54,170 nt of DNA from Phycisphaerae bacterium. GTDB lineage: Bacteria; Planctomycetota; Phycisphaerae; Phycisphaerales; UBA1924. The notes beneath the pieces were generated by a model. It had not been told where the DNA came from. It saw only the letters and a list, made by a program, of their open reading frames with translations, and made no database searches. The stretch is from NCBI GenBank assembly GCA_030426395.1, contig JAUHYE010000008.1:1-54170 (forward strand), written 5' to 3'. This document shows positions 1 to 54,170 of this stretch, piece by piece; position 1 is the stretch's first letter; every line of letters starts with the position of its first letter. Position numbers and translations under genes: made by a program.

Positions 1-25
1 GCGCCGCATGAAGTGGCTGTGAGCG

Positions 26-544
26 CTATGCCCGCTGGGGTTCCAGCGCGTCGAGCATCGCCGCGTACGTCCCGGTCACCGGCTCGCCCAGCGTGGGCCC
101 CAATATGTGCCGCAGTTCGCCGATGGCCTCGTGGCACCGCGCGACCGTGTGCACCCGGCTGACGGCCGCCTCGAACACGCAGAACTGCCCGAGCCCCTCG
201 ATCTCGTCGAGCTTGATCCGCACGTTGGCGCGCATCAGGGCCACGCGCGTCTTGCAGACCACGCGCCAAGTCGGCGGGTCGCTCTGGCCGAAGCGCAGCC
301 GCATCTGGGCCTCGTCGTACACGGTGAACTGGCACAGGTGCGGGGCCAGGGCGTCGCTGCGGTCGTAGAAGACGTACTCCACTGGCTCGTCGGCGGCCTC
401 GCGCTTCTTGAACACGCCGCTGGGCACGCGGAAGTAGGTGTCGCGAAGTTCCAGGGTGGTCAACGGCGTCGCGCCGGCGCGTAGCAGGGCGGCCATCGCC
501 ATCTCCGGGTCGCGCAGCTCGCATCGGAACTCGACGTTCTGCAT
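26..544 (-). CDS. CYTH-domain protein (class IV adenylate cyclase-like)
   Basis: A 172-residue protein that resembles the CYTH / triphosphate tunnel metalloenzyme superfamily, whose members act on triphosphate-containing substrates (class IV adenylate cyclase, thiamine triphosphatase and relatives). Visible signatures are the N-terminal strand NVEFRCEL, the DTYFRVPSG strand near residue 35, and VRIKLDEIEGLGQFCVFEA near residue 110. The usual ExExK metal motif is degenerate: it reads NVEFR, so its first Glu and its Lys are replaced. The ATG at 544 was chosen over a TTG 36 bases further upstream because a purine-rich GGAAAGG stretch lies about 9 bases before it. It reads away from ligA, separated by the tandem array. 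Family call is good; the substrate cannot be read from sequence. Confidence 0.75.
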   Translation of the reverse strand: MQNVEFRCELRDPEMAMAALLRAGATPLTTLELRDTYFRVPSGVFKKREAADEPVEYVFYDRSDALAPHLCQFTVYDEAQMRLRFGQSDPPTWRVVCKTRVALMRANVRIKLDEIEGLGQFCVFEAAVSRVHTVARCHEAIGELRHILGPTLGEPVTGTYAAMLDALEPQRA

Positions 545-704
545 GGGCGGGGCCTTTCCGGACGCGGCCTTCGCGCCCAACGGTGCTATCGGGCCAACGC
601 CCCGGCGCCTTGAGCCCGGTCGCGGGTTTTCGGGCCCGGGCCCGCGGCTCGCGTTCGGGAAAACGGCCCCTCGGGCCTGCCAGGGCGGTTGGGGCGTCGC
701 TCCC

Positions 705-956
705 GGTCCAGGGGGAGCGGCAAACGGTCCACCGGGAGCCGCTCCCGGTCCAGGGGGAGCGACAAAAGGTCCACCGGGAGCCGCTCCCTGTCCACCGGGA
801 ACGACAAAAGGTCCACCGGGAACGGCTCCCGGTCCATCGGGAACGACAGAAGGTCCATCGGGAACGGCTCCCGGTCCATCGGGAACGACAGAAGATCCAC
901 CGGGAGCGACTCCCCATGGATCGGGAACGACGGAAGATCCATCGGGAACGGCTCCC
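705..956. repeat. 12-unit, 21-bp tandem array (six 42-bp dimers)
   Basis: Twelve consecutive 21-base units occupy 705-956 of the intergenic stretch 545-984. Units alternate between two types: one ends in GACAAAA or GACAGAA, the other in GCTCCC, and both begin GGTCCAYCGGGA. This gives a 42-bp higher-order period. Divergence rises toward the right end (units 10-12). Many dimers contain CCGGGAG...CTCCCGG and could form short hairpins. Because 21 is a multiple of three, open frames run through on both strands, but none has a ribosome binding site or a plausible product, so I treat the array as non-coding. Flanks 545-704 and 957-984 show nothing else recognisable. Confidence 0.9.
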
Positions 957-984
957 GGCGGGCCGCGAACATTCGGGATAACGC

Positions 985-4066
<3,082 letters not shown>

Positions 4067-4073
4067 TCCGGGG

Positions 4074-4745
4074 TTACGGGCAGCCCGCGTCGAACTCGTT
4101 CTGGAACTCCAGGAAGTCGAACAGCGTGAGCACGCCGTCGCCGTCGAAGTCGGCGGCCAGATCGCCCGAGTCGAACAGGTTCTGGAACTCGAGGAAGTCG
4201 AAGAGCGTGAGCACGCCGTCGCCATCCAGGTTGGCCCGGCAGGTGCTACCGGCCTCGACGCGGATCGCTCCGGTCATGCCGGTGTGGAACGCGATGGTGC
4301 AGGTGTAGTAGTACGTGCCTGCGTCGTCGGCCGAGGGCGTCCACTCGATGAAGTCGTCGGTCGGGGCCGGGTCGGCGGTGAAGGCCTCGATGGGCTTGAG
4401 CGTGGCGTCTTCGATCACCGACTCGTCGGTGGTGACACGGTCGAACGATCCGTCCGAGCCCTCGACCTCGAGCGTGTCGTCGGTGATGGCAAATGGGTGC
4501 GACGAGCTGGCGCGGCGGAAGATGTACGTCTCGCCCGCCGTCAGCACCAGCGTGGGATCGACCGAAGAGAACTCGCCGCTGGAGTCTTCCCACGCGAGCA
4601 CGTAGTCGCTCGCGCCGATGTGTGTGATCGAGAACTCCACGCCGCTCTCGACGCGGAAGACGTTCGGCTCGGGCTGGGTGGTCTGCGCAAGGGCCGGCGC
4701 GGCAAGGGCGGCGACACCAACGGCAATGATGGTCTTCGGGTGCAT
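4074..4745 (-). CDS. Secreted cupredoxin-like protein with GC-type dockerin C-terminus (copy 1)
   Basis: A 223-residue exported protein. Residues 1-20 form a signal peptide ending ALA-Q. Residues ~28-163 form a cupredoxin-like beta domain with candidate type-1 copper ligands His83 (SSHPF), Cys149, His154 and Met157 (TCTIAFHTGM). Residues ~168-223 are two near-identical calcium-loop repeats, LDGDGVLTLFDFLEFQN and FDGDGVLTLFDFLEFQN, bounded by Cys169 and Cys222 (terminal GCP); those cysteines could pair. An unknown electron-transfer or binding role outside the cytoplasm is likely. A clear GGAGG precedes the ATG by nine bases. It is a tandem paralogue of the next gene. Copper binding is inferred from ligand spacing. 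Confidence 0.85.
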   Translation of the reverse strand: MHPKTIIAVGVAALAAPALAQTTQPEPNVFRVESGVEFSITHIGASDYVLAWEDSSGEFSSVDPTLVLTAGETYIFRRASSSHPFAITDDTLEVEGSDGSFDRVTTDESVIEDATLKPIEAFTADPAPTDDFIEWTPSADDAGTYYYTCTIAFHTGMTGAIRVEAGSTCRANLDGDGVLTLFDFLEFQNLFDSGDLAADFDGDGVLTLFDFLEFQNEFDAGCP

Positions 4746-4896
4746 GGCTTCCTCCGGGTGCGGATATGGATATCACAAGCATCGCGTTTCCCGGCAGGCA
4801 GAGGGTGTTGGTTCGATAATGCACTGGAAAACCCCAGCCGTCGTGGGAGGCCCCGCAACGGCTGGGTATCGGATGAGAGGTTTGTTCAGGCCGCGT

Positions 4897-5565
4897 TCAG
4901 GGGCAGCCGGCGTCGAACTCGTTCTGGAACGCCAGGAAGTCGAAGAGTGTCAGCGATCCGTCACCGTCGAAGTCGGCGGCCAGGTCGCCGCTGTCGAACA
5001 GGTTCTGGAACGCGAGAAAGTCGAAGATCGTGAGCGAACCGTCGCCGTCGAGGTCGGCTCGGCACGCGCTTCCTGCTTCGATGCGGATCGCTCCGACCAT
5101 GCCCGTGTGGAACGCGACGTGGCATGAATAGAAATAGTCGCCCGCATCGTCGGCCGACGGCGTCCACTCGATGAAGTCGTCGGTGGGCGCGGGGTCGGCG
5201 GTGAACTGCTCGATCGGGTCGAGCACGGCCGCCTCGATGATGGCCAGGTCGGTCGTGGTGCGTTCGTACGTGCCGTCGCTACCCTCGACGGGCAGCGTGT
5301 CGTCGCAGATCAGGAACGGGTGCGAGGCGGTCAGCCGGCGGAACGTGTATGTCTCGCCCGCGGTCAGGATGAGTGTTGGGTCCTCGATGTCGACGAAATC
5401 TCCGCCGCTGTCAGACCAATTGAACAAGAAACTGGTGGCGCCGAGGTTGTTCAGTGTGAGCTCGACGCCGCCGGGAATGCGGTAGACGTTGGGCTCGGGC
5501 TGGGTCGTCTGGGCAAGCGCGGGCGCGGCTATCGCCAGCCCGGCAGCAGCAAGTGTGCGGTGCAT
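4897..5565 (-). CDS. Secreted cupredoxin-like protein with GC-type dockerin C-terminus (copy 2)
   Basis: A 222-residue paralogue of the neighbouring gene, sharing segments such as EAGS-CRA-LDGDG and TADPAPTDDFIEWTPSADDAG almost unchanged. Signal peptide residues 1-18 (APALA-Q). Candidate copper ligands are His82, Cys148, His153 and Met156. The dockerin-like repeats read LDGDGSLTIFDFLAFQN and FDGDGSLTLFDFLAFQN and end in GCP. A GGAGG sequence lies seven to eight bases before the ATG. The stronger conservation of the C-terminal repeats and the middle segment than of the N-terminal beta strands suggests duplication followed by divergence of the binding face. 151 bp separate it from copy 1, with no visible terminator between. 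Confidence 0.85.
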   Translation of the reverse strand: MHRTLAAAGLAIAAPALAQTTQPEPNVYRIPGGVELTLNNLGATSFLFNWSDSGGDFVDIEDPTLILTAGETYTFRRLTASHPFLICDDTLPVEGSDGTYERTTTDLAIIEAAVLDPIEQFTADPAPTDDFIEWTPSADDAGDYFYSCHVAFHTGMVGAIRIEAGSACRADLDGDGSLTIFDFLAFQNLFDSGDLAADFDGDGSLTLFDFLAFQNEFDAGCP

Positions 5566-5641
5566 CGTGGACCTCCGTTCTCGTGGTGTGTTCTCTCACG
5601 AGCACAGGTATCAACGTGAGTCCGGCGTTGCACGATCGCAC

Positions 5642-5664
5642 AAAAAAACCGGCCTTGGGCCGGT
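5642..5664 (-). terminator. Intrinsic terminator of the TPR lipoprotein gene
   Basis: On the minus strand ACCGGCC and GGCCGGT pair around a 3-base loop and are followed by seven T residues. It lies 25 bases past the stop of the gene ending at 5690. Confidence 0.85.
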
Positions 5665-5689
5665 GCGTTGTCGTTGGCGTGAAGCGCGA

Positions 5690-6703
5690 TCAGCTGAAGC
5701 GGCTGAGCAACTCGCGGATCTTCGGCTGCCTCGGCTCGATCTGGAGGCTCTTGCGGAAGTTCTGAAGTGCCTCTTGCAGGGCCGTGGTGTCGGAGTTGTC
5801 GCTCCAGATGAACTGGTTGAGCTTGTAGACGCCCATGCCGTTGAGGGCCGGGTAGTGCTTCTCGTCGATCTCGAGAGCGCGAGAGAAGCTGGTCATGGCC
5901 GCTTCGTAGTCGCCCATGCGGAACAGGGCCGCGCCGCGACGCTCCCACGCCAGCGGTGTCTCGTTCGTGCGCAGGAGCTGGTCGAGCACGTTGACGACCT
6001 GCGCGTCCTGTCCCATCGCTCGCAGGCTCTCGGCCAGGTTCACGAGTAGTTCGGGTGAGATCGGGTCGACCAACTCGGCGGCCTGCTGATATTCGTCGAC
6101 GGCTCGCTGATGCTCGTCCATGGCCGCGTAAATCGAGCCGAGGTTGATACGGGCCGGGGCGCTGTTGGGGTCGAGGAACACCGCACGTTCCGCGAACGGG
6201 CGCGCGAGGCGCGGCTCTTCGGCTTGCATGTACGCGACCGAGACATTGATGTTGGCCAGCGGGTCCGTCGGATCGAGTTCGAGCGATGTGAGGTAGGCGC
6301 GGATGGCGTCGCTCACGCGGCCCATCATCTGGAGGGCCCGGCCGAGTTTGAAGTGGGTCCTGGGATTGTTCGGGTCGAGGCTGACCGCTTTCACGAAGTT
6401 CTGTTCGGCCTCTTCGGGTCGATCAAGGTCGATCAACACATCGCCCGCGCCAATGTATGCCCGCGTCAGAAGGGGGTTGAGTTCGATGGCGCGTTGAAAT
6501 TCGACCAGAGCGGCCTCGGGATCTCCCAAGCGCACGTGGTTGACGGCAAGTTCGGCGGCGTCCTCGGCGGCCTGAGTTTGGGCCCGCTTCTCGGGCGAGG
6601 GCCCCGAGCTGCACGCCGTCAGGCACAGGCCTGCACCGACCACGGCGGCCAAGAGCGCCACCCTGGTCGAGGTCCGTCGTGTGCGAGCCTGCCTGTCGAT
6701 CAT
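5690..6703 (-). CDS. TPR-repeat lipoprotein
   Basis: A 337-residue protein with an N-terminal hydrophobic stretch and lipobox LTAC (Cys31), so it is probably lipid-anchored to a membrane on the periplasmic side. The rest is a run of about eight tetratricopeptide repeats (for example AYIGAGDVLIDLDRPEEAEQ and HFKLGRALQMMGRVSDAIRA), which form a helical scaffold for protein contacts. The ATG at 6703 was chosen because it begins the signal sequence and is preceded by GGAAGGGG; the frame extends 83 codons further upstream without homology-like content. It is monocistronic, ending at an intrinsic terminator. The partner is unknown. Confidence 0.85.
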   Translation of the reverse strand: MIDRQARTRRTSTRVALLAAVVGAGLCLTACSSGPSPEKRAQTQAAEDAAELAVNHVRLGDPEAALVEFQRAIELNPLLTRAYIGAGDVLIDLDRPEEAEQNFVKAVSLDPNNPRTHFKLGRALQMMGRVSDAIRAYLTSLELDPTDPLANINVSVAYMQAEEPRLARPFAERAVFLDPNSAPARINLGSIYAAMDEHQRAVDEYQQAAELVDPISPELLVNLAESLRAMGQDAQVVNVLDQLLRTNETPLAWERRGAALFRMGDYEAAMTSFSRALEIDEKHYPALNGMGVYKLNQFIWSDNSDTTALQEALQNFRKSLQIEPRQPKIRELLSRFS

Positions 6704-6961
6704 CCACTGCCCCTTCCAAACACGTCCGATGCGGCCAGCCTGTTGACGAGCCCTTCCAACGATCGGCAAGCCGGGCGAGTTCGGCCCAACACACCGGGAG
6801 AGGCCATTATCGCACCCAAAGGCGGCCGAGATGAGGTGTTGCACCCAGCAAAGCCCAACTCTGGCCCCGACGCGCAATTTCGGCCGATAAGACCCTGAAT
6901 GGTTCCACGCCATTGTTGCGAACCAAAACTCATCTAACGCCCTCGACTCCACAAAGGCTTT

Positions 6962-7780
6962 ATGTCCCCGATCCCATCGTCCATCTCGGGCCTCCAGATC
7001 AGTTTCGATCGATTTGTGAGGGTTTTACTCGCTGTTTTATTCACTGGACTGTGGCTGGCTGCCGCATCCGGGTGCGCCCGGCGATCCGAGTTGCCGGTAA
7101 CGCTGACCTTCCGCAACGTGCGGGCCGTGGTCGTGCAGGGCGACAGCACCGATGGCCGCAGCCGGGTGACGCGGAGCGAGTGGGACCAGATCTGGCCGGT
7201 GGTCATCCGCCACCACAAGGTGAGCAACCGGATGGCGATGAAGCCCAGCTTCGACTCAGGTCCGCCGACGATGGATTCGATTGCGGGTGTAGAGGTGCGG
7301 GACTACACCGCCAACATCGTGGTGGACAGCTTCAGTGGGCTCTCGAAGCTGCACCGGAGCCTGGAAGAACTGCAAGGGCAGCCGATCGCGCCGGGCCGTC
7401 GCCTGCAACTCTCGCTCAGCGACGTGTCTCTCGGCTTCTCGGGCAACTTCATCAGTGCAAGGCGGACCGAGATGCTCCAGGGCCGCACGCTGCCCGGGGC
7501 GACGGTGGTGCTGTACGACCGCGACCCCGACAGCCCGCGCATCGTGCGGGCCGATCAGACCGGCGAGTGGATGGCCCCGATCGTGACCACGCCCAACCAA
7601 CGGTCGGTGGTGGGCTACAGCGTGCCTCCCGGCGTGCGAGACCGTCCCGAGACGAGGCGGTACTTCCGCATCGACCTGCGCACCAACATCGGCGAGGACA
7701 TCGACGAACGCCGCTTCAACAGCGAGATCGACGCGATGCGCGGCGGGGTGGGCAGCTTCATCAACCGCATCACGGGCTAG
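6962..7780 (+). CDS. Hypothetical lipoprotein
   Basis: A 272-residue protein with a hydrophobic segment (residues ~18-34) ending in AASGC, a plausible lipobox with Cys38. The mature part begins with a predicted beta-rich region (ELPVTLTFRNVRAVVVQG) and has a later stretch, LPGATVVLYDRDPDSP, with a beta-sandwich look. I do not recognise the family. AAAGG lies just before the ATG. It is divergent from the TPR lipoprotein and sits 21 bp before a dehydrogenase gene that appears to have its own promoter hexamer. Confidence 0.65.
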   Translation: MSPIPSSISGLQISFDRFVRVLLAVLFTGLWLAAASGCARRSELPVTLTFRNVRAVVVQGDSTDGRSRVTRSEWDQIWPVVIRHHKVSNRMAMKPSFDSGPPTMDSIAGVEVRDYTANIVVDSFSGLSKLHRSLEELQGQPIAPGRRLQLSLSDVSLGFSGNFISARRTEMLQGRTLPGATVVLYDRDPDSPRIVRADQTGEWMAPIVTTPNQRSVVGYSVPPGVRDRPETRRYFRIDLRTNIGEDIDERRFNSEIDAMRGGVGSFINRITG

Positions 7781-7789
7781 CTGCGGCGC

Positions 7790-7795
7790 TACCGT
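7790..7795 (+). promoter_or_regulatory. Putative -10 element, leaderless type (TACCGT)
   Basis: TACCGT ends six bases before the ATG of the dehydrogenase at 7802, in the short gap after the lipoprotein gene. There is no Shine-Dalgarno sequence and no convincing -35. Confidence 0.45.
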
Positions 7796-7801
7796 CGGGG
7801 C

Positions 7802-8569
7802 ATGAGCGACTTCAAGGATCGTGTGGCCATCGTCACCGGCGCGAGCGCGGGGATCGGCCTCTCGTGCGCCCGCATGCTGGCCGAGGGCGGCGCCATCGTC
7901 GTGGTCAACGCCCGCCGTGCCGGCCGTCTCGATGAACTGGTCGAGATCGACCACCAGCGCGTGAAGGCCGTCGCGGGCGACGCGGCCGAGCCCGAGGTCA
8001 TCGAGGTGATGCTCGAAGCGGCGAAGAAGGCCGCCGGGCGCGAGGCCGACCTGGTCATCGCCAACGCCGGTCGTGGGCTGCGGGGTTCGCCGCTCGACTC
8101 CGAAGAGGCCGAGTGGGAAGAGGTGCTGCGCATCAACACGCTGGCGGCGGCCAGGCTCATGCGGGCGGCGATCCACAGGATGTTCGCCGAGGTTGGCGAC
8201 TACCAGGGCCCGCCCAAGCAACCGCGAGACGTGGTGGTGCTGGGCTCGACGGTAGGGCGGAACCTCAGCCCGTTCAGCAGCTTCTATGGGGCCGCGAAGG
8301 CCGCCGTGCACATGATGGCCGAAGCGATGCGGCGTGAGGCGGGGCCGAAAGGCGTGCGCGTCACGACCATCGAGCCCGGCGTGGTGGCCAGCGAGTTCCA
8401 GTCGGCGGCGGGATACGACCCCAAGGCCTTCGGCGAGTTCATGGAGTCGATGGCGCCCGTGCTGACGCCCGACGACGTCGCGCGAGCGATCCTGTTTGGC
8501 TGCTCGCAACCCGCGGGCGTGCACCTGAGCGAGATGATGCTGCGCCCGACCCGGCAGGCGTACCCGTAG
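7802..8569 (+). CDS. Short-chain dehydrogenase/reductase (SDR) family oxidoreductase
   Basis: A 255-residue cytoplasmic NAD(P)-dependent oxidoreductase of classical SDR type. The cofactor motif is TGASAGIG (residues ~13-20), followed by an acceptor region VVVNARRAGRLDELV, then IANAGRG (NNAG-like), and the catalytic Ser...Tyr-x3-Lys with VLGSTVG and FYGAAKAAV. The PGVV motif after the active site is also present. The Arg after the second strand hints at NADP preference, but that is a guess. The substrate cannot be deduced. The next gene is convergent. Confidence 0.9.
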   Translation: MSDFKDRVAIVTGASAGIGLSCARMLAEGGAIVVVNARRAGRLDELVEIDHQRVKAVAGDAAEPEVIEVMLEAAKKAAGREADLVIANAGRGLRGSPLDSEEAEWEEVLRINTLAAARLMRAAIHRMFAEVGDYQGPPKQPRDVVVLGSTVGRNLSPFSSFYGAAKAAVHMMAEAMRREAGPKGVRVTTIEPGVVASEFQSAAGYDPKAFGEFMESMAPVLTPDDVARAILFGCSQPAGVHLSEMMLRPTRQAYP

Positions 8570-8576
8570 CGCAACG

Positions 8577-8600
8577 AAAAGCCCGGGCGTGCGCCCGGGC
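8577..8600 (-). terminator. Intrinsic terminator downstream of the single-domain FKBP gene
   Basis: GCCCGGGCG and CGCCCGGGC (9-bp arms) face each other at 8581-8600. On the minus strand the hairpin is followed by four T residues, so it best serves the FKBP gene ending at 8624; the stem could also slow plus-strand transcripts leaving the dehydrogenase gene. Confidence 0.7.
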
Positions 8601-8623
8601 CTCATTGAGTCGTGGACCGTTGC

Positions 8624-8965
8624 TTACTTCACCTCGAGCAGTTCGATGTCGAAGATGAGGTTGGCGCGGGGCGGGATCGCCGGGGGCGAGCCGCGCTCGC
8701 CGTAGCCCAGGCTATAGGGGATCTCCAGGCGACGCTTGCCACCCTCCTTCATGCCCGGGATGCCGATCTGCCAACCCTGGATGAGATTGCGCAGCGGGAA
8801 TGTGATGGGCTCGCCGCGGTCGTAGCTCGAGTCGAACTGCGTGCCGTCCTCGAGGGTGCCGCGGTAGTGCACCTTGACGGTCGCGCCGTGAGGGCACTCG
8901 GTGCCGCTGCCGACCTCGACGTCTTCGGCGACCAGGCCGCCGGCCAGTTCCTTTCGCTCGGTCAT
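8624..8965 (-). CDS. FKBP-type peptidyl-prolyl cis-trans isomerase, single domain
   Basis: A compact 113-residue FKBP, with no signal peptide, that isomerises Xaa-Pro bonds. It contains the canonical pocket: VHYRGTL (Tyr), FDSSYDRG (Phe-Asp), IQGW, the Tyr in [11 protein letters not shown], and [17 protein letters not shown] at the end. The start at 8965 is fixed by AAGGAAG upstream; the frame is open further, but only as a shadow of the four-domain FKBP gene. It follows that gene on the same strand with a 59-bp gap, so the two may be co-transcribed, one for the cytoplasm and one for the envelope. Confidence 0.93.
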
Positions 8966-9024
8966 TCGATTCGCTTCCTTTCTTCCCGGGTCGATCCCGG
9001 GTGTGGGTTCGTGTGGGTGGCGGT

Positions 9025-10785
9025 TTATCGCACTGTGGCCAGTTCGACCTCGAAGACGACGGGCGTGTTGGGCGGGATGATCGGCGGGCTGCCTTCCACG
9101 CCGAAGGCCTTGTCGGGGGCGAGTTCGATGCGTCGCACGCCGCCGACCTTCATGCCGATGATGCCCTTGCGCAGGCCGATGAGCTTGGGGTCGTCGTTCA
9201 GCGGCACGACCTGCAGTTCGCCCGTGGCAAACGTGTTGGCGACGTAGGTGCCGTCGGGGAGTTGCCCCAGGTAGTTGATCACGGCTTCCTGGCCCGCTTC
9301 GGCCGTTGGGCCCGAACCGACCACGACGTCGCGGATGGTGATGCCTTCTTCGATCTCCTTGGCCTCGCTCACGAACTCGGTCGAGAACTCGCGCGGCGGC
9401 TCCCAGGTGACCAGTTCGACCTCGAAGGTCAGCGTGGCGTTGGGCGGAATCACCGGCGGGTTGCCGGCCTCGCCGAAGGCAAGCTCGGGCGGGATCACGA
9501 TCTGCCGGGTTTCGCCGGGCTGCATGCCCAGGATGCCTTGTCGCCAGCCCTCGATGCCGATGAACTCGAGCGGGATCCTGATCGGCTCGCCCTGGTCGAA
9601 GCTCGACTCGAAGCGGGTGCCGTCCTCGAGCACGCCGAGGGTGTGCAGCGTGACGACCGCCTCCTCGGGCAGGGGCTCGCGGTCGGGGTCGCCTTCTTTC
9701 ACGACGCGCACGATCAGGCCGTTGTCGCGGGTTTCTTCGCTGATCCACTCGGTGCTCAGCTCGCGCGGGTTGACGAAACTGAGCAACTCGACCTCGAAGA
9801 CCAGGTCGGCGTTGGCCGGAATGACCGGTGGCGCGCCCTGCTCCCCGAACGCGAGCGCGGCGGGCACCTCGATGCGTCGCTTGCCGCCCGGCTGCATGCC
9901 CTCGAAGCCACGCGCCAGGCCCGGCAGCATGGCCGGGTCGGACAGGTCGAGCTGCGCCGCTTGGCCGGCGTCATAGGTCGAGGCGAACTGCTCGCCGCTC
10001 TCGGCCACCACGCCCAGGATCTGTGCGGCGACGCGAGCGCCGGTCTTGACGCCGCTGGGCTGCTGGCCCTCGCCGACCTCGATATCTCGGACGATCAGGC
10101 CATCGCCCATGTCCTGTGGCTCGCCCTCGAACTCGCTGGAGAGCTCCGGCTTCTTGGGCGGCTCGGGCGGCGGCACGGGCTGGGGCGACCGCACGCCCAT
10201 CAGCTCGACCTCGAACACCAGGTCGGCTCGCGGTGGAATCACCGGCGGGCTGCCGCCCTCGCCGTACGCCATGCTGTAAGGGATGTGCAGGACGCGCTTG
10301 CCGCCGACCTTCATGCCCTGCACGCCCTGGCTGAAGCCCTGGACGAAGCGCGCCAGGGCGAGGGTGAGTGGCTCGCCGCCGATGCTGGCGTCGAACTCCT
10401 CGCCGGTCTCGCGGAGCGTTCCCCGGTAGTGCACCGTGACGGTGTCGGCGGGCGTGGCCTCCTGGCCGTCGCCGATCAGCACGTCGTACACGCCGAGTTC
10501 GGTGAAGGGCTCGTCGGTCGGGGGCGGGGTTTCGAGCTGGTCCGATTGCTCGGCTGGTTGCTGAGCTTCGGTGCCGGTGTCTGGCCCCTCGCCCGAGACC
10601 GTGCCACCCGCAGGCTGCCCGCCGGATTCCTGTTCGGTGGTGCCCTGAGTCGCCGGGTCGGTCGTGCCACCGCCAGACTGGTCCTGGGAGTTGGAGTTGC
10701 CGCAACCGCCGACGAAGGCCGCGCCGGCGATCGCCAGGAGTGTCACGACGCGGGTTGGTGTGTTCGAGAGCTTGGTGTTATCCAT
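9025..10785 (-). CDS. Four-domain FKBP-type prolyl isomerase lipoprotein
   Basis: A 586-residue lipoprotein (lipobox FVGGC, Cys28), then a Gly/Gln/Ser/Thr-rich linker to about residue 90, then four tandem FKBP domains at roughly 96-198, 226-337, 352-461 and 480-585. Each ends in the typical PP-I-P-A-L-FEVEL strand. Domain 1 keeps the catalytic pocket best ([23 protein letters not shown]). Domains 2-4 lose some pocket residues: domain 2 has AAQILGV in place of the Tyr strand, domain 3 keeps the Trp (IEGW) but not the Tyr, and domain 4 has no Phe-Asp. One catalytic and three binding domains, acting as an envelope folding factor, is my inference. TACGAT sits five bases before the ATG. Confidence 0.9.
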
Positions 10786-10790
10786 CGAGG

Positions 10791-10796
10791 ATCGTA
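10791..10796 (-). promoter_or_regulatory. Putative -10 element, leaderless type (TACGAT)
   Basis: On the minus strand TACGAT ends five bases before the ATG of the four-domain FKBP gene. No Shine-Dalgarno sequence is visible. Confidence 0.5.
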
Positions 10797-10876
10797 GCCG
10801 TTGGCCCGGTTGGCCCGGGTTTGGGTGAGTTTCTGTTTATGGATTTCCCGGAAGACGAAGCCCGCGCCGCACCCAC

Positions 10877-10882
10877 TACCAT
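10877..10882 (+). promoter_or_regulatory. Putative -10 element of pdxA, leaderless type (TACCAT)
   Basis: TACCAT ends five bases before a GTG that begins the conserved part of PdxA. It supports that GTG over the upstream in-frame start at 10801. Confidence 0.5.
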
Positions 10883-10887
10883 CGGCG

Positions 10888-11904
10888 GTGAGAGCCCCCG
10901 ACACCGCCAACCTGCCGTGCATCGCCGTCTCGATGGGCGACCCGGGCGGCATCGGGCCCGAGGTGCTGTGCGCCGCCCTGCGCGGTGGGGCGGCAGAGGG
11001 GGCCCGGGTGGTCATCTATGGGCCAGGTCGGGCGCTGGGGCGGCACGAGTGGCCCGTCGTGCACGATCTGGCGGACATCGACCAGGGCGAGCCCGTGGTC
11101 GTGTGCCAACTCGGCGACGACGATGGCCAGCCCTTCGACCACGACTCCACCGCCCGCGGCGGGGCCATCAGCCACACGCAGGTGCTGCACGCGATCGACG
11201 CCACGAAGCTCGCCGAGGGCCATCCGGCGAGGGCCCACGCCATATGCACGGGCCCGATCAGCAAGGCAGCCTGGGTGGCGGCGGGGCATGGCGAGCACCT
11301 GGGGCACACAGAGTTGCTGGCCGAGCGGCTGGGCGCCAGCCGGCACGCGATGGCGTTCGTGAGCCCGAATCTGCTCGTGGCGCTGGTGACGGCCCATATC
11401 CCGCTGCGTGAGGTCGCTTCGGCCGTTACGGCCGAGCGTGTGGGCGAGGTCATCGAACTCGCCGCCGGGCTGTGCCGGAATCTGGGCATCGAGCGGCCCA
11501 GGGTCGCCGTCGCCGGGCTCAACCCGCATGCCGGGGAGGGCGGGGCCCTTGGCACCGAAGATGACGCCGTGATCCTGCCAGCCGTCCAGGCGTCGCGGGC
11601 CAAAGGCATCGACGCGACCGGCCCGCTGCCGGGCGACACGGTCTTCCGCGACGCCCGCCGGCCCGGCGGGAAGTTCGACATCGTGGTCGCCATGTACCAC
11701 GATCAGGCCCTGGCGCCGCTGAAGCTGGTGGCCTTCGACAGCGCGGTGAACATAACCTTGGGGCTCGGCGTTCCTCGGACCAGCCCCGACCACGGGACCG
11801 CCTTCGGCATCGCCGGGCGGGGCGTGGCCGACGCCGGCTCGATGGCCGCCGCACTGCGGTTAGCCGTCCGCTTGGCAACCAAGCGGGCCACCTCCCCCAC
11901 CTGA
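10888..11904 (+). CDS. pdxA: 4-hydroxythreonine-4-phosphate dehydrogenase PdxA
   Basis: Oxidises 4-phospho-hydroxythreonine in the DXP-dependent route to pyridoxal 5'-phosphate. The 338-residue protein carries the N-terminal SMGDPGGIGPEV motif, CTGPISK, and the three metal-binding His regions: GHTELLAERL, MYHDQALAPLK and the later SPDHGTAFGIAG. GLNPHAGEGG is also typical. The GTG start at 10888 was chosen because the preceding 29 codons do not resemble the family and a TACCAT hexamer lies five bases upstream. The MATE gene follows on the same strand after about 45 bp. Confidence 0.94.
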   Translation: MRAPDTANLPCIAVSMGDPGGIGPEVLCAALRGGAAEGARVVIYGPGRALGRHEWPVVHDLADIDQGEPVVVCQLGDDDGQPFDHDSTARGGAISHTQVLHAIDATKLAEGHPARAHAICTGPISKAAWVAAGHGEHLGHTELLAERLGASRHAMAFVSPNLLVALVTAHIPLREVASAVTAERVGEVIELAAGLCRNLGIERPRVAVAGLNPHAGEGGALGTEDDAVILPAVQASRAKGIDATGPLPGDTVFRDARRPGGKFDIVVAMYHDQALAPLKLVAFDSAVNITLGLGVPRTSPDHGTAFGIAGRGVADAGSMAAALRLAVRLATKRATSPT

Positions 11905-11949
11905 CGGCGCTCGCGAGTGTCGTGGAAGCCCTCCCCCCATGGCACCCCA

Positions 11950-13368
11950 ATGACCCTCCCCGGCGGCCCCGAAGACCAACGCCTGCTGCTCCGGCACCCG
12001 CTGCTGGACATGCTGTTCATCGCCGCGCCGAGCATCGTGCAGATGGTCAGCTACTCGGCGATGCAGTTCGTCGACATGCTGATGGTCACCGAGTGGGGCG
12101 ACGACCCGATCTACGTTTCGGCCCAGGGCAACGGCGGCTTCGCGGTGTGGATCCCGCTCTCGCTGGTGTTCGGCATGTCGGGCGTGGTGTCCAGCTTCGT
12201 GTCTCAGAACCTCGGCGCGGGCTCGCCGCGCAAGGGGGCGCGCTATGTGTGGGCCCAGTGGTGGATCGCCGTGGCCGCCGCCCTCGCGGTGCTGCCGCTG
12301 GTCGTCGTGCTGCCGATGATCTTCAAGAGCATGGGCCACTCCGAGGAGCTCATCGAACTCGAGAGCCAGTACGCCAATATTCTGATCTTCGGCGCCATCC
12401 TCACGATGGGCGCGCGGACCGTCGCCCAGTACTTCTTCGGCATGCACAAGCCGGTGGTGCCGATGGTCGCCGCGCTGCTGGGCAACGTCGTGAACGTCGT
12501 GGCCAACTGGGTGCTCATCTTCGGGCTGCTGGGCTTCCCCGAGATGGGCCTCATCGGCGCCGCGCTGGGCACGATCATCGGCAGTGCGGTCGAGATGCTC
12601 ATCCCCGCCGTGCTGTTCCTGATGCCAAAGCTCGCGCGTGAGTACGAGACGCGCAAGCCCTGGAAGCCGGCCTGGAAACCCATCAAGGACATCCTCCGCG
12701 TCGGCACGCCCGCGGGCTTCATGTTCGTCAACGAGATGGTCTGCTTCGGCTATCTGCTCGTCGGCCTGGGTGGCCGCTTCGGCGAGGCCCAGCAGGCCGC
12801 CGGCTTCATCGCCCTGCGGTACATGAGCCTGTCGTTCATGCCCACGGTGGGCCTCTCGATCGCCATCACCGCCATCGTTGGCCGGCTCATCGGCATGGGC
12901 CGCCTCGACCTGGCCGAGAAGCGGGCCTGGCTGGGCATGGGCCTGGGCATCGCCTACATGGGCACCTGCGCCACGTGCTTCATCGTGTTCCGCGAGCAAC
13001 TCATGGGCCTGTTCGTGACCGAGGACATGGACCCAGAGAGCGCGGCCGAGCTCGTCCGCGTGGGCTCGATGATCCTCATCGCCGCGGCGGTCTTCCAGAT
13101 GTTCGACGCCATCGCCGTGACGGTCACCGGGGCCCTCCGCGGCGCGGGCGACACCCTGGTGCCCAGCGTGCTGACGATCGTCCTGTCGTGGCTGCTCATC
13201 GTCGGCGGCGGGCATGTCGCCGTCGAACTCAAGCCCGAGTGGGGCGCCCTCGGCCCGTGGATCTTCGCGTCGGCCTACATCGTGGTGCTGGGGCTATGCC
13301 TGCTGGTGCGCTTCAAGCTGGGGGCGTGGAAGCGGATGAAGCTGTCGGGGGACGAGATCGAGGTCTGA
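11950..13368 (+). CDS. MATE-family multidrug/metabolite efflux transporter
   Basis: A 472-residue inner-membrane protein with about twelve hydrophobic segments in two related halves, as expected for MATE antiporters that export drugs or metabolites against Na+ or H+. The first half begins LLDMLFIAAPSIVQMVSYSA and contains FVDMLMV; the second half begins with ILRVGTPAGFMFVNEM and contains TGALRGAGDT, the family signature. The ATG at 11950 (MTLPGG) is preferred over a GTG at 11917 that lies 33 bases upstream, but neither has a clear ribosome binding site. The substrate is unknown. Confidence 0.88.
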   Translation: MTLPGGPEDQRLLLRHPLLDMLFIAAPSIVQMVSYSAMQFVDMLMVTEWGDDPIYVSAQGNGGFAVWIPLSLVFGMSGVVSSFVSQNLGAGSPRKGARYVWAQWWIAVAAALAVLPLVVVLPMIFKSMGHSEELIELESQYANILIFGAILTMGARTVAQYFFGMHKPVVPMVAALLGNVVNVVANWVLIFGLLGFPEMGLIGAALGTIIGSAVEMLIPAVLFLMPKLAREYETRKPWKPAWKPIKDILRVGTPAGFMFVNEMVCFGYLLVGLGGRFGEAQQAAGFIALRYMSLSFMPTVGLSIAITAIVGRLIGMGRLDLAEKRAWLGMGLGIAYMGTCATCFIVFREQLMGLFVTEDMDPESAAELVRVGSMILIAAAVFQMFDAIAVTVTGALRGAGDTLVPSVLTIVLSWLLIVGGGHVAVELKPEWGALGPWIFASAYIVVLGLCLLVRFKLGAWKRMKLSGDEIEV

Positions 13369-13470
13369 GACGCCGGGATCCCGGATTTTTATCGGTCTGT
13401 GGCCGCCACCCTCGATTTGTTTGGCGGATGCTCGTGGAATCGGCCCCAGGGGCCCATGGTGAGGGGTTCC

Positions 13471-13500
13471 ACCTGAGATGTCATCACTGACATCTCAGGT
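13471..13500. repeat. Perfect 13-bp inverted repeat at the head of the second 21-bp array
   Basis: ACCTGAGATGTCA and TGACATCTCAGGT flank a four-base loop (TCAC). The right arm is the same sequence family as the repeat unit that follows, so one unit has been inverted at the array's left edge. No T-run follows, so it is not an intrinsic terminator on either strand. Confidence 0.9.
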
Positions 13501-13507
13501 CTCAGTG

Positions 13508-13696
13508 ATGACATCTCAGTTGTCAGTGATGACATCGCAGGTTTCAGTGATGACATCGCAGGTTTCAGTGATGACATCCGAGTTGTCAGTGATGACATCT
13601 CAGGTGTTCGTGATGACATCTCGGGTGTCAGTGATGACATCTGAGTTGTCTGTGATGACATCGCAGGTGCCCGTGATGCCATCGCATGGTTCATCA
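13508..13696. repeat. 21-bp tandem array, eight units plus a degenerate ninth
   Basis: Units of 21 bases with consensus ATGACATCTCAGGTGTCAGTG occupy 13508-13675, followed by a degenerate ninth unit to 13696. The sequence TCATCACTGACAT, the inverse complement of a unit core, occurs on both sides (13481 and 13691), so inverted units cap the array at both ends. Heptapeptide frames are open on both strands (for example SVMTSQV repeated), but no ribosome binding site supports them. The array occupies the gap after the MATE gene; 13369-13470 shows nothing else. Confidence 0.9.
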
Positions 13697-13724
13697 CTGA
13701 CATGCCAACGTTCCGTGCCCACGC

Positions 13725-13817
13725 CTACGCACAGCCCTCCCCGAACTCGTTCTGGAAGGCCAGGAAGTCGAAGAGGGTCAGCTCGCCGTCGCCATCGAAG
13801 TCGAGAGCTCTTCTCAT
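13725..13817 (-). pseudogene. Orphan GC-type dockerin C-terminus (gene remnant)
   Basis: On the minus strand, 30 codons encode one dockerin-like calcium loop and helix, FDGDGELTLFDFLAFQNEF, then GEGCA and a stop. This matches the last repeat of the two cupredoxin proteins near 4.1-5.6 kb, including the terminal Cys. No signal peptide, first repeat or upstream domain exists: the frame runs into the start of the divergent TPR gene. It is therefore best read as the surviving 3' end of a secreted-protein gene destroyed by deletion, next to the 21-bp array. Confidence 0.75.
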
Positions 13818-13977
13818 CGAGAGCCCAGTATCCACGAAACGGCCGCCACGATCAATCCCGATCTTCTCCCGACCACCCCGGCGGCCGGCCCCGGGTGTCG
13901 CATCCCCGACTGCCCCCGATCGCCTACAATCTCGATCCCGTAATCCCCTTGACTCGCCCCTGCCAGGAGGTCTCGCC

Positions 13978-14916
13978 TTGAGTTCCAGCTCGTCCCCCAG
14001 TGCGCTCGACATGGTCATCGGTTCTGGTGGAGACTCGGCCCTGGCCGGCCGGCTGCTGGGCGAGGCCCGCGAGCAGGCCGCCGCGGGCGATCGGATGGAC
14101 GCCATCGCCACGCTCCGCAAGGCCGTGCAGGCCGACGCCGGGCACGACGAGGCCGCCTTCCAGCTGGCCTACCACCTCGACCTGGCCGGCGAGGAGGACG
14201 AGGCCATCAGCCTGTACGAGCGGCTGTGCGACAAGACGCCCGCCCCGGTCAACGCCCTGCTGAATTTGGCAGTACTCTACGAGGACCGCCAGGAGTACAA
14301 CCGGGCCGAGCGGTGCCTCAGGCAGGTCCTGGACACCGACCCCAACCATCCCAGGGCCCGCCTCTACATGAAGGACGTGGCGGCCAGCCGCGACGAGGGC
14401 ACGATCGACGACGCCGAGAGCGACCACCTCAAGCGCCGCCAGGAGATGGAGACGGCCGTCACCGACTTCGACCTGTCGGTCCGCACCCGCACGGCCCTGA
14501 AGCGGATGAACATCCGCACCCTGGGCGACCTGCTGCGGACGACCGAGGCCGAGCTGATGAGCTACAAGAACTTCGGGGATTCCAGCTTGGACGAGATCAA
14601 GAAGATGCTCTCGGCCAAGGGCATGGCCCTGGGCCAGGGCGTCGACGACGGGCACCGCTCGGGCCGCCGAACGGCCCTGGATCGCTTCCGAGGCACCAGC
14701 CAGGAGGCCATGCTCAACAAGCCCGTGACCGACCTGGCCCTGAGCGTGCGGGCCCGCCGGGCGTTGCAGCTGCTGAACATCCAGAGCCTGGGCGACCTGG
14801 TGAGCCACACCGAGGCCGAGCTGATGGGCGTGAAGAACTTCGGCGCGACTTCACTGACGGAGGTGAAGGAGCGGCTGGTCGAGATCGGCATGGGCCTGCG
14901 GACGATCGACGAGTAG
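13978..14916 (+). CDS. TPR protein with two RNA polymerase alpha C-terminal-like domains
   Basis: A 312-residue cytoplasmic protein. Residues ~22-135 form tetratricopeptide repeats (AIATLRKAVQADAGHDEAAF; NLAVLYEDRQEYNRAERCL). Residues ~160-219 and ~249-307 are two alpha-CTD folds, for example LSVRARRALQLLNIQSLGDL followed by KNFGATSLTEVKERL, closely resembling the domain by which RNA polymerase alpha contacts UP-element DNA and activators. Both copies keep the Arg equivalent to E. coli Arg265 (R169, R258), the Gly of N-F-G and the Ser/Glu that follow, but lack the Asn268 and Lys298 equivalents. The TTG start at 13978 is fixed by a perfect AGGAGG seven bases upstream. TACAAT at 13925-13930 is a candidate -10. 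A terminator follows. Confidence 0.85.
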   Translation: MSSSSSPSALDMVIGSGGDSALAGRLLGEAREQAAAGDRMDAIATLRKAVQADAGHDEAAFQLAYHLDLAGEEDEAISLYERLCDKTPAPVNALLNLAVLYEDRQEYNRAERCLRQVLDTDPNHPRARLYMKDVAASRDEGTIDDAESDHLKRRQEMETAVTDFDLSVRTRTALKRMNIRTLGDLLRTTEAELMSYKNFGDSSLDEIKKMLSAKGMALGQGVDDGHRSGRRTALDRFRGTSQEAMLNKPVTDLALSVRARRALQLLNIQSLGDLVSHTEAELMGVKNFGATSLTEVKERLVEIGMGLRTIDE

Positions 14917-14971
14917 GATTCTGTACGGAATCGGACCCTGATTCTGGCCCGACAAATTGGGTAAAACCACG

Positions 14972-15011
14972 ATCTCACCCCCCGCCTCGAGTGCATGGGG
15001 TGAGATTTTTG
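14972..15011 (+). terminator. Intrinsic terminator of the TPR/alpha-CTD gene
   Basis: Ten-base arms ATCTCACCCC (14972-14981) and GGGGTGAGAT (14997-15006) enclose a 15-base loop and run into five T residues. Confidence 0.9.
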
Positions 15012-15068
15012 TATGGATTGCACAAAAAGGCCTTTACAAGGCCCCATGGTTTCGGTTAGTCTGTGATC

Positions 15069-15143
15069 GTTCCGGGCAAAGCTCCGGGATGCATTCCTCG
15101 CAACAGGCGACCCGGCGTCTCGTGGAGTCGGGTCGCCTTTTTT
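15069..15143 (+). ncRNA. Candidate small RNA ending at an intrinsic terminator
   Basis: Between the terminator at 14972-15011 and a second one at 15105-15143 there is no gene. A promoter-like pair, TTTACA (15033-15038) and TAGTCT (15057-15062, 18-base spacing), would start a transcript near 15069 that ends in the second hairpin, giving about 75 nt. I find no open frame in it. No known RNA family is recognised, so this is only a candidate; the second hairpin could simply be a back-up terminator for the upstream gene. Confidence 0.3.
15105..15143 (+). terminator. Second intrinsic terminator
   Basis: AGGCGACCC (15105-15113) pairs with GGGTCGCCT (15130-15138) around a 16-base loop and is followed by six T residues on the plus strand. 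The next gene is on the other strand and ends 35 bases further on. Confidence 0.85.
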
Positions 15144-15177
15144 GTTGCGGTGTTTGTCTCGATCCTCGCGCCCCTCT

Positions 15178-15471
15178 CTACGACGAGGTTCGGCCATCGG
15201 ATGCAGTCTCGTCCGGTCGCTCGCCGGTCTTGCGATAGCTGCGGCGGCCGCTCGCGTAGATCTCCGGGTCAACCCGTACTTCCATGGGCTCCCCCGCCTG
15301 GTGCTGGCGGTGGAGCTGCTTGAGTACCGGTACGCACCAGCCGCAGCCGGTGCCGGCGCCCAGGCACTCGCTGATGAGCGAGGCGACGGGCGGGTCCTCA
15401 CGCTTGATATAGGCCCGGATCTTGCCCAGAGGTACATGGAAGCACAGGCAGACGTTGTCGTCCGGGCCCAT
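15178..15471 (-). CDS. BFD-like [2Fe-2S]-binding protein
   Basis: A 97-residue protein resembling bacterioferritin-associated ferredoxin and the BFD modules of other oxidoreductases. Four Cys are placed as CxC near the N-terminus (VCLCFHV, Cys8 and Cys10) and CxxC (GTGCGWCVPVL, Cys43 and Cys46), the family's [2Fe-2S] ligands. The C-terminal ~35 residues are polar and Arg-rich. The ATG overlaps the TGA of the upstream phosphatase-like gene (TGATG), so the two are probably translationally coupled. A role in iron or redox handling is likely; whether it serves a bacterioferritin cannot be told, as none is nearby. Confidence 0.8.
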   Translation of the reverse strand: MGPDDNVCLCFHVPLGKIRAYIKREDPPVASLISECLGAGTGCGWCVPVLKQLHRQHQAGEPMEVRVDPEIYASGRRSYRKTGERPDETASDGRTSS

Positions 15472-16076
15472 CACGGGCGGTCGGCTTCCGGCTCGGGCAG
15501 CGGCTCGCCGATGGTGGAGTGCAGGCGGTGGCCGAGCAGCCGCTCCATGAGGGAGGGCTGGCCGCCGACCTCTTCCATGCGGAGCATGGCCTCGTCGACG
15601 GGGACTCCCTCTTCCTCGACGAGGTAGGCGGCCCAGAGGTTGCGGGCCCGACCGCCCGAGGCGCAGTGGATGAGGATGGGGCCCTCGACGCCGTCGATCG
15701 CCTGGGTGAAGGCCTCGAGTTGCTCGGGCGTGTAGCCCTCGTCGCCGCCCATGGGGATGGCGACGTAGGCCATGCCGCGGCTCTCGACTTCCTGCTGCGG
15801 GTCGAAGTCGAGGCGGTCGATCTCGGGCTGGGTGCGCAGGTTGATGACCAAGGTGGTGCCCGCGCTGGCCTGGCGGTCGTAGTCGGCTGGGCTTGGCTGG
15901 CCGGCGATGCGCCAGCGGTCCCACGCGTGGACCTCGATGGGCTCGGGTTCCGGCTCGGCGGCGGCCGTGGTCGCGGGCTCTTCGGGAGCGGCGCAGCGCT
16001 GGCAGGCGCAGCCGCCGGCGGTCAGGAGCCCGGCGAAGACGAGGCACGCGGCGAGGGGCTTGCAAGGCTGGATCAT
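15471..16076 (-). CDS. Exported dual-specificity-phosphatase-like protein (DUF442/BLH type)
   Basis: A 201-residue protein with an N-terminal hydrophobic segment ending in TAGGC (Cys23 region), so it is probably a lipoprotein, followed by a Pro/Glu linker. The domain that follows matches the small phosphatase-like family often fused to beta-lactamase-type hydrolases: RIAGQPSPADYDRQASAGTT, INLRTQPEID, and the P-loop ILIHCASGGRARNLWAAY. The nucleophile would be the Cys of HCASGGR. The start at 16076 was chosen because TACGCT lies five bases upstream; another ATG 15 bases upstream is possible. It is coupled to the BFD-like gene. The substrate is unknown. Confidence 0.75.
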   Translation of the reverse strand: MIQPCKPLAACLVFAGLLTAGGCACQRCAAPEEPATTAAAEPEPEPIEVHAWDRWRIAGQPSPADYDRQASAGTTLVINLRTQPEIDRLDFDPQQEVESRGMAYVAIPMGGDEGYTPEQLEAFTQAIDGVEGPILIHCASGGRARNLWAAYLVEEEGVPVDEAMLRMEEVGGQPSLMERLLGHRLHSTIGEPLPEPEADRP

Positions 16077-16081
16077 GGGTA

Positions 16082-16091
16082 AGCGTACCAT
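16082..16091. promoter_or_regulatory. Overlapping divergent -10 elements (asnS / phosphatase-like gene)
   Basis: AGCGTACCAT reads TACCAT on the plus strand (16086-16091), giving a short leader before asnS, and TACGCT on the minus strand (16087-16082), five bases before the ATG at 16076. Both share the central GTAC, so RNA polymerase could hardly occupy both at once. Confidence 0.4.
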
Positions 16092-16142
16092 GCCCGCCCC
16101 GCCCGGGTGTCTCCGGCGGCGGGGCGTGAAAGGACGGCGGCG

Positions 16143-17527
<1,385 letters not shown>

Positions 17528-17531
<4 letters not shown>

Positions 17532-18883
17532 GCCAGGGCCTTGATCGCACCAGCAAGCATGAACGAGCCACAGGCGAGGAGGAGGCCGGACTGGCCGGCG
17601 ATGTCGCGTGCCCGGGCAATGGCTTGCGCTGGCCCGGCCAACGACTCGCTTTCGCGCTTGTAGATCGCCGCGAGTTCTTCGGCTGGCCGCGATCGAGGGC
17701 CTGCCTGGGTGAAGATGACCTTGGCGCTGGTCTTGGCGAGTTGGTCGAGCATGCCGGCAGCGTCCTTGTCCTTCGCGCAACCGAAAACGATGACGAGCGA
17801 GCCATCGTGCGCTGGCAGGGCGGCGAGTGTGGCCCGCAGCGACGCGGGCGTGTGGGCGCCGTCGATGATGAGGGTGGGGTTGGTGGCGATGGTCTCCATG
17901 CGGCCGTCGCGGGGGGTGCGTTCGAGGCCCTCGACGATGGCGGTTTCGGTGAGACGAAACCCAAGCATGAGTGCGCAGGCGGCGATGGCGGCGGCGGTGT
18001 TGGCGGCCTGATGGGCGCCGGGCATGGGGCTGCGAAGACTCGTGAAGTGCCGGCCGTCGAAGGTCACATCGACGACTGCGTGGCCAGATTCCATCCGATG
18101 CTCGAAGTCGATGTCGCTGCCCAACACCAGCAACGGGGCATTGGCAATCTCGGCCTGCTCGCGGAACGTGTCGAGGACTTCCGGCGGTTGCGGCGTGCAG
18201 ATGGCCGGCACGCCGGGCTTGAGGATGCCGGCCTTCTCGCGGGCGATCTCGGGCAGGGTGTGGCCCAGGATGTCGGTGTGCTCAAGCTCGATCGAGGCGA
18301 GCACGCAGACGTTGGGATGCACGATGTTCGTCGAGTCGAGGCGGCCGCCCAGCCCCACCTCGTACACGGCGGCATCGCTTAGCGAGCGAGCGAAGTGGTC
18401 GAACGCGGCGGCGGTGATGGCCTCGAAGTACGTGGGCGAGCCGAAGCGGGCGGTGACATCCGAAGGTAAGGTGGCCTCGGCCTGGGACACACGCCAGATG
18501 GCGGCGGCGAGGTCGGCATCGCTGATCGGTTGGCGATCGATGGCGATGCGTTCGTTGGGCGCGATGAGGTGCGGGCTGGTGAACGCCCCGGTGCGCATGC
18601 CGGCGGCGGTCAGGACGCTGGCGGCCATGCGGGTGATGCTGCCCTTGCCCTTGCTGCCGGCCACATGGATGGCGGGGACGGCCCGGTGTGGGTCGCCCAG
18701 GGCGGCCGACAGTGCCCGCATGCGGTCGAGTTTGAGCACGCGGACGGCTAGATCGCGGTTGGGCTGGCGCTCGAAGTTGACCTTTGCGTTGAGCCAGGCC
18801 AGAGCGTCGCCGATGGACCAATCTTGGGGTGGAGGGGCGGTCGGCGCTTGCTTGTGGCCCTCGGGGGCCGATGATCCCGGCAT
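17528..18883 (-). CDS. folC: Bifunctional folylpolyglutamate synthase/dihydrofolate synthase FolC
   Basis: Adds L-glutamate to dihydropteroate and to tetrahydrofolates in an ATP-dependent ligase reaction. The 451-residue protein shows the Mur-ligase-like P-loop [10 protein letters not shown] (near residue 75), the TGAFTSPHL motif, [19 protein letters not shown] and the Lys-containing [11 protein letters not shown]. The C-terminal domain has [10 protein letters not shown]. The frame continues upstream antisense to the LOG gene, but the family begins near the ATG at 18883, which has TATGCT five bases upstream. With folD it gives the window two folate genes that are not adjacent. Confidence 0.94.
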
Positions 18884-18888
18884 GGCGC

Positions 18889-18894
18889 AGCATA
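18889..18894 (-). promoter_or_regulatory. Putative -10 element of folC, leaderless type (TATGCT)
   Basis: On the minus strand TATGCT ends five bases before the folC ATG. It lies between the two candidate start codons of the divergent LOG gene, so one promoter would sit inside the other gene's leader or first codons. Confidence 0.45.
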
Positions 18895-18911
18895 GTAATG
18901 GACGTGATGGC

Positions 18912-19715
18912 ATGAACTTCGGACCGTTCCCAGAGGGGCACCCCGACCGCGGGCACGACTCGTGGCGGGTGCTGCGGATCATGAGCGAGTTCGTGGAGGG
19001 CTTCGACACCCTTGAGCGGTTGCCGCCCGCCGTCACGGTGTTCGGCTCGGCCCGCACCAAAGCCGACGACCCGATGTACGACGCGGCCCGGGACATGGGT
19101 CGGGCGCTGGCCGAGTCGGGGCTGGCGGTCATCACCGGAGGCGGGCCTGGCATCATGGAGGCGGCCAATCGCGGGGCGTTCGAGGCGGGCGGACGGTCGG
19201 TGGGCATGAACATCGCGCTGCCCATGGAGCAGGCGCCCAACCCCTACCAGACCGACGAGCTGACGTTCGAGTACTTCTTCGTCCGCAAGGTCATGCTCGT
19301 GAAATATGCGCGGGCGTTCGTGATCTTCCCGGGCGGGTTCGGCACGCTCGACGAGTTCTTCGAGGCCATGACGCTGATGCAGACGCTGAAGGTCAAGCCC
19401 TTTCCGCTGATCCTGTACGGGTCGGAGTTCTGGGCGGAGCCGGTGCGGTGGATTACCGATTCGATGTGTAACAAATTCCGAACTGTTTCGGAGGCCGATC
19501 TCTCACTCTTTCACCTCGTGGACGGGATCGGTCAGGCAATGGACCTCGTGAAGCAGGCAATCGAGGGGACTTACGTCACGGCGCTGCCCGACGTTGTGGG
19601 CACCGCGGCGCGGGAAACCGGCGAAGGAACCCGCCGTGGCGTGCATCCCAGGCGGGGTTCGCCGGCTTCGGACGGGCCGGCTGGGAAAACTCCTCGCCAT
19701 TTCGATGCAGACTGA
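18912..19715 (+). CDS. LOG-family (TIGR00730-type) Rossmann-fold protein
   Basis: A 267-residue cytoplasmic protein of the lysine-decarboxylase-like/LOG group; characterised members are nucleotide 5'-monophosphate phosphoribohydrolases that release cytokinin-like bases. Both signature motifs are present: GGGPGIMEAANRGA and the catalytic PGGFGTLDEFFE. FVEGFDTLERLPPAVTVFGSAR precedes the fold. The last ~45 residues (after YVTALPD) are polar and low in homology. The ATG at 18912 was chosen; an in-frame ATG at 18882 would overlap the folC start codon (shared CATG) and cannot be excluded. The physiological substrate here is unknown. Confidence 0.88.
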   Translation: MNFGPFPEGHPDRGHDSWRVLRIMSEFVEGFDTLERLPPAVTVFGSARTKADDPMYDAARDMGRALAESGLAVITGGGPGIMEAANRGAFEAGGRSVGMNIALPMEQAPNPYQTDELTFEYFFVRKVMLVKYARAFVIFPGGFGTLDEFFEAMTLMQTLKVKPFPLILYGSEFWAEPVRWITDSMCNKFRTVSEADLSLFHLVDGIGQAMDLVKQAIEGTYVTALPDVVGTAARETGEGTRRGVHPRRGSPASDGPAGKTPRHFDAD

Positions 19716-19716
19716 G

Positions 19717-19745
19717 TTGATTCTTTGCGGCAAATCCGCGATACT
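19717..19745 (+). promoter_or_regulatory. Sigma70-like promoter of the HU-family gene
   Basis: TTGATT (19717-19722) and GATACT (19740-19745) are 17 bases apart, starting just after the LOG stop codon. A transcript from about 19752 would have a ~115-nt leader ending in AGGAG before the HU start. Confidence 0.6.
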
Positions 19746-19865
19746 GCCGGTCCGGGGCGCTCGTATCTGATGCGGGGGTCCTCCTAACCTCCCCCAGGCC
19801 GAGACTTTCGTGGGGATCGGCCAACCATTGCCCCATCGCGGGTCGACACCCTTCCAGGAGTCGCC

Positions 19866-20333
19866 ATGGCTTCCACCGGCAATGAGAGCAACCAGATCGA
19901 CAAGAACGTCACAAAAAAGCACCTGGTCGACGAGATCACGCGGCGGACAAGCCTCTCACGTTGCGACGTGCAGGTGGTGGTCCAGGGCGTGCTCGACCAG
20001 ATGATCGAGGCGATCGGCCAGGGCAAGCGGATCGAGATCCGCGACTTCGGCGTGTTCGAGGTTAAGGCTCGGGCTGCTCGAACCGCCCAAAACCCGAAAA
20101 CGCTCGAGCCCGTGCCTGTGCCGCCCAAGCTGGCGGTGCGGTTCAAGCCCGGCCGGCTGATGAAGGCCGCCCTCGAGGCCGGAGTTGGCGATGGTCCTGA
20201 CGGGCCGGCCGGCCAGCCGGCGCCTGTGCCGCCGGTTGATCCGTCGCTGAACGGGCACGCGCGGCACGAGGACGACCCGCCGATGGTCGAGGTGCCCAGC
20301 CGCGAGCGTGTGCCGGCCGGTGCTCGGGGCTGA
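19866..20333 (+). CDS. HU/IHF-family DNA-binding protein with C-terminal extension
   Basis: A 155-residue nucleoid protein. Residues ~14-102 are a complete HU/IHF fold: VTKKHLVDEITRRTSLSRCD, then the dimer core IEIRDFGVFEVKARAART, the intercalating Asn-Pro (QNPKT) arm, and FKPGRLMKAAL. The N-terminal dozen residues and the last ~50 (Pro/Gly/Glu/Arg-rich) are extra relative to the usual 90-residue protein; such tails often add non-specific DNA or protein contacts, which is inference here. The start is supported by AGGAG eight bases upstream. It has its own promoter and is followed by a ferredoxin gene after about 155 bp. Confidence 0.93.
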   Translation: MASTGNESNQIDKNVTKKHLVDEITRRTSLSRCDVQVVVQGVLDQMIEAIGQGKRIEIRDFGVFEVKARAARTAQNPKTLEPVPVPPKLAVRFKPGRLMKAALEAGVGDGPDGPAGQPAPVPPVDPSLNGHARHEDDPPMVEVPSRERVPAGARG

Positions 20334-20490
20334 TCGCCGCTGTTGATCTCGAACTCGGGGAATTCGCTCGCGATACCTCGCTTTAGGTGATCGAGGCGCG
20401 GTGGCTTCTACAATCGCGCTGAAACCGCTACTGCCGGGCCCTGGCGCTGATGTTCGTGCGCCGGCCCGTTCGAGATTCTGGAGCCTTGCC

Positions 20491-20754
20491 ATGCCCCACA
20501 TCATCGCCGAGCCCTGCATCGGGACGAAGGACACCTCCTGCGTCGAGGTGTGCCCGGTGGATTGCATCCATCCGGGCAAGGACGAGGGCGACTTCGAGAA
20601 CGCCACGCAGCTTTACATCGACCCCGACACGTGCATCGACTGCGGGCTGTGCGTCGACGAGTGCCCCGTGCAGGCAATCTTCCCCGAGGAGGATCTGCCC
20701 GAACAGTGGAACAAGTACGTCGAGCTGAACCTGGATTATTACAAGGACAAGTAA
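20491..20754 (+). CDS. 7Fe-type (3Fe-4S/4Fe-4S) ferredoxin
   Basis: An 87-residue electron carrier with eight Cys in two clusters. The first set, Cys9-x7-Cys17-x3-Cys21-x3-Cys25 (SCVEVCPVDC), has the spacing of a 3Fe-4S-plus-shared-Cys arrangement of Azotobacter-type ferredoxins; the second, Cys48-x2-Cys51-x2-Cys54-x3-Cys58 (CIDCGLCVDECP), is a classical 4Fe-4S motif. The acidic C-terminal half is typical. A GGAG sequence lies about nine bases before the ATG. The frame is open for 30 codons upstream, but they bear no family similarity. TACAAT at 20409-20414 is a possible -10. Confidence 0.93.
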   Translation: MPHIIAEPCIGTKDTSCVEVCPVDCIHPGKDEGDFENATQLYIDPDTCIDCGLCVDECPVQAIFPEEDLPEQWNKYVELNLDYYKDK

Positions 20755-20775
20755 GCCCGGCGGACGAGCAAAGTC

Positions 20776-21330
20776 TCAGGCGGCGTCGTCCTTGCGCTTG
20801 AACGCGGCGCGGGCAGCGGCGTGGCGCTGGAGTTGCTTATCGGTGCGCACGTTGTGTGGTGCCTGGGGCGGCTCGGTCCAGTCCTCGGCCCGGCCCAGGT
20901 CGACGGCGGCTTTCTGGACCTTGCGATAGCCCAGCAGGCGGATGATCTCGAGCACGTCGCTCCACGCGGGGAAGGTCACCTGGTTGCCCTTCTTGAACGC
21001 ATCGATGGCCATGAGGAACATGAACTGCTCCTGGGTCATCTCGCCCTCTTCGGCCGAGCGATGCGCGTCGCTGAGACGACGGCCTCGGCCGCGGCGGCGC
21101 TCGAACCCCGTTGGCGCCTGCGCTCCGGGCATGTTGCGTCGGTCCAAGCCCAGCCGGCGATCGACCACTTCGGCGCGGCGTGGCTCGGGCGGGGGCGCGT
21201 CGTCGTCTTCGAAGTCGTCGTCGCTCGAGAGCGGCGCGATGGCCTCGTCCAGCGACGCGGCTTCTGCCTCATCGAGCTCGAAGCTATGGCGTTCGGGGTC
21301 GGAGTGGGATTTGTCGTGCTTGTTGGGCAT
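20776..21330 (-). CDS. Conserved hypothetical protein
   Basis: A 184-residue soluble protein. The N-terminal half is highly charged and probably disordered (Asp/Glu run near residue 37, then Arg-rich segments such as ERRRGRGRRLSD). Residues ~98-140 are ordered-looking and helical: FLMAIDAFKKGNQVTFPAWS followed by DVLEIIRLLGYRKV. I recall similar segments in planctomycete proteins but know no function. It ends in a basic tail. It lies 58 bp downstream of the hyper-acidic gene on the same strand and may be co-transcribed with it; it converges with the ferredoxin gene. Confidence 0.7.
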   Translation of the reverse strand: MPNKHDKSHSDPERHSFELDEAEAASLDEAIAPLSSDDDFEDDDAPPPEPRRAEVVDRRLGLDRRNMPGAQAPTGFERRRGRGRRLSDAHRSAEEGEMTQEQFMFLMAIDAFKKGNQVTFPAWSDVLEIIRLLGYRKVQKAAVDLGRAEDWTEPPQAPHNVRTDKQLQRHAAARAAFKRKDDAA

Positions 21331-21388
21331 GCCGGCGTGCTCCTGGCCGCCGGCGTGCCGCGCTCAGGGCGCGAGCGGGCCGATGGCG

Positions 21389-21637
21389 TTAGAGGTCTTC
21401 GTCATCCTCATCGGCATCATCTTCCCCGTCGGCCACTTCCTCGTCGTCGTCGTCGTCGAGGAAGTCGGCGTCATAGTCCTCATCTTCCTCTTCATCGTCG
21501 TCGTAGTCGAGGTCGTCAAAATCGTCATCTTCGTCATCGTCGTACGCGACAACGTCCGAGTTGCCCATCCACGAGGGGGCGTCCGGGCCGGCGATGGCCC
21601 AGGTATCTTCTTCGGCGATCAGTGTGAGCGTGGGCAT
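21389..21637 (-). CDS. Small hyper-acidic protein
   Basis: An 82-residue protein. Residues 1-31 are ordinary (MPTLTLIAEEDTWAIAGPDA, then PSWMGNSDVVAY), whereas residues 32-82 are roughly three quarters Asp and Glu with interspersed Tyr and Phe. The frame is open 41 codons upstream, but the ATG at 21637 begins the plausible protein. Such tails may bind calcium, basic proteins or mimic DNA; none of this can be decided from sequence. The strand bias (antisense reads as a hydrophobic Val/Ile run) means the coding assignment itself rests on the sensible N-terminus. Confidence 0.55.
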   Translation of the reverse strand: MPTLTLIAEEDTWAIAGPDAPSWMGNSDVVAYDDDEDDDFDDLDYDDDEEEDEDYDADFLDDDDDEEVADGEDDADEDDEDL

Positions 21638-21911
21638 GTCTTGTCGTCCGCGTCGGTGGGGGCACTGGTCCCACCGGATGTCCAGAAAACGGGCCGTTTC
21701 ACCGCTTGCCCCGCGAGGCGTGGTGCCGGCGGCCCCGGGCTGATCGGGGCCCCGGCGCACTCGGGGAGCGCCGCAAGGCTACACCCTTTGCGGGCCGTGT
21801 CAACCGGCCATCGGCAGACGCCGCCGCGTTGGGGGCAATGAGCGGTTCTTCACCAGGTTGGACGCAGGCCGGCGATCGGCCCCGAGGGGTGCGCACGGGG
21901 GGCCCTGGGGC

Positions 21912-21917
21912 TACCAT
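21912..21917 (+). promoter_or_regulatory. Putative -10 element, leaderless type (TACCAT)
   Basis: TACCAT ends seven bases before the ATG at 21925, the first gene of a three-gene overlapping set. No Shine-Dalgarno sequence is present. Confidence 0.5.
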
Positions 21918-21924
21918 CGGCCTC

Positions 21925-22560
21925 ATGTCCGACGCCCCCGAACGCCCAACGCCCACACCAGCGCCCGAGCCGGCCCGGTCCCGCTTCGCGCCCGGGCCCG
22001 AGCGGTTCCATCCGGTGGCCGGGGTGGGCGGGCTGCTGCTGCCCGGGCTGGGCCATGTGCTGCTGGGGCAGCCCAGGCGGGGCGTGGCGATCGCTTTAGG
22101 CGTGCTCGGGCTGTTCTTCGGCGGGCTGCTGTTGGGCGGCATCGACACCATCGACAGCCGCGAGGACCGGCTCTGGTTCTACGTCCACGCGTTCGTGGGC
22201 CCCTTGGCCTTCGGGGCCGACTGGGTCAACCAGAACCAGTTCAAGGCCTGGTCGATGGACGCGAGCCCCATGGGCCGGCTCGAGCCCACGCTCCGATCTT
22301 CGTACCCCGGCGAGGTTCTCGTGACCTCGGCCCAGGGCGGCTCGTTGCCCTACCCACAACTCGTGCAGACGCCCCAGTGGGGGAGTTCGGGCCACTTCCA
22401 AGGCCGGCCCGGCGCGGGCAAGGCGGTGGGAAAGGTCAACGAAGTCGCGCTGCTGATGTGCGCCCTGGCGGGCATGCTCAACCTGGTGGCCGTGCTCGAC
22501 GCGCTCTTCAACCGCCGGCGGCGTGAGTCCGAGTTGTACGGCGCGGGGGTGGCCTCGTGA
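21925..22560 (+). CDS. Planctomycete multi-span membrane protein (DUF6677-like)
   Basis: A 211-residue protein with a Pro-rich cytoplasmic N-terminus, hydrophobic segments at about residues 30-50 and 53-75, one near 90-105, and a last one near 175-197 followed by a basic stop (NRRRRE). The motif LLLPGLGHVLLGQPRRG resembles the PGxGHxxxG signature of TM2/DUF6677-type proteins common in planctomycetes; I name the family tentatively. A soluble loop of ~60 residues lies between the third and fourth segments. Its TGA overlaps the ATG of the next gene (TGATG), so the three genes to 23272 form one unit. Confidence 0.7.
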   Translation: MSDAPERPTPTPAPEPARSRFAPGPERFHPVAGVGGLLLPGLGHVLLGQPRRGVAIALGVLGLFFGGLLLGGIDTIDSREDRLWFYVHAFVGPLAFGADWVNQNQFKAWSMDASPMGRLEPTLRSSYPGEVLVTSAQGGSLPYPQLVQTPQWGSSGHFQGRPGAGKAVGKVNEVALLMCALAGMLNLVAVLDALFNRRRRESELYGAGVAS

Positions 22561-22814
22561 TGCTCCAGATGCTCGCCTGGCGGCCGTTCGTTGATCCCAT
22601 CGATGCCCACGCGTGGTGGTTCCTGCTGCTGTTGCCGATCGCGTTCCTGGTGAGCCTGTCGTGGAAGGCCGTACGCATCGACGACATCAAGCGGCTGCCG
22701 CGCCCGGTGATCGTGATGACGGTCCAGGTGATCCTGGCGATGCTGGGCTTGGGCTTTGCGGCATTCATTGGGCTCGTGGTGGTGCTGCCCATCCTGATGG
22801 ACGTCGCGCGATGA
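22560..22814 (+). CDS. Small two-span membrane protein
   Basis: An 84-residue protein with hydrophobic segments at about residues 18-33 (WWFLLLLPIAFLVSL) and 50-80 (VIVMTVQVILAMLGLGFAAF onwards), joined by a short basic loop (WKAVRIDDIKRLPR). It overlaps its upstream neighbour by TGATG and its downstream neighbour by ATGA. I do not recognise a family. The tight coupling suggests it works with the DUF6677-like membrane protein and the lipoprotein that follows. Confidence 0.7.
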   Translation: MLQMLAWRPFVDPIDAHAWWFLLLLPIAFLVSLSWKAVRIDDIKRLPRPVIVMTVQVILAMLGLGFAAFIGLVVVLPILMDVAR

Positions 22815-23272
22815 ATATGCGGCTGACGCTGGCGTTCCTGGCGTGCGGGCTCGTGCTCGGCGGCTGCGTGACTCGACCCACGGCCAGCGTCGAGGGCGGG
22901 GCGGCGACGGTGGCGACCGATGAGGCCGTGGTGCTGACTTTTACCGTCGTAGCGCAAAACCGCGGTGAGACAGAGCTGCCGCTTCGTATGGTGGATTACA
23001 CGCTCTCGGTCGATGGCAATCGCGTGTTCCGCGGCCGCCGCAGCGCCGAGGCGACGCTGTCGCGCAAGGACATTCAGACCATCGAGATCCCCGTGCCCGT
23101 GAAGTGGGAAGATCTGCCGCAGGGCGAGTCGAGCTATCGCCTGAGTGGCGAATTCACATATACGCTGCCGGGCATCTTCTGGCAGGCGATGTTCGACGCG
23201 GGGTTGTACCGGCCAGGGGCCGACTTCGAGCTCGAGGGCACGCTCGACCCGGCGGCGTTGCGCGGCGGCTGA
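22811..23272 (+). CDS. LEA14/WHy-like lipoprotein
   Basis: A 153-residue lipoprotein (lipobox LGGC, Cys19). The mature domain looks like the water-stress/hypersensitive-response (LEA type 2) beta-sandwich: VVLTFTVVAQNRGETELPLR, then DYTLSVDGNRVFRG and IEIPVPVKWEDL. This fold binds or stabilises partners in the envelope; its bacterial role is poorly known. It is the third gene of an overlapping trio with two small membrane proteins. Seven bases separate its stop from the convergent phosphorylase gene. Confidence 0.75.
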   Translation: MNMRLTLAFLACGLVLGGCVTRPTASVEGGAATVATDEAVVLTFTVVAQNRGETELPLRMVDYTLSVDGNRVFRGRRSAEATLSRKDIQTIEIPVPVKWEDLPQGESSYRLSGEFTYTLPGIFWQAMFDAGLYRPGADFELEGTLDPAALRGG

Positions 23273-23279
23273 GTCTAGA

Positions 23280-25169
23280 TCACGACATGTACAGGCTCGC
23301 GACGTATTCGCACACCATGCGCTGCGTGGTGAAGTGCGAGCCGTTGAGCGCGATGGAGTTGGCCATGATTCTGGCCCACTTGGTGCGGTTCTCGAACGTG
23401 GGCAGGATCTCGGTGTCGAGCTTGTGGTAGATATCCTCGGCGTGCTGCTTGTCCTGCGTGTTGGTGGTGGGGGCCTTGCGCTTGCGCCCTGGGGCGAAGT
23501 CGTCCTTGCCGATGGCCCAGCCGGTGACGCCCTCGATGCAGCCCTCCAGCCACCAGCCGTCGAGCGTGCTGAGGTTGGGCACGCCGTTGATGGCGGCCTT
23601 CATGCCGCTGGTGCCGCTGGCCTCGAGCGGTGGGCGCGGGGTGTTGAGCCAGATGTCGCTGCCGGCGGTCATCAGGCCGCAGAGCGCCATGTTGTAGCCC
23701 GGCATGTAGACGAGGCGGACGTGCTTGAGCCGCTTGGCCTTGCGCAGGGTGTCGACGATCATGGCCTGGCCCGGCTCGTCCTTGGGGTGGGCCTTGCCGG
23801 CTAGCACGACCTGGATGCCGCCGTGCTTTTCGGCGACCTCGTCGAGCTTCTTGGGGCTGCGCAGCAGCAGGGTGAGGCGCTTGTATGCCGTGGCGCGGCG
23901 GCCGAAGCCGATGGTGAACTCTTCGAGGTCGAATCCCGCGCCGGTGCGATCGTTGACGTGGTCGATGAGCGCGACCTTGGCGCGCAGGTGGGCCTTGAGC
24001 AGGTCCTTGCTGTCCAAGTCGACGGCGAAGCGGAGTTCGCTGTTGTCCTCGCGCCAAGCGGGCATGTGCTTGTCGAAAAGCTTGGCCATGTCGCCGCACA
24101 CCCAGGTGCGTGCGTGGATGCCGTTGGTGACCGAGCGGATGTCGTCGCGGCCGAACATCTTGCGCGAGACCTCGGCGTGGCGTCGGGCGACGGCGTTGAT
24201 TCGGCCGCTGCCCCAGAAACCGGTGAGGGTCATGTTCAGGCTACCCTCGGGCGCGGGTGGGGGCTCGGCGATGGCGACCCCGCCGTAGCGACGCTTGGGC
24301 GGCTCGGTGTAGGGCACGTTGTCGGGCAGCGCGTAGGCGTGCTGGGGGATCTGCTGGGCACGCGCGGCGGGGGTGGCTTCGGTTTCGTCTTCGGTCTGGG
24401 CCCGCGGCTCGGGGTGGAGAAGCTCGACGATCTCCTTGTCGAGGATGCGGTGGGCCATCTCCATCGGGAAGCGGTCGTGGCCGGCGGGCACGGGCGTGTG
24501 CGTGGTGAAGACACACTTTTCCTTCACCTCGGCCAGCACGGTGGGGTCGTTGGGCTTGCGGTGGGTGTGACGCGAGAGGTGGCGGATGAGTTCGGGCACG
24601 AGCAGGCTGGCGTGGCCCTCGTTCATGTGGTAGATCTTGAGGTTCCAGCAGCCCAGCGAGTACAACATTCGGGCGCCGCCGATGCCCAGGATGGCCTCCT
24701 GGCGCAGGCGCAATTCGTCGTCGCCGCCGTACAGGCGATTCGTGATGCCGCGATGGTCCTTGCGGTTCTGGGGCAGGTCGGTGTCGAGGAAGAGCACGGG
24801 CGTCTGGAAGCCGTGGACGGCGTCGCGGACGATGGATCGCCAGGCGCCGACGCGCACGACGCGGCCGTCGAGCTTCACGCTGATCTCTGTGGGCAGGCGG
24901 ACGAGTTGCTTCTCGGGCTGCCACTTGATGGGCTCGTCGTGCTGGGTGCCGTCCTTGTCGAGGGTCTGCTTGAAGTAGCCGCCGCGGTGCAGCAGGCTGA
25001 CGGCCACGACTGGAAGTTGCAGGTTGGTGGACGAGCGGATGGTGTCTCCGGCCAGCACGCCCAGGCCGCCCGAGTAGGTGGGCAGCTTGTCGCTCAGGGC
25101 GATTTCCATCGTGAAGTAGGCCACGCGGGGATCAAGGCCCAGGTGCTGGTTGTGGCTGGTCGGCGACAT
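23280..25169 (-). CDS. glgP: Alpha-glucan (glycogen/maltodextrin) phosphorylase, short GT35 form
   Basis: Releases glucose 1-phosphate from glycogen or maltodextrins with a pyridoxal-phosphate cofactor. The 629-residue protein lacks the N-terminal extension of the E. coli enzyme and matches the shorter bacterial/archaeal form, beginning VAYFTMEIALSDKLPTYSGG. The cofactor Lys lies in SGTSGMKAAING; HMNEGHASLL and VTNGIHARTW are also conserved. Between about residues 256 and 312 there is a Pro/Ala/Glu-rich insertion (EPRAQTEDETEATPAARA and onward) of unusual composition. GGAAGGA precedes the ATG. It lies 60 bp downstream of the synthase on the same strand, so synthesis and breakdown would be co-expressed. 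Confidence 0.93.
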   Translation of the reverse strand: MSPTSHNQHLGLDPRVAYFTMEIALSDKLPTYSGGLGVLAGDTIRSSTNLQLPVVAVSLLHRGGYFKQTLDKDGTQHDEPIKWQPEKQLVRLPTEISVKLDGRVVRVGAWRSIVRDAVHGFQTPVLFLDTDLPQNRKDHRGITNRLYGGDDELRLRQEAILGIGGARMLYSLGCWNLKIYHMNEGHASLLVPELIRHLSRHTHRKPNDPTVLAEVKEKCVFTTHTPVPAGHDRFPMEMAHRILDKEIVELLHPEPRAQTEDETEATPAARAQQIPQHAYALPDNVPYTEPPKRRYGGVAIAEPPPAPEGSLNMTLTGFWGSGRINAVARRHAEVSRKMFGRDDIRSVTNGIHARTWVCGDMAKLFDKHMPAWREDNSELRFAVDLDSKDLLKAHLRAKVALIDHVNDRTGAGFDLEEFTIGFGRRATAYKRLTLLLRSPKKLDEVAEKHGGIQVVLAGKAHPKDEPGQAMIVDTLRKAKRLKHVRLVYMPGYNMALCGLMTAGSDIWLNTPRPPLEASGTSGMKAAINGVPNLSTLDGWWLEGCIEGVTGWAIGKDDFAPGRKRKAPTTNTQDKQHAEDIYHKLDTEILPTFENRTKWARIMANSIALNGSHFTTQRMVCEYVASLYMS

Positions 25170-25229
25170 GCTGCGGTTCCTTCCGATAATCGAGGCTCGG
25201 ACGCGTGGAGAGCCGGGTGGTGGGCTCGC

Positions 25230-27128
25230 TTATTCCACTTCGGCAGGTTGCGGGCCGCGGTGTAGCGCAAGATCGTGGGCGCGGGCATACGCCTCACCCA
25301 TCTCCATCCAATCGAATAGCCACGACCGCTGCTCGGCGGCGTTGCGGACGCGGATCCGCTCGCGCTGGGTGAGTTGGCAGTATTCGAGCATCCGCTGGGC
25401 GAGCGCCTCGACGGCCTGGTCGGCGGTCTTGTGCTTGCGCTGGAGCACCCACGGCGCCCAGCCGGCGGGCTGGGCGTGGCGTTCTGTCACGAAGTCGCCG
25501 AAGCCCGACATGTCGGTGGTGATGGCGGGCACGCCCTGGGCCAGGCACTCGAGCGGCGTGTAGCCCCAGGGCTCGTAGGTGCTTGGGAAGACACCCAGGT
25601 GGCAGCCGCGGACGAACTGGTCGTACTCCATGCCCCAGAGCGGGTTGGTGGGGCTGATGAACTGTGGGTGGTAGACGATCTTGACGCGGTCTTCGGGGTC
25701 GTTGCGCAGGCCGGCGATAGCGATCTCGCTGAGGATCTCATCGCGGGGGTCGCCTTCGAGCGTGTGGGTGATGACCGAAGGCCAGCCCCGCGTGCGGAAG
25801 GCCGCCTGCGTGCGCTTGAGGCGGAGCATCCAATACTCCTCGGTCATCGCGTCGAGCGAGACGCGGCCCTCGCTCGCGGCGGTGCGGAACAGCCGCTCTC
25901 GCAGGTCGTCGGCGATGTGCTCGCAGGTATCTTCGAGCTCGTCGAGCACGGCCCGGTTCTGGAGCACGACGGGGTCGATCGACCGCACGTCGCGCCGGGT
26001 GACGATGAACGAGACCACCGTGTGGGGGTTATTGGTTTGCTTGAGGAGCTCGTTCAAACGGGCGTTGGCGCGGATGAAGACATCGAAGCCCTTGTTCCTC
26101 GGCTCGTAGCGGCCGCTCGTAAAGAAGTAGAGCGTCTGATCGAGGTCGATGGGCCGTGTCGGGAAGAAGTGGCCCATCGTGAAGTGGTGGACCTTGTCCT
26201 TGAACACCGCGTGCAGGGTCTGGAACTCGTGGCCCACGCTCAGGCGGCCGATGTCCAGCCCGTTGGGCAGGATGGCGTCGGGCTTGCGGCCCAGCAGGTG
26301 CTCGCACTCCACGCCGGTGAGCGGGCTGATGGTGGTCATCACGTCGCAGTCACGAGCGGCCAGGCACTCGTAGTCGTGACGGGCACGGATGCCGAAGCGG
26401 TCGGCCTCGGCGGCGGGATCCAGGCCCTCGACCGTTGCGGGCGGGGTGTCGCTGCTGGCCAGGTAGCGGCCCAGTAGTGTGGCGTGCGTGGTGAAGACGG
26501 TGGAGATCGGTTGTTCTTCGCGCTTGATGAGAGGGATGGCCAGCCCGCCCATCCACTCGTGGAAGTGGGCCATGACGCGGCGGGAGTGCCGGCGGGCGGG
26601 ACGCTGGTCCCGCCAGGCGTTGTCGACGGCTCGCAAGAAATGCCGCGTGACGTCGGCGAAGGCGATCACGCCGTCGACCATCTCGTCGCCGCTGGGCGAG
26701 CTGATCTTCTCGTGCTGCCAGAGGTAGAACTTCTCGCTGTTGATGCGCTCTTGCGGCAGGTTGATGTCCAGCAGGACCACGCGGGGACGCCCCGGCACCA
26801 GCCAGCGGCCCGTGTGGCAGGCGATGCCGATGTCGTCCAGCGCGGCCACGGCCCTCGCGAGCCAGCCTGTGGGCCGGCGGGGCTCCATCTCGAGGGCGGC
26901 CTGATCGGGCACGTAGGGGCCAACCATCAGGTAGCGGTCGTCCCAGTGGTCGACCATGGTGGCCGCCTTGGAGCGGAGCACCTGGTAGATGCCGCCGATT
27001 GGGTTGCAGACCTCGTAGCCGGCCTCGATGAGTAGCACGCCGGGCGAGCCTCGTCCGCCGGGCAGCGATGGTCGCTCGAGTTCGTTGTCGGTCCGGATGG
27101 GAACCACGTGGCTCTCCGTGCGAGGCAT
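25230..27128 (-). CDS. Eukaryote-type (GT3) glycogen synthase
   Basis: Extends alpha-1,4-glucan; GT3 enzymes of animals and fungi use UDP-glucose. The 632-residue protein has the GT3 hallmarks instead of those of GlgA: YEVCNPIGGIYQVLRSKA near residue 38, DRYLMVGPY, HFHEWMGGLAIPLIK, TTHATLLGRYLA, and the catalytic region YEPWGYTPLECLAQGVPAIT near residue 518 followed by TTDMSGFGDF. The C-terminal RERIRVRNAAEQRSWLFDW resembles the Arg-rich glucose-6-phosphate-sensing helix of eukaryotic GYS. No glgA or glgC is in the window. The ATG at 27128 is preferred over one 18 bases upstream. It is divergent from the branching-enzyme arm. Confidence 0.88.
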   Translation of the reverse strand: MPRTESHVVPIRTDNELERPSLPGGRGSPGVLLIEAGYEVCNPIGGIYQVLRSKAATMVDHWDDRYLMVGPYVPDQAALEMEPRRPTGWLARAVAALDDIGIACHTGRWLVPGRPRVVLLDINLPQERINSEKFYLWQHEKISSPSGDEMVDGVIAFADVTRHFLRAVDNAWRDQRPARRHSRRVMAHFHEWMGGLAIPLIKREEQPISTVFTTHATLLGRYLASSDTPPATVEGLDPAAEADRFGIRARHDYECLAARDCDVMTTISPLTGVECEHLLGRKPDAILPNGLDIGRLSVGHEFQTLHAVFKDKVHHFTMGHFFPTRPIDLDQTLYFFTSGRYEPRNKGFDVFIRANARLNELLKQTNNPHTVVSFIVTRRDVRSIDPVVLQNRAVLDELEDTCEHIADDLRERLFRTAASEGRVSLDAMTEEYWMLRLKRTQAAFRTRGWPSVITHTLEGDPRDEILSEIAIAGLRNDPEDRVKIVYHPQFISPTNPLWGMEYDQFVRGCHLGVFPSTYEPWGYTPLECLAQGVPAITTDMSGFGDFVTERHAQPAGWAPWVLQRKHKTADQAVEALAQRMLEYCQLTQRERIRVRNAAEQRSWLFDWMEMGEAYARAHDLALHRGPQPAEVE

Positions 27129-27418
27129 GGCCCTGCCCGTGCGCAATCTATGCGCGTCACGGGTGGCTGGTCGTGTCTTCGGCTCCGTGCGTTCGAGGGA
27201 GCGTCAGAGCACTATCGGCCCAAGTGTGGGCCGGTCTGAGTGAGAATCCATTCACTTCTGCGGCCAATTTGCGTCATGCTCGCACGCTGTTCGTTAGGGT
27301 TTGATGAAGTCTCGAATGCGAGTCGACCAAAGTCGGTTCTTCGGTTTGTCGATGATCGTGGCGAACGTACGATCGTTGGCAGAGGCGGCCGATTCCCGGG
27401 CCGCCATGGAGGTGGGCC

Positions 27419-27856
27419 GTGATCGGCTCGAACAGCACAGCGCTCCGTCAGCACGCCTATTCGGTGTTCACTGCCTCACGGCGAGAGCGGCCGAGTTCGG
27501 GGGCCGTTCCCGCGTCGGTGCTCAACCCGATGTCGGCCACGCCCACGACGCAAGCGACCGATACGCCCGGCCGGGCCGACCGCGCTGCCGAGGCCAAGCC
27601 GATCGATGTGGAGCGGGCCGCGACGGGGGTGCATTCCGGCGTTCTGCACGCCGTGGCCAGGATGAGCAAGCCGTCCGTACCGGCCACCGAGGCGTACGTC
27701 GAGTTGCCCAAGCCAGGCACCGGCGAGCCCTCGCAGGAGGAGATCCGCCGCCGCGCCCACGAGATCTTCGAGGCCCGCGAAGGCCAGTCGGGTGATCCCG
27801 TGGCCGACTGGCTGCGGGCCGAGGCCGAGTTGCGTCGCGAGCGAGGGCTCGCCTGA
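27419..27856 (+). CDS. DUF2934-domain protein
   Basis: A 145-residue protein. The C-terminal ~40 residues match the DUF2934 helix pair seen in many bacteria: EEIRRRAHEIFEAREGQ then DPVADWLRAEAELRRE. The N-terminal ~90 residues are Ala/Pro/Thr-rich and probably disordered. The GTG start is supported by GGAGGT five bases upstream. DUF2934 genes often accompany glycogen and stress genes, and this one sits at the head of the branching-enzyme arm, 115 bp before glgB; its function is unknown. The 290-bp gap before it (27129-27418), shared with the divergent synthase, must hold the cluster's promoters, but I could not pick one with confidence. Confidence 0.75.
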   Translation: MIGSNSTALRQHAYSVFTASRRERPSSGAVPASVLNPMSATPTTQATDTPGRADRAAEAKPIDVERAATGVHSGVLHAVARMSKPSVPATEAYVELPKPGTGEPSQEEIRRRAHEIFEAREGQSGDPVADWLRAEAELRRERGLA

Positions 27857-27970
27857 GGCCGGCTTGCGACGCTATCTGAGGGACTCCCCGCTCCCGAATC
27901 CGCTGGATGTCGAGAGGTTTTCGGTCGATCTGGACTCTGCGGGTACGCCCACCCCTCGGAGAGCCCAGAC

Positions 27971-29926
27971 GTGACCAACCATCTGCTGATGATGCCCTCA
28001 GATGCCCGCCAGGCCCATGGCCACGCCCCCGATGCCGGCTGGATCTCCGCCGACGACCAGTACTGGTTCAACGAGGGCACGCACGCGCACCTGCATGAGA
28101 AGCTCGGGGCCCACCCGCTGCCGGGTGGGCAGGGCGTTCGCTTTGGCGTGTGGGCGCCCAACGCCCGGGCCGCGTCGGTGGTGGGGGATTGGAACTACTG
28201 GTCTGCCGGGGCCGACACGCTGACGCCGGTGGGCCGCAGCGGGTTGTGGGTGGGCATCGCCGCCAACGCGCGCGAGGGGGCGCACTACAAGTACGTCATC
28301 GATTCGCACGCCGGCGGGCGACGGCTCGAGAAGACCGACCCGTTCGGCTTCCGTCAAGAGCAGCCGCCGCGCACGGCTTCGATCGTGCACGGGCTGGACT
28401 ACCAGTGGAACGACGAGGCGTGGATGCGAGGCCGTGGCGAGCGTCATCGCGTCGACAAGCCCATGAGCATCTACGAGTTGCACCTGGGCTCGTGGCGGCG
28501 CGTGCCTGAGGACGGCAACCGGAGCCTGAACTATCGCGAGCTCGCGCCCGTGCTGGCCGAGTATTGCAACCGGCTGGGATTCACCCACGTCGAGCTGATG
28601 CCGGTGATGGAGCACCCGCTGTACAAGAGCTGGGGCTACCAGACCGTTGGGTACTTTGCCCCAACCAGCCGCTACGGATCGCCGCAGGACTTCATGTTCC
28701 TGGTCGACACGCTGCACCAAGCTGGCATCGGCGTGATCCTGGATTGGGTGCCGAGCCACTTCCCCGGCGACGAGCACGGGCTGGCATTGTTCGACGGCAC
28801 GCACCTGTTCGAGCACGCCGACCCGCGCGAGGGCTTCCACCCCGACTGGAAGTCGATGATCTTCAACTACGGCCGGCACGAGGTGCGCAGCTTCCTGATC
28901 TCGAGCGCCATGTTCTGGCTCGACAAGTACCACGTCGATGGGATTCGTGTGGATGCGGTGGCGTCGATGCTGTATCGCGATTACTCGCGAGAAGAGGGCG
29001 AGTGGGTGCCCAACCAGTTCGGCGGGCGCGAGAATCTCGAGGCTATCGGCTTCCTGCGTCAGCTCAACTCGACCTTGTATGGCGCGTTCCCCGACATCGT
29101 GACGTTCGCCGAGGAGTCGACGGCGTGGCCCGGCGTGTCTCGCCCCGCGCACCTGGGCGGGCTCGGGTTCGGCTACAAGTGGGACATGGGCTGGATGCAC
29201 GACACGCTGCGGTACCTGGGCCACGACCCGATCCATCGTAAGTACCACCACAACGAGATCAGCTTCCGCGCGGTGTACCAGTTCAGCGAGAACTACGTCA
29301 TGCCGCTGAGCCATGACGAGGTGGTGCACGGCAAGGGCAGTTTGCTCGGTCGCATGCCTGGCGACGAGTGGCAGCGATTGGCGAACCTGAGGCTGCTCTA
29401 CGGGCTGCAATGGACCCAGCCGGGCAAGAAGCTGCTGTTCATGGGCGGCGAGTTGGCTCAAGTGCCCGAGTGGGACCACGACGCCAGCGTCGAGTGGCAT
29501 CTCGAAGACGTGCCGCACCACGCGAGCATCGCGGCTCTGGTGGGCACGCTCAACGACCTCTACAAGACCCATCCCGCGCTGCACGAGCGCGACTGCGATC
29601 CGCGCGGATTCGAGTGGGTCGATTGCACGGACAGCGAGGACACGGTCATCGCGTTCCTGCGCCGCGGCAAGACGCCGCACGACACGGTGCTGGTGGTGGC
29701 CAACTTCACGCCGGTGGTGCGCGATGGCTATCGCCTGGGCGTGCCCATGGGCGGAACGTGGCGCGAGGTGCTGAATACCGATGCCCAGTGCTTCGGTGGA
29801 TCGGGCGTGGGCAACCTCGGCGGCGTCGTGGCCGAAGATTCCGCCTCGCACGGCCGGCCGTTCAGCGTGAGCTTGACGCTGCCGCCGTTGTCGGTGCTCG
29901 TGCTTCGGTGCGAGCCTCGGGAATGA
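27971..29926 (+). CDS. glgB: 1,4-alpha-glucan branching enzyme
   Basis: Makes the alpha-1,6 branches of glycogen. The 651-residue GH13 enzyme has a CBM48-type N-terminal domain (RFGVWAPNARAASVVGDWNY), the barrel with PSHFPGDEHG, the nucleophile in VDGIRVDAVASML (Asp328) and the acid/base in TFAEESTAWPGV (Glu381), 53 residues apart as in E. coli GlgB, and LSHDEVVHGKGSL. It ends with a beta-domain (LPPLSVLVLRCEP). The GTG at 27971 is the most upstream plausible start; an ATG a few codons in is possible. Its stop overlaps the malQ start (ATGA). Confidence 0.96.
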   Translation: MTNHLLMMPSDARQAHGHAPDAGWISADDQYWFNEGTHAHLHEKLGAHPLPGGQGVRFGVWAPNARAASVVGDWNYWSAGADTLTPVGRSGLWVGIAANAREGAHYKYVIDSHAGGRRLEKTDPFGFRQEQPPRTASIVHGLDYQWNDEAWMRGRGERHRVDKPMSIYELHLGSWRRVPEDGNRSLNYRELAPVLAEYCNRLGFTHVELMPVMEHPLYKSWGYQTVGYFAPTSRYGSPQDFMFLVDTLHQAGIGVILDWVPSHFPGDEHGLALFDGTHLFEHADPREGFHPDWKSMIFNYGRHEVRSFLISSAMFWLDKYHVDGIRVDAVASMLYRDYSREEGEWVPNQFGGRENLEAIGFLRQLNSTLYGAFPDIVTFAEESTAWPGVSRPAHLGGLGFGYKWDMGWMHDTLRYLGHDPIHRKYHHNEISFRAVYQFSENYVMPLSHDEVVHGKGSLLGRMPGDEWQRLANLRLLYGLQWTQPGKKLLFMGGELAQVPEWDHDASVEWHLEDVPHHASIAALVGTLNDLYKTHPALHERDCDPRGFEWVDCTDSEDTVIAFLRRGKTPHDTVLVVANFTPVVRDGYRLGVPMGGTWREVLNTDAQCFGGSGVGNLGGVVAEDSASHGRPFSVSLTLPPLSVLVLRCEPRE

Positions 29927-31593
29927 GCGTGCGCGAGCCGGACACCCGCAACACGGCGCTGCTGCGCCTGGCGCAATCGCACGGCGTGCTGACCGAGCAC
30001 GAGAACGGCATGGGCGTGCGATGCTTCCCGAGCGAGGCGGCGCTGACGGCGGTGCTGCGGGCGCTGGGCGTGGACATCGAGAAGCCCACCGATGCGGCAC
30101 GCATCGAGCCATCGTTTCCGCAATCGGTCAAAGCCTTCTGGCGGTCGAACGAGCGTAAGCTGGGCGTGTTCGGGCCGCTGTACGCCTTGCGGTCGGCGCA
30201 CGGCGGTGGTGTTGGTGATCTCGAAGACCTCGCGCGGCTGTGCGTGTGGGCGGGCGGGCTCGGTGCGTCGCTGGTCAGCACGCTGCCGCTGCTGGCGGGG
30301 CGGTACTCGTCGCCCACCGATGGTTGCCCGTACGCGCCAGTGAGCCGGAGCGTGTTCAGCGAGCTGTTCCTCGACGTGTCGGCCATGCTGACCGATTCCG
30401 AGCGTGCCGAGGCAGAGCGGCTGGGTCAGGCGTCGTTGATCAACTACAAGGCGAGCTGGGACCTCAAGCGTCGCGTGCTCGAGCGAGAAGCGGCCAAGGC
30501 CGACGCTGCCGTGATCGAGGCGTTTGTGCGTGGTGACCCGCTGGTCGCCCAGTACGTCAAGTGGCGCGCGAGTGATGCTACCCAGTGCATGTATGGCTAT
30601 GCCCAGATGCTGCTGCACGAGCAATTGCTGGGCGTGCGTCATCGCGCCGAGGCGGCGGGGTGTGGCTTGTATCTCGACCTGCCGGTCGGTGTCGTTGGTG
30701 GCGGCTTCGATGTGCATCGCCAGCCCGATCTCTACGCCAAGGGCGTGGCCGTGGGCGCACCGCCCGACGCGTACTTCCCCGAGGGTCAGGTGTGGGGCTT
30801 CCCGCCGATGATCCCCGAGAAGGCGCGTTTGAGCGGCCACGCCGAGTTGGCCGAGGCGACGCGGCGGCACCTGCGATACGCCAGCACGCTGCGGCTCGAT
30901 CACGTCATGGGGCTGTGGCGGCTGTATTGGATCCCCGATGGCCATGGCGCGGATGATGGCGTCTATGTCCGCTACGACGCGACGGGCGCGCTCGACCTGC
31001 TGGCCGACCTGTCGCACGAGCACCGGGCGACGTTCATCGGCGAGAATCTGGGCACGGTCCCCCCCGAGGTCGATGCGGCGATGATCGAGCGGAAGCTGAT
31101 GGGTATGACCGCAGCGCAGTACGACGGCGGCGATCAGGCCATGGCACCCGGAGCGGCCAAGCCCGAGTTGCTGGCGGCCGCGAACACGCACGACATGCCG
31201 ACGTTCGCCGGGTATCTGGCGGGGCGGGACATCGACCTGCGATGGGCGCTGCGGCTGATGGATAAGTCTTCGGCCTCGTACGACGCCCGCCTGCGGAAGG
31301 CCGCGGTCGAACAACTGCACAAGAAGCTCGGCGTGCGCGACGAGGCCGGCCTGTTCGACGCCCTCATGGATCGGCTGTGCGACGCGCCCGCGCCGGTGGT
31401 CATGCTGGCGCTCGAGGACCTGTGGGGCGAGCGCGAACCGCAGAACATCCCCGGGGTCAGCGCGGGCTACCCGTGCTGGCGCCGGCCGATGCACGTGACG
31501 CTTGAAGAGTTGATCGGCGACGATAGCATCGCCGCCCGCGTGCGCGCGTGGGCGGGGCGGATCGACGAACGATCGGGGGCCAGCGTTTCATGA
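29923..31593 (+). CDS. malQ: 4-alpha-glucanotransferase (amylomaltase)
   Basis: A GH77 enzyme that transfers maltodextrin segments between glucans; with GlgP it recycles short chains. The 556-residue protein contains PLLAGRYSSPTDGCPYAPVS, the nucleophile region LRLDHVMGLWRLYWIP, the acid/base in FIGENLGTVPPEV and the third carboxylate in NTHDMPTFAGY. The N-terminal ~110 residues correspond to the short extra domain of bacterial amylomaltases. The ATG overlaps the glgB stop and its own TGA overlaps the next ATG, so glgB-malQ-GH57 are translationally coupled. Confidence 0.93.
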   Translation: MSVREPDTRNTALLRLAQSHGVLTEHENGMGVRCFPSEAALTAVLRALGVDIEKPTDAARIEPSFPQSVKAFWRSNERKLGVFGPLYALRSAHGGGVGDLEDLARLCVWAGGLGASLVSTLPLLAGRYSSPTDGCPYAPVSRSVFSELFLDVSAMLTDSERAEAERLGQASLINYKASWDLKRRVLEREAAKADAAVIEAFVRGDPLVAQYVKWRASDATQCMYGYAQMLLHEQLLGVRHRAEAAGCGLYLDLPVGVVGGGFDVHRQPDLYAKGVAVGAPPDAYFPEGQVWGFPPMIPEKARLSGHAELAEATRRHLRYASTLRLDHVMGLWRLYWIPDGHGADDGVYVRYDATGALDLLADLSHEHRATFIGENLGTVPPEVDAAMIERKLMGMTAAQYDGGDQAMAPGAAKPELLAAANTHDMPTFAGYLAGRDIDLRWALRLMDKSSASYDARLRKAAVEQLHKKLGVRDEAGLFDALMDRLCDAPAPVVMLALEDLWGEREPQNIPGVSAGYPCWRRPMHVTLEELIGDDSIAARVRAWAGRIDERSGASVS

Positions 31594-34004
31594 ATCGCTA
31601 CGTGTGCATCCACGGCCACTTCTACCAGCCGCCGCGCGAGAACCCATGGCTCGAAGCCGTGGAGGTGCAGGATTCGGCATACCCCTACCACGACTGGAAC
31701 GAGCGGATCACGGCCGAGTGCTACCAGCCCAACGGGCAGGCGCGCATTCTTGACGAGCAGGGTTGGATCGAGCGGATCAACAACAACTACGCGCACATCA
31801 GCTTCAACTTCGGGCCCACGCTGCTGTCATGGCTGCAAGAGCACGCGCCCGAGGCGTACCAGGCCATCCTCGACGCCGACAAACTGAGCATCGAGCTGAA
31901 CGCCGGGCACGGGTCGGCCATCGCCCAGGCGTACAACCACATGATCATGCCGCTCGCCAACGATCGAGACCGGCGGACCCAGGTTCTCTGGGGCATCAAG
32001 GACTTCGAGCACCGTTTTGGCCGCCGGCCCGCGGGCATGTGGCTGCCCGAGACGGCGGCGAATCTGGCCTGCCTCGACGAACTGGCCAAGCAGCGCATCG
32101 CGTTCACCCTCCTCGCGCCCCGGCAGGCGATGCGGTACCGCAGGATCGGCAGCGACCAGTGGATCGACGCGACACAGCAAGGGATCGATCCCAGGCGGCC
32201 CTACCTCGTTCGGCTGCGAGATGGCCGGAGCATCGCTGTGTTCTTCTACGACGGACCGCTATCGCAGGCGGTGGCGTTCGAGCGGTTGCTGGGGAACGGC
32301 GAGAACTTCGCGCGACGTCTCCTGGGTGGCATCGATCCGAACCGCCAGGAGCCGCAGCTTGTGCACATCGCAACCGATGGCGAGAGCTACGGGCACCACC
32401 ATCCGTATGGTGATATGGCCCTGTCGTACGCCGTGCGGCAGATCGCCGATGGCAACGAGGCCGAACTGGTCAACTATGGCCGATACCTCGAGCTGAACCC
32501 GCCCGAGTGGGAAGCCGAGATCATCGAGAATTCATCGTGGAGCTGCGTGCACGGCGTGGGCCGGTGGAAGGAAGACTGCGGCTGCCACTCGGGCGGGCAT
32601 CCGGCGTGGAACCAGGGCTGGCGTAAGCCCTTGCGCGAGGCGCTCGACTGGCTCCGTGACACCATGGCCGAGCGGTTCGAGCGAGAAGCGAGCACACTGC
32701 TGATCGACCCTTGGGCGGCACGCGACGAGTATGTGCAGGTAATCCTGGATCGCACGCGCGAGAAAGCCATCGAGTTCATCGAGCACCACGTCGGGCCGCA
32801 CGAGGGGCCGATCGACTACACCCGCATCCTGCGTTTGCTCGAGCTGCAACGCAACGCGATGCTGATGTACACGAGCTGCGGCTGGTTCTTTGACGAGCTG
32901 ACGGGTATCGAGACGGTGCAGATTCTGCAATACGCCGGGCGTGTGATCCAGATCGCCGAGGGGCTGTTCGAGGAGTCGTTCGAGGAGGCGTTCCTGGACC
33001 GGCTCAGCAAGGCCCAGAGCAACCTGCGCGAGCACGGCGACGGGCGGCAGGTGTACATGAACATGGTGCGGCCGGCCAAGGTCGATCTGCTCAAGATGGC
33101 CGAGCACTACGCGGTGATCTCGCTCTTCGAAGAGTGTGGCCACGAGATGAGCGTGTATTGCTACGACGTGCGCAGCGAGCTGTGCACCGACATGCACGCG
33201 GGCCGAACGCAACTGCGCGTGGGACGGGCGACGCTCACGTCGCGGCTCACGCTCAACAGCCAACGCGTCACCTACGCCGTGCTGCACCTGGCCGATCACA
33301 TCATTGCGGGTGGCGCGGGGCTGGACGTCGAGGATGAACGGCTGGACACCTTCCTGAAGGAGGCCAGGCAGGCGTTCGACATGGCCCAGTATGGCAAGCT
33401 TCTTCGGCTGATCGAGCGCGACTTTGGCGCCTCGACGTTCTCGCTCGCGTCGCTCTTCAAGGACGAGCAGCGAAAAGTGGCCGAGCAGGTGCTCGAGGGC
33501 GCCCTGGACAGCGCCGAGGCGACGTACCGCCGGATGTACGACGACCAGGCCCCGCTGCTGCACTTCCTGCACGCGCTCAAGATCCCATCGCCCCGGGCGC
33601 TGTACTTTCCGGTGGAACTCGTGCTCAACGCCGACCTGGTGCGTGCCCTCCGCGACGAGCATCCGGACGTGGCCAAGGCCAGCCAGATCCTCGAACGCGC
33701 CGAGCAGGCGGGCGTGGACCTCGACCGCTCGACGCTGTCGTACGTGGCCGAGTCGGCGATCGCCCGGCTGAGCGAGCGGCTCTCGGCCGACCCGGCCGAC
33801 CTGGAGGCGCTGCGGTCGATCGGGGCGCTGGTACAGATGGTCCGGGCGGCGCCCTTCGAGGTTCGGCTGGATGTCGCCCAGAACGCGGTGTATCGGGTGT
33901 TGCAGGACCGCGACCACGTGCTCGCGTCGACCCGGCTCGGTGATGCAGAAGGGTGGCGGGCCGAGCTGGGCCGGGTGGCCGGGTTGCTCCGCGTTCGTTC
34001 ATAA
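31590..34004 (+). CDS. GH57-family glycosidase with DUF3536
   Basis: An 804-residue protein. The N-terminal ~330 residues are a glycoside hydrolase family 57 barrel: CIHGHFYQPPRENPWLE, NAGHGSAIAQAYNHMIMPLA, GMWLPETAANLACL (candidate nucleophile Glu) and IATDGESYGHHHPYGDMAL (candidate acid/base Asp). The rest is the long helical region known as DUF3536 in proteins that usually sit in glycogen operons. Probable action is on alpha-1,4-glucans or maltodextrins, as an amylase or glucanotransferase; the exact activity of this subgroup is not known to me. It is the last coupled gene of the glgB arm. Confidence 0.85.
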   Translation: MNRYVCIHGHFYQPPRENPWLEAVEVQDSAYPYHDWNERITAECYQPNGQARILDEQGWIERINNNYAHISFNFGPTLLSWLQEHAPEAYQAILDADKLSIELNAGHGSAIAQAYNHMIMPLANDRDRRTQVLWGIKDFEHRFGRRPAGMWLPETAANLACLDELAKQRIAFTLLAPRQAMRYRRIGSDQWIDATQQGIDPRRPYLVRLRDGRSIAVFFYDGPLSQAVAFERLLGNGENFARRLLGGIDPNRQEPQLVHIATDGESYGHHHPYGDMALSYAVRQIADGNEAELVNYGRYLELNPPEWEAEIIENSSWSCVHGVGRWKEDCGCHSGGHPAWNQGWRKPLREALDWLRDTMAERFEREASTLLIDPWAARDEYVQVILDRTREKAIEFIEHHVGPHEGPIDYTRILRLLELQRNAMLMYTSCGWFFDELTGIETVQILQYAGRVIQIAEGLFEESFEEAFLDRLSKAQSNLREHGDGRQVYMNMVRPAKVDLLKMAEHYAVISLFEECGHEMSVYCYDVRSELCTDMHAGRTQLRVGRATLTSRLTLNSQRVTYAVLHLADHIIAGGAGLDVEDERLDTFLKEARQAFDMAQYGKLLRLIERDFGASTFSLASLFKDEQRKVAEQVLEGALDSAEATYRRMYDDQAPLLHFLHALKIPSPRALYFPVELVLNADLVRALRDEHPDVAKASQILERAEQAGVDLDRSTLSYVAESAIARLSERLSADPADLEALRSIGALVQMVRAAPFEVRLDVAQNAVYRVLQDRDHVLASTRLGDAEGWRAELGRVAGLLRVRS

Positions 34005-34029
34005 CGTGTTCCTAAAGAAACATTCACGT

Positions 34030-34055
34030 AATTCCGCGTCTCATGAAGCGGAATT
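34030..34055. promoter_or_regulatory. 8-bp perfect inverted repeat, possible operator
   Basis: AATTCCGC (34030-34037) and GCGGAATT (34048-34055) flank a 10-base spacer (GTCTCATGAA) in the 78-bp gap between the GH57 gene and the phosphoesterase. The AT-rich ends stand out from the surrounding sequence. No T-run follows, so a protein-binding site is more likely than a terminator. Confidence 0.4.
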
Positions 34056-34082
34056 CAGTTGTCGGTTGCCGAAGAATACCGC

Positions 34083-35078
34083 ATGGAGGAAGCGCGACAA
34101 GACTGTGCCCCAGGCAGCCTGCCCGAGGCCGACCCGGAAACGGCGGTCTGGACCGAGCCGGCGGTGGTGCGTGACGAAACCACCGGGACCGAGCGGCTCG
34201 ACCTGCGGTACCGCACGATCTTCCTGAGCGACTTGCACCTGGGCAGCAATGGCTGCCAGGCCAAGGAACTCAGCGCGTTCCTCAAGAGCGTTCGCTGCGA
34301 GACGCTGTACCTCGTGGGCGATGTCATCGACATGTGGCGCCTCAAGAGCAAGTGGTACTGGCCCGGCAAGCACAACCGCGTCATCAGCCGCATCCTCAAG
34401 ATGGCCCGCAAGGGCACACGTGTGGTCTACATCCCCGGGAACCACGACGAGGGCGCCCGGCAGTACGCGGGGCTGAACTTCGGCGGTGTCGAGGTCTTGC
34501 TCGACACCGAGCACGTGACCGCCGACGGGCGGAGGCTGTACATCAGCCACGGCGACCAGTTCGACATGGTGGTCAAGCACGCCAAGGCGCTGTCGATGCT
34601 CGGGTCGGCCAGCTACGAGCTGCTGCTGCGGCTCAACCGGCACTACAACCGTGTGCGCAAGCTTTTTGGGCTGAACTACTGGAGCCTCAGCCAGTTCCTG
34701 AAGCTCAAGGTCAAGAGCGCCTGCACGTACATCAGCAAGTTCGAGGACGCCCTGACCGACGAGGCCAAGCGCAAGGGCTTCGACGGGGTGGTGTGCGGGC
34801 ACATCCACAAGGCCGAGATCCGCCCCGACGCCCGGCACGCTGGCATGATGTACTACAACTGCGGCGACTGGGTCGAAAGCTGCACCGCCCTGGTCGAGGA
34901 CTTCGACGGCTCGATCCGCCTGCTGGACGGCAAGGCCGTGGTCGAGCGGCTCAAGCAGTACGGCCAGCTCTCGACCAAGAAGGGCAAGCGCGAGCGGCTC
35001 CGCCGGCGGGTCATTCCCGCGGCCCTGCGTGCCGACACGCGCCCCACCTACCTGCCCGAGGCCGCCACGGCGCGGTGA
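34083..35078 (+). CDS. LpxH-like UDP-2,3-diacylglucosamine diphosphatase family metallophosphoesterase
   Basis: A 331-residue calcineurin-like phosphoesterase. All metal motifs are present: FLSDLHLGSNG, VGDVIDMW, PGNHDEG, SHGDQFDMVV and GHIHKAE. The region LFGLNYWSLSQFLKLKVKSA and the tail match the LpxH/UDP-diacylglucosamine diphosphatase group, which removes UMP during lipid A synthesis; similar enzymes in this group hydrolyse other diphosphates, so lipid A function is likely but unproven. The N-terminal ~45 residues and the basic C-terminal ~45 residues (KKGKRERLRRRV) extend beyond E. coli LpxH. The ATG at 34083 is preferred to a TTG at 34059. Confidence 0.8.
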   Translation: MEEARQDCAPGSLPEADPETAVWTEPAVVRDETTGTERLDLRYRTIFLSDLHLGSNGCQAKELSAFLKSVRCETLYLVGDVIDMWRLKSKWYWPGKHNRVISRILKMARKGTRVVYIPGNHDEGARQYAGLNFGGVEVLLDTEHVTADGRRLYISHGDQFDMVVKHAKALSMLGSASYELLLRLNRHYNRVRKLFGLNYWSLSQFLKLKVKSACTYISKFEDALTDEAKRKGFDGVVCGHIHKAEIRPDARHAGMMYYNCGDWVESCTALVEDFDGSIRLLDGKAVVERLKQYGQLSTKKGKRERLRRRVIPAALRADTRPTYLPEAATAR

Positions 35079-35088
35079 TCGGGGCCAC

Positions 35089-35094
35089 TACCCT
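35089..35094 (+). promoter_or_regulatory. Putative -10 element of the pxp genes, leaderless type (TACCCT)
   Basis: TACCCT ends six bases before the pxpB ATG, ten bases after the phosphoesterase stop codon. No Shine-Dalgarno sequence is visible. Confidence 0.4.
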
Positions 35095-35100
35095 TTGGCC

Positions 35101-35742
35101 ATGGCCGGTCCGGGAAACTTCGACATCCAATGGACCAGCGAGCGCAGCCTTCGGGTGACGGGCCCATTGCCGGCGCACGCGCTGGCCGAGGTGTTGCACG
35201 GCATTTCGGGCGTTCGCGATGTGGTGCCGACCGAGAGAGCGGCTTACTTGACGGTCGATCCACTGGCTGGTGTCACACCTGACAAACTCGCTCAGAAACT
35301 CAAGGGCGTTGAAGATCGGCCCCTGCCCGAGCCCCGGGCACATGAGATCGCGGTGTGCTATGAACCGCTGTTTGCACCCGATCTTGGTGAGGTTGCCAAA
35401 CTCGCCGGGATTACGGAGCGAGAAGTCGTCGAGGCGCATGCGGCGACCGGGTTCACGGTCTCTTTTCTTGGGTTCGCGCCCGGATTCGGGTATCTCACCG
35501 GCTTGCCCGAGCGACTCCATGTGCCGCGCTTGGCGTCGCCTCGTACCCGCTTGGAAGCCGGCAGCGTGGGCATCGCCGGGCCGTACAGCGGCGTTTACGG
35601 CCTGCCCGGCCCGGGCGGGTGGCGCATCATCGGGCGCACGAAGGCGGTCATGTTCGGCGTGGAACGCGAGGAACCCGCCCTCTTGCGCGCGGGCGACGCT
35701 GTCCGCTTCCGCGCGATCTCGCGGGAAGAGTTCGACGCGTGA
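35101..35742 (+). CDS. pxpB: 5-oxoprolinase subunit PxpB (KipI family)
   Basis: One of three subunits of the ATP-dependent prokaryotic 5-oxoprolinase that converts pyroglutamate to glutamate. The 213-residue protein shows the KipI/carboxyltransferase-domain motifs HEIAVCYEPLFAPDLGEVAK, TGFTVSFLGFAPGFGYL and GSVGIAGPYSGVYGLPGPGG. The GTG start of pxpC overlaps its TGA. Order pxpB-pxpC-pxpA in one tight unit supports the assignment over the B. subtilis-type kinase inhibitor role. Confidence 0.93.
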   Translation: MAGPGNFDIQWTSERSLRVTGPLPAHALAEVLHGISGVRDVVPTERAAYLTVDPLAGVTPDKLAQKLKGVEDRPLPEPRAHEIAVCYEPLFAPDLGEVAKLAGITEREVVEAHAATGFTVSFLGFAPGFGYLTGLPERLHVPRLASPRTRLEAGSVGIAGPYSGVYGLPGPGGWRIIGRTKAVMFGVEREEPALLRAGDAVRFRAISREEFDA

Positions 35743-36623
35743 GCCTTCGCGTGGTCGAACTGAGCGGCGTGGCGAGCGTGCAGGACCTGGGCCGACCGGG
35801 CCACGCGCACGAGGGCGTACCGAATGGTGGCGCTGCCGACTCGCTCTCGCTGCGTCTCGCGAACCGGATCGTGGGCAATACGGATGGTGCCGCCGGCATC
35901 GAGCTGGCGATGGGTCGCATGGGGGTGGAGGCGACGGAACCTGCCACTATCACATGCTCCTCGCGGAGCAAGGCGTTCGAGATCATTCAACTCAAGTCTG
36001 GCGAGTCTGTCGAGTTTGGCCCGGATGACGGATTGTGCCGAACGTATCTCGCCGTTGCGGGCGGCGTGGACGTGCCGGTCGTGCTCGGCTCGCGTTCCAC
36101 GCTCGTCGGCGCGGGCATTGGTGGGCACCAGGGCAGGCGGCTTCAGGCTGGCGATGCATTGCCGGTTGGCACTCCGCAGCGCGAACCCCCCGTCGTGCCA
36201 GCTCACGTTCGAGCGATGGTGGATATGGCAGTGCGGAATCGTGTGCTTCGCGTGGTCGTGGACGGGGCCGAGGCCGAGATGCCCCCCGGGTTGGTGCATG
36301 TCTCGCCCAAGAGCGATCGCGTTGGCGTCCGGCTCGATCGTGCGATCAGTGGCACGCCCATCGACACCGGCCCAAGCCGAGGCGTGATGCATGGCACGAT
36401 CCAGGCGCCGTCCACCGGCGAACTGGTCGTCCTCGGCCCCGACGGCCCGACCACCGGCGGCTACGCGACCGTTGGCACCGTGATCGCAGCCGACCTGCCT
36501 GCCGTCGGGCAACTGACGCCGCGGCAGTGGGTGCGGCTGCGGGCTGTTGATCGAGCGGAGGCACTTGACGTGCTCGCGCAACAGCGTTCGACGCTCGACG
36601 CCGCGCTGCCGCCCGTAGAGTGA
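35739..36623 (+). CDS. pxpC: 5-oxoprolinase subunit PxpC (KipA family)
   Basis: Carboxyltransferase-domain partner of PxpB, 294 residues. Recognisable segments are the N-terminal ASVQDLGRPGHAHEGVPNGG, AGIELAMGR, RTYLAVAGGVDVPVVLGSRST and the C-terminal SGELVVLGPDGPTTGGYATV-type region. The GTG start (GTGA) overlaps the end of pxpB, showing translational coupling. The C-terminus ends five bases before pxpA. Length is slightly short of the typical 310-330 residues. Confidence 0.92.
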   Translation: MSLRVVELSGVASVQDLGRPGHAHEGVPNGGAADSLSLRLANRIVGNTDGAAGIELAMGRMGVEATEPATITCSSRSKAFEIIQLKSGESVEFGPDDGLCRTYLAVAGGVDVPVVLGSRSTLVGAGIGGHQGRRLQAGDALPVGTPQREPPVVPAHVRAMVDMAVRNRVLRVVVDGAEAEMPPGLVHVSPKSDRVGVRLDRAISGTPIDTGPSRGVMHGTIQAPSTGELVVLGPDGPTTGGYATVGTVIAADLPAVGQLTPRQWVRLRAVDRAEALDVLAQQRSTLDAALPPVE

Positions 36624-36627
36624 ACGT

Positions 36628-37386
36628 ATGGACGACGCCAGCCTCCTTGGCCCCGCGATCGATCTCAACGCCGACGCGGGCGAACTCGATGAGCTGCTCG
36701 AGAGCGACCTTGCTTTGCTCGGCGTTGTGTCGTCGGTCAACATCGCCTGCGGTGGGCATGCGGGCTCCGTCGAGCTGATGCGGAGCGTGGTCCGGCGTGC
36801 GGCCGATCGCTGCGTTGGCATCGGCGCGCATCCTGGGTATGAAGATGCTGACGGCTTCGGCCGGCGTGAGCTCGGTCTCGACGCCGGTGAGATCTATCGA
36901 TTGTGCCGAGAGCAAACCGCGCGGCTGGCGCGCGTCGCGGCCGAGACGGGCTCGACACTCTCGCACGCCAAGCCGCATGGGGCGATGTACCACCGCGCGA
37001 TGGCCGACGCCGACGCGGCGGAGGCGGTGGCCAAGGGCTGCCTCGACGCGGTGGCCGAGGTCACGGGCGACCCGTTTGCGTCGCTCGCGTTCTTCGGCCT
37101 GCCCGACACCGCCGGAGCGGCTCGATGGAACGAGATGGACCTTCCCGTGCGGCGCGAGGGTTTTGCCGATCGCCGATACGCGGCCGATGGCTCCATGCTG
37201 GCTCGCACCGAGGCGGGTGCCGTGCTGGCCGATCCACAGGAAGCGGCGCTGCAGGGCCTGCAACTGGCCCGCAGCGGGCGATTCGAGACACTGTGCGTGC
37301 ACGGCGACACGCCTGGCGCGCTCCGCACTGCCCAGGCGGTTCGGTCGGCTTTGCTCGAGGGCGGGGTGCGGATCGTGCCGGTGTAG
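36628..37386 (+). CDS. pxpA: 5-oxoprolinase subunit PxpA (LamB/YcsF family)
   Basis: The 252-residue third subunit. It starts with the family motif IDLNADAGEL (LNxDxGE), followed by VNIACGGHAGS, GIGAHPGYEDADGFGRRELG and VKPHGA-type SHAKPHGAMYHRAM. RRADIRY-like FADRRYAADGSML and the C-terminal CVHGDTPGALRTA are also conserved. The set pxpBCA is complete, so the organism should be able to recycle 5-oxoproline formed from glutamine or glutamyl peptides. The his promoter begins 14 bp after the stop, with no visible terminator between, so some read-through into the his leader is possible. Confidence 0.95.
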   Translation: MDDASLLGPAIDLNADAGELDELLESDLALLGVVSSVNIACGGHAGSVELMRSVVRRAADRCVGIGAHPGYEDADGFGRRELGLDAGEIYRLCREQTARLARVAAETGSTLSHAKPHGAMYHRAMADADAAEAVAKGCLDAVAEVTGDPFASLAFFGLPDTAGAARWNEMDLPVRREGFADRRYAADGSMLARTEAGAVLADPQEAALQGLQLARSGRFETLCVHGDTPGALRTAQAVRSALLEGGVRIVPV

Positions 37387-37399
37387 TCGAGCGATCGGC

Positions 37400-37427
37400 T
37401 TGACAGGCACTCAACCGCGGCTATCTT
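37400..37427 (+). promoter_or_regulatory. Promoter of the histidine operon (TTGACA-N16-TATCTT)
   Basis: A perfect -35 hexamer TTGACA (37400-37405) and TATCTT (37422-37427) are 16 bases apart. The expected transcription start, six to eight bases past the -10, falls at 37434-37436, at or just before the leader-peptide ATG, so the leader peptide would be translated from a leaderless or nearly leaderless RNA. Confidence 0.75.
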
Positions 37428-37435
37428 CCATTGAG

Positions 37436-37501
37436 ATGATCGCAGCTTCTCTCCATCACCACCATGCCCATCTGCCGCACCCGCGAGGGAGCCGGATGTA
37501 A
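37436..37501 (+). CDS. hisL: Histidine-rich leader peptide of the his operon attenuator
   Basis: A 21-residue ORF that starts MIAASLHHHHAH and continues LPHPRGSRM before TAA. Six of 21 codons are His (positions 7-10, 12 and 15), four of them consecutive. It lies directly behind the his promoter and ends 35 bases before the terminator hairpin at 37537, which fits the arrangement of enterobacterial hisL. Codons 18-20 form the 5' half of a competing antiterminator helix. No Shine-Dalgarno sequence precedes the ATG; initiation is presumably leaderless. Its only role would be to let ribosome stalling at His codons report charged tRNA-His. Confidence 0.85.
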   Translation: MIAASLHHHHAHLPHPRGSRM

Positions 37502-37548
37502 GCGTGGCCTGAGGGATCGTTGATCTGAAGGACGCAAACGCCGGCCCC
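37487..37548 (+). promoter_or_regulatory. Antiterminator helix of the his attenuator
   Basis: GGGAGCCGG (37487-37495, leader codons 18-20) can pair with CCGGCCCC (37541-37548) over eight base pairs with A37490 bulged. The second strand is the 5' arm and loop of the terminator, so the two structures exclude each other. A ribosome stalled at His codons 7-12 leaves 37487-37495 free and favours read-through; one that reaches the stop codon covers it and lets the terminator form. Confidence 0.7.
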
Positions 37549-37562
37549 GAGCCGGCGTTTTT
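37537..37562 (+). terminator. Attenuator terminator upstream of hisG
   Basis: AACGCCGGC (37537-37545) and GCCGGCGTT (37551-37559) pair perfectly around CCCGA and continue into a run of five T residues (37558-37562). It lies between the leader peptide and hisG, 61 bases before the hisG ATG. Confidence 0.9.
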
Positions 37563-37623
37563 CGTGCACGGGCGAAGGCCGCGTGCAAGGAGCGTCGGCC
37601 GGGGCCAAGCCTGGAGCCGACCG

Positions 37624-38511
37624 ATGACCGTCATGCAGGAAGCCGTCGCGACCGCGACGACGATCAAGTTCGCGATACCCAAGGGCCGGATGTTCGAGGG
37701 CGTGCGCCGGCTGCTGGCCGACGGCGGGCTGGACATCTCCGCCACCGAGCGCGGCTACCGCCCGTCGATCTCGTTGCCGGACTTCGGAGTGAAGCTCTTA
37801 AAGCCGCGCGCGATCGTGGAGATGCTGGCGGCGGGCAGCCGAGACGTTGGCTTCGCCGGCGCCGATTGGGTGCGTGAGACCGCCGCCGACGTGGTCGAGA
37901 TCGTCGACACGGGGCTCGATCGCGTCCGGCTCGTGGCCGCGGCACCCGCCGCGCTGCTCGAGGGCGGGCGGCTTCCCGACCGGCCGCTGGTCGTCGCGTC
38001 GGAGTACGAGCGGATCGCGCAGGCGTGGATCGAGCAGCGCGGGCTCGACGCGATACTGCTGCGGTCGTACGGCGCGACGGAGGTGCTGCCACCCGAGGAC
38101 GCCGACTGCATCATCGACAATACCGCAACGGGCGCGACGCTGGCCGCCAACGGGCTGGTGATCATCGACGAGCTCATGACCTCTTCGACGCGGTTCTACG
38201 CGTCTCGCTCGGCCATGAGCGACCCCGCGAAACGAGCACAGATCGAGCGTGTCGGCCTGATCGTGCGATCGGTGCTCGAAGCCAGGCAGCGGGTAATGAT
38301 CGAGATCAATGTGCCGGCCGATCGCCTTGATGCGGTCGTGGGCGTGTTGCCCTGCATGCGCGAGCCGACGGTTTCGGCTTTGCGGTCGCAGTCGGGGTTC
38401 GCGGTGAAGGCGGCGGTGCGACGCGAGGAGTTGGCCGAGGTCGTGCCGCTCGTCAAGCAACTGGGCGGCACCGACATCGTGGTGATCCGGCCGGAGCAGA
38501 TCGTGCCATGA
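37624..38511 (+). CDS. hisG: ATP phosphoribosyltransferase, long form
   Basis: Catalyses the first, committed step of histidine synthesis, condensing ATP with PRPP. The 295-residue length and the C-terminal domain after residue ~215 (VMIEINVPADRLDAVVGVLP) identify the long, hexameric form that carries its own histidine-binding regulatory domain and needs no HisZ. Core motifs include FAIPKGRMFEG, DVGFAGADWV and the PRPP-loop DNTATGATLAANGL. GGAG lies eight bases before the ATG. Enzyme feedback inhibition would therefore be added to transcription attenuation. The stop overlaps the hisC ATG. Confidence 0.96.
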   Translation: MTVMQEAVATATTIKFAIPKGRMFEGVRRLLADGGLDISATERGYRPSISLPDFGVKLLKPRAIVEMLAAGSRDVGFAGADWVRETAADVVEIVDTGLDRVRLVAAAPAALLEGGRLPDRPLVVASEYERIAQAWIEQRGLDAILLRSYGATEVLPPEDADCIIDNTATGATLAANGLVIIDELMTSSTRFYASRSAMSDPAKRAQIERVGLIVRSVLEARQRVMIEINVPADRLDAVVGVLPCMREPTVSALRSQSGFAVKAAVRREELAEVVPLVKQLGGTDIVVIRPEQIVP

Positions 38512-39560
38512 GTGCCGCGACGAAGGACATTGAGCTTCAACCGACTGCGCGGCTTGAGGGGCTTCGGCCGTATGGCACCGGGAGCGTTCGGGCCGGGGGA
38601 GCCTTGCTGCTGGACGCCAACGAGGGACCGGCGGCTCCGCGGGCGTGGTTGGAACGATTGCGTGCGGTCGATGGCGAGTCGCTGCGGCGGTATCCGAACG
38701 CCGGTTCGCTGGAGGCGGCGATCGCCGAGCGGTTTGGCGTGAACACGGCACGCGTGGTTGTGACGGCGGGCGGTGATGATGCGATCGATCGGGTGTGCCG
38801 TGTGTCGCTCGAGCCGGGCCGCTCGCTCGTCGTGCACATGCCGACGTTCGAGATGATCACGAGAGGGGCGCGGCTGGCGGGCGGCGACGTGCGGAGCGTG
38901 CCGTGGCTTGGTGGTCGCTTCCCGATCGACGACTTCGAAGCCGCGCTTTCACCCGACACGAGCCTGGTGGCGATCGTGTCACCGAATAACCCCACGGGTG
39001 GCGTCGTCGCGATCGAGGACATCGAGCGGGCGTGTCGTGCCGCGCGAGCGGTGGGGGCGCTGGTGCTGGTCGATCTGGCGTACATCGGGTTCGCGGATGA
39101 GGATCCGACGCAACGCTTGCTGGAGATCGACAACGCCGTGATAGTGCGCACGTTTTCCAAGGCGTTCGGTCTTGCGGGCTTACGCGCGGGCTACGCGATC
39201 GCGGGCGAGCGCGTGGCCGGGTGGTTGCGGACGGTGGGCGGGCCGTACCCGGTGTCGGCGCCCGGGCTCGCGATCGCGGGGATGGCTTGGGAAGCCGGGG
39301 TCGATGTTTCGTACCTGGATCGCGTTCGACGCGAGCGGCAGCGGCTCCAGTCGTGGCTGCGGGAGCACGGCGTCGAGGTGTGGGACTCCTGGGCGAACTT
39401 CGTGCTGGCGCGCGTCGATGCGTTCGCGCTCGCGGAGCGGGGCATCATCGTTCGGGCGTTCGGTGGTGAGATGGCCGGATGGTCTCGGATCACGCTGCCC
39501 GGCGAGGATGGATCGTTCGTGCGACTGATGGATGCGCTCGGAGAGGTGTGCGATGGGTGA
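38508..39560 (+). CDS. hisC: Histidinol-phosphate aminotransferase
   Basis: A class I/II PLP aminotransferase of 350 residues that makes histidinol phosphate from imidazole-acetol phosphate and glutamate. Visible motifs are LDANEGP near residue 36, the PNNPTGG loop, the Asp/Tyr pair in LVDLAYIGFADE and the PLP Lys in FSKAFGLAGLRAGYAI. It starts with ATGA overlapping hisG. At 350 residues it is normal for HisC. Position inside the his operon settles the substrate over other aminotransferases of the family. Confidence 0.94.
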   Translation: MSAATKDIELQPTARLEGLRPYGTGSVRAGGALLLDANEGPAAPRAWLERLRAVDGESLRRYPNAGSLEAAIAERFGVNTARVVVTAGGDDAIDRVCRVSLEPGRSLVVHMPTFEMITRGARLAGGDVRSVPWLGGRFPIDDFEAALSPDTSLVAIVSPNNPTGGVVAIEDIERACRAARAVGALVLVDLAYIGFADEDPTQRLLEIDNAVIVRTFSKAFGLAGLRAGYAIAGERVAGWLRTVGGPYPVSAPGLAIAGMAWEAGVDVSYLDRVRRERQRLQSWLREHGVEVWDSWANFVLARVDAFALAERGIIVRAFGGEMAGWSRITLPGEDGSFVRLMDALGEVCDG

Positions 39561-40143
39561 CCGAAGGGCGCGTCTCACGCGCGAGACTCGCGAGACCGGT
39601 ATCGAGGCGTCGATCGACCTGGATGGGACCGGCATTGCGAAGATCGAAACCGGGATCGGCTTCCTCGACCACATGCTCGGCGCGATCGCGCTGCACGGCC
39701 GGGTCGATCTCGAGCTTGCGTGCGAGGGCGATCTGGATGTCGATGATCACCACACGGTAGAAGATATTGCCCTGGTCGTCGGGCAGCTCGTCGACAGGGC
39801 CCTGGGCGATCGGGTGGACATCGTTCGCTTCGCGCACGCGTACGTGCCGCTCGACGAGGCGCTGGCCCGCGTCGATGTTGACTTCTCGGGGCGGCCATCG
39901 GCCGTGGTCGATCTTGGCCTGAAGCGCGAGATGCTCGGGGGCGTGGCGTGCGAGAATCTGACGCATTGGTTCGTCTCGTTCGCCGCGGCCGCACGGTGCG
40001 CTTTGCACGTCGATGTGCTCCGGGGTGAGAACGACCACCACCGGGCCGAGGCGGCGTTCAAGGCGTTCGCGCTCGCGCTGCGTTCGGCGGTCGCGATCGA
40101 TCCTCGACCGGCGGGTGTTCCGTCGACGAAGGGGGTGCTGTGA
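39553..40143 (+). CDS. hisB: Imidazoleglycerol-phosphate dehydratase
   Basis: The sixth-step dehydratase, 196 residues, monofunctional (no fused histidinol-phosphate phosphatase as in E. coli HisB). The manganese-binding repeats are present: GFLDHMLGAIALHG, DDHHTVEDIALVVGQ and GENDHHRAEAAFKAF. The start overlaps the end of hisC by eight bases, and its TGA overlaps the hisH ATG (TGATG). No separate hisN-type phosphatase gene is visible in the operon, so that activity must come from elsewhere. Confidence 0.96.
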   Translation: MGDRRARLTRETRETGIEASIDLDGTGIAKIETGIGFLDHMLGAIALHGRVDLELACEGDLDVDDHHTVEDIALVVGQLVDRALGDRVDIVRFAHAYVPLDEALARVDVDFSGRPSAVVDLGLKREMLGGVACENLTHWFVSFAAAARCALHVDVLRGENDHHRAEAAFKAFALALRSAVAIDPRPAGVPSTKGVL

Positions 40144-40742
40144 TGGTGTCGATCGTGCAAACCGGCGTGGCGAATAGGGCGTCGGTCATCGCGGCGTTCG
40201 AGCGGTGCGGCGTGGAGGCGACGCGAGCGGCAACGGCCGGGGACATCGAGGCCGCGCCGTTCCTCGTTCTACCGGGCGTGGGGTCGTTCGGCGCCGGCAT
40301 GGAGGCATTGCGCGCGGCGGGCCTGGTCGACGCTTTGCGAGTGCGAATCGAGGCGGGCGGGCCCACGCTGGCGATCTGCCTGGGCATGCAACTGCTGTGC
40401 GCCTCGTCCGAGGAATCGCCGGGCGTCGAGGGGCTGGGCGTGATCGATGCCATGGTCGAGGCCTTATCGCAGCCGGCTAGGCCGCGGTTCGGGTGGAACC
40501 GCGTCGTGCCAGAGTTCGGGTGCGAGGTAATCACGGAGGGCTTTGCGTACTACGCGAACTCCTTCGGCGTGTGCGAGCGGCCGGCGGGCTGGGCGTGCGC
40601 GATGTCGGCGCTCGAGGCTCCCTTCGTGGGCGCGATGCGTCGTGGCGCCGTCGTGGCGTGCCAGTTCCACCCAGAACTGTCGGGCCCGTGGGGCTTAAAG
40701 CTGCTCCAGCGATGGATGGCGATGGGGGTGGCGGCATGCTGA
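40143..40742 (+). CDS. hisH: Imidazole glycerol phosphate synthase glutaminase subunit
   Basis: The class I glutamine amidotransferase half of IGP synthase, 199 residues; it supplies ammonia to HisF. The oxyanion and nucleophile region reads LAICLGMQLLC (Cys near residue 81), the catalytic His/Glu region CQFHPELSG, and the N-terminal LVLPGVGSFGAGM is typical. Its 3' end overlaps the hisF ATG by seven bases, keeping the two subunits coupled for stoichiometric assembly. Confidence 0.95.
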   Translation: MVSIVQTGVANRASVIAAFERCGVEATRAATAGDIEAAPFLVLPGVGSFGAGMEALRAAGLVDALRVRIEAGGPTLAICLGMQLLCASSEESPGVEGLGVIDAMVEALSQPARPRFGWNRVVPEFGCEVITEGFAYYANSFGVCERPAGWACAMSALEAPFVGAMRRGAVVACQFHPELSGPWGLKLLQRWMAMGVAAC

Positions 40743-41503
40743 CCAAGCGAGTGATCCCGTGCCTGGACATCCGCGATGGCCGAATCGTCAAGGGCACGAG
40801 CTTCGCCAATCTGCGCGACGCGGGCGACCCTGTGGAGCGTGCGGCGGCGTACGAGGCGCAGGGTGCTGACGAACTCGTCGTGCTTGACGTCTCGGCGACG
40901 CCCGACGGGCGCGAGGCGGCGCTGCACACGGTCGAGGCGATCCGTCGGGCCATCTCGATCCCGCTGACCGTCGGCGGCGGCGTTCGCACGATCGCGCACG
41001 CGCGTGCCTTGCTCGAAGCAGGAGCCGACAAGGTGGGCGTCAACTCGGCGGCCGTGGAGCGGCCGGAATTGATCACCGAGATCGCCCAGCGAATGGGCGC
41101 GCAGTGCGTCGTGCTGGCGATCGATGCGGCCCGCAGCGCAAGCTCGTGGGAGGTCGTGACGCGGTCGGGCACGAACCGGACGGGCATCGACGCCTTGGAG
41201 TGGGCGTGCACCGGCGTGGCGGCCGGGGCGGGCGAGATCCTGCTGACCAGCTTTGACGAGGACGGGCGCGGCAACGGGTACGACCTGCAACTGATCCGTG
41301 CGATCTCGGGCGTCGTCAACGTCTCGATCATCGCTTCGGGCGGCGCGTCGACGGCGACCCACATGGTCGATGGGTTCGAGGCCGGGGCCGACGCGGTGCT
41401 GGCGGCGTCGATCTTCCACGACGGCGTGACCAGCGTGGGCGAACTCAAGGAGCAACTGAGGGCCGCGGGCGTGCCCGTGCGGATGATGGAGGTAGAGCCA
41501 TGA
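40736..41503 (+). CDS. hisF: Imidazole glycerol phosphate synthase cyclase subunit
   Basis: A 255-residue (beta/alpha)8 barrel that cyclises PRFAR with ammonia from HisH to IGP and AICAR. Catalytic Asp11 lies in VIPCLDIRDGRIVKG and the second Asp in VVLAIDAARS; the phosphate-binding motifs VGGGVRTI and IASGGAS are intact. The stretch LLTSFDEDGRGNGYDL matches the family's LLTSMDRDG loop with small changes. It overlaps the start of the hisA fusion gene by four bases (ATGA). Confidence 0.96.
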   Translation: MLTKRVIPCLDIRDGRIVKGTSFANLRDAGDPVERAAAYEAQGADELVVLDVSATPDGREAALHTVEAIRRAISIPLTVGGGVRTIAHARALLEAGADKVGVNSAAVERPELITEIAQRMGAQCVVLAIDAARSASSWEVVTRSGTNRTGIDALEWACTGVAAGAGEILLTSFDEDGRGNGYDLQLIRAISGVVNVSIIASGGASTATHMVDGFEAGADAVLAASIFHDGVTSVGELKEQLRAAGVPVRMMEVEP

Positions 41504-42783
41504 TGGTTCCGTCCGTGGATCTTTGCGGCGGCAACGCCGTGCAGCTCGTGGGTGGCAAGGAGCTGGCGGTCGATGCCGGCGATCCGGTGCCGATCGCCGA
41601 GCGGTTCGGCCTGGTCGGCGAGGTCGCGGTGATCGATCTTGACGCCGCGATGGGCACCGGATCGAATCGCGAGGTCGTGCTCGATCTGGTGCGGCGCGTG
41701 CCGTGCCGGGTTGGCGGCGGCATCCGCGATGCAAAGACGGCGATCGAGTTGCTCGATGCCGGAGCGCGCCGGGTCATCCTGGGAACGGCGGCAACGCCCG
41801 ACGTGCTGCAAGAGCTGCCCCTCGAACGCGTGATCGCCGCGCTCGATGCGCGCGACGGCGAGGTTGTCGACAAGGGGTGGACTCGGGCGACCGGCCGACG
41901 CGTCGAGGATCGGATCGCGGAGCTGCGCGAGCACGTCGGCGGGTTCCTGGTGACCTTTGTCGAGCAGGAGGGTGGGCTCGGCGGGTGGAGCGAGGCGCAG
42001 CTCGAGCGGATCGCGCAGCTCGTCGAGCTGGCGGGGCCAACGCGGCTGACCGTCGCGGGTGGCGTGAAGACGCCGACCGACGTCGCGGCGGTCGACCGCC
42101 TCGGGGCCGACGCGCAGGTCGGCATGGCGCTCTACACCGATGCTTTCGACCTGGCCGAGGGCTTCTGCGCACCGCTCACGAGCGATCGAACCGACGGGCT
42201 CTGGCCCACCATCGTCACCGATCCCGGCGGCCGGGCGCTCGGGCTGGTGTATTCCGATCTCGAATCGGTGCGGGCGTCCATCGAGCGGCGACGCGGCGTG
42301 TACTTCTCGCGCTCGCGCGGCGGGCTGTGGGCCAAGGGCGAGACGTCGGGCAACGTGCAGGAGTTGCTGGGCATCTCGGTCGACTGCGACCGCGACGCGC
42401 TGCGGTTCACCGTGCGGCAGCGCGGGGCGTTCTGTCACACGGGGACGGCGACGTGCTTTGGCGAGTCGCGGGGGCTCGCGAGCCTGGACGCGACGCTGGC
42501 CGAGCGCGTCCAATCGCCTCCAGCGGGTTCGTATACGGCCCGGCTGCTCGACGATCCCTCGTTGCTTCGGGCCAAGCTGCTGGAAGAGGCGGGCGAGCTG
42601 ATCGACGCCGACAGCGCGGAAGACGCGGCCCACGAGGCGGCGGACGTCGCGTACTTCGCGCTCGTTGCCGCCCGAGCCCGTGGTGCGACGCTCGAGAGTC
42701 TCGAGCGAGAGCTGGACTGCCGGAGCCTTCGCGTGACGCGACGGCCGGGGAACGCCAAGGTGAACATCGGGAGCGACGCGTGA
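41500..42783 (+). CDS. hisAIE: Trifunctional HisA-HisI-HisE fusion
   Basis: A 427-residue protein joining three steps. Residues ~1-222 are the HisA isomerase barrel (SVDLCGGNAVQL with Asp7-type base, RVGGGIRDAKT, and ALDARDGEVVDKGW with the acid Asp near 116). Residues ~230-322 are PRA-cyclohydrolase (HisI), with its metal set DCDRD (295-299), Cys312 and Cys319 and the SRSRGGLWAKGETSGN signature. Residues ~325-405 are PRA-ATP pyrophosphohydrolase (HisE), with LLRAKLLEEAGELIDA and AADVAYFALVA. HisI-HisE fusions are common; adding HisA in front is unusual. GGAGGT lies before the ATG at 41500. Confidence 0.92.
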   Translation: MMVPSVDLCGGNAVQLVGGKELAVDAGDPVPIAERFGLVGEVAVIDLDAAMGTGSNREVVLDLVRRVPCRVGGGIRDAKTAIELLDAGARRVILGTAATPDVLQELPLERVIAALDARDGEVVDKGWTRATGRRVEDRIAELREHVGGFLVTFVEQEGGLGGWSEAQLERIAQLVELAGPTRLTVAGGVKTPTDVAAVDRLGADAQVGMALYTDAFDLAEGFCAPLTSDRTDGLWPTIVTDPGGRALGLVYSDLESVRASIERRRGVYFSRSRGGLWAKGETSGNVQELLGISVDCDRDALRFTVRQRGAFCHTGTATCFGESRGLASLDATLAERVQSPPAGSYTARLLDDPSLLRAKLLEEAGELIDADSAEDAAHEAADVAYFALVAARARGATLESLERELDCRSLRVTRRPGNAKVNIGSDA

Positions 42784-44048
42784 TGCTGCGACGAATCAGC
42801 CAAGATGAGGCGATGGGGCGTGGCCGCCGGGGTGCCATCGATGCCGATGCCGTTGCCGATGCGGCCAGGATCGTTGCGGACGTGCGTGAGCGCGGCGGGG
42901 CGGCGGTGCGCGAGCAGGCCGAGCGGTTTGGCGAGCGTGCCGAGGGAGCGCCGCTGGTGCTCGATCGTGCCGCGATGGAGGCGGCGCTGCTGTCGCTCGA
43001 CGCCGAGACGCGCGGCGTGCTCGAGCGCACCGCGGGCAGGATCGAGGCGTTCGCCCGGGCGCAGCGAGGCTCGATTACGGACCTGGACGTCGCGATCGAG
43101 GGCGGACGGGCCGGCCACACGCTCGTGCCCATCCAGGCCGCGGGCTGCTACGCGCCGGCCGGGCTGCACCCGCTGCCGTCCTCGGCGCTCATGGGCGCGA
43201 TCCCCGCGCGCGTGGCAGGCTGCGAGCGCGTCGTGGTGGCCTCGCCCGGCGCGTCGCCTGTCATGCTCGCCGCGGCGGCGCTCGCGGGCGCCGAAGAGTT
43301 CCTCGCGGTCGGCGGGGCGCACGCGATCGCGTCGCTGGCGTACGGCTTCGATCGCTTCGAGCCCGTCGACGTCATCGTCGGCCCGGGCAACGCCTGGGTG
43401 ACGGCGGCCAAGCACCTCGTGTCGATGGACGTGGGGCTCGATATGCTGGCCGGCCCGAGCGAACTGCTCGTCATCGCCGACGACTCCGCCGATCCGGCGA
43501 TCGTCGCGGCGGACCTGCTGGCCCAGGCCGAGCACGATCCGAGGGCCGCGGCGATGCTCGTCACCACGAGCACATCGGTGGCCGACGCGGTCGACGCCGA
43601 ACTTGCAGAGCAACTACCCGAACTGGCGACCCGTGACGTCGCTGCACGCGGCATCGCCAACGGCTTCGCGTGCGTGGTCAGCTCGATCGACGCGGCCCTG
43701 CGGGTGGCCGACGCCATCGCCGCCGAGCACGTCGAGGTGCTGACGCGCGACGCCGAGTCCGATGCATCGCGCTTGAAGCACGGCGGCGGCGTCTTCATCG
43801 GCCCGCAGAGCGCCGAGGTCTTCGGCGACTACGGCGCGGGCCCCAACCACACGCTGCCCACCGGCGGCGGGGCCCGCTGGACGGCGGGGCTGAGCGTGCT
43901 GGACTTCCTCCGCGCCCGCACGTGGCTGCGGATGGACGCGAGCGAGTCGGCCGAGCGCGTGCGCGCCGACGCGGCGGCGCTGGCGAGGATCGAGGGGCTC
44001 GACGGCCATCGGCGCGCGGCGGAGCGGCGCCAGCCGGTGCGGGTATGA
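42783..44048 (+). CDS. hisD: Histidinol dehydrogenase
   Basis: The last step: two NAD-linked oxidations of histidinol to histidine. The 421-residue zinc enzyme shows PIQAAGCYAPAGLHPLPSSA, GPGNAWVTAAKHLVS, MLAGPSELLVIADD, QAEHDPRAAAMLV, AEHVEVLTRD and the C-terminal GPNHTLPTGGGARW. The start overlaps the stop of the HisA fusion (TGATG). It closes the operon; no strong terminator follows. Confidence 0.96.
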   Translation: MLRRISQDEAMGRGRRGAIDADAVADAARIVADVRERGGAAVREQAERFGERAEGAPLVLDRAAMEAALLSLDAETRGVLERTAGRIEAFARAQRGSITDLDVAIEGGRAGHTLVPIQAAGCYAPAGLHPLPSSALMGAIPARVAGCERVVVASPGASPVMLAAAALAGAEEFLAVGGAHAIASLAYGFDRFEPVDVIVGPGNAWVTAAKHLVSMDVGLDMLAGPSELLVIADDSADPAIVAADLLAQAEHDPRAAAMLVTTSTSVADAVDAELAEQLPELATRDVAARGIANGFACVVSSIDAALRVADAIAAEHVEVLTRDAESDASRLKHGGGVFIGPQSAEVFGDYGAGPNHTLPTGGGARWTAGLSVLDFLRARTWLRMDASESAERVRADAAALARIEGLDGHRRAAERRQPVRV

Positions 44049-44499
44049 CGATGCCGACGCGAGCATGTGGGTACATGGCCAATGGAGCGTTCGTCCCAGC
44101 CAGTACTCCTCAGTGTCGGTTTCGGTGTGCGGGTGCCGCCGATGCCGTGGGCGACCATCGGTGATCGGGAACTGTAAAATTCCCGAAGACAAGATCAGCC
44201 TGCGTACTTTGGGACATTTGATACACATTTCCCAGCGCGGCCTCATGGCGACTCTCCGGTTCGGCCGACGCTAGAACCGGACGACGCGCCACACCTCCTC
44301 TGGCGCACGAATCTGGAGATAGAGAGGGCCGGGCCGATCAGGCCTGGCCATCCCGATGGGCCCCTTCTCCTAGGGCCGTCCGAAGCCGAGACCATCCGTG
44401 TTTCAGACCCGTCCCGGCTTTCGGACAGGGTTGTGTGTCAAACTGGGGATAGTGGGTGAGGTCGCGAGTTTCGCCATTCTCGATGCGTTCGAAGTGCTG
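44049..44499. other. Intergenic region after hisD with no convincing gene
   Basis: About 450 bases between hisD and the convergent acyltransferase gene. I see a 7-bp inverted repeat, TCGGGAA (44165-44171) with TTCCCGA (44180-44186), around an AT-rich 8-base loop, without a T-run. Short open frames here have no ribosome binding site or family resemblance. The stretch is less GC-rich around 44170-44240 than its surroundings. Nothing else can be supported. Confidence 0.5.
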
Positions 44500-46212
44500 C
44501 TACGCGCGCCCGCCGGGTTCGGGCCGAGTGGGGCGCACGCGCGGCCCGTTGAGCATCCGCCCGATCGCCGTGTACCGTACGAAGATCTGGTACGCGCCCA
44601 GCAGCACGCCCACGGTGACCAGCACGATGATCGGCATCTTGATCGCAGCGGGCAGGTCGACGTTGCGGAGCATGATCTGCAGGGCGACCACCAGCGGCAG
44701 GTGGGCGACGTAGAGCCAGTACGACGCGTCGGAGAGGTATCGCACTCCGAAACGCTCGCGACCGAGGGCGAACTCGAACAGGCCGATGAGGCCGAAGATC
44801 ATGAGCCAGGCATACAGCGCCTGGCCGGCGACCGCCAGCACGTGGACGCTCGTCGCGTGCCCGGACAGCACGCTCGCGAGCGGCTGCGGCCAGGGCGACT
44901 TCAGGCCCAGCGACATCGCGGGCGCGAGCACCGCCAGCGCGAGCGGCAGGGTGAGCCACCAGCCGCGGCCCAGGCGGGCCGTGGCACCGCGGGCGGTGAA
45001 CAGCACCGCGCCCGCGCCGAAGAAGACCGCGTAGTACGCGAGCACGCGGGGGATGGGCAGCAGCCCGACGGAGGTATCGGGGCCGAAGCCCGGCTGGGTG
45101 CCCCCCGAGGTCATGGGCCACTGGGCGAGCATCGTCAGCGGCACGAGCCAGAGCAGGCACACCGGCGGCGCGGCGAGGATCGTGACCGCGCGCGGCAGGC
45201 GAACGCCCGCCAGCGGCCGCAGCACCAGCACCGCCAGCGCGTAGCCGGGCACCAGCCAGCAGAGGAACCACAGGAACCACAAATGGTGGAAGACGGGGAA
45301 CTCGAAAAGGAGCCCGCGGAGCATGGCCGGGCCGAAGGCCGCCGATCCGCCAGTTGCTTCGGCTGCCTGGGCGTCGGGCAGGAACGTGCGGATCTCTTCG
45401 CGGCCGGCGTCGACCTGGTCGAAGTCGATCTCGGTTCGGATGGCGCGGGCGACGCCCTCGGTGGTCGCCCGGTCGTAGCGCATGACGTCGGCGGGGGTCT
45501 CGCCCGCGGGGCTGCGTGCGTCGACGGGCGCGCCCGCGTCGACCAGCAGCCGGGCGGCGTCGGCACGCCCGAAGAAGCACGCGGTGTGCAGGGGCGTGTT
45601 GCCGTCGCCGTACTTCACGCCAGGGTCGGCACCGGCTTCGAGCAGGAAGGCCACCGCGCCCGGCTCGTCGGCCACGATCGCCCAGGCCAGCGGCGGCACG
45701 CGGTAGGCCGGGTCGAGCTCGTCGGGGTCTGCGCCGGAGTCCAGGTGGCGGCGGAGGGCGTCCACGCTGCCCTCGCCCGCGGCCACCCAGATGCTCGTGT
45801 CGGCGGTGGGGGCCGCGCCGCTCGTGGCGGTCGTCGGGCTCATGTAGCCCCAGATCGAGACGGCCCATACCAGGGGCACGATGGTGGCCATGCCCACCGC
45901 CAGCGGCAGGGCGATGCGCTTGCCGCGGTGCCTCAGCAGCCCGCCCAGCCCGCGCCGCCCGGCGAGCATGGCGGTGAAGTAGCCGCTGAGCAGGAAGAAC
46001 AGCGGCATGCGGAAGCCGTGGATGGCCATGACGACCAGGCCCATCGCCGGGGCGCGGCTGGCGTCCTGCGCGGGCCACATGGGGTTGTCGAAGAAGCTCA
46101 TCCCCGCGTGCAGCACGATGCCCAGCAGCATGGCCCCGGCCCGCAGGGCGTCCAGGTCGTGGCGGCGGGGCGAGGCGGATTGGGTCGCGAGGGTGGGTTC
46201 GGTGGTGGGCAT
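44500..46212 (-). CDS. Acyltransferase-3 family membrane protein with inserted ankyrin repeats
   Basis: A 570-residue polytopic protein. The N-terminal part is acyltransferase-3-like: RHDLDALRAGAMLLGIVLHA with the conserved His near 35, and the Arg in IHGFRMPLFFLLSGYF; after residue ~300 comes FHHLWFLWFLCWLVPGY and about eight further hydrophobic segments. Such proteins acylate sugars of glycans or lipids at the membrane. Between the third and fourth transmembrane segments, residues ~139-245 are three ankyrin repeats (ADTSIWVAAGEGSVDALRRH; PLAWAIVADEPGAVAFLLEA; NTPLHTACFFGRADAARLLV). The ATG at 46212 has TAACGT seven bases upstream. Substrate unknown. Confidence 0.85.
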   Translation of the reverse strand: MPTTEPTLATQSASPRRHDLDALRAGAMLLGIVLHAGMSFFDNPMWPAQDASRAPAMGLVVMAIHGFRMPLFFLLSGYFTAMLAGRRGLGGLLRHRGKRIALPLAVGMATIVPLVWAVSIWGYMSPTTATSGAAPTADTSIWVAAGEGSVDALRRHLDSGADPDELDPAYRVPPLAWAIVADEPGAVAFLLEAGADPGVKYGDGNTPLHTACFFGRADAARLLVDAGAPVDARSPAGETPADVMRYDRATTEGVARAIRTEIDFDQVDAGREEIRTFLPDAQAAEATGGSAAFGPAMLRGLLFEFPVFHHLWFLWFLCWLVPGYALAVLVLRPLAGVRLPRAVTILAAPPVCLLWLVPLTMLAQWPMTSGGTQPGFGPDTSVGLLPIPRVLAYYAVFFGAGAVLFTARGATARLGRGWWLTLPLALAVLAPAMSLGLKSPWPQPLASVLSGHATSVHVLAVAGQALYAWLMIFGLIGLFEFALGRERFGVRYLSDASYWLYVAHLPLVVALQIMLRNVDLPAAIKMPIIVLVTVGVLLGAYQIFVRYTAIGRMLNGPRVRPTRPEPGGRA

Positions 46213-46219
46213 GGGGCCA

Positions 46220-46225
46220 ACGTTA
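46220..46225 (-). promoter_or_regulatory. Putative -10 element, leaderless type (TAACGT)
   Basis: On the minus strand TAACGT ends seven bases before the acyltransferase ATG, inside the 26-bp gap after the preceding gene. It matches TANNNT but differs from the more common TACCAT form. Confidence 0.35.
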
Positions 46226-46238
46226 GGGGCCCCGGCAA

Positions 46239-47027
46239 TCAGGGGCTCCCACGATCTCGTCGCGGCTTGGGCTTGCGAAGGAGCTTTGCGTCGACCGGGC
46301 CGGCGAGCACGTCGTCGATGCGCTGCGGCTCGATGACGCGGGTGAGCGTGGGCAAGGCCTCGCGCAATTCGGCCTCGAGCACGCTCGCGTCCTCGCCGGT
46401 GGCCAGGACGATCCAGCCACAACCGGAACCCACCAACGCGCTTCGTCCGAAGCTCGCGAAAAGACGCAGGACCGTGGCGGTGATCGGGCCGTGCTCGGCG
46501 GCGATCGCACGCGGTGGCACCGGGCGTCCTTCGAGCATGGCGACCGAGGCGAAGCCGCTGGCCATCGTCCCGACGCCCAGCGGGGTCTTGGCCCTGAACG
46601 GGCAGACGACCAGACGCAGGCCGTCCACGTCTCCAACCCAGCGCACGAGTTCGGTGTCGGCCCATCGCAGCTCGGCGTCGCCGGTTTGCAGGTCGACGCG
46701 CAGGCTGCGGGTCTGGGGCAGCCTCGCGATGACGATGAAGAGCATACCCACCATCACGAAGAAGACCACGGCCGCGCCGCCACAGGCCCACAGTTGGATG
46801 CTGGCCCCGCCCCCGAGCACCAACAGCACCAGCACGAGCGCGGCGAACGCAAGAAAGCCCAGGGCGATCCAGATCGCGGCGCCGGAGCTCACGCCTTCGT
46901 GCCGCACCGCCGAGTCGTGCACGGTCACGACATCGCCCTTGCGCTCGACGTCCAGCGGCGAATCCAGCAATCGCACGGTCAGCCGCTGATCGTTGCGTGA
47001 TGGTGGGAACCTGCTGGCACCGGGCAT
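46239..47027 (-). CDS. Hypothetical two-span membrane protein
   Basis: A 262-residue protein. Two adjacent hydrophobic segments (about residues 50-70, IWIALGFLAFAALVLVLLVL, and 78-103) follow an N-terminal soluble strand region (RLTVRLLDSPLDVERKGDVV). The C-terminal ~155 residues are soluble with alternating strands and helices (VDLQTGDAELRWADTELVRW; GWIVLATGEDASVLEAELRE). I do not recognise a family, although the layout resembles PH-like membrane-anchored proteins. The ATG at 47027 has TACCAT six bases upstream, which decides it over an ATG 24 bases further up. Confidence 0.65.
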   Translation of the reverse strand: MPGASRFPPSRNDQRLTVRLLDSPLDVERKGDVVTVHDSAVRHEGVSSGAAIWIALGFLAFAALVLVLLVLGGGASIQLWACGGAAVVFFVMVGMLFIVIARLPQTRSLRVDLQTGDAELRWADTELVRWVGDVDGLRLVVCPFRAKTPLGVGTMASGFASVAMLEGRPVPPRAIAAEHGPITATVLRLFASFGRSALVGSGCGWIVLATGEDASVLEAELREALPTLTRVIEPQRIDDVLAGPVDAKLLRKPKPRRDRGSP

Positions 47028-47033
47028 GGGGCG

Positions 47034-47039
47034 ATGGTA
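47034..47039 (-). promoter_or_regulatory. Putative -10 element, leaderless type (TACCAT)
   Basis: On the minus strand TACCAT ends six bases before the ATG at 47027. A similar plus-strand element (47068-47073) serves the divergent neighbour, so two leaderless-type promoters stand back to back within 40 bp. Confidence 0.5.
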
Positions 47040-47067
47040 CGTGGCAACCATCGCCCTGCACTCCTGG

Positions 47068-47073
47068 TACACT
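47068..47073 (+). promoter_or_regulatory. Putative -10 element, leaderless type (TACACT)
   Basis: TACACT ends six bases before the ATG at 47080; no Shine-Dalgarno sequence is present. Confidence 0.45.
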
Positions 47074-47079
47074 CCCGCG

Positions 47080-48414
47080 ATGACGCCGTGGATCTTCCTG
47101 GCGATGGCGTGGGCGCTCGGTGTCGCGGGCGTGTTGCTGCTCGCGTGGGCCTTGGTGGGTGATCGGTCTCGTGGGCGTTCGCGGTGCCCCAAGTGCTGGT
47201 ACGACCTCTCCTGGTTCGAACCGAGCGCGGCGAAGCCGGGGGAGGGTGGCGTCACCTGCCCCGAGTGCGGCAAGAAGATCGCCAAACAGCGTTCCTTGCG
47301 TCGCACCCGCCGCCGCTGGCGGTGGGCCATGCTCGCGTGCGTCGTGCTCGTGGGCGCGGTGGCCAGCCGATCGTGGCACGTGGCCCGCGTGCACGGCTGG
47401 TGGCGCGTCGCGCCCGATGCGGTGCTCATCGCGTGCCTGCCGCGGACCGAGGCGTGGTGCACGCACGCCTGGATCGGCAGCCCAGGCTCCGTGCTCACCA
47501 GCGCTCGCACCGGTCCTTACCTGGAAGAGCTGTATACACGCTGGGCGCCCGTCGAGCACGCCGAGGGATCGTGGCGGCACGGCGGGCTGAACGTGTTCGA
47601 GCGGTGGCTGCTCGGCCGCCGGGCCGCGGCGTGGCTGCGCTCGGCCGAGGAAGGCGAGTTCCGCTACGTCGCGTGCGAGATGCTCGCGTGGTCGACCGAG
47701 GAGAATCCGTTAGGTCTCTCGCCCGAGGACCTGGGCATGCTCGTGCTCGCGCGGTCGCGCCTGGCCTACCAGACGGCGGCCACCTACATGGACATCGGCG
47801 TGCAGGTCGAGGACTGGTCACGCATCGAACCCTCCGCGGCACCCGAGTACACGATGGTCGTGAGCGGGTTCCAGCGGGGCGTGGGCACGCGCTTCGAGTG
47901 CTCGACGGCCTCGGCGGACTTCGTCGGTTCGGATTGGCGATCCAGCCAGCACTCGATCACGCTGCGAGGCGATGGCGGCCCGACGCGCACGTGGGACCAT
48001 GAGGGCGAATTGCCGCCCGACGACGACCCGCCGGGTCCGTACTGGGTCTCGCTGCACCCCGCCGAGGCCCTGGACGCCCTTGGCCTATGGGGCTCGGTGC
48101 TGCGGCAGCAGGACTACGAAGACTGGCTCGCCCGCCCCGCGACGGTCCGCGGCCGACCGTGCTACTACCTCGCCGAGCCGTGGCCCGACATCGAGCTGTG
48201 GATCGATCCCGACACATGGCTCGTGCTGCGCGTGCGCGAGGATTCGATCGACCTGCACATCGAGCCCACGCTCGATGCCGACCTCGACGATTCGTGGTGG
48301 CGTTTCGATCCAACCGACCCGGCCGACACGCCCCTGGAGCAACGCCTGGACGCCATCGACACGCTGCTGCCCGATGCGAGCGTGCGGCAGGGCTACACGC
48401 GGCGGCCGCGGTAG
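47080..48414 (+). CDS. Planctomycete membrane protein with zinc ribbon
   Basis: A 444-residue protein. An N-terminal membrane segment (residues ~4-26) is followed by a zinc ribbon, CPKCWYDL ... CPECGKKI (Cys36/39 and Cys60/63), then a second membrane segment (about 83-100, WAMLACVVLVGAVASR). This short layout with CPKCWYDL recurs in many planctomycete membrane proteins. The remaining ~340 residues are a soluble domain rich in Trp, Asp and Glu (DDPPGPYWVSLHPAEALDAL; YYLAEPWPDIELWIDPDTWL) that I cannot place. The late part, with ELWIDPDTWLVLRVRED, suggests a lipoprotein-carrier-like sheet, but weakly. Confidence 0.65.
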   Translation: MTPWIFLAMAWALGVAGVLLLAWALVGDRSRGRSRCPKCWYDLSWFEPSAAKPGEGGVTCPECGKKIAKQRSLRRTRRRWRWAMLACVVLVGAVASRSWHVARVHGWWRVAPDAVLIACLPRTEAWCTHAWIGSPGSVLTSARTGPYLEELYTRWAPVEHAEGSWRHGGLNVFERWLLGRRAAAWLRSAEEGEFRYVACEMLAWSTEENPLGLSPEDLGMLVLARSRLAYQTAATYMDIGVQVEDWSRIEPSAAPEYTMVVSGFQRGVGTRFECSTASADFVGSDWRSSQHSITLRGDGGPTRTWDHEGELPPDDDPPGPYWVSLHPAEALDALGLWGSVLRQQDYEDWLARPATVRGRPCYYLAEPWPDIELWIDPDTWLVLRVREDSIDLHIEPTLDADLDDSWWRFDPTDPADTPLEQRLDAIDTLLPDASVRQGYTRRPR

Positions 48415-48533
48415 GCGTTGGGCGGCGTTCTTGCTACGCAATTCGGCGCAGCGCTCGCACTTGCGGTGGGCACGGGCGTGAGTACGCCCGTCCTACGCTC
48501 GCGGAGCCGCCGTGCCCTTTTTCGGAGCCCCGC

Positions 48534-48842
48534 ATGCCTATGTATCTCGTCGAGATCCACGCTCTACCCAGCCCGGCCGCCGTCCTTGAGGATCCCGAAG
48601 GCGCGTACGTGAACTGCTGGATCGAGGCCGCCGACTTGGGCGAGGCGGTGTGTCGGGCGCTCGCCGAGATCGCACGCGCCGGGTGGGAGCCCGAGGCCAT
48701 TCGGCACGGCGCGATCATCACGCGAGAGGACTACGCCGGCGATGATGACGATGGCCTGGAGTACTTCGAGCAGGCCTTGATCGACAAGGCGGTGTGCGTC
48801 TTCTACACCTACCCGGCGGGGAGTGAGGATGAGGAAGGCTGA
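48534..48842 (+). CDS. Hypothetical small cytoplasmic protein
   Basis: A 102-residue acidic protein without signal or membrane segments. It begins MPMYLVEIHALPSP and contains a helix-rich centre (EAADLGEAVCRALAEIARAG) and an acidic tail (GSEDEEG). GGAG lies nine bases before the ATG, supporting the call over the longer open frame that runs back into the previous gene. I know no family. It converges with the next gene. Confidence 0.65.
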   Translation: MPMYLVEIHALPSPAAVLEDPEGAYVNCWIEAADLGEAVCRALAEIARAGWEPEAIRHGAIITREDYAGDDDDGLEYFEQALIDKAVCVFYTYPAGSEDEEG

Positions 48843-48869
48843 TCGCGCGGCAAGAGGGCATGCACCGCC

Positions 48870-49559
48870 CTACGCCGCCCCGCGATCACCGCTCCCCCGC
48901 ACCGTGCTCGCGGCCGCGCACGGCTCGCACCCGAAGCTGACCCCCACCTCGTTGCTCCACCCGCTGGCGCGCCCCGAGGTGCGCCGGGCCCGCACGCGGT
49001 AGGCCACGCCCGCGACGCCCTGGGGCACCCGTCGATCGCGCACGCGCTGGTGGCCGGTGCTCGTGACGTGCTCCCAGGCGGCCGGCGGCCCGTCGAGCGG
49101 ACGCACGCGGCGCTGCACGTCGTAGAAGATGCGCTCGCCGCAGGGCGTGAAGCGCAGCTCGATGGGGCCGTAGCCGAGCGTGCGCACGCGCTCGAGCCGC
49201 GGCGTGGGCGGCGCGGGGCGCTTGCCGGGCTTCTCGGGCGAGGCGATCCGCGCGGCCGGGTACACGCCCGGGTCGCGCGTGGCCTTGGCGTGCGCGTCGA
49301 TGCTTGCCGTCGCGGCGCCGAAGCCGGCGCGCAGCTCGGCCAGTGCCTCGCCCTTGGCCAGCATGGCGGCGTCCAACTCGGACCGGAGCCTGGCCACCCT
49401 CGCGGCGGCGGCCCGCGCGGCCTGGGTCTTCTCGTCGAACGCCCCGACGCGCTGCGGCGTCAGGCCGATGGCCGCGGGGTCGATGGTGTCCCAGTGCTCG
49501 GCGAGCACCCGGCACTGCCAGATGAACGCGCCCTCGCCCTTCTTCGCCCGCCGTGCCAT
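48870..49559 (-). CDS. Hypothetical protein with helical N-terminus and fibronectin-like C-terminus
   Basis: A 229-residue protein. Residues ~1-90 are helical and charged (MARRAKKGEGAFIWQCRVLA; RLRSELDAAMLAKGEALAEL), possibly coiled-coil. Residues ~120-215 look like a fibronectin-type-III beta-sandwich: PIELRFTPCGERIFYDVQRR, then GVAGVAYRVRARRTSGRASGW and SNEVGVSFG. No signal peptide is visible. The length and domain order do not match a family I can name. Its start is 177 bases from the nested palindrome on the divergent side. Confidence 0.6.
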   Translation of the reverse strand: MARRAKKGEGAFIWQCRVLAEHWDTIDPAAIGLTPQRVGAFDEKTQAARAAAARVARLRSELDAAMLAKGEALAELRAGFGAATASIDAHAKATRDPGVYPAARIASPEKPGKRPAPPTPRLERVRTLGYGPIELRFTPCGERIFYDVQRRVRPLDGPPAAWEHVTSTGHQRVRDRRVPQGVAGVAYRVRARRTSGRASGWSNEVGVSFGCEPCAAASTVRGSGDRGAA

Positions 49560-49735
49560 GTCCGAGTCCCCGCTCTGCGTTGCATCCCGATCGCCGCCCG
49601 GCCCGACGCGGGCGGTCCAGCATGTCTTCGTCCTGTTGCGGGCCGGTCTTGAGCCAACATGGCGGGCCCGCGCCAGAACGCGTCCACCGCCCGCGGCGAC
49701 GCGTCCAGACCGGGGTTAATCGCGTTCGCGCGGCT

Positions 49736-49814
49736 GCCAAACGCGTCCTGGCCCCCTCAAAACGCTGTCCCGGGGGTCGGGACAGCGTTTCGTGCGGGCC
49801 AGGACGCGTTTGGC
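49736..49814. repeat. 79-bp nested perfect palindrome in a divergent intergenic region
   Basis: Outer arms of 19 bases, GCCAAACGCGTCCTGGCCC (49736-49754) and its exact complement (49796-49814), enclose a second stem of 13 bases, AAACGCTGTCCCG (49760-49772) with CGGGACAGCGTTT (49778-49790), and a 5-base loop. The two stems are joined by a symmetric 5x5 internal loop. No T-run follows. The surrounding 49560-50072 gap (about 510 bases) also repeats the motif ACGCGTCC at 49679 and 49700 but contains no gene I can support. Confidence 0.9.
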
Positions 49815-50061
49815 CCGGTTCGGGACGTGGGGGTGTGATGGAGCGTGTACGCGGAATGGCTCAGCGGGCGCGGGATTGGGGTCTGGGGGCTACTTGAGGT
49901 GGTCTTGCGGTGCGGGGTGCGGGCTCGGGAACGCCAACTTGGGCTGGTTACGGGTGTGGGGCCGAGGCAGGGGATCGCGATGGATCAATATGGGAAGTGG
50001 CTTCCATAGTGGGGGTACCCGCGTTGGGTATTGGAAGATTTCGACTGAGGCAGCAAACAAC

Positions 50062-50067
50062 TACCAT
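50062..50067 (+). promoter_or_regulatory. Putative -10 element, leaderless type (TACCAT)
   Basis: TACCAT ends five bases before the ATG at 50073. TTCGAC at 50040-50045, 16 bases upstream, could serve as a weak -35. Confidence 0.5.
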
Positions 50068-50072
50068 CGCCC

Positions 50073-50855
50073 ATGACACCACGCGCAAAGATCCTGGGGC
50101 TCGTGTTGCTCGGCTGCCTGCTGGCGCTCGTGGGGATGGTTGTTTTCCAGGGGCGTGGGGGACCAAATGGTGCAATGTCGCCCGGCGTGAGCGTTGCCGA
50201 GACGCCTGACCCGTGGCGTTCCGGCCAGACGGGCTCGTCCGGTCCGCCAGCTGTGCGCGTGGGGCTCGAGCCCGAGCACGATAAGCGGCTGCACGCGGTG
50301 ATCGATGGCATCGACGGCGACGGCGACGGTGTCGTGTCGATCGCCGAGGGGGCGGCGATGGCCGATGCGTTCGAAGAGCGGGGCGATCGGTCGCTCGCGC
50401 TGCTGCGCGCGGTTCGCGAGGCGGCGGGTGCGGGCGAGCCCGAGTCGGCCCACGAGGCGATGGTGGTGGGGGCGCTCTCGAACCGGCTGGCGTCGCGATT
50501 GCAACTCGACCGTGTGTTCGATGCCGATGGGGACGGTGAGGTGAGCGGCCGCGAGCGCATCGCGCGCGACCTTGCCGCGGCGCGCCTGGTCGAGGTCGAG
50601 CTGGGCGCGATGGTCGAGGGGTTGACGCGCGATGGCGGCATCGACGCCGATGATGCTCGGGCGTTCCGCGACGAGTCGGCGCGGTTCGCCGAGCGGGCGA
50701 GGCTGGACTTCAACGGCGACGGCGTGGTCGACACCGCCGACCACGCCGCGTTCATCGACCTCTATCTCGCGGGCGACCCGAGGGCCGACCTGGACGGCGA
50801 CGGCAGCATCGGCACGCACGACGCGGTGCGGTTCCGATGGCTGACGGGCAAGTAG
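50073..50855 (+). CDS. Membrane-anchored EF-hand protein
   Basis: A 260-residue protein with an N-terminal hydrophobic anchor or signal segment (residues ~7-25, ILGLVLLGCLLALVGMVVF), a Gly/Pro/Ser linker and four calcium-loop motifs: DGDGDGVVSIAEG, DADGDGEVSGRER, DFNGDGVVDTADH and DLDGDGSIGTHDA. The last two are close together in a dockerin-like tandem. The LLGC within the hydrophobic segment could be a lipobox but has few flanking residues. Calcium binding is a strong inference; the purpose is unknown. Its stop is six bases from the convergent PEP-CTERM gene. Confidence 0.8.
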   Translation: MTPRAKILGLVLLGCLLALVGMVVFQGRGGPNGAMSPGVSVAETPDPWRSGQTGSSGPPAVRVGLEPEHDKRLHAVIDGIDGDGDGVVSIAEGAAMADAFEERGDRSLALLRAVREAAGAGEPESAHEAMVVGALSNRLASRLQLDRVFDADGDGEVSGRERIARDLAAARLVEVELGAMVEGLTRDGGIDADDARAFRDESARFAERARLDFNGDGVVDTADHAAFIDLYLAGDPRADLDGDGSIGTHDAVRFRWLTGK

Positions 50856-50861
50856 GCTCGC

Positions 50862-51428
50862 TCACCGACGGCGGCGGGCGGCGACCAGGCCGCCCAGGCC
50901 CAGCAGGGCCAGCGAGCCGGGCGCGGGGATCACGTCGACGCGCAGGCTGATGTTTCCGTTCAGCATGGCCTCGGCCTCGCCGAAGGTGTCATCGAAGTTC
51001 TCGAAGATCTCGAGGTAGAGCAAGCCGCTGCTGAGGCTCAGAACGGTGCCCAAGTCCGTGAGCGGCTGGCTGTAGTCGGCCAGGCCCACGAACTCGTCGC
51101 CGAAGCCGGGGTTGAGGTCGAAGGATGCGGCCGAGGGCGGCAGCGCGGCGTCTGCGTCGTCGAAATGCAGCACGACGTCGGCAAGGAAGCTGTCGCCGAA
51201 GCTCTCGATGCTGAGGTCGTAGCCCACACCAAGCACGCTGACGGGCGAGCCTGAGGGGAGGCCCAGGAGGGCGTTGATGTCGAAGACCTCGGCGTGGTTG
51301 TCCAGGTCGCCGAAGCTGTCGACCGAGAGCGCGTCGATGAGGTCGATGTCGAACTGGCGGATGTCGGCGTTGGCGGCGGCGGCGATGGCAAGCGAGAGCA
51401 TCGCGGCAGCGGTGCGGGTGGTGGTCAT
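50862..51428 (-). CDS. PEP-CTERM sorting-domain protein
   Basis: A 188-residue exported protein: signal peptide (residues ~1-21, ending ANA-D), a beta-rich mature domain with Asp/Phe-rich strands (DIRQFDIDLIDALSVDSFGD; VVLHFDDADAALPPSAASFD), and a C-terminal PAPGSLALLGLGGLVAARRR tail. The PxPxS motif, one membrane segment and a final Arg cluster are the PEP-CTERM signal handled by exosortase, implying export to the outer surface or matrix. GAGGAG lies eight bases before the ATG, which overlaps the TGA of the upstream gene. Confidence 0.88.
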   Translation of the reverse strand: MTTTRTAAAMLSLAIAAAANADIRQFDIDLIDALSVDSFGDLDNHAEVFDINALLGLPSGSPVSVLGVGYDLSIESFGDSFLADVVLHFDDADAALPPSAASFDLNPGFGDEFVGLADYSQPLTDLGTVLSLSSGLLYLEIFENFDDTFGEAEAMLNGNISLRVDVIPAPGSLALLGLGGLVAARRRR

Positions 51429-52390
51429 CGGGTGCTCCTCACGGGTGGGGTGGCGGGTGTTGTGATCGGTTCGGGGGTGGGTGTCGGGCGCTGGCCGCGC
51501 GCCGCGGCGGCCAGGCTCTGGCCCGGCGGCGCGCAGTCGCAGCCGAAGTGGATGTCGTACCAGTCGCTCAGCGTCATGCGCTGGAAGGTTCGGATGAAGC
51601 GCTGCTCGGCGGGGTGGGAAAGCTCTTGCGGCGCCTCGCCCGGGGCGAGCACCTCGAGCACCTCGAGCGACTCGACGCGCTGCGTCCAGCGGCTGTCGCC
51701 CTTGGTCAGCGTGACCTCGAGGGGCAGCATGAGCTCGTCGCTCCACCAGACCTCGCAGCCGAGTTCGTCGCTCGACTCTGGCGTGTGCACGACGCGGCGG
51801 AACGCATAGCCGGCGACGGTGCGGGTCTCGCCCGTATCTACGCCGCGATCGAGCCAGCCCAGGTCGAAGCCCAGCACGAGCGCGTCGACCCAGTCTCGCA
51901 CGATGCCACGGACGCGCAGGTCGGTGTCCTCGTGCTCGAGCACGAGCCGCTGGTTCAGGTCCAGGAGGTAGCCGGTCGCGCGCCGCGGGAAGGCGGCGTT
52001 CTGCCGCAGCAACCAGCCCTGGCCCGCGCCGGTGGGCTGCATGCTGACGGCCGACGGCGAGCGGGTGACCAGGTCTTCGGTCGTGAACGCCGAACTCCCG
52101 GTCGCTGCGATGGATTCGCCCCCGAGCGTCCGAACCACCCGAAAGCGAATGGTGGGCATCGAGTCGAGATTGGCCGGCAACGCGCGGTCGTCGTGGACGA
52201 CGGGCGTGGGCCGTTCGAGACGCTCGGCGGGCTCGGGCCGGACCATCTCGAGCACGGCAAGAGCCTCGAGCACCGCGCGGTCGCGGTCGGTGGTCTCGGC
52301 GGGTTGGACGTGCTCGACATCCTGGGCCAGCGCGGCGACCGCGAGCAGGCTGGTTAGGGCGATCGTGATGGGGGCGCGTGTGCGTGTCAT
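51425..52390 (-). CDS. Hypothetical secreted protein
   Basis: A 321-residue protein with a signal peptide (residues 1-22, VAALA-QD). The mature part contains WLLRQNAAFPRRATGYLLDL, a region LGCEVWWSDELMLPLEVTLT resembling lipoprotein-carrier-like beta sheets, and a C-terminal Pro/Thr tail with two Cys (FGCDCAPPG). I do not recognise a family. Its stop codon overlaps the start of the PEP-CTERM gene (ATGA), so the two are likely made together and may act as a pair outside the cell. Confidence 0.65.
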   Translation of the reverse strand: MTRTRAPITIALTSLLAVAALAQDVEHVQPAETTDRDRAVLEALAVLEMVRPEPAERLERPTPVVHDDRALPANLDSMPTIRFRVVRTLGGESIAATGSSAFTTEDLVTRSPSAVSMQPTGAGQGWLLRQNAAFPRRATGYLLDLNQRLVLEHEDTDLRVRGIVRDWVDALVLGFDLGWLDRGVDTGETRTVAGYAFRRVVHTPESSDELGCEVWWSDELMLPLEVTLTKGDSRWTQRVESLEVLEVLAPGEAPQELSHPAEQRFIRTFQRMTLSDWYDIHFGCDCAPPGQSLAAAARGQRPTPTPEPITTPATPPVRSTR

Positions 52391-52496
52391 GGGTGTCCGT
52401 TGGCTTTGTCCTGAAAGCCGGCTGGCGGCGTGCGGGCCGCCGGCCGGTGCGTGGGGTTGCGCGCATTCCTCGCGCGCGGTTGGATCCGTCTTGGGC

Positions 52497-54056
52497 TTAG
52501 TCGGGCGGGCGGTTCTCGAGGTTCAGCGCCTTGCGCATCACCTGGGCGATGAAGCCGTTCTTGACCGTGCCGCGGAACTCGCCCGCGCCGCGACCGATGG
52601 CGTAGATGGCCACGTCCTCGCCCGAGTGGGTCTCGCTGCCCAGCGGGATGGCGGCCTCCTGGAGGTAGTTGGGGTCGGTTGGGCCATCGGGGATGGTCAC
52701 GCCGTCCAGGCCCGGGAAGGTGTCGGTGCGGGGGTTTGGCCGGGTGTCCATTGCGCGGCGGAAGCCGCCGGGGCCGTTGAGGTAGCCAAGCGTGGTGTAG
52801 GGAATGCCGTCGGCGTCGGTCTGGTCGACCGCGCCGCCGCTGCCCGACATGGTGTAGGCCACGTCGAAGATGAAACTGCGCGGATCGGCCGAGGCGGCGT
52901 CGTACTCGGCGGTGGTGCTGGTCAGGCTGTAGGCAAGATCGCCCTGGGGACGCAGCGGGTAGCCGGCTATGTTGAAGACGTGGCTGTGGTCGGCGGTCAC
53001 GATGATGAGCGTGTCACGCAGGTTCACCGCGTCGATGGCGGCGGCGATGGCCTGGTCGAACGCCTCGGTGTCGTGCAAGCTGCGGTAGGCATTGGTGGCG
53101 TGGTGGGCGTGGTCGATGCGGCCGCTCTCGACCATCAGGAAGTAGCCCCGGTCGCTGCCGGCGGTCGCGCCGCCGAGCAGCTCGATGCACTTGGTGGTCA
53201 TGTCGGCGACGCTGGGCTCGCCGCCGGCGTCGCTCAAGCGGTCCCACTCGTACTCCATGTGGCTGCGCTCGTAGAGGGCCAGCACGGGCAGGCTGTCGGT
53301 CGTCAGGGCGTCGTGTCCGGCCTGGTTCCAGACATAGGTGTAGCCGGCGTCCTGGAACTCGGTGCGCAGGTCGCGACCATCGCCGCGGCTGCCGGTGCCG
53401 CCCTCGTCGCCGATGATCGACGAGTCGTGGAACTGGCTGCGGCCGCCACCCATGAGGATGTCCAGGCCGTCGGCCAAGCGGGTGTTGTACGCCGGATCGC
53501 TGGGCAGCGCCTGCAGGGCGATGTCGCCCTCGAAGTTGCGATCGGTGACGTGCGAATAGCAGGCCGCCGGGGTGGCGTGGGTGACGCGGGCGGTCGAGAC
53601 GACGCCCACCCGCATGCCTTCCTGCTTGGCCAGTTCGAGAACGGTCCAGGGCCGCAGGCCGTTCCCGTCGCCGTTGAAGTCGGCGCGCTCGGTGTCGGGC
53701 AGATAACCGATGATGCCGCTGTTGCACATCTCGCCGGACATCATCGTGGTCATGGTGCCGGCCGAGTCGGGCACGATAAAGTCGGCGGTGTAGGTCTTAC
53801 TGAGCGCGGTGAAGGGCATCTGGTCGATGGTCAACTCGCCGTCGACGCCCACCGAGTAGACGCGGGCGGCGGTGACGGTCGAGACGCCCATGCCGTCACC
53901 GACGAAGAAGATGACGTTGCGGGCGCTGCCGAGCGGTGCGTCGGTGCCGGTGCGATTGCCGGGCTGGCTGGTCTGCAGACTCTGGGCGAGCGACGTGGCG
54001 CTGACGGCCGCGAGCGCCGCGGTCGCCAGGATCCAGGGACGGGTGGTGCGGATCAT
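52497..54056 (-). CDS. Secreted alkaline phosphatase (PhoA family)
   Basis: A 519-residue exported phosphomonoesterase. The signal peptide spans residues 1-25. Metal and catalytic motifs in order: FFVGDGMGVSTVTAAR, the nucleophile Ser in VPDSAGTMTTMMSG, VSTARVTHATPAACYSHV, VESGRIDHAHHATN, VTADHSHVFN and ETHSGEDVAIYAIGRG. A short calcium-loop-like insertion, RADFNGDGNGL, follows the nucleophile region. GGAG lies before the ATG. It would scavenge phosphate outside the cytoplasm. In the 114 bases upstream (54057-54170) I cannot identify a clear pho box or promoter. Confidence 0.95.
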   Translation of the reverse strand: MIRTTRPWILATAALAAVSATSLAQSLQTSQPGNRTGTDAPLGSARNVIFFVGDGMGVSTVTAARVYSVGVDGELTIDQMPFTALSKTYTADFIVPDSAGTMTTMMSGEMCNSGIIGYLPDTERADFNGDGNGLRPWTVLELAKQEGMRVGVVSTARVTHATPAACYSHVTDRNFEGDIALQALPSDPAYNTRLADGLDILMGGGRSQFHDSSIIGDEGGTGSRGDGRDLRTEFQDAGYTYVWNQAGHDALTTDSLPVLALYERSHMEYEWDRLSDAGGEPSVADMTTKCIELLGGATAGSDRGYFLMVESGRIDHAHHATNAYRSLHDTEAFDQAIAAAIDAVNLRDTLIIVTADHSHVFNIAGYPLRPQGDLAYSLTSTTAEYDAASADPRSFIFDVAYTMSGSGGAVDQTDADGIPYTTLGYLNGPGGFRRAMDTRPNPRTDTFPGLDGVTIPDGPTDPNYLQEAAIPLGSETHSGEDVAIYAIGRGAGEFRGTVKNGFIAQVMRKALNLENRPPD

Positions 54057-54170
54057 TGCGGGTTCTCCATGCGTGGCGGGGTGGTGTCGAGGGCGTATCG
54101 GAGCACTGCGCGCCCCACGGTTTCGGACTTGATCCGAGAATACAACAACTGCTCACGCGCTGCGCCAAGT

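Follow-up and report, generated by a model that had tools for sequence, protein, structure and literature searches.

A predicted leaderless histidine attenuator before the his operon of a planctomycete and in related HisG loci

The stretch of DNA analysed here (the window, 54,170 nt from a Phycisphaerae bacterium) contains a short His-rich ORF directly upstream of a histidine operon, and the ORF begins only a few nucleotides behind a promoter. Two questions arise from this arrangement. Does the ORF serve as the sensor of a ribosome-mediated attenuator, and could it be read from an RNA that has essentially no 5′ UTR? A first-pass annotation, made from the window alone, had proposed both, together with a planctomycete origin of the DNA, which our comparative evidence supports. 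In the current study, we compared the locus with related hisG loci (loci and genomes are cited by L and G numbers), and the features on which the argument turns are collected in Table 1.

Table 1. Positions of the his leader elements in the window, with the Trp leader loci of related trpE genes
Feature	Position	Strand	Basis
-35 box TTGACA	37400..37405	+	sequence, promoter scan; TTGAC in most leader-bearing relatives
-10 box TATCTT, 8 nt before leader ATG	37422..37427	+	sequence, promoter scan
Leader ORF MIAASLHHHHAHLPHPRGSRM, 21 codons and stop, predicted leaderless, no Shine-Dalgarno sequence	37436..37501	+	sequence and relatives
Sensor His codons 7-10, 12, 15	37454..37480	+	sequence
Antiterminator 5′ half GGGAGCCGG, leader codons 18-20	37487..37495	+	pairing and relatives
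Terminator hairpin AACGCCGGC-CCCGA-GCCGGCGTT and T-run	37537..37562	+	sequence; covariation in relatives
GGAG, Shine-Dalgarno-like sequence of hisG	37613..37616	+	sequence; motif class at 58/75 hisG starts
hisG, first operon gene	37624..38511	+	PF01634, PF08029, TIGR00070
Remaining operon: hisC-, hisB-, hisH-, hisF-like genes and hisA-hisI-hisE fusion	38508..42783	+	Pfam/NCBIfam
Trp leader loci L180 (own genome), L209, L210, L213, L214, L206			

A His-rich ORF between a LamB/YcsF gene and hisG

The intergenic stretch at issue spans 37387-37623, with a LamB/YcsF gene (Pfam/NCBIfam) as the upstream neighbour of the his promoter. Pfam and NCBIfam profiles give the operon the gene order hisGCBHF-AIE, in which the hisC-like aminotransferase scores under the TIGR01141 cut-off. 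One forward-strand ORF at 41500-42783 fuses HisA, HisI, and HisE domains (PF00977, PF01502, PF01503). The leader ORF is as the first-pass annotation read it, with six His among its 21 codons, four of them consecutive, and it ends in a TAA stop at 37499-37501, directly upstream of hisGCBHF-AIE. A run of four His occurs once in the whole window when three frames of each strand are read.

In line with the annotation's suggestion, relatives were scanned upstream of hisG. In the family's first sample of 37 genomes (the window's own, six others of the genus, and 30 others), 18 carry this kind of HisG, and 17 of the 18 hisG loci have an upstream short ORF with 5-9 His codons; in the eighteenth, L017, the layout is the same and the ORF contains two His codons. 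All seven genomes of the genus carry the His leader, the His codons being kept across the genus with CAT/CAC interchange, and the peptides differ widely between lineages apart from the His run. In L017, L046, and L127 the promoter, leader position, and terminator are alike and the leaders hold only 2-3 His codons; these are possibly decaying or retuned sensors. No HisG match was obtained in 19 of the 37 genomes of the window's family (f1), nor in any of 12 sampled genomes of the same-order families f2 and f4, one f2 genome (G208) being positive in the class sample. Histidine synthesis may have been lost from the HisG-negative genomes, or their HisG may have gone unrecognized.

A wider set of loci was assembled from a class sample, in which HisG was found in 211 of 298 genomes and fell into a group of 36 at E 1e-103 or better and a much weaker group of 175. 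To the stronger group we added the family-sample loci and the best 80 of 550 loci confirmed in a contig search with the family alignment. Twenty-one exact duplicates were removed; duplicates were dropped only where 200 nt of hisG were identical, and the near twins L094/L125, L010/L116, L058/L070, and L095/L102 stay in the set as loci that are not independent. After L100 and L101 (<250 nt upstream) were set aside, 105 loci of this HisG type were left, and 79 of these received a His leader call from an automated search. When 12 of the 26 uncalled loci were inspected, five (L017, L046, L069, L083, L127) were seen to have a leader or a His-poor one. The 79 include L067, although the script mis-assigned its promoter and start; L075, a false leader call, was taken out by hand.

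These comparisons bear on one alternative, namely that the ORF is rich in His by chance and the hairpin behind it merely serves the LamB/YcsF gene as a terminator. The his promoter begins only 13 nt after the stop of that gene, and the hairpin would indeed also block its read-through. However, the ORF, the promoter, and the hairpin recur before hisG in many lineages, and a four-His run arose in just 1 of 3000 dinucleotide shuffles of 37387-37623, so that we regard a chance ORF before a borrowed terminator as extremely improbable.

Distance between promoter and leader start codon

The promoter TTGACA-N16-TATCTT is present as the first-pass annotation had stated, with a spacer of 16 nt, and it is the single promoter that the scan detected in 37200-37700 (shuffle mean 0.0). 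Reading of the sequence revealed no Shine-Dalgarno sequence before the leader ORF of the window, again as annotated. In Streptomyces, mapped starts lie 4-9 nt from the -10 box, in most cases 5-7 nt, and a UTR of 0-3 nt was termed "leaderless" (PMC8079986); the distance of 8 nt between -10 box and ATG in the window agrees with this mapped range. Because of the usual -10-to-start distance, the 5′ end of the RNA is predicted to lie 0-3 nt before the leader ATG at 37436, and not necessarily at the ATG itself. The leaderless geometry claimed for the window is supported by the comparative evidence; the predicted transcription start may, but need not, coincide with the ATG.

Among the 79 called leaders, 72 start with ATG and seven with GTG, and the start codon stands 5-11 nt behind the -10 box in 76, with a peak at 7-8 nt, distances that are partly selected because the script chooses the top-scoring promoter ahead of the His cluster and from there moves to the first start codon in frame. 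For thirteen of the 76 the distance is 10-11 nt, and their UTR may be longer than 3 nt. A control free of this selection bias scored promoters at a fixed distance of 5-10 nt, at the leaders as well as at 2965 other start codons of the same loci, and 74 of the 79 leader promoters scored above the 99th percentile of these control start codons. At the leaderless distance, the leadered hisL of E. coli, included as a control, scored 2.54 and thus stayed under the 95th percentile of the control start codons, 3.43. Likewise, Shine-Dalgarno-like motifs were seen at three of the 79 leaders vs. 58 of the 75 nearest hisG starts, four loci having yielded no hisG start.

A His attenuator of the classical kind, in which the true start is located further upstream and the sensor ORF sits on a leadered RNA with a 5′ UTR of normal length, would account for a minority of the loci. 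Longer 5′ UTRs are indicated among the 79 for L134 (TATACT 47 nt before the ATG, AGGA nearby), L013 (19 nt), and L056 (61 nt), and the acidobacterial L162-L164, with GAGG, also look leadered. For the window we consider a leadered sensor improbable, since the promoter-to-start distance is 5-11 nt in nearly all called leaders, Shine-Dalgarno-like motifs, usual at hisG in these loci, are rare at their leaders, and no second promoter was detected in 37200-37700. We infer a start site at or just before the ATG and leaderless initiation of the sensor peptide.

Competing helices and the proposed mechanism

The terminator stem (37537-37545/37551-37559) is a perfect helix of 9 bp, or 10 bp when A37536-T37560 is counted. 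In this respect the first-pass annotation was correct, but the T-run that it described (37558-37562) is short, with just three T beyond the 9-bp stem, and a simple terminator scan called no terminator at this hairpin. Its placement of the antiterminator 5′ half in leader codons 18-20 agrees with our pairing, in which GGGAGCCGG forms 8 bp with CCGGCCCC (37541-37548), as 5 + 3 around a bulged A.

Both helices were examined in the relatives, in a set of 78 loci that omits L067 and L075 and in whose counts the mis-picked script hairpins of L009, L012, L018, L068, L099, and L109 remain. The hairpin starts 18-45 nt after the leader stop in 74 of the 78 (12-75 nt searched), and at least four T follow within 12 nt in 64. 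One hairpin core, ACGCCGGC/GCCGGCGT, is seen repeatedly in loci whose labels name different phyla, and the terminator pairs covary in a 15-row alignment, the covariation score being reached by none of 500 shuffles. For the antiterminator, covariation on that alignment alone is not convincing, with 48 to 178 of 500 shuffles reaching the measures. The best duplex with the terminator 5′ arm begins before the leader stop in 73 of the 78 loci, and in 33 (about four would be expected) the arm duplex is better than mono-nucleotide shuffles at p<=0.05; the duplex of the window itself has a p of 0.2 against such shuffles.

A further test of the arm was performed with 76 loci, mis-picked hairpins being replaced or omitted (L012, L018, and L067 were omitted). 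Native upstream RNA pairs with the arm more than shuffled RNA does in 70 of the 76, with a median arm pairing, before the 3′ partner exists, of 0.79 for native vs. 0.63 for shuffled upstream RNA; with a ribosome at the leader stop, the value is 0.42. Moreover, the two sides of the antiterminator change together. All six loci that combine a GCCGA arm with a recognizable leader segment have the matching T in that segment, while among the 43 with a GCCGG arm the segment has T in five and C in 38 (22 of the 76 loci lack a recognizable segment, and five lack a GCCGR arm). The difference gives a Fisher p of 3e-5, which overstates the case owing to relatedness among the loci: of the six with T, three are Acidimicrobiia, and the six represent about four lineages. 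These data support covariation of the antiterminator with the terminator in the broad set.

Comparison across relatives thus supports the reading of the element as a ribosome-mediated His attenuator, and we consider it very probable that the his operon is controlled in this way, by a sensor peptide whose RNA would have next to no 5′ UTR. A sigma-70-type promoter would start the RNA 0-3 nt before the leader ATG, and a ribosome would initiate at the RNA 5′ end. With His-tRNA scarce, the ribosome would stall at His7-His12 and leave GGGAGCCGG (37487-37495) free to capture the terminator 5′ arm, so that polymerase proceeds into hisGCBHF-AIE. With ample His-tRNA, the ribosome would reach the stop and cover GGGAGCCGG, and the hairpin at 37537-37559 would terminate transcription. 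Stalling, termination, and the response to histidine are what we infer from this geometry. The predicted His sensor would be read from the very 5′ end of its RNA, where the starts of transcription and translation coincide; the promoter itself would set the start codon of the sensor, and the first ribosome could load once the RNA emerges.

The element might instead act mainly after transcription, the terminated leader RNA or its peptide functioning in trans and attenuation being minor, as the precedent of rnTrpL and peTrpL in S. meliloti illustrates (PMC7298713). Yet the peptides vary between lineages outside the His run, and it is the two competing helices that recur; a principal role in trans is accordingly very unlikely. 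Attenuation in cis, if the proposed mechanism is right, would extend ribosome-mediated attenuation to Planctomycetota.

Distribution among HisG types and relation to known leaders

The leader goes with one type of HisG. In a HisG tree of 137 rows, made with a quick method, the type of the window and the intermediate types fall into one group with full support, and the other type stands outside it. None of 24 loci of that other type (11 from other families of the order, 13 picked from the weaker 175) has the leader. Those 11 came from a sample of 24 genomes of these other families, and their HisG proteins are distant. Likewise, no leader was seen in six f19 loci, which have intermediate scores at the bottom of the stronger group and are not part of the 105. 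In a sample of Acidobacteriota, HisG was present in 86 of 149 genomes. Three of its HisG fall into the window's group (G328 and G399, both full-length, and G490, a contig-edge fragment), and all three have a His-rich leader ORF. Several intermediate acidobacterial HisG types carry His-rich ORFs too, some preceded by an SD-like GAGG (L162-L164); the six weakest acidobacterial loci fetched (L174-L179) have no His-rich ORF. At L162-L164, a tandem pair of His-rich short ORFs lies ~140-430 nt upstream of hisG, the first with the GAGG motif, and this leadered arrangement is possibly a double His attenuator.

Grouped by the phylum in the record title, taken as given, leaders were called in 29/30 loci of Planctomycetota, 4/4 of Spirochaetota, 3/3 each of Acidobacteriota and Actinomycetota, 5/14 of Pseudomonadota, 3/10 of Myxococcota, 1/4 of Sumerlaeota, and 1/1 each of Bacteroidota and Cyanobacteriota, in a wider sample that is the best-scoring end of a longer list. 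Some titles are surely wrong; for instance, L062, labelled 'Cyanobacteria', is a near twin of L052, a member of the Phycisphaerales, in the HisG tree. The firmest case outside the planctomycetes is Acidobacteria bacterium Mor1 (L085), where the locus lies on a 6-Mb contig. Inside the window's HisG group, titles of several phyla intermix, and many branches are weakly supported. The intermixing is compatible with joint transfer of hisG and the leader, without proving it, and the tie to one HisG type makes joint transfer of regulator and operon testable.

Known systems resemble the element in part. E. coli hisL (RF00514 His_leader) similarly places a His-rich leader peptide before hisG, and the enterobacterial his attenuator has a terminator and an antiterminator (PMC9413887). 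In contrast to hisL, the window leader has no predicted 5′ UTR, its antiterminator half lies in the last leader codons, and its hairpin core is ACGCCGGC. Rfam RF00514 gave no match at gathering in the window and none in the genome, where the E. coli control passes the cut-off, and it was not listed up to E 10 in 37380-37640; no T-box was matched by Rfam at gathering in the window. His attenuators have been reported in Proteobacteria and three Firmicutes groups (PMC9413887). Those of the Firmicutes (Bacillus cereus group, Eubacteriales, Erysipelotrichales) share 3-5 His in a row and alternative hairpins, but belong to another phylum, and the word 'leaderless' is absent from that study (PMC9413887). 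In bacilli, a His leader precedes hisS/hisZ (PMC2965389); a study of C. glutamicum excluded a His leader there and proposed a T-box (PMC3896937).

The first-pass annotation had regarded a leaderless sensor peptide as a new variant of attenuation, and in this it was anticipated. In S. meliloti, the attenuator RNA of trpL is leaderless, its first bases being the ATG of the leader ORF (PMC7298713); it resembles the window leader in being leaderless, and differs in sensing Trp rather than His and in belonging to the Alphaproteobacteria. The Streptomyces leader ORFs leuL1, leuL2, trpL1, trpL2, ilvL, metL, and thrL are on leaderless transcripts, and leaderless genes of that genome have TTGACn/TAnnnT promoters (PMC8079986). 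The Streptomyces leaders differ in that no His leader is among the eight listed and several have no clear terminator (PMC8079986). Since these Sinorhizobium and Streptomyces leaders are already published, the leaderless principle is not new. Published leader-gene statistics include Planctomycetes, with no His example among them in the text available (PMC4833913). The same paper cites a search for His-containing leader peptides in Actinobacteria, where actinobacterial members may have been described earlier. The literature that we searched, mostly open-access papers, yielded neither a leaderless His leader nor a specific attenuator of planctomycetes, in keeping with the annotation's remark that it knew of none described for Planctomycetota. 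A leaderless His family in Planctomycetota and, by titles, in other phyla appears to be new.

On balance, we lean somewhat towards a broader proposal. An unrecognized family of leaderless His attenuators, marked by the ACGCCGGC/GCCGGCGT core and by one half of the antiterminator lying within the final leader codons, would accompany one HisG type across Planctomycetota and, by title, Acidobacteriota, Spirochaetota, Acidimicrobiia, and Myxococcota/deltaproteobacterial and gammaproteobacterial lineages; leaderless sensing would be general in the genus, for Trp as well; and the his operon and the sensor may have travelled together from phylum to phylum as a single cassette. The conserved hairpin core provides a motif for building an Rfam family.

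Beyond the his operon, one PF00682 match in the window's own genome was met while other attenuators were being sought. For the acetolactate synthase large subunit, there was no TIGR00118/ilvB match in this genome, which is given as 93% complete. Trp-rich leaders such as MSTAASKPVLPGNRKCGWLWRWQTGRGALGVVITGWRSA precede trpE in the genus, with a promoter of the form TTGAC (TTGAT in G005)-N17-CATAAT placed 7-8 nt before the ATG, and such a leader is predicted to be the genus's second leaderless sensor. It occurs in all five genus genomes with this trpE type (G000, G002-G005), in the window's own genome as L180 on G000:C39, upstream of trpE at 7311. G001 has another trpE type without a Trp leader, and G006 has no main trpE match. 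In the five genus Trp leaders, the 110 nt that follow the leader stop show no evident T-run terminator, and the other 25 of 29 trpE loci examined have no Trp leader. In G010, there is a shorter Trp leader with a T-run terminator.
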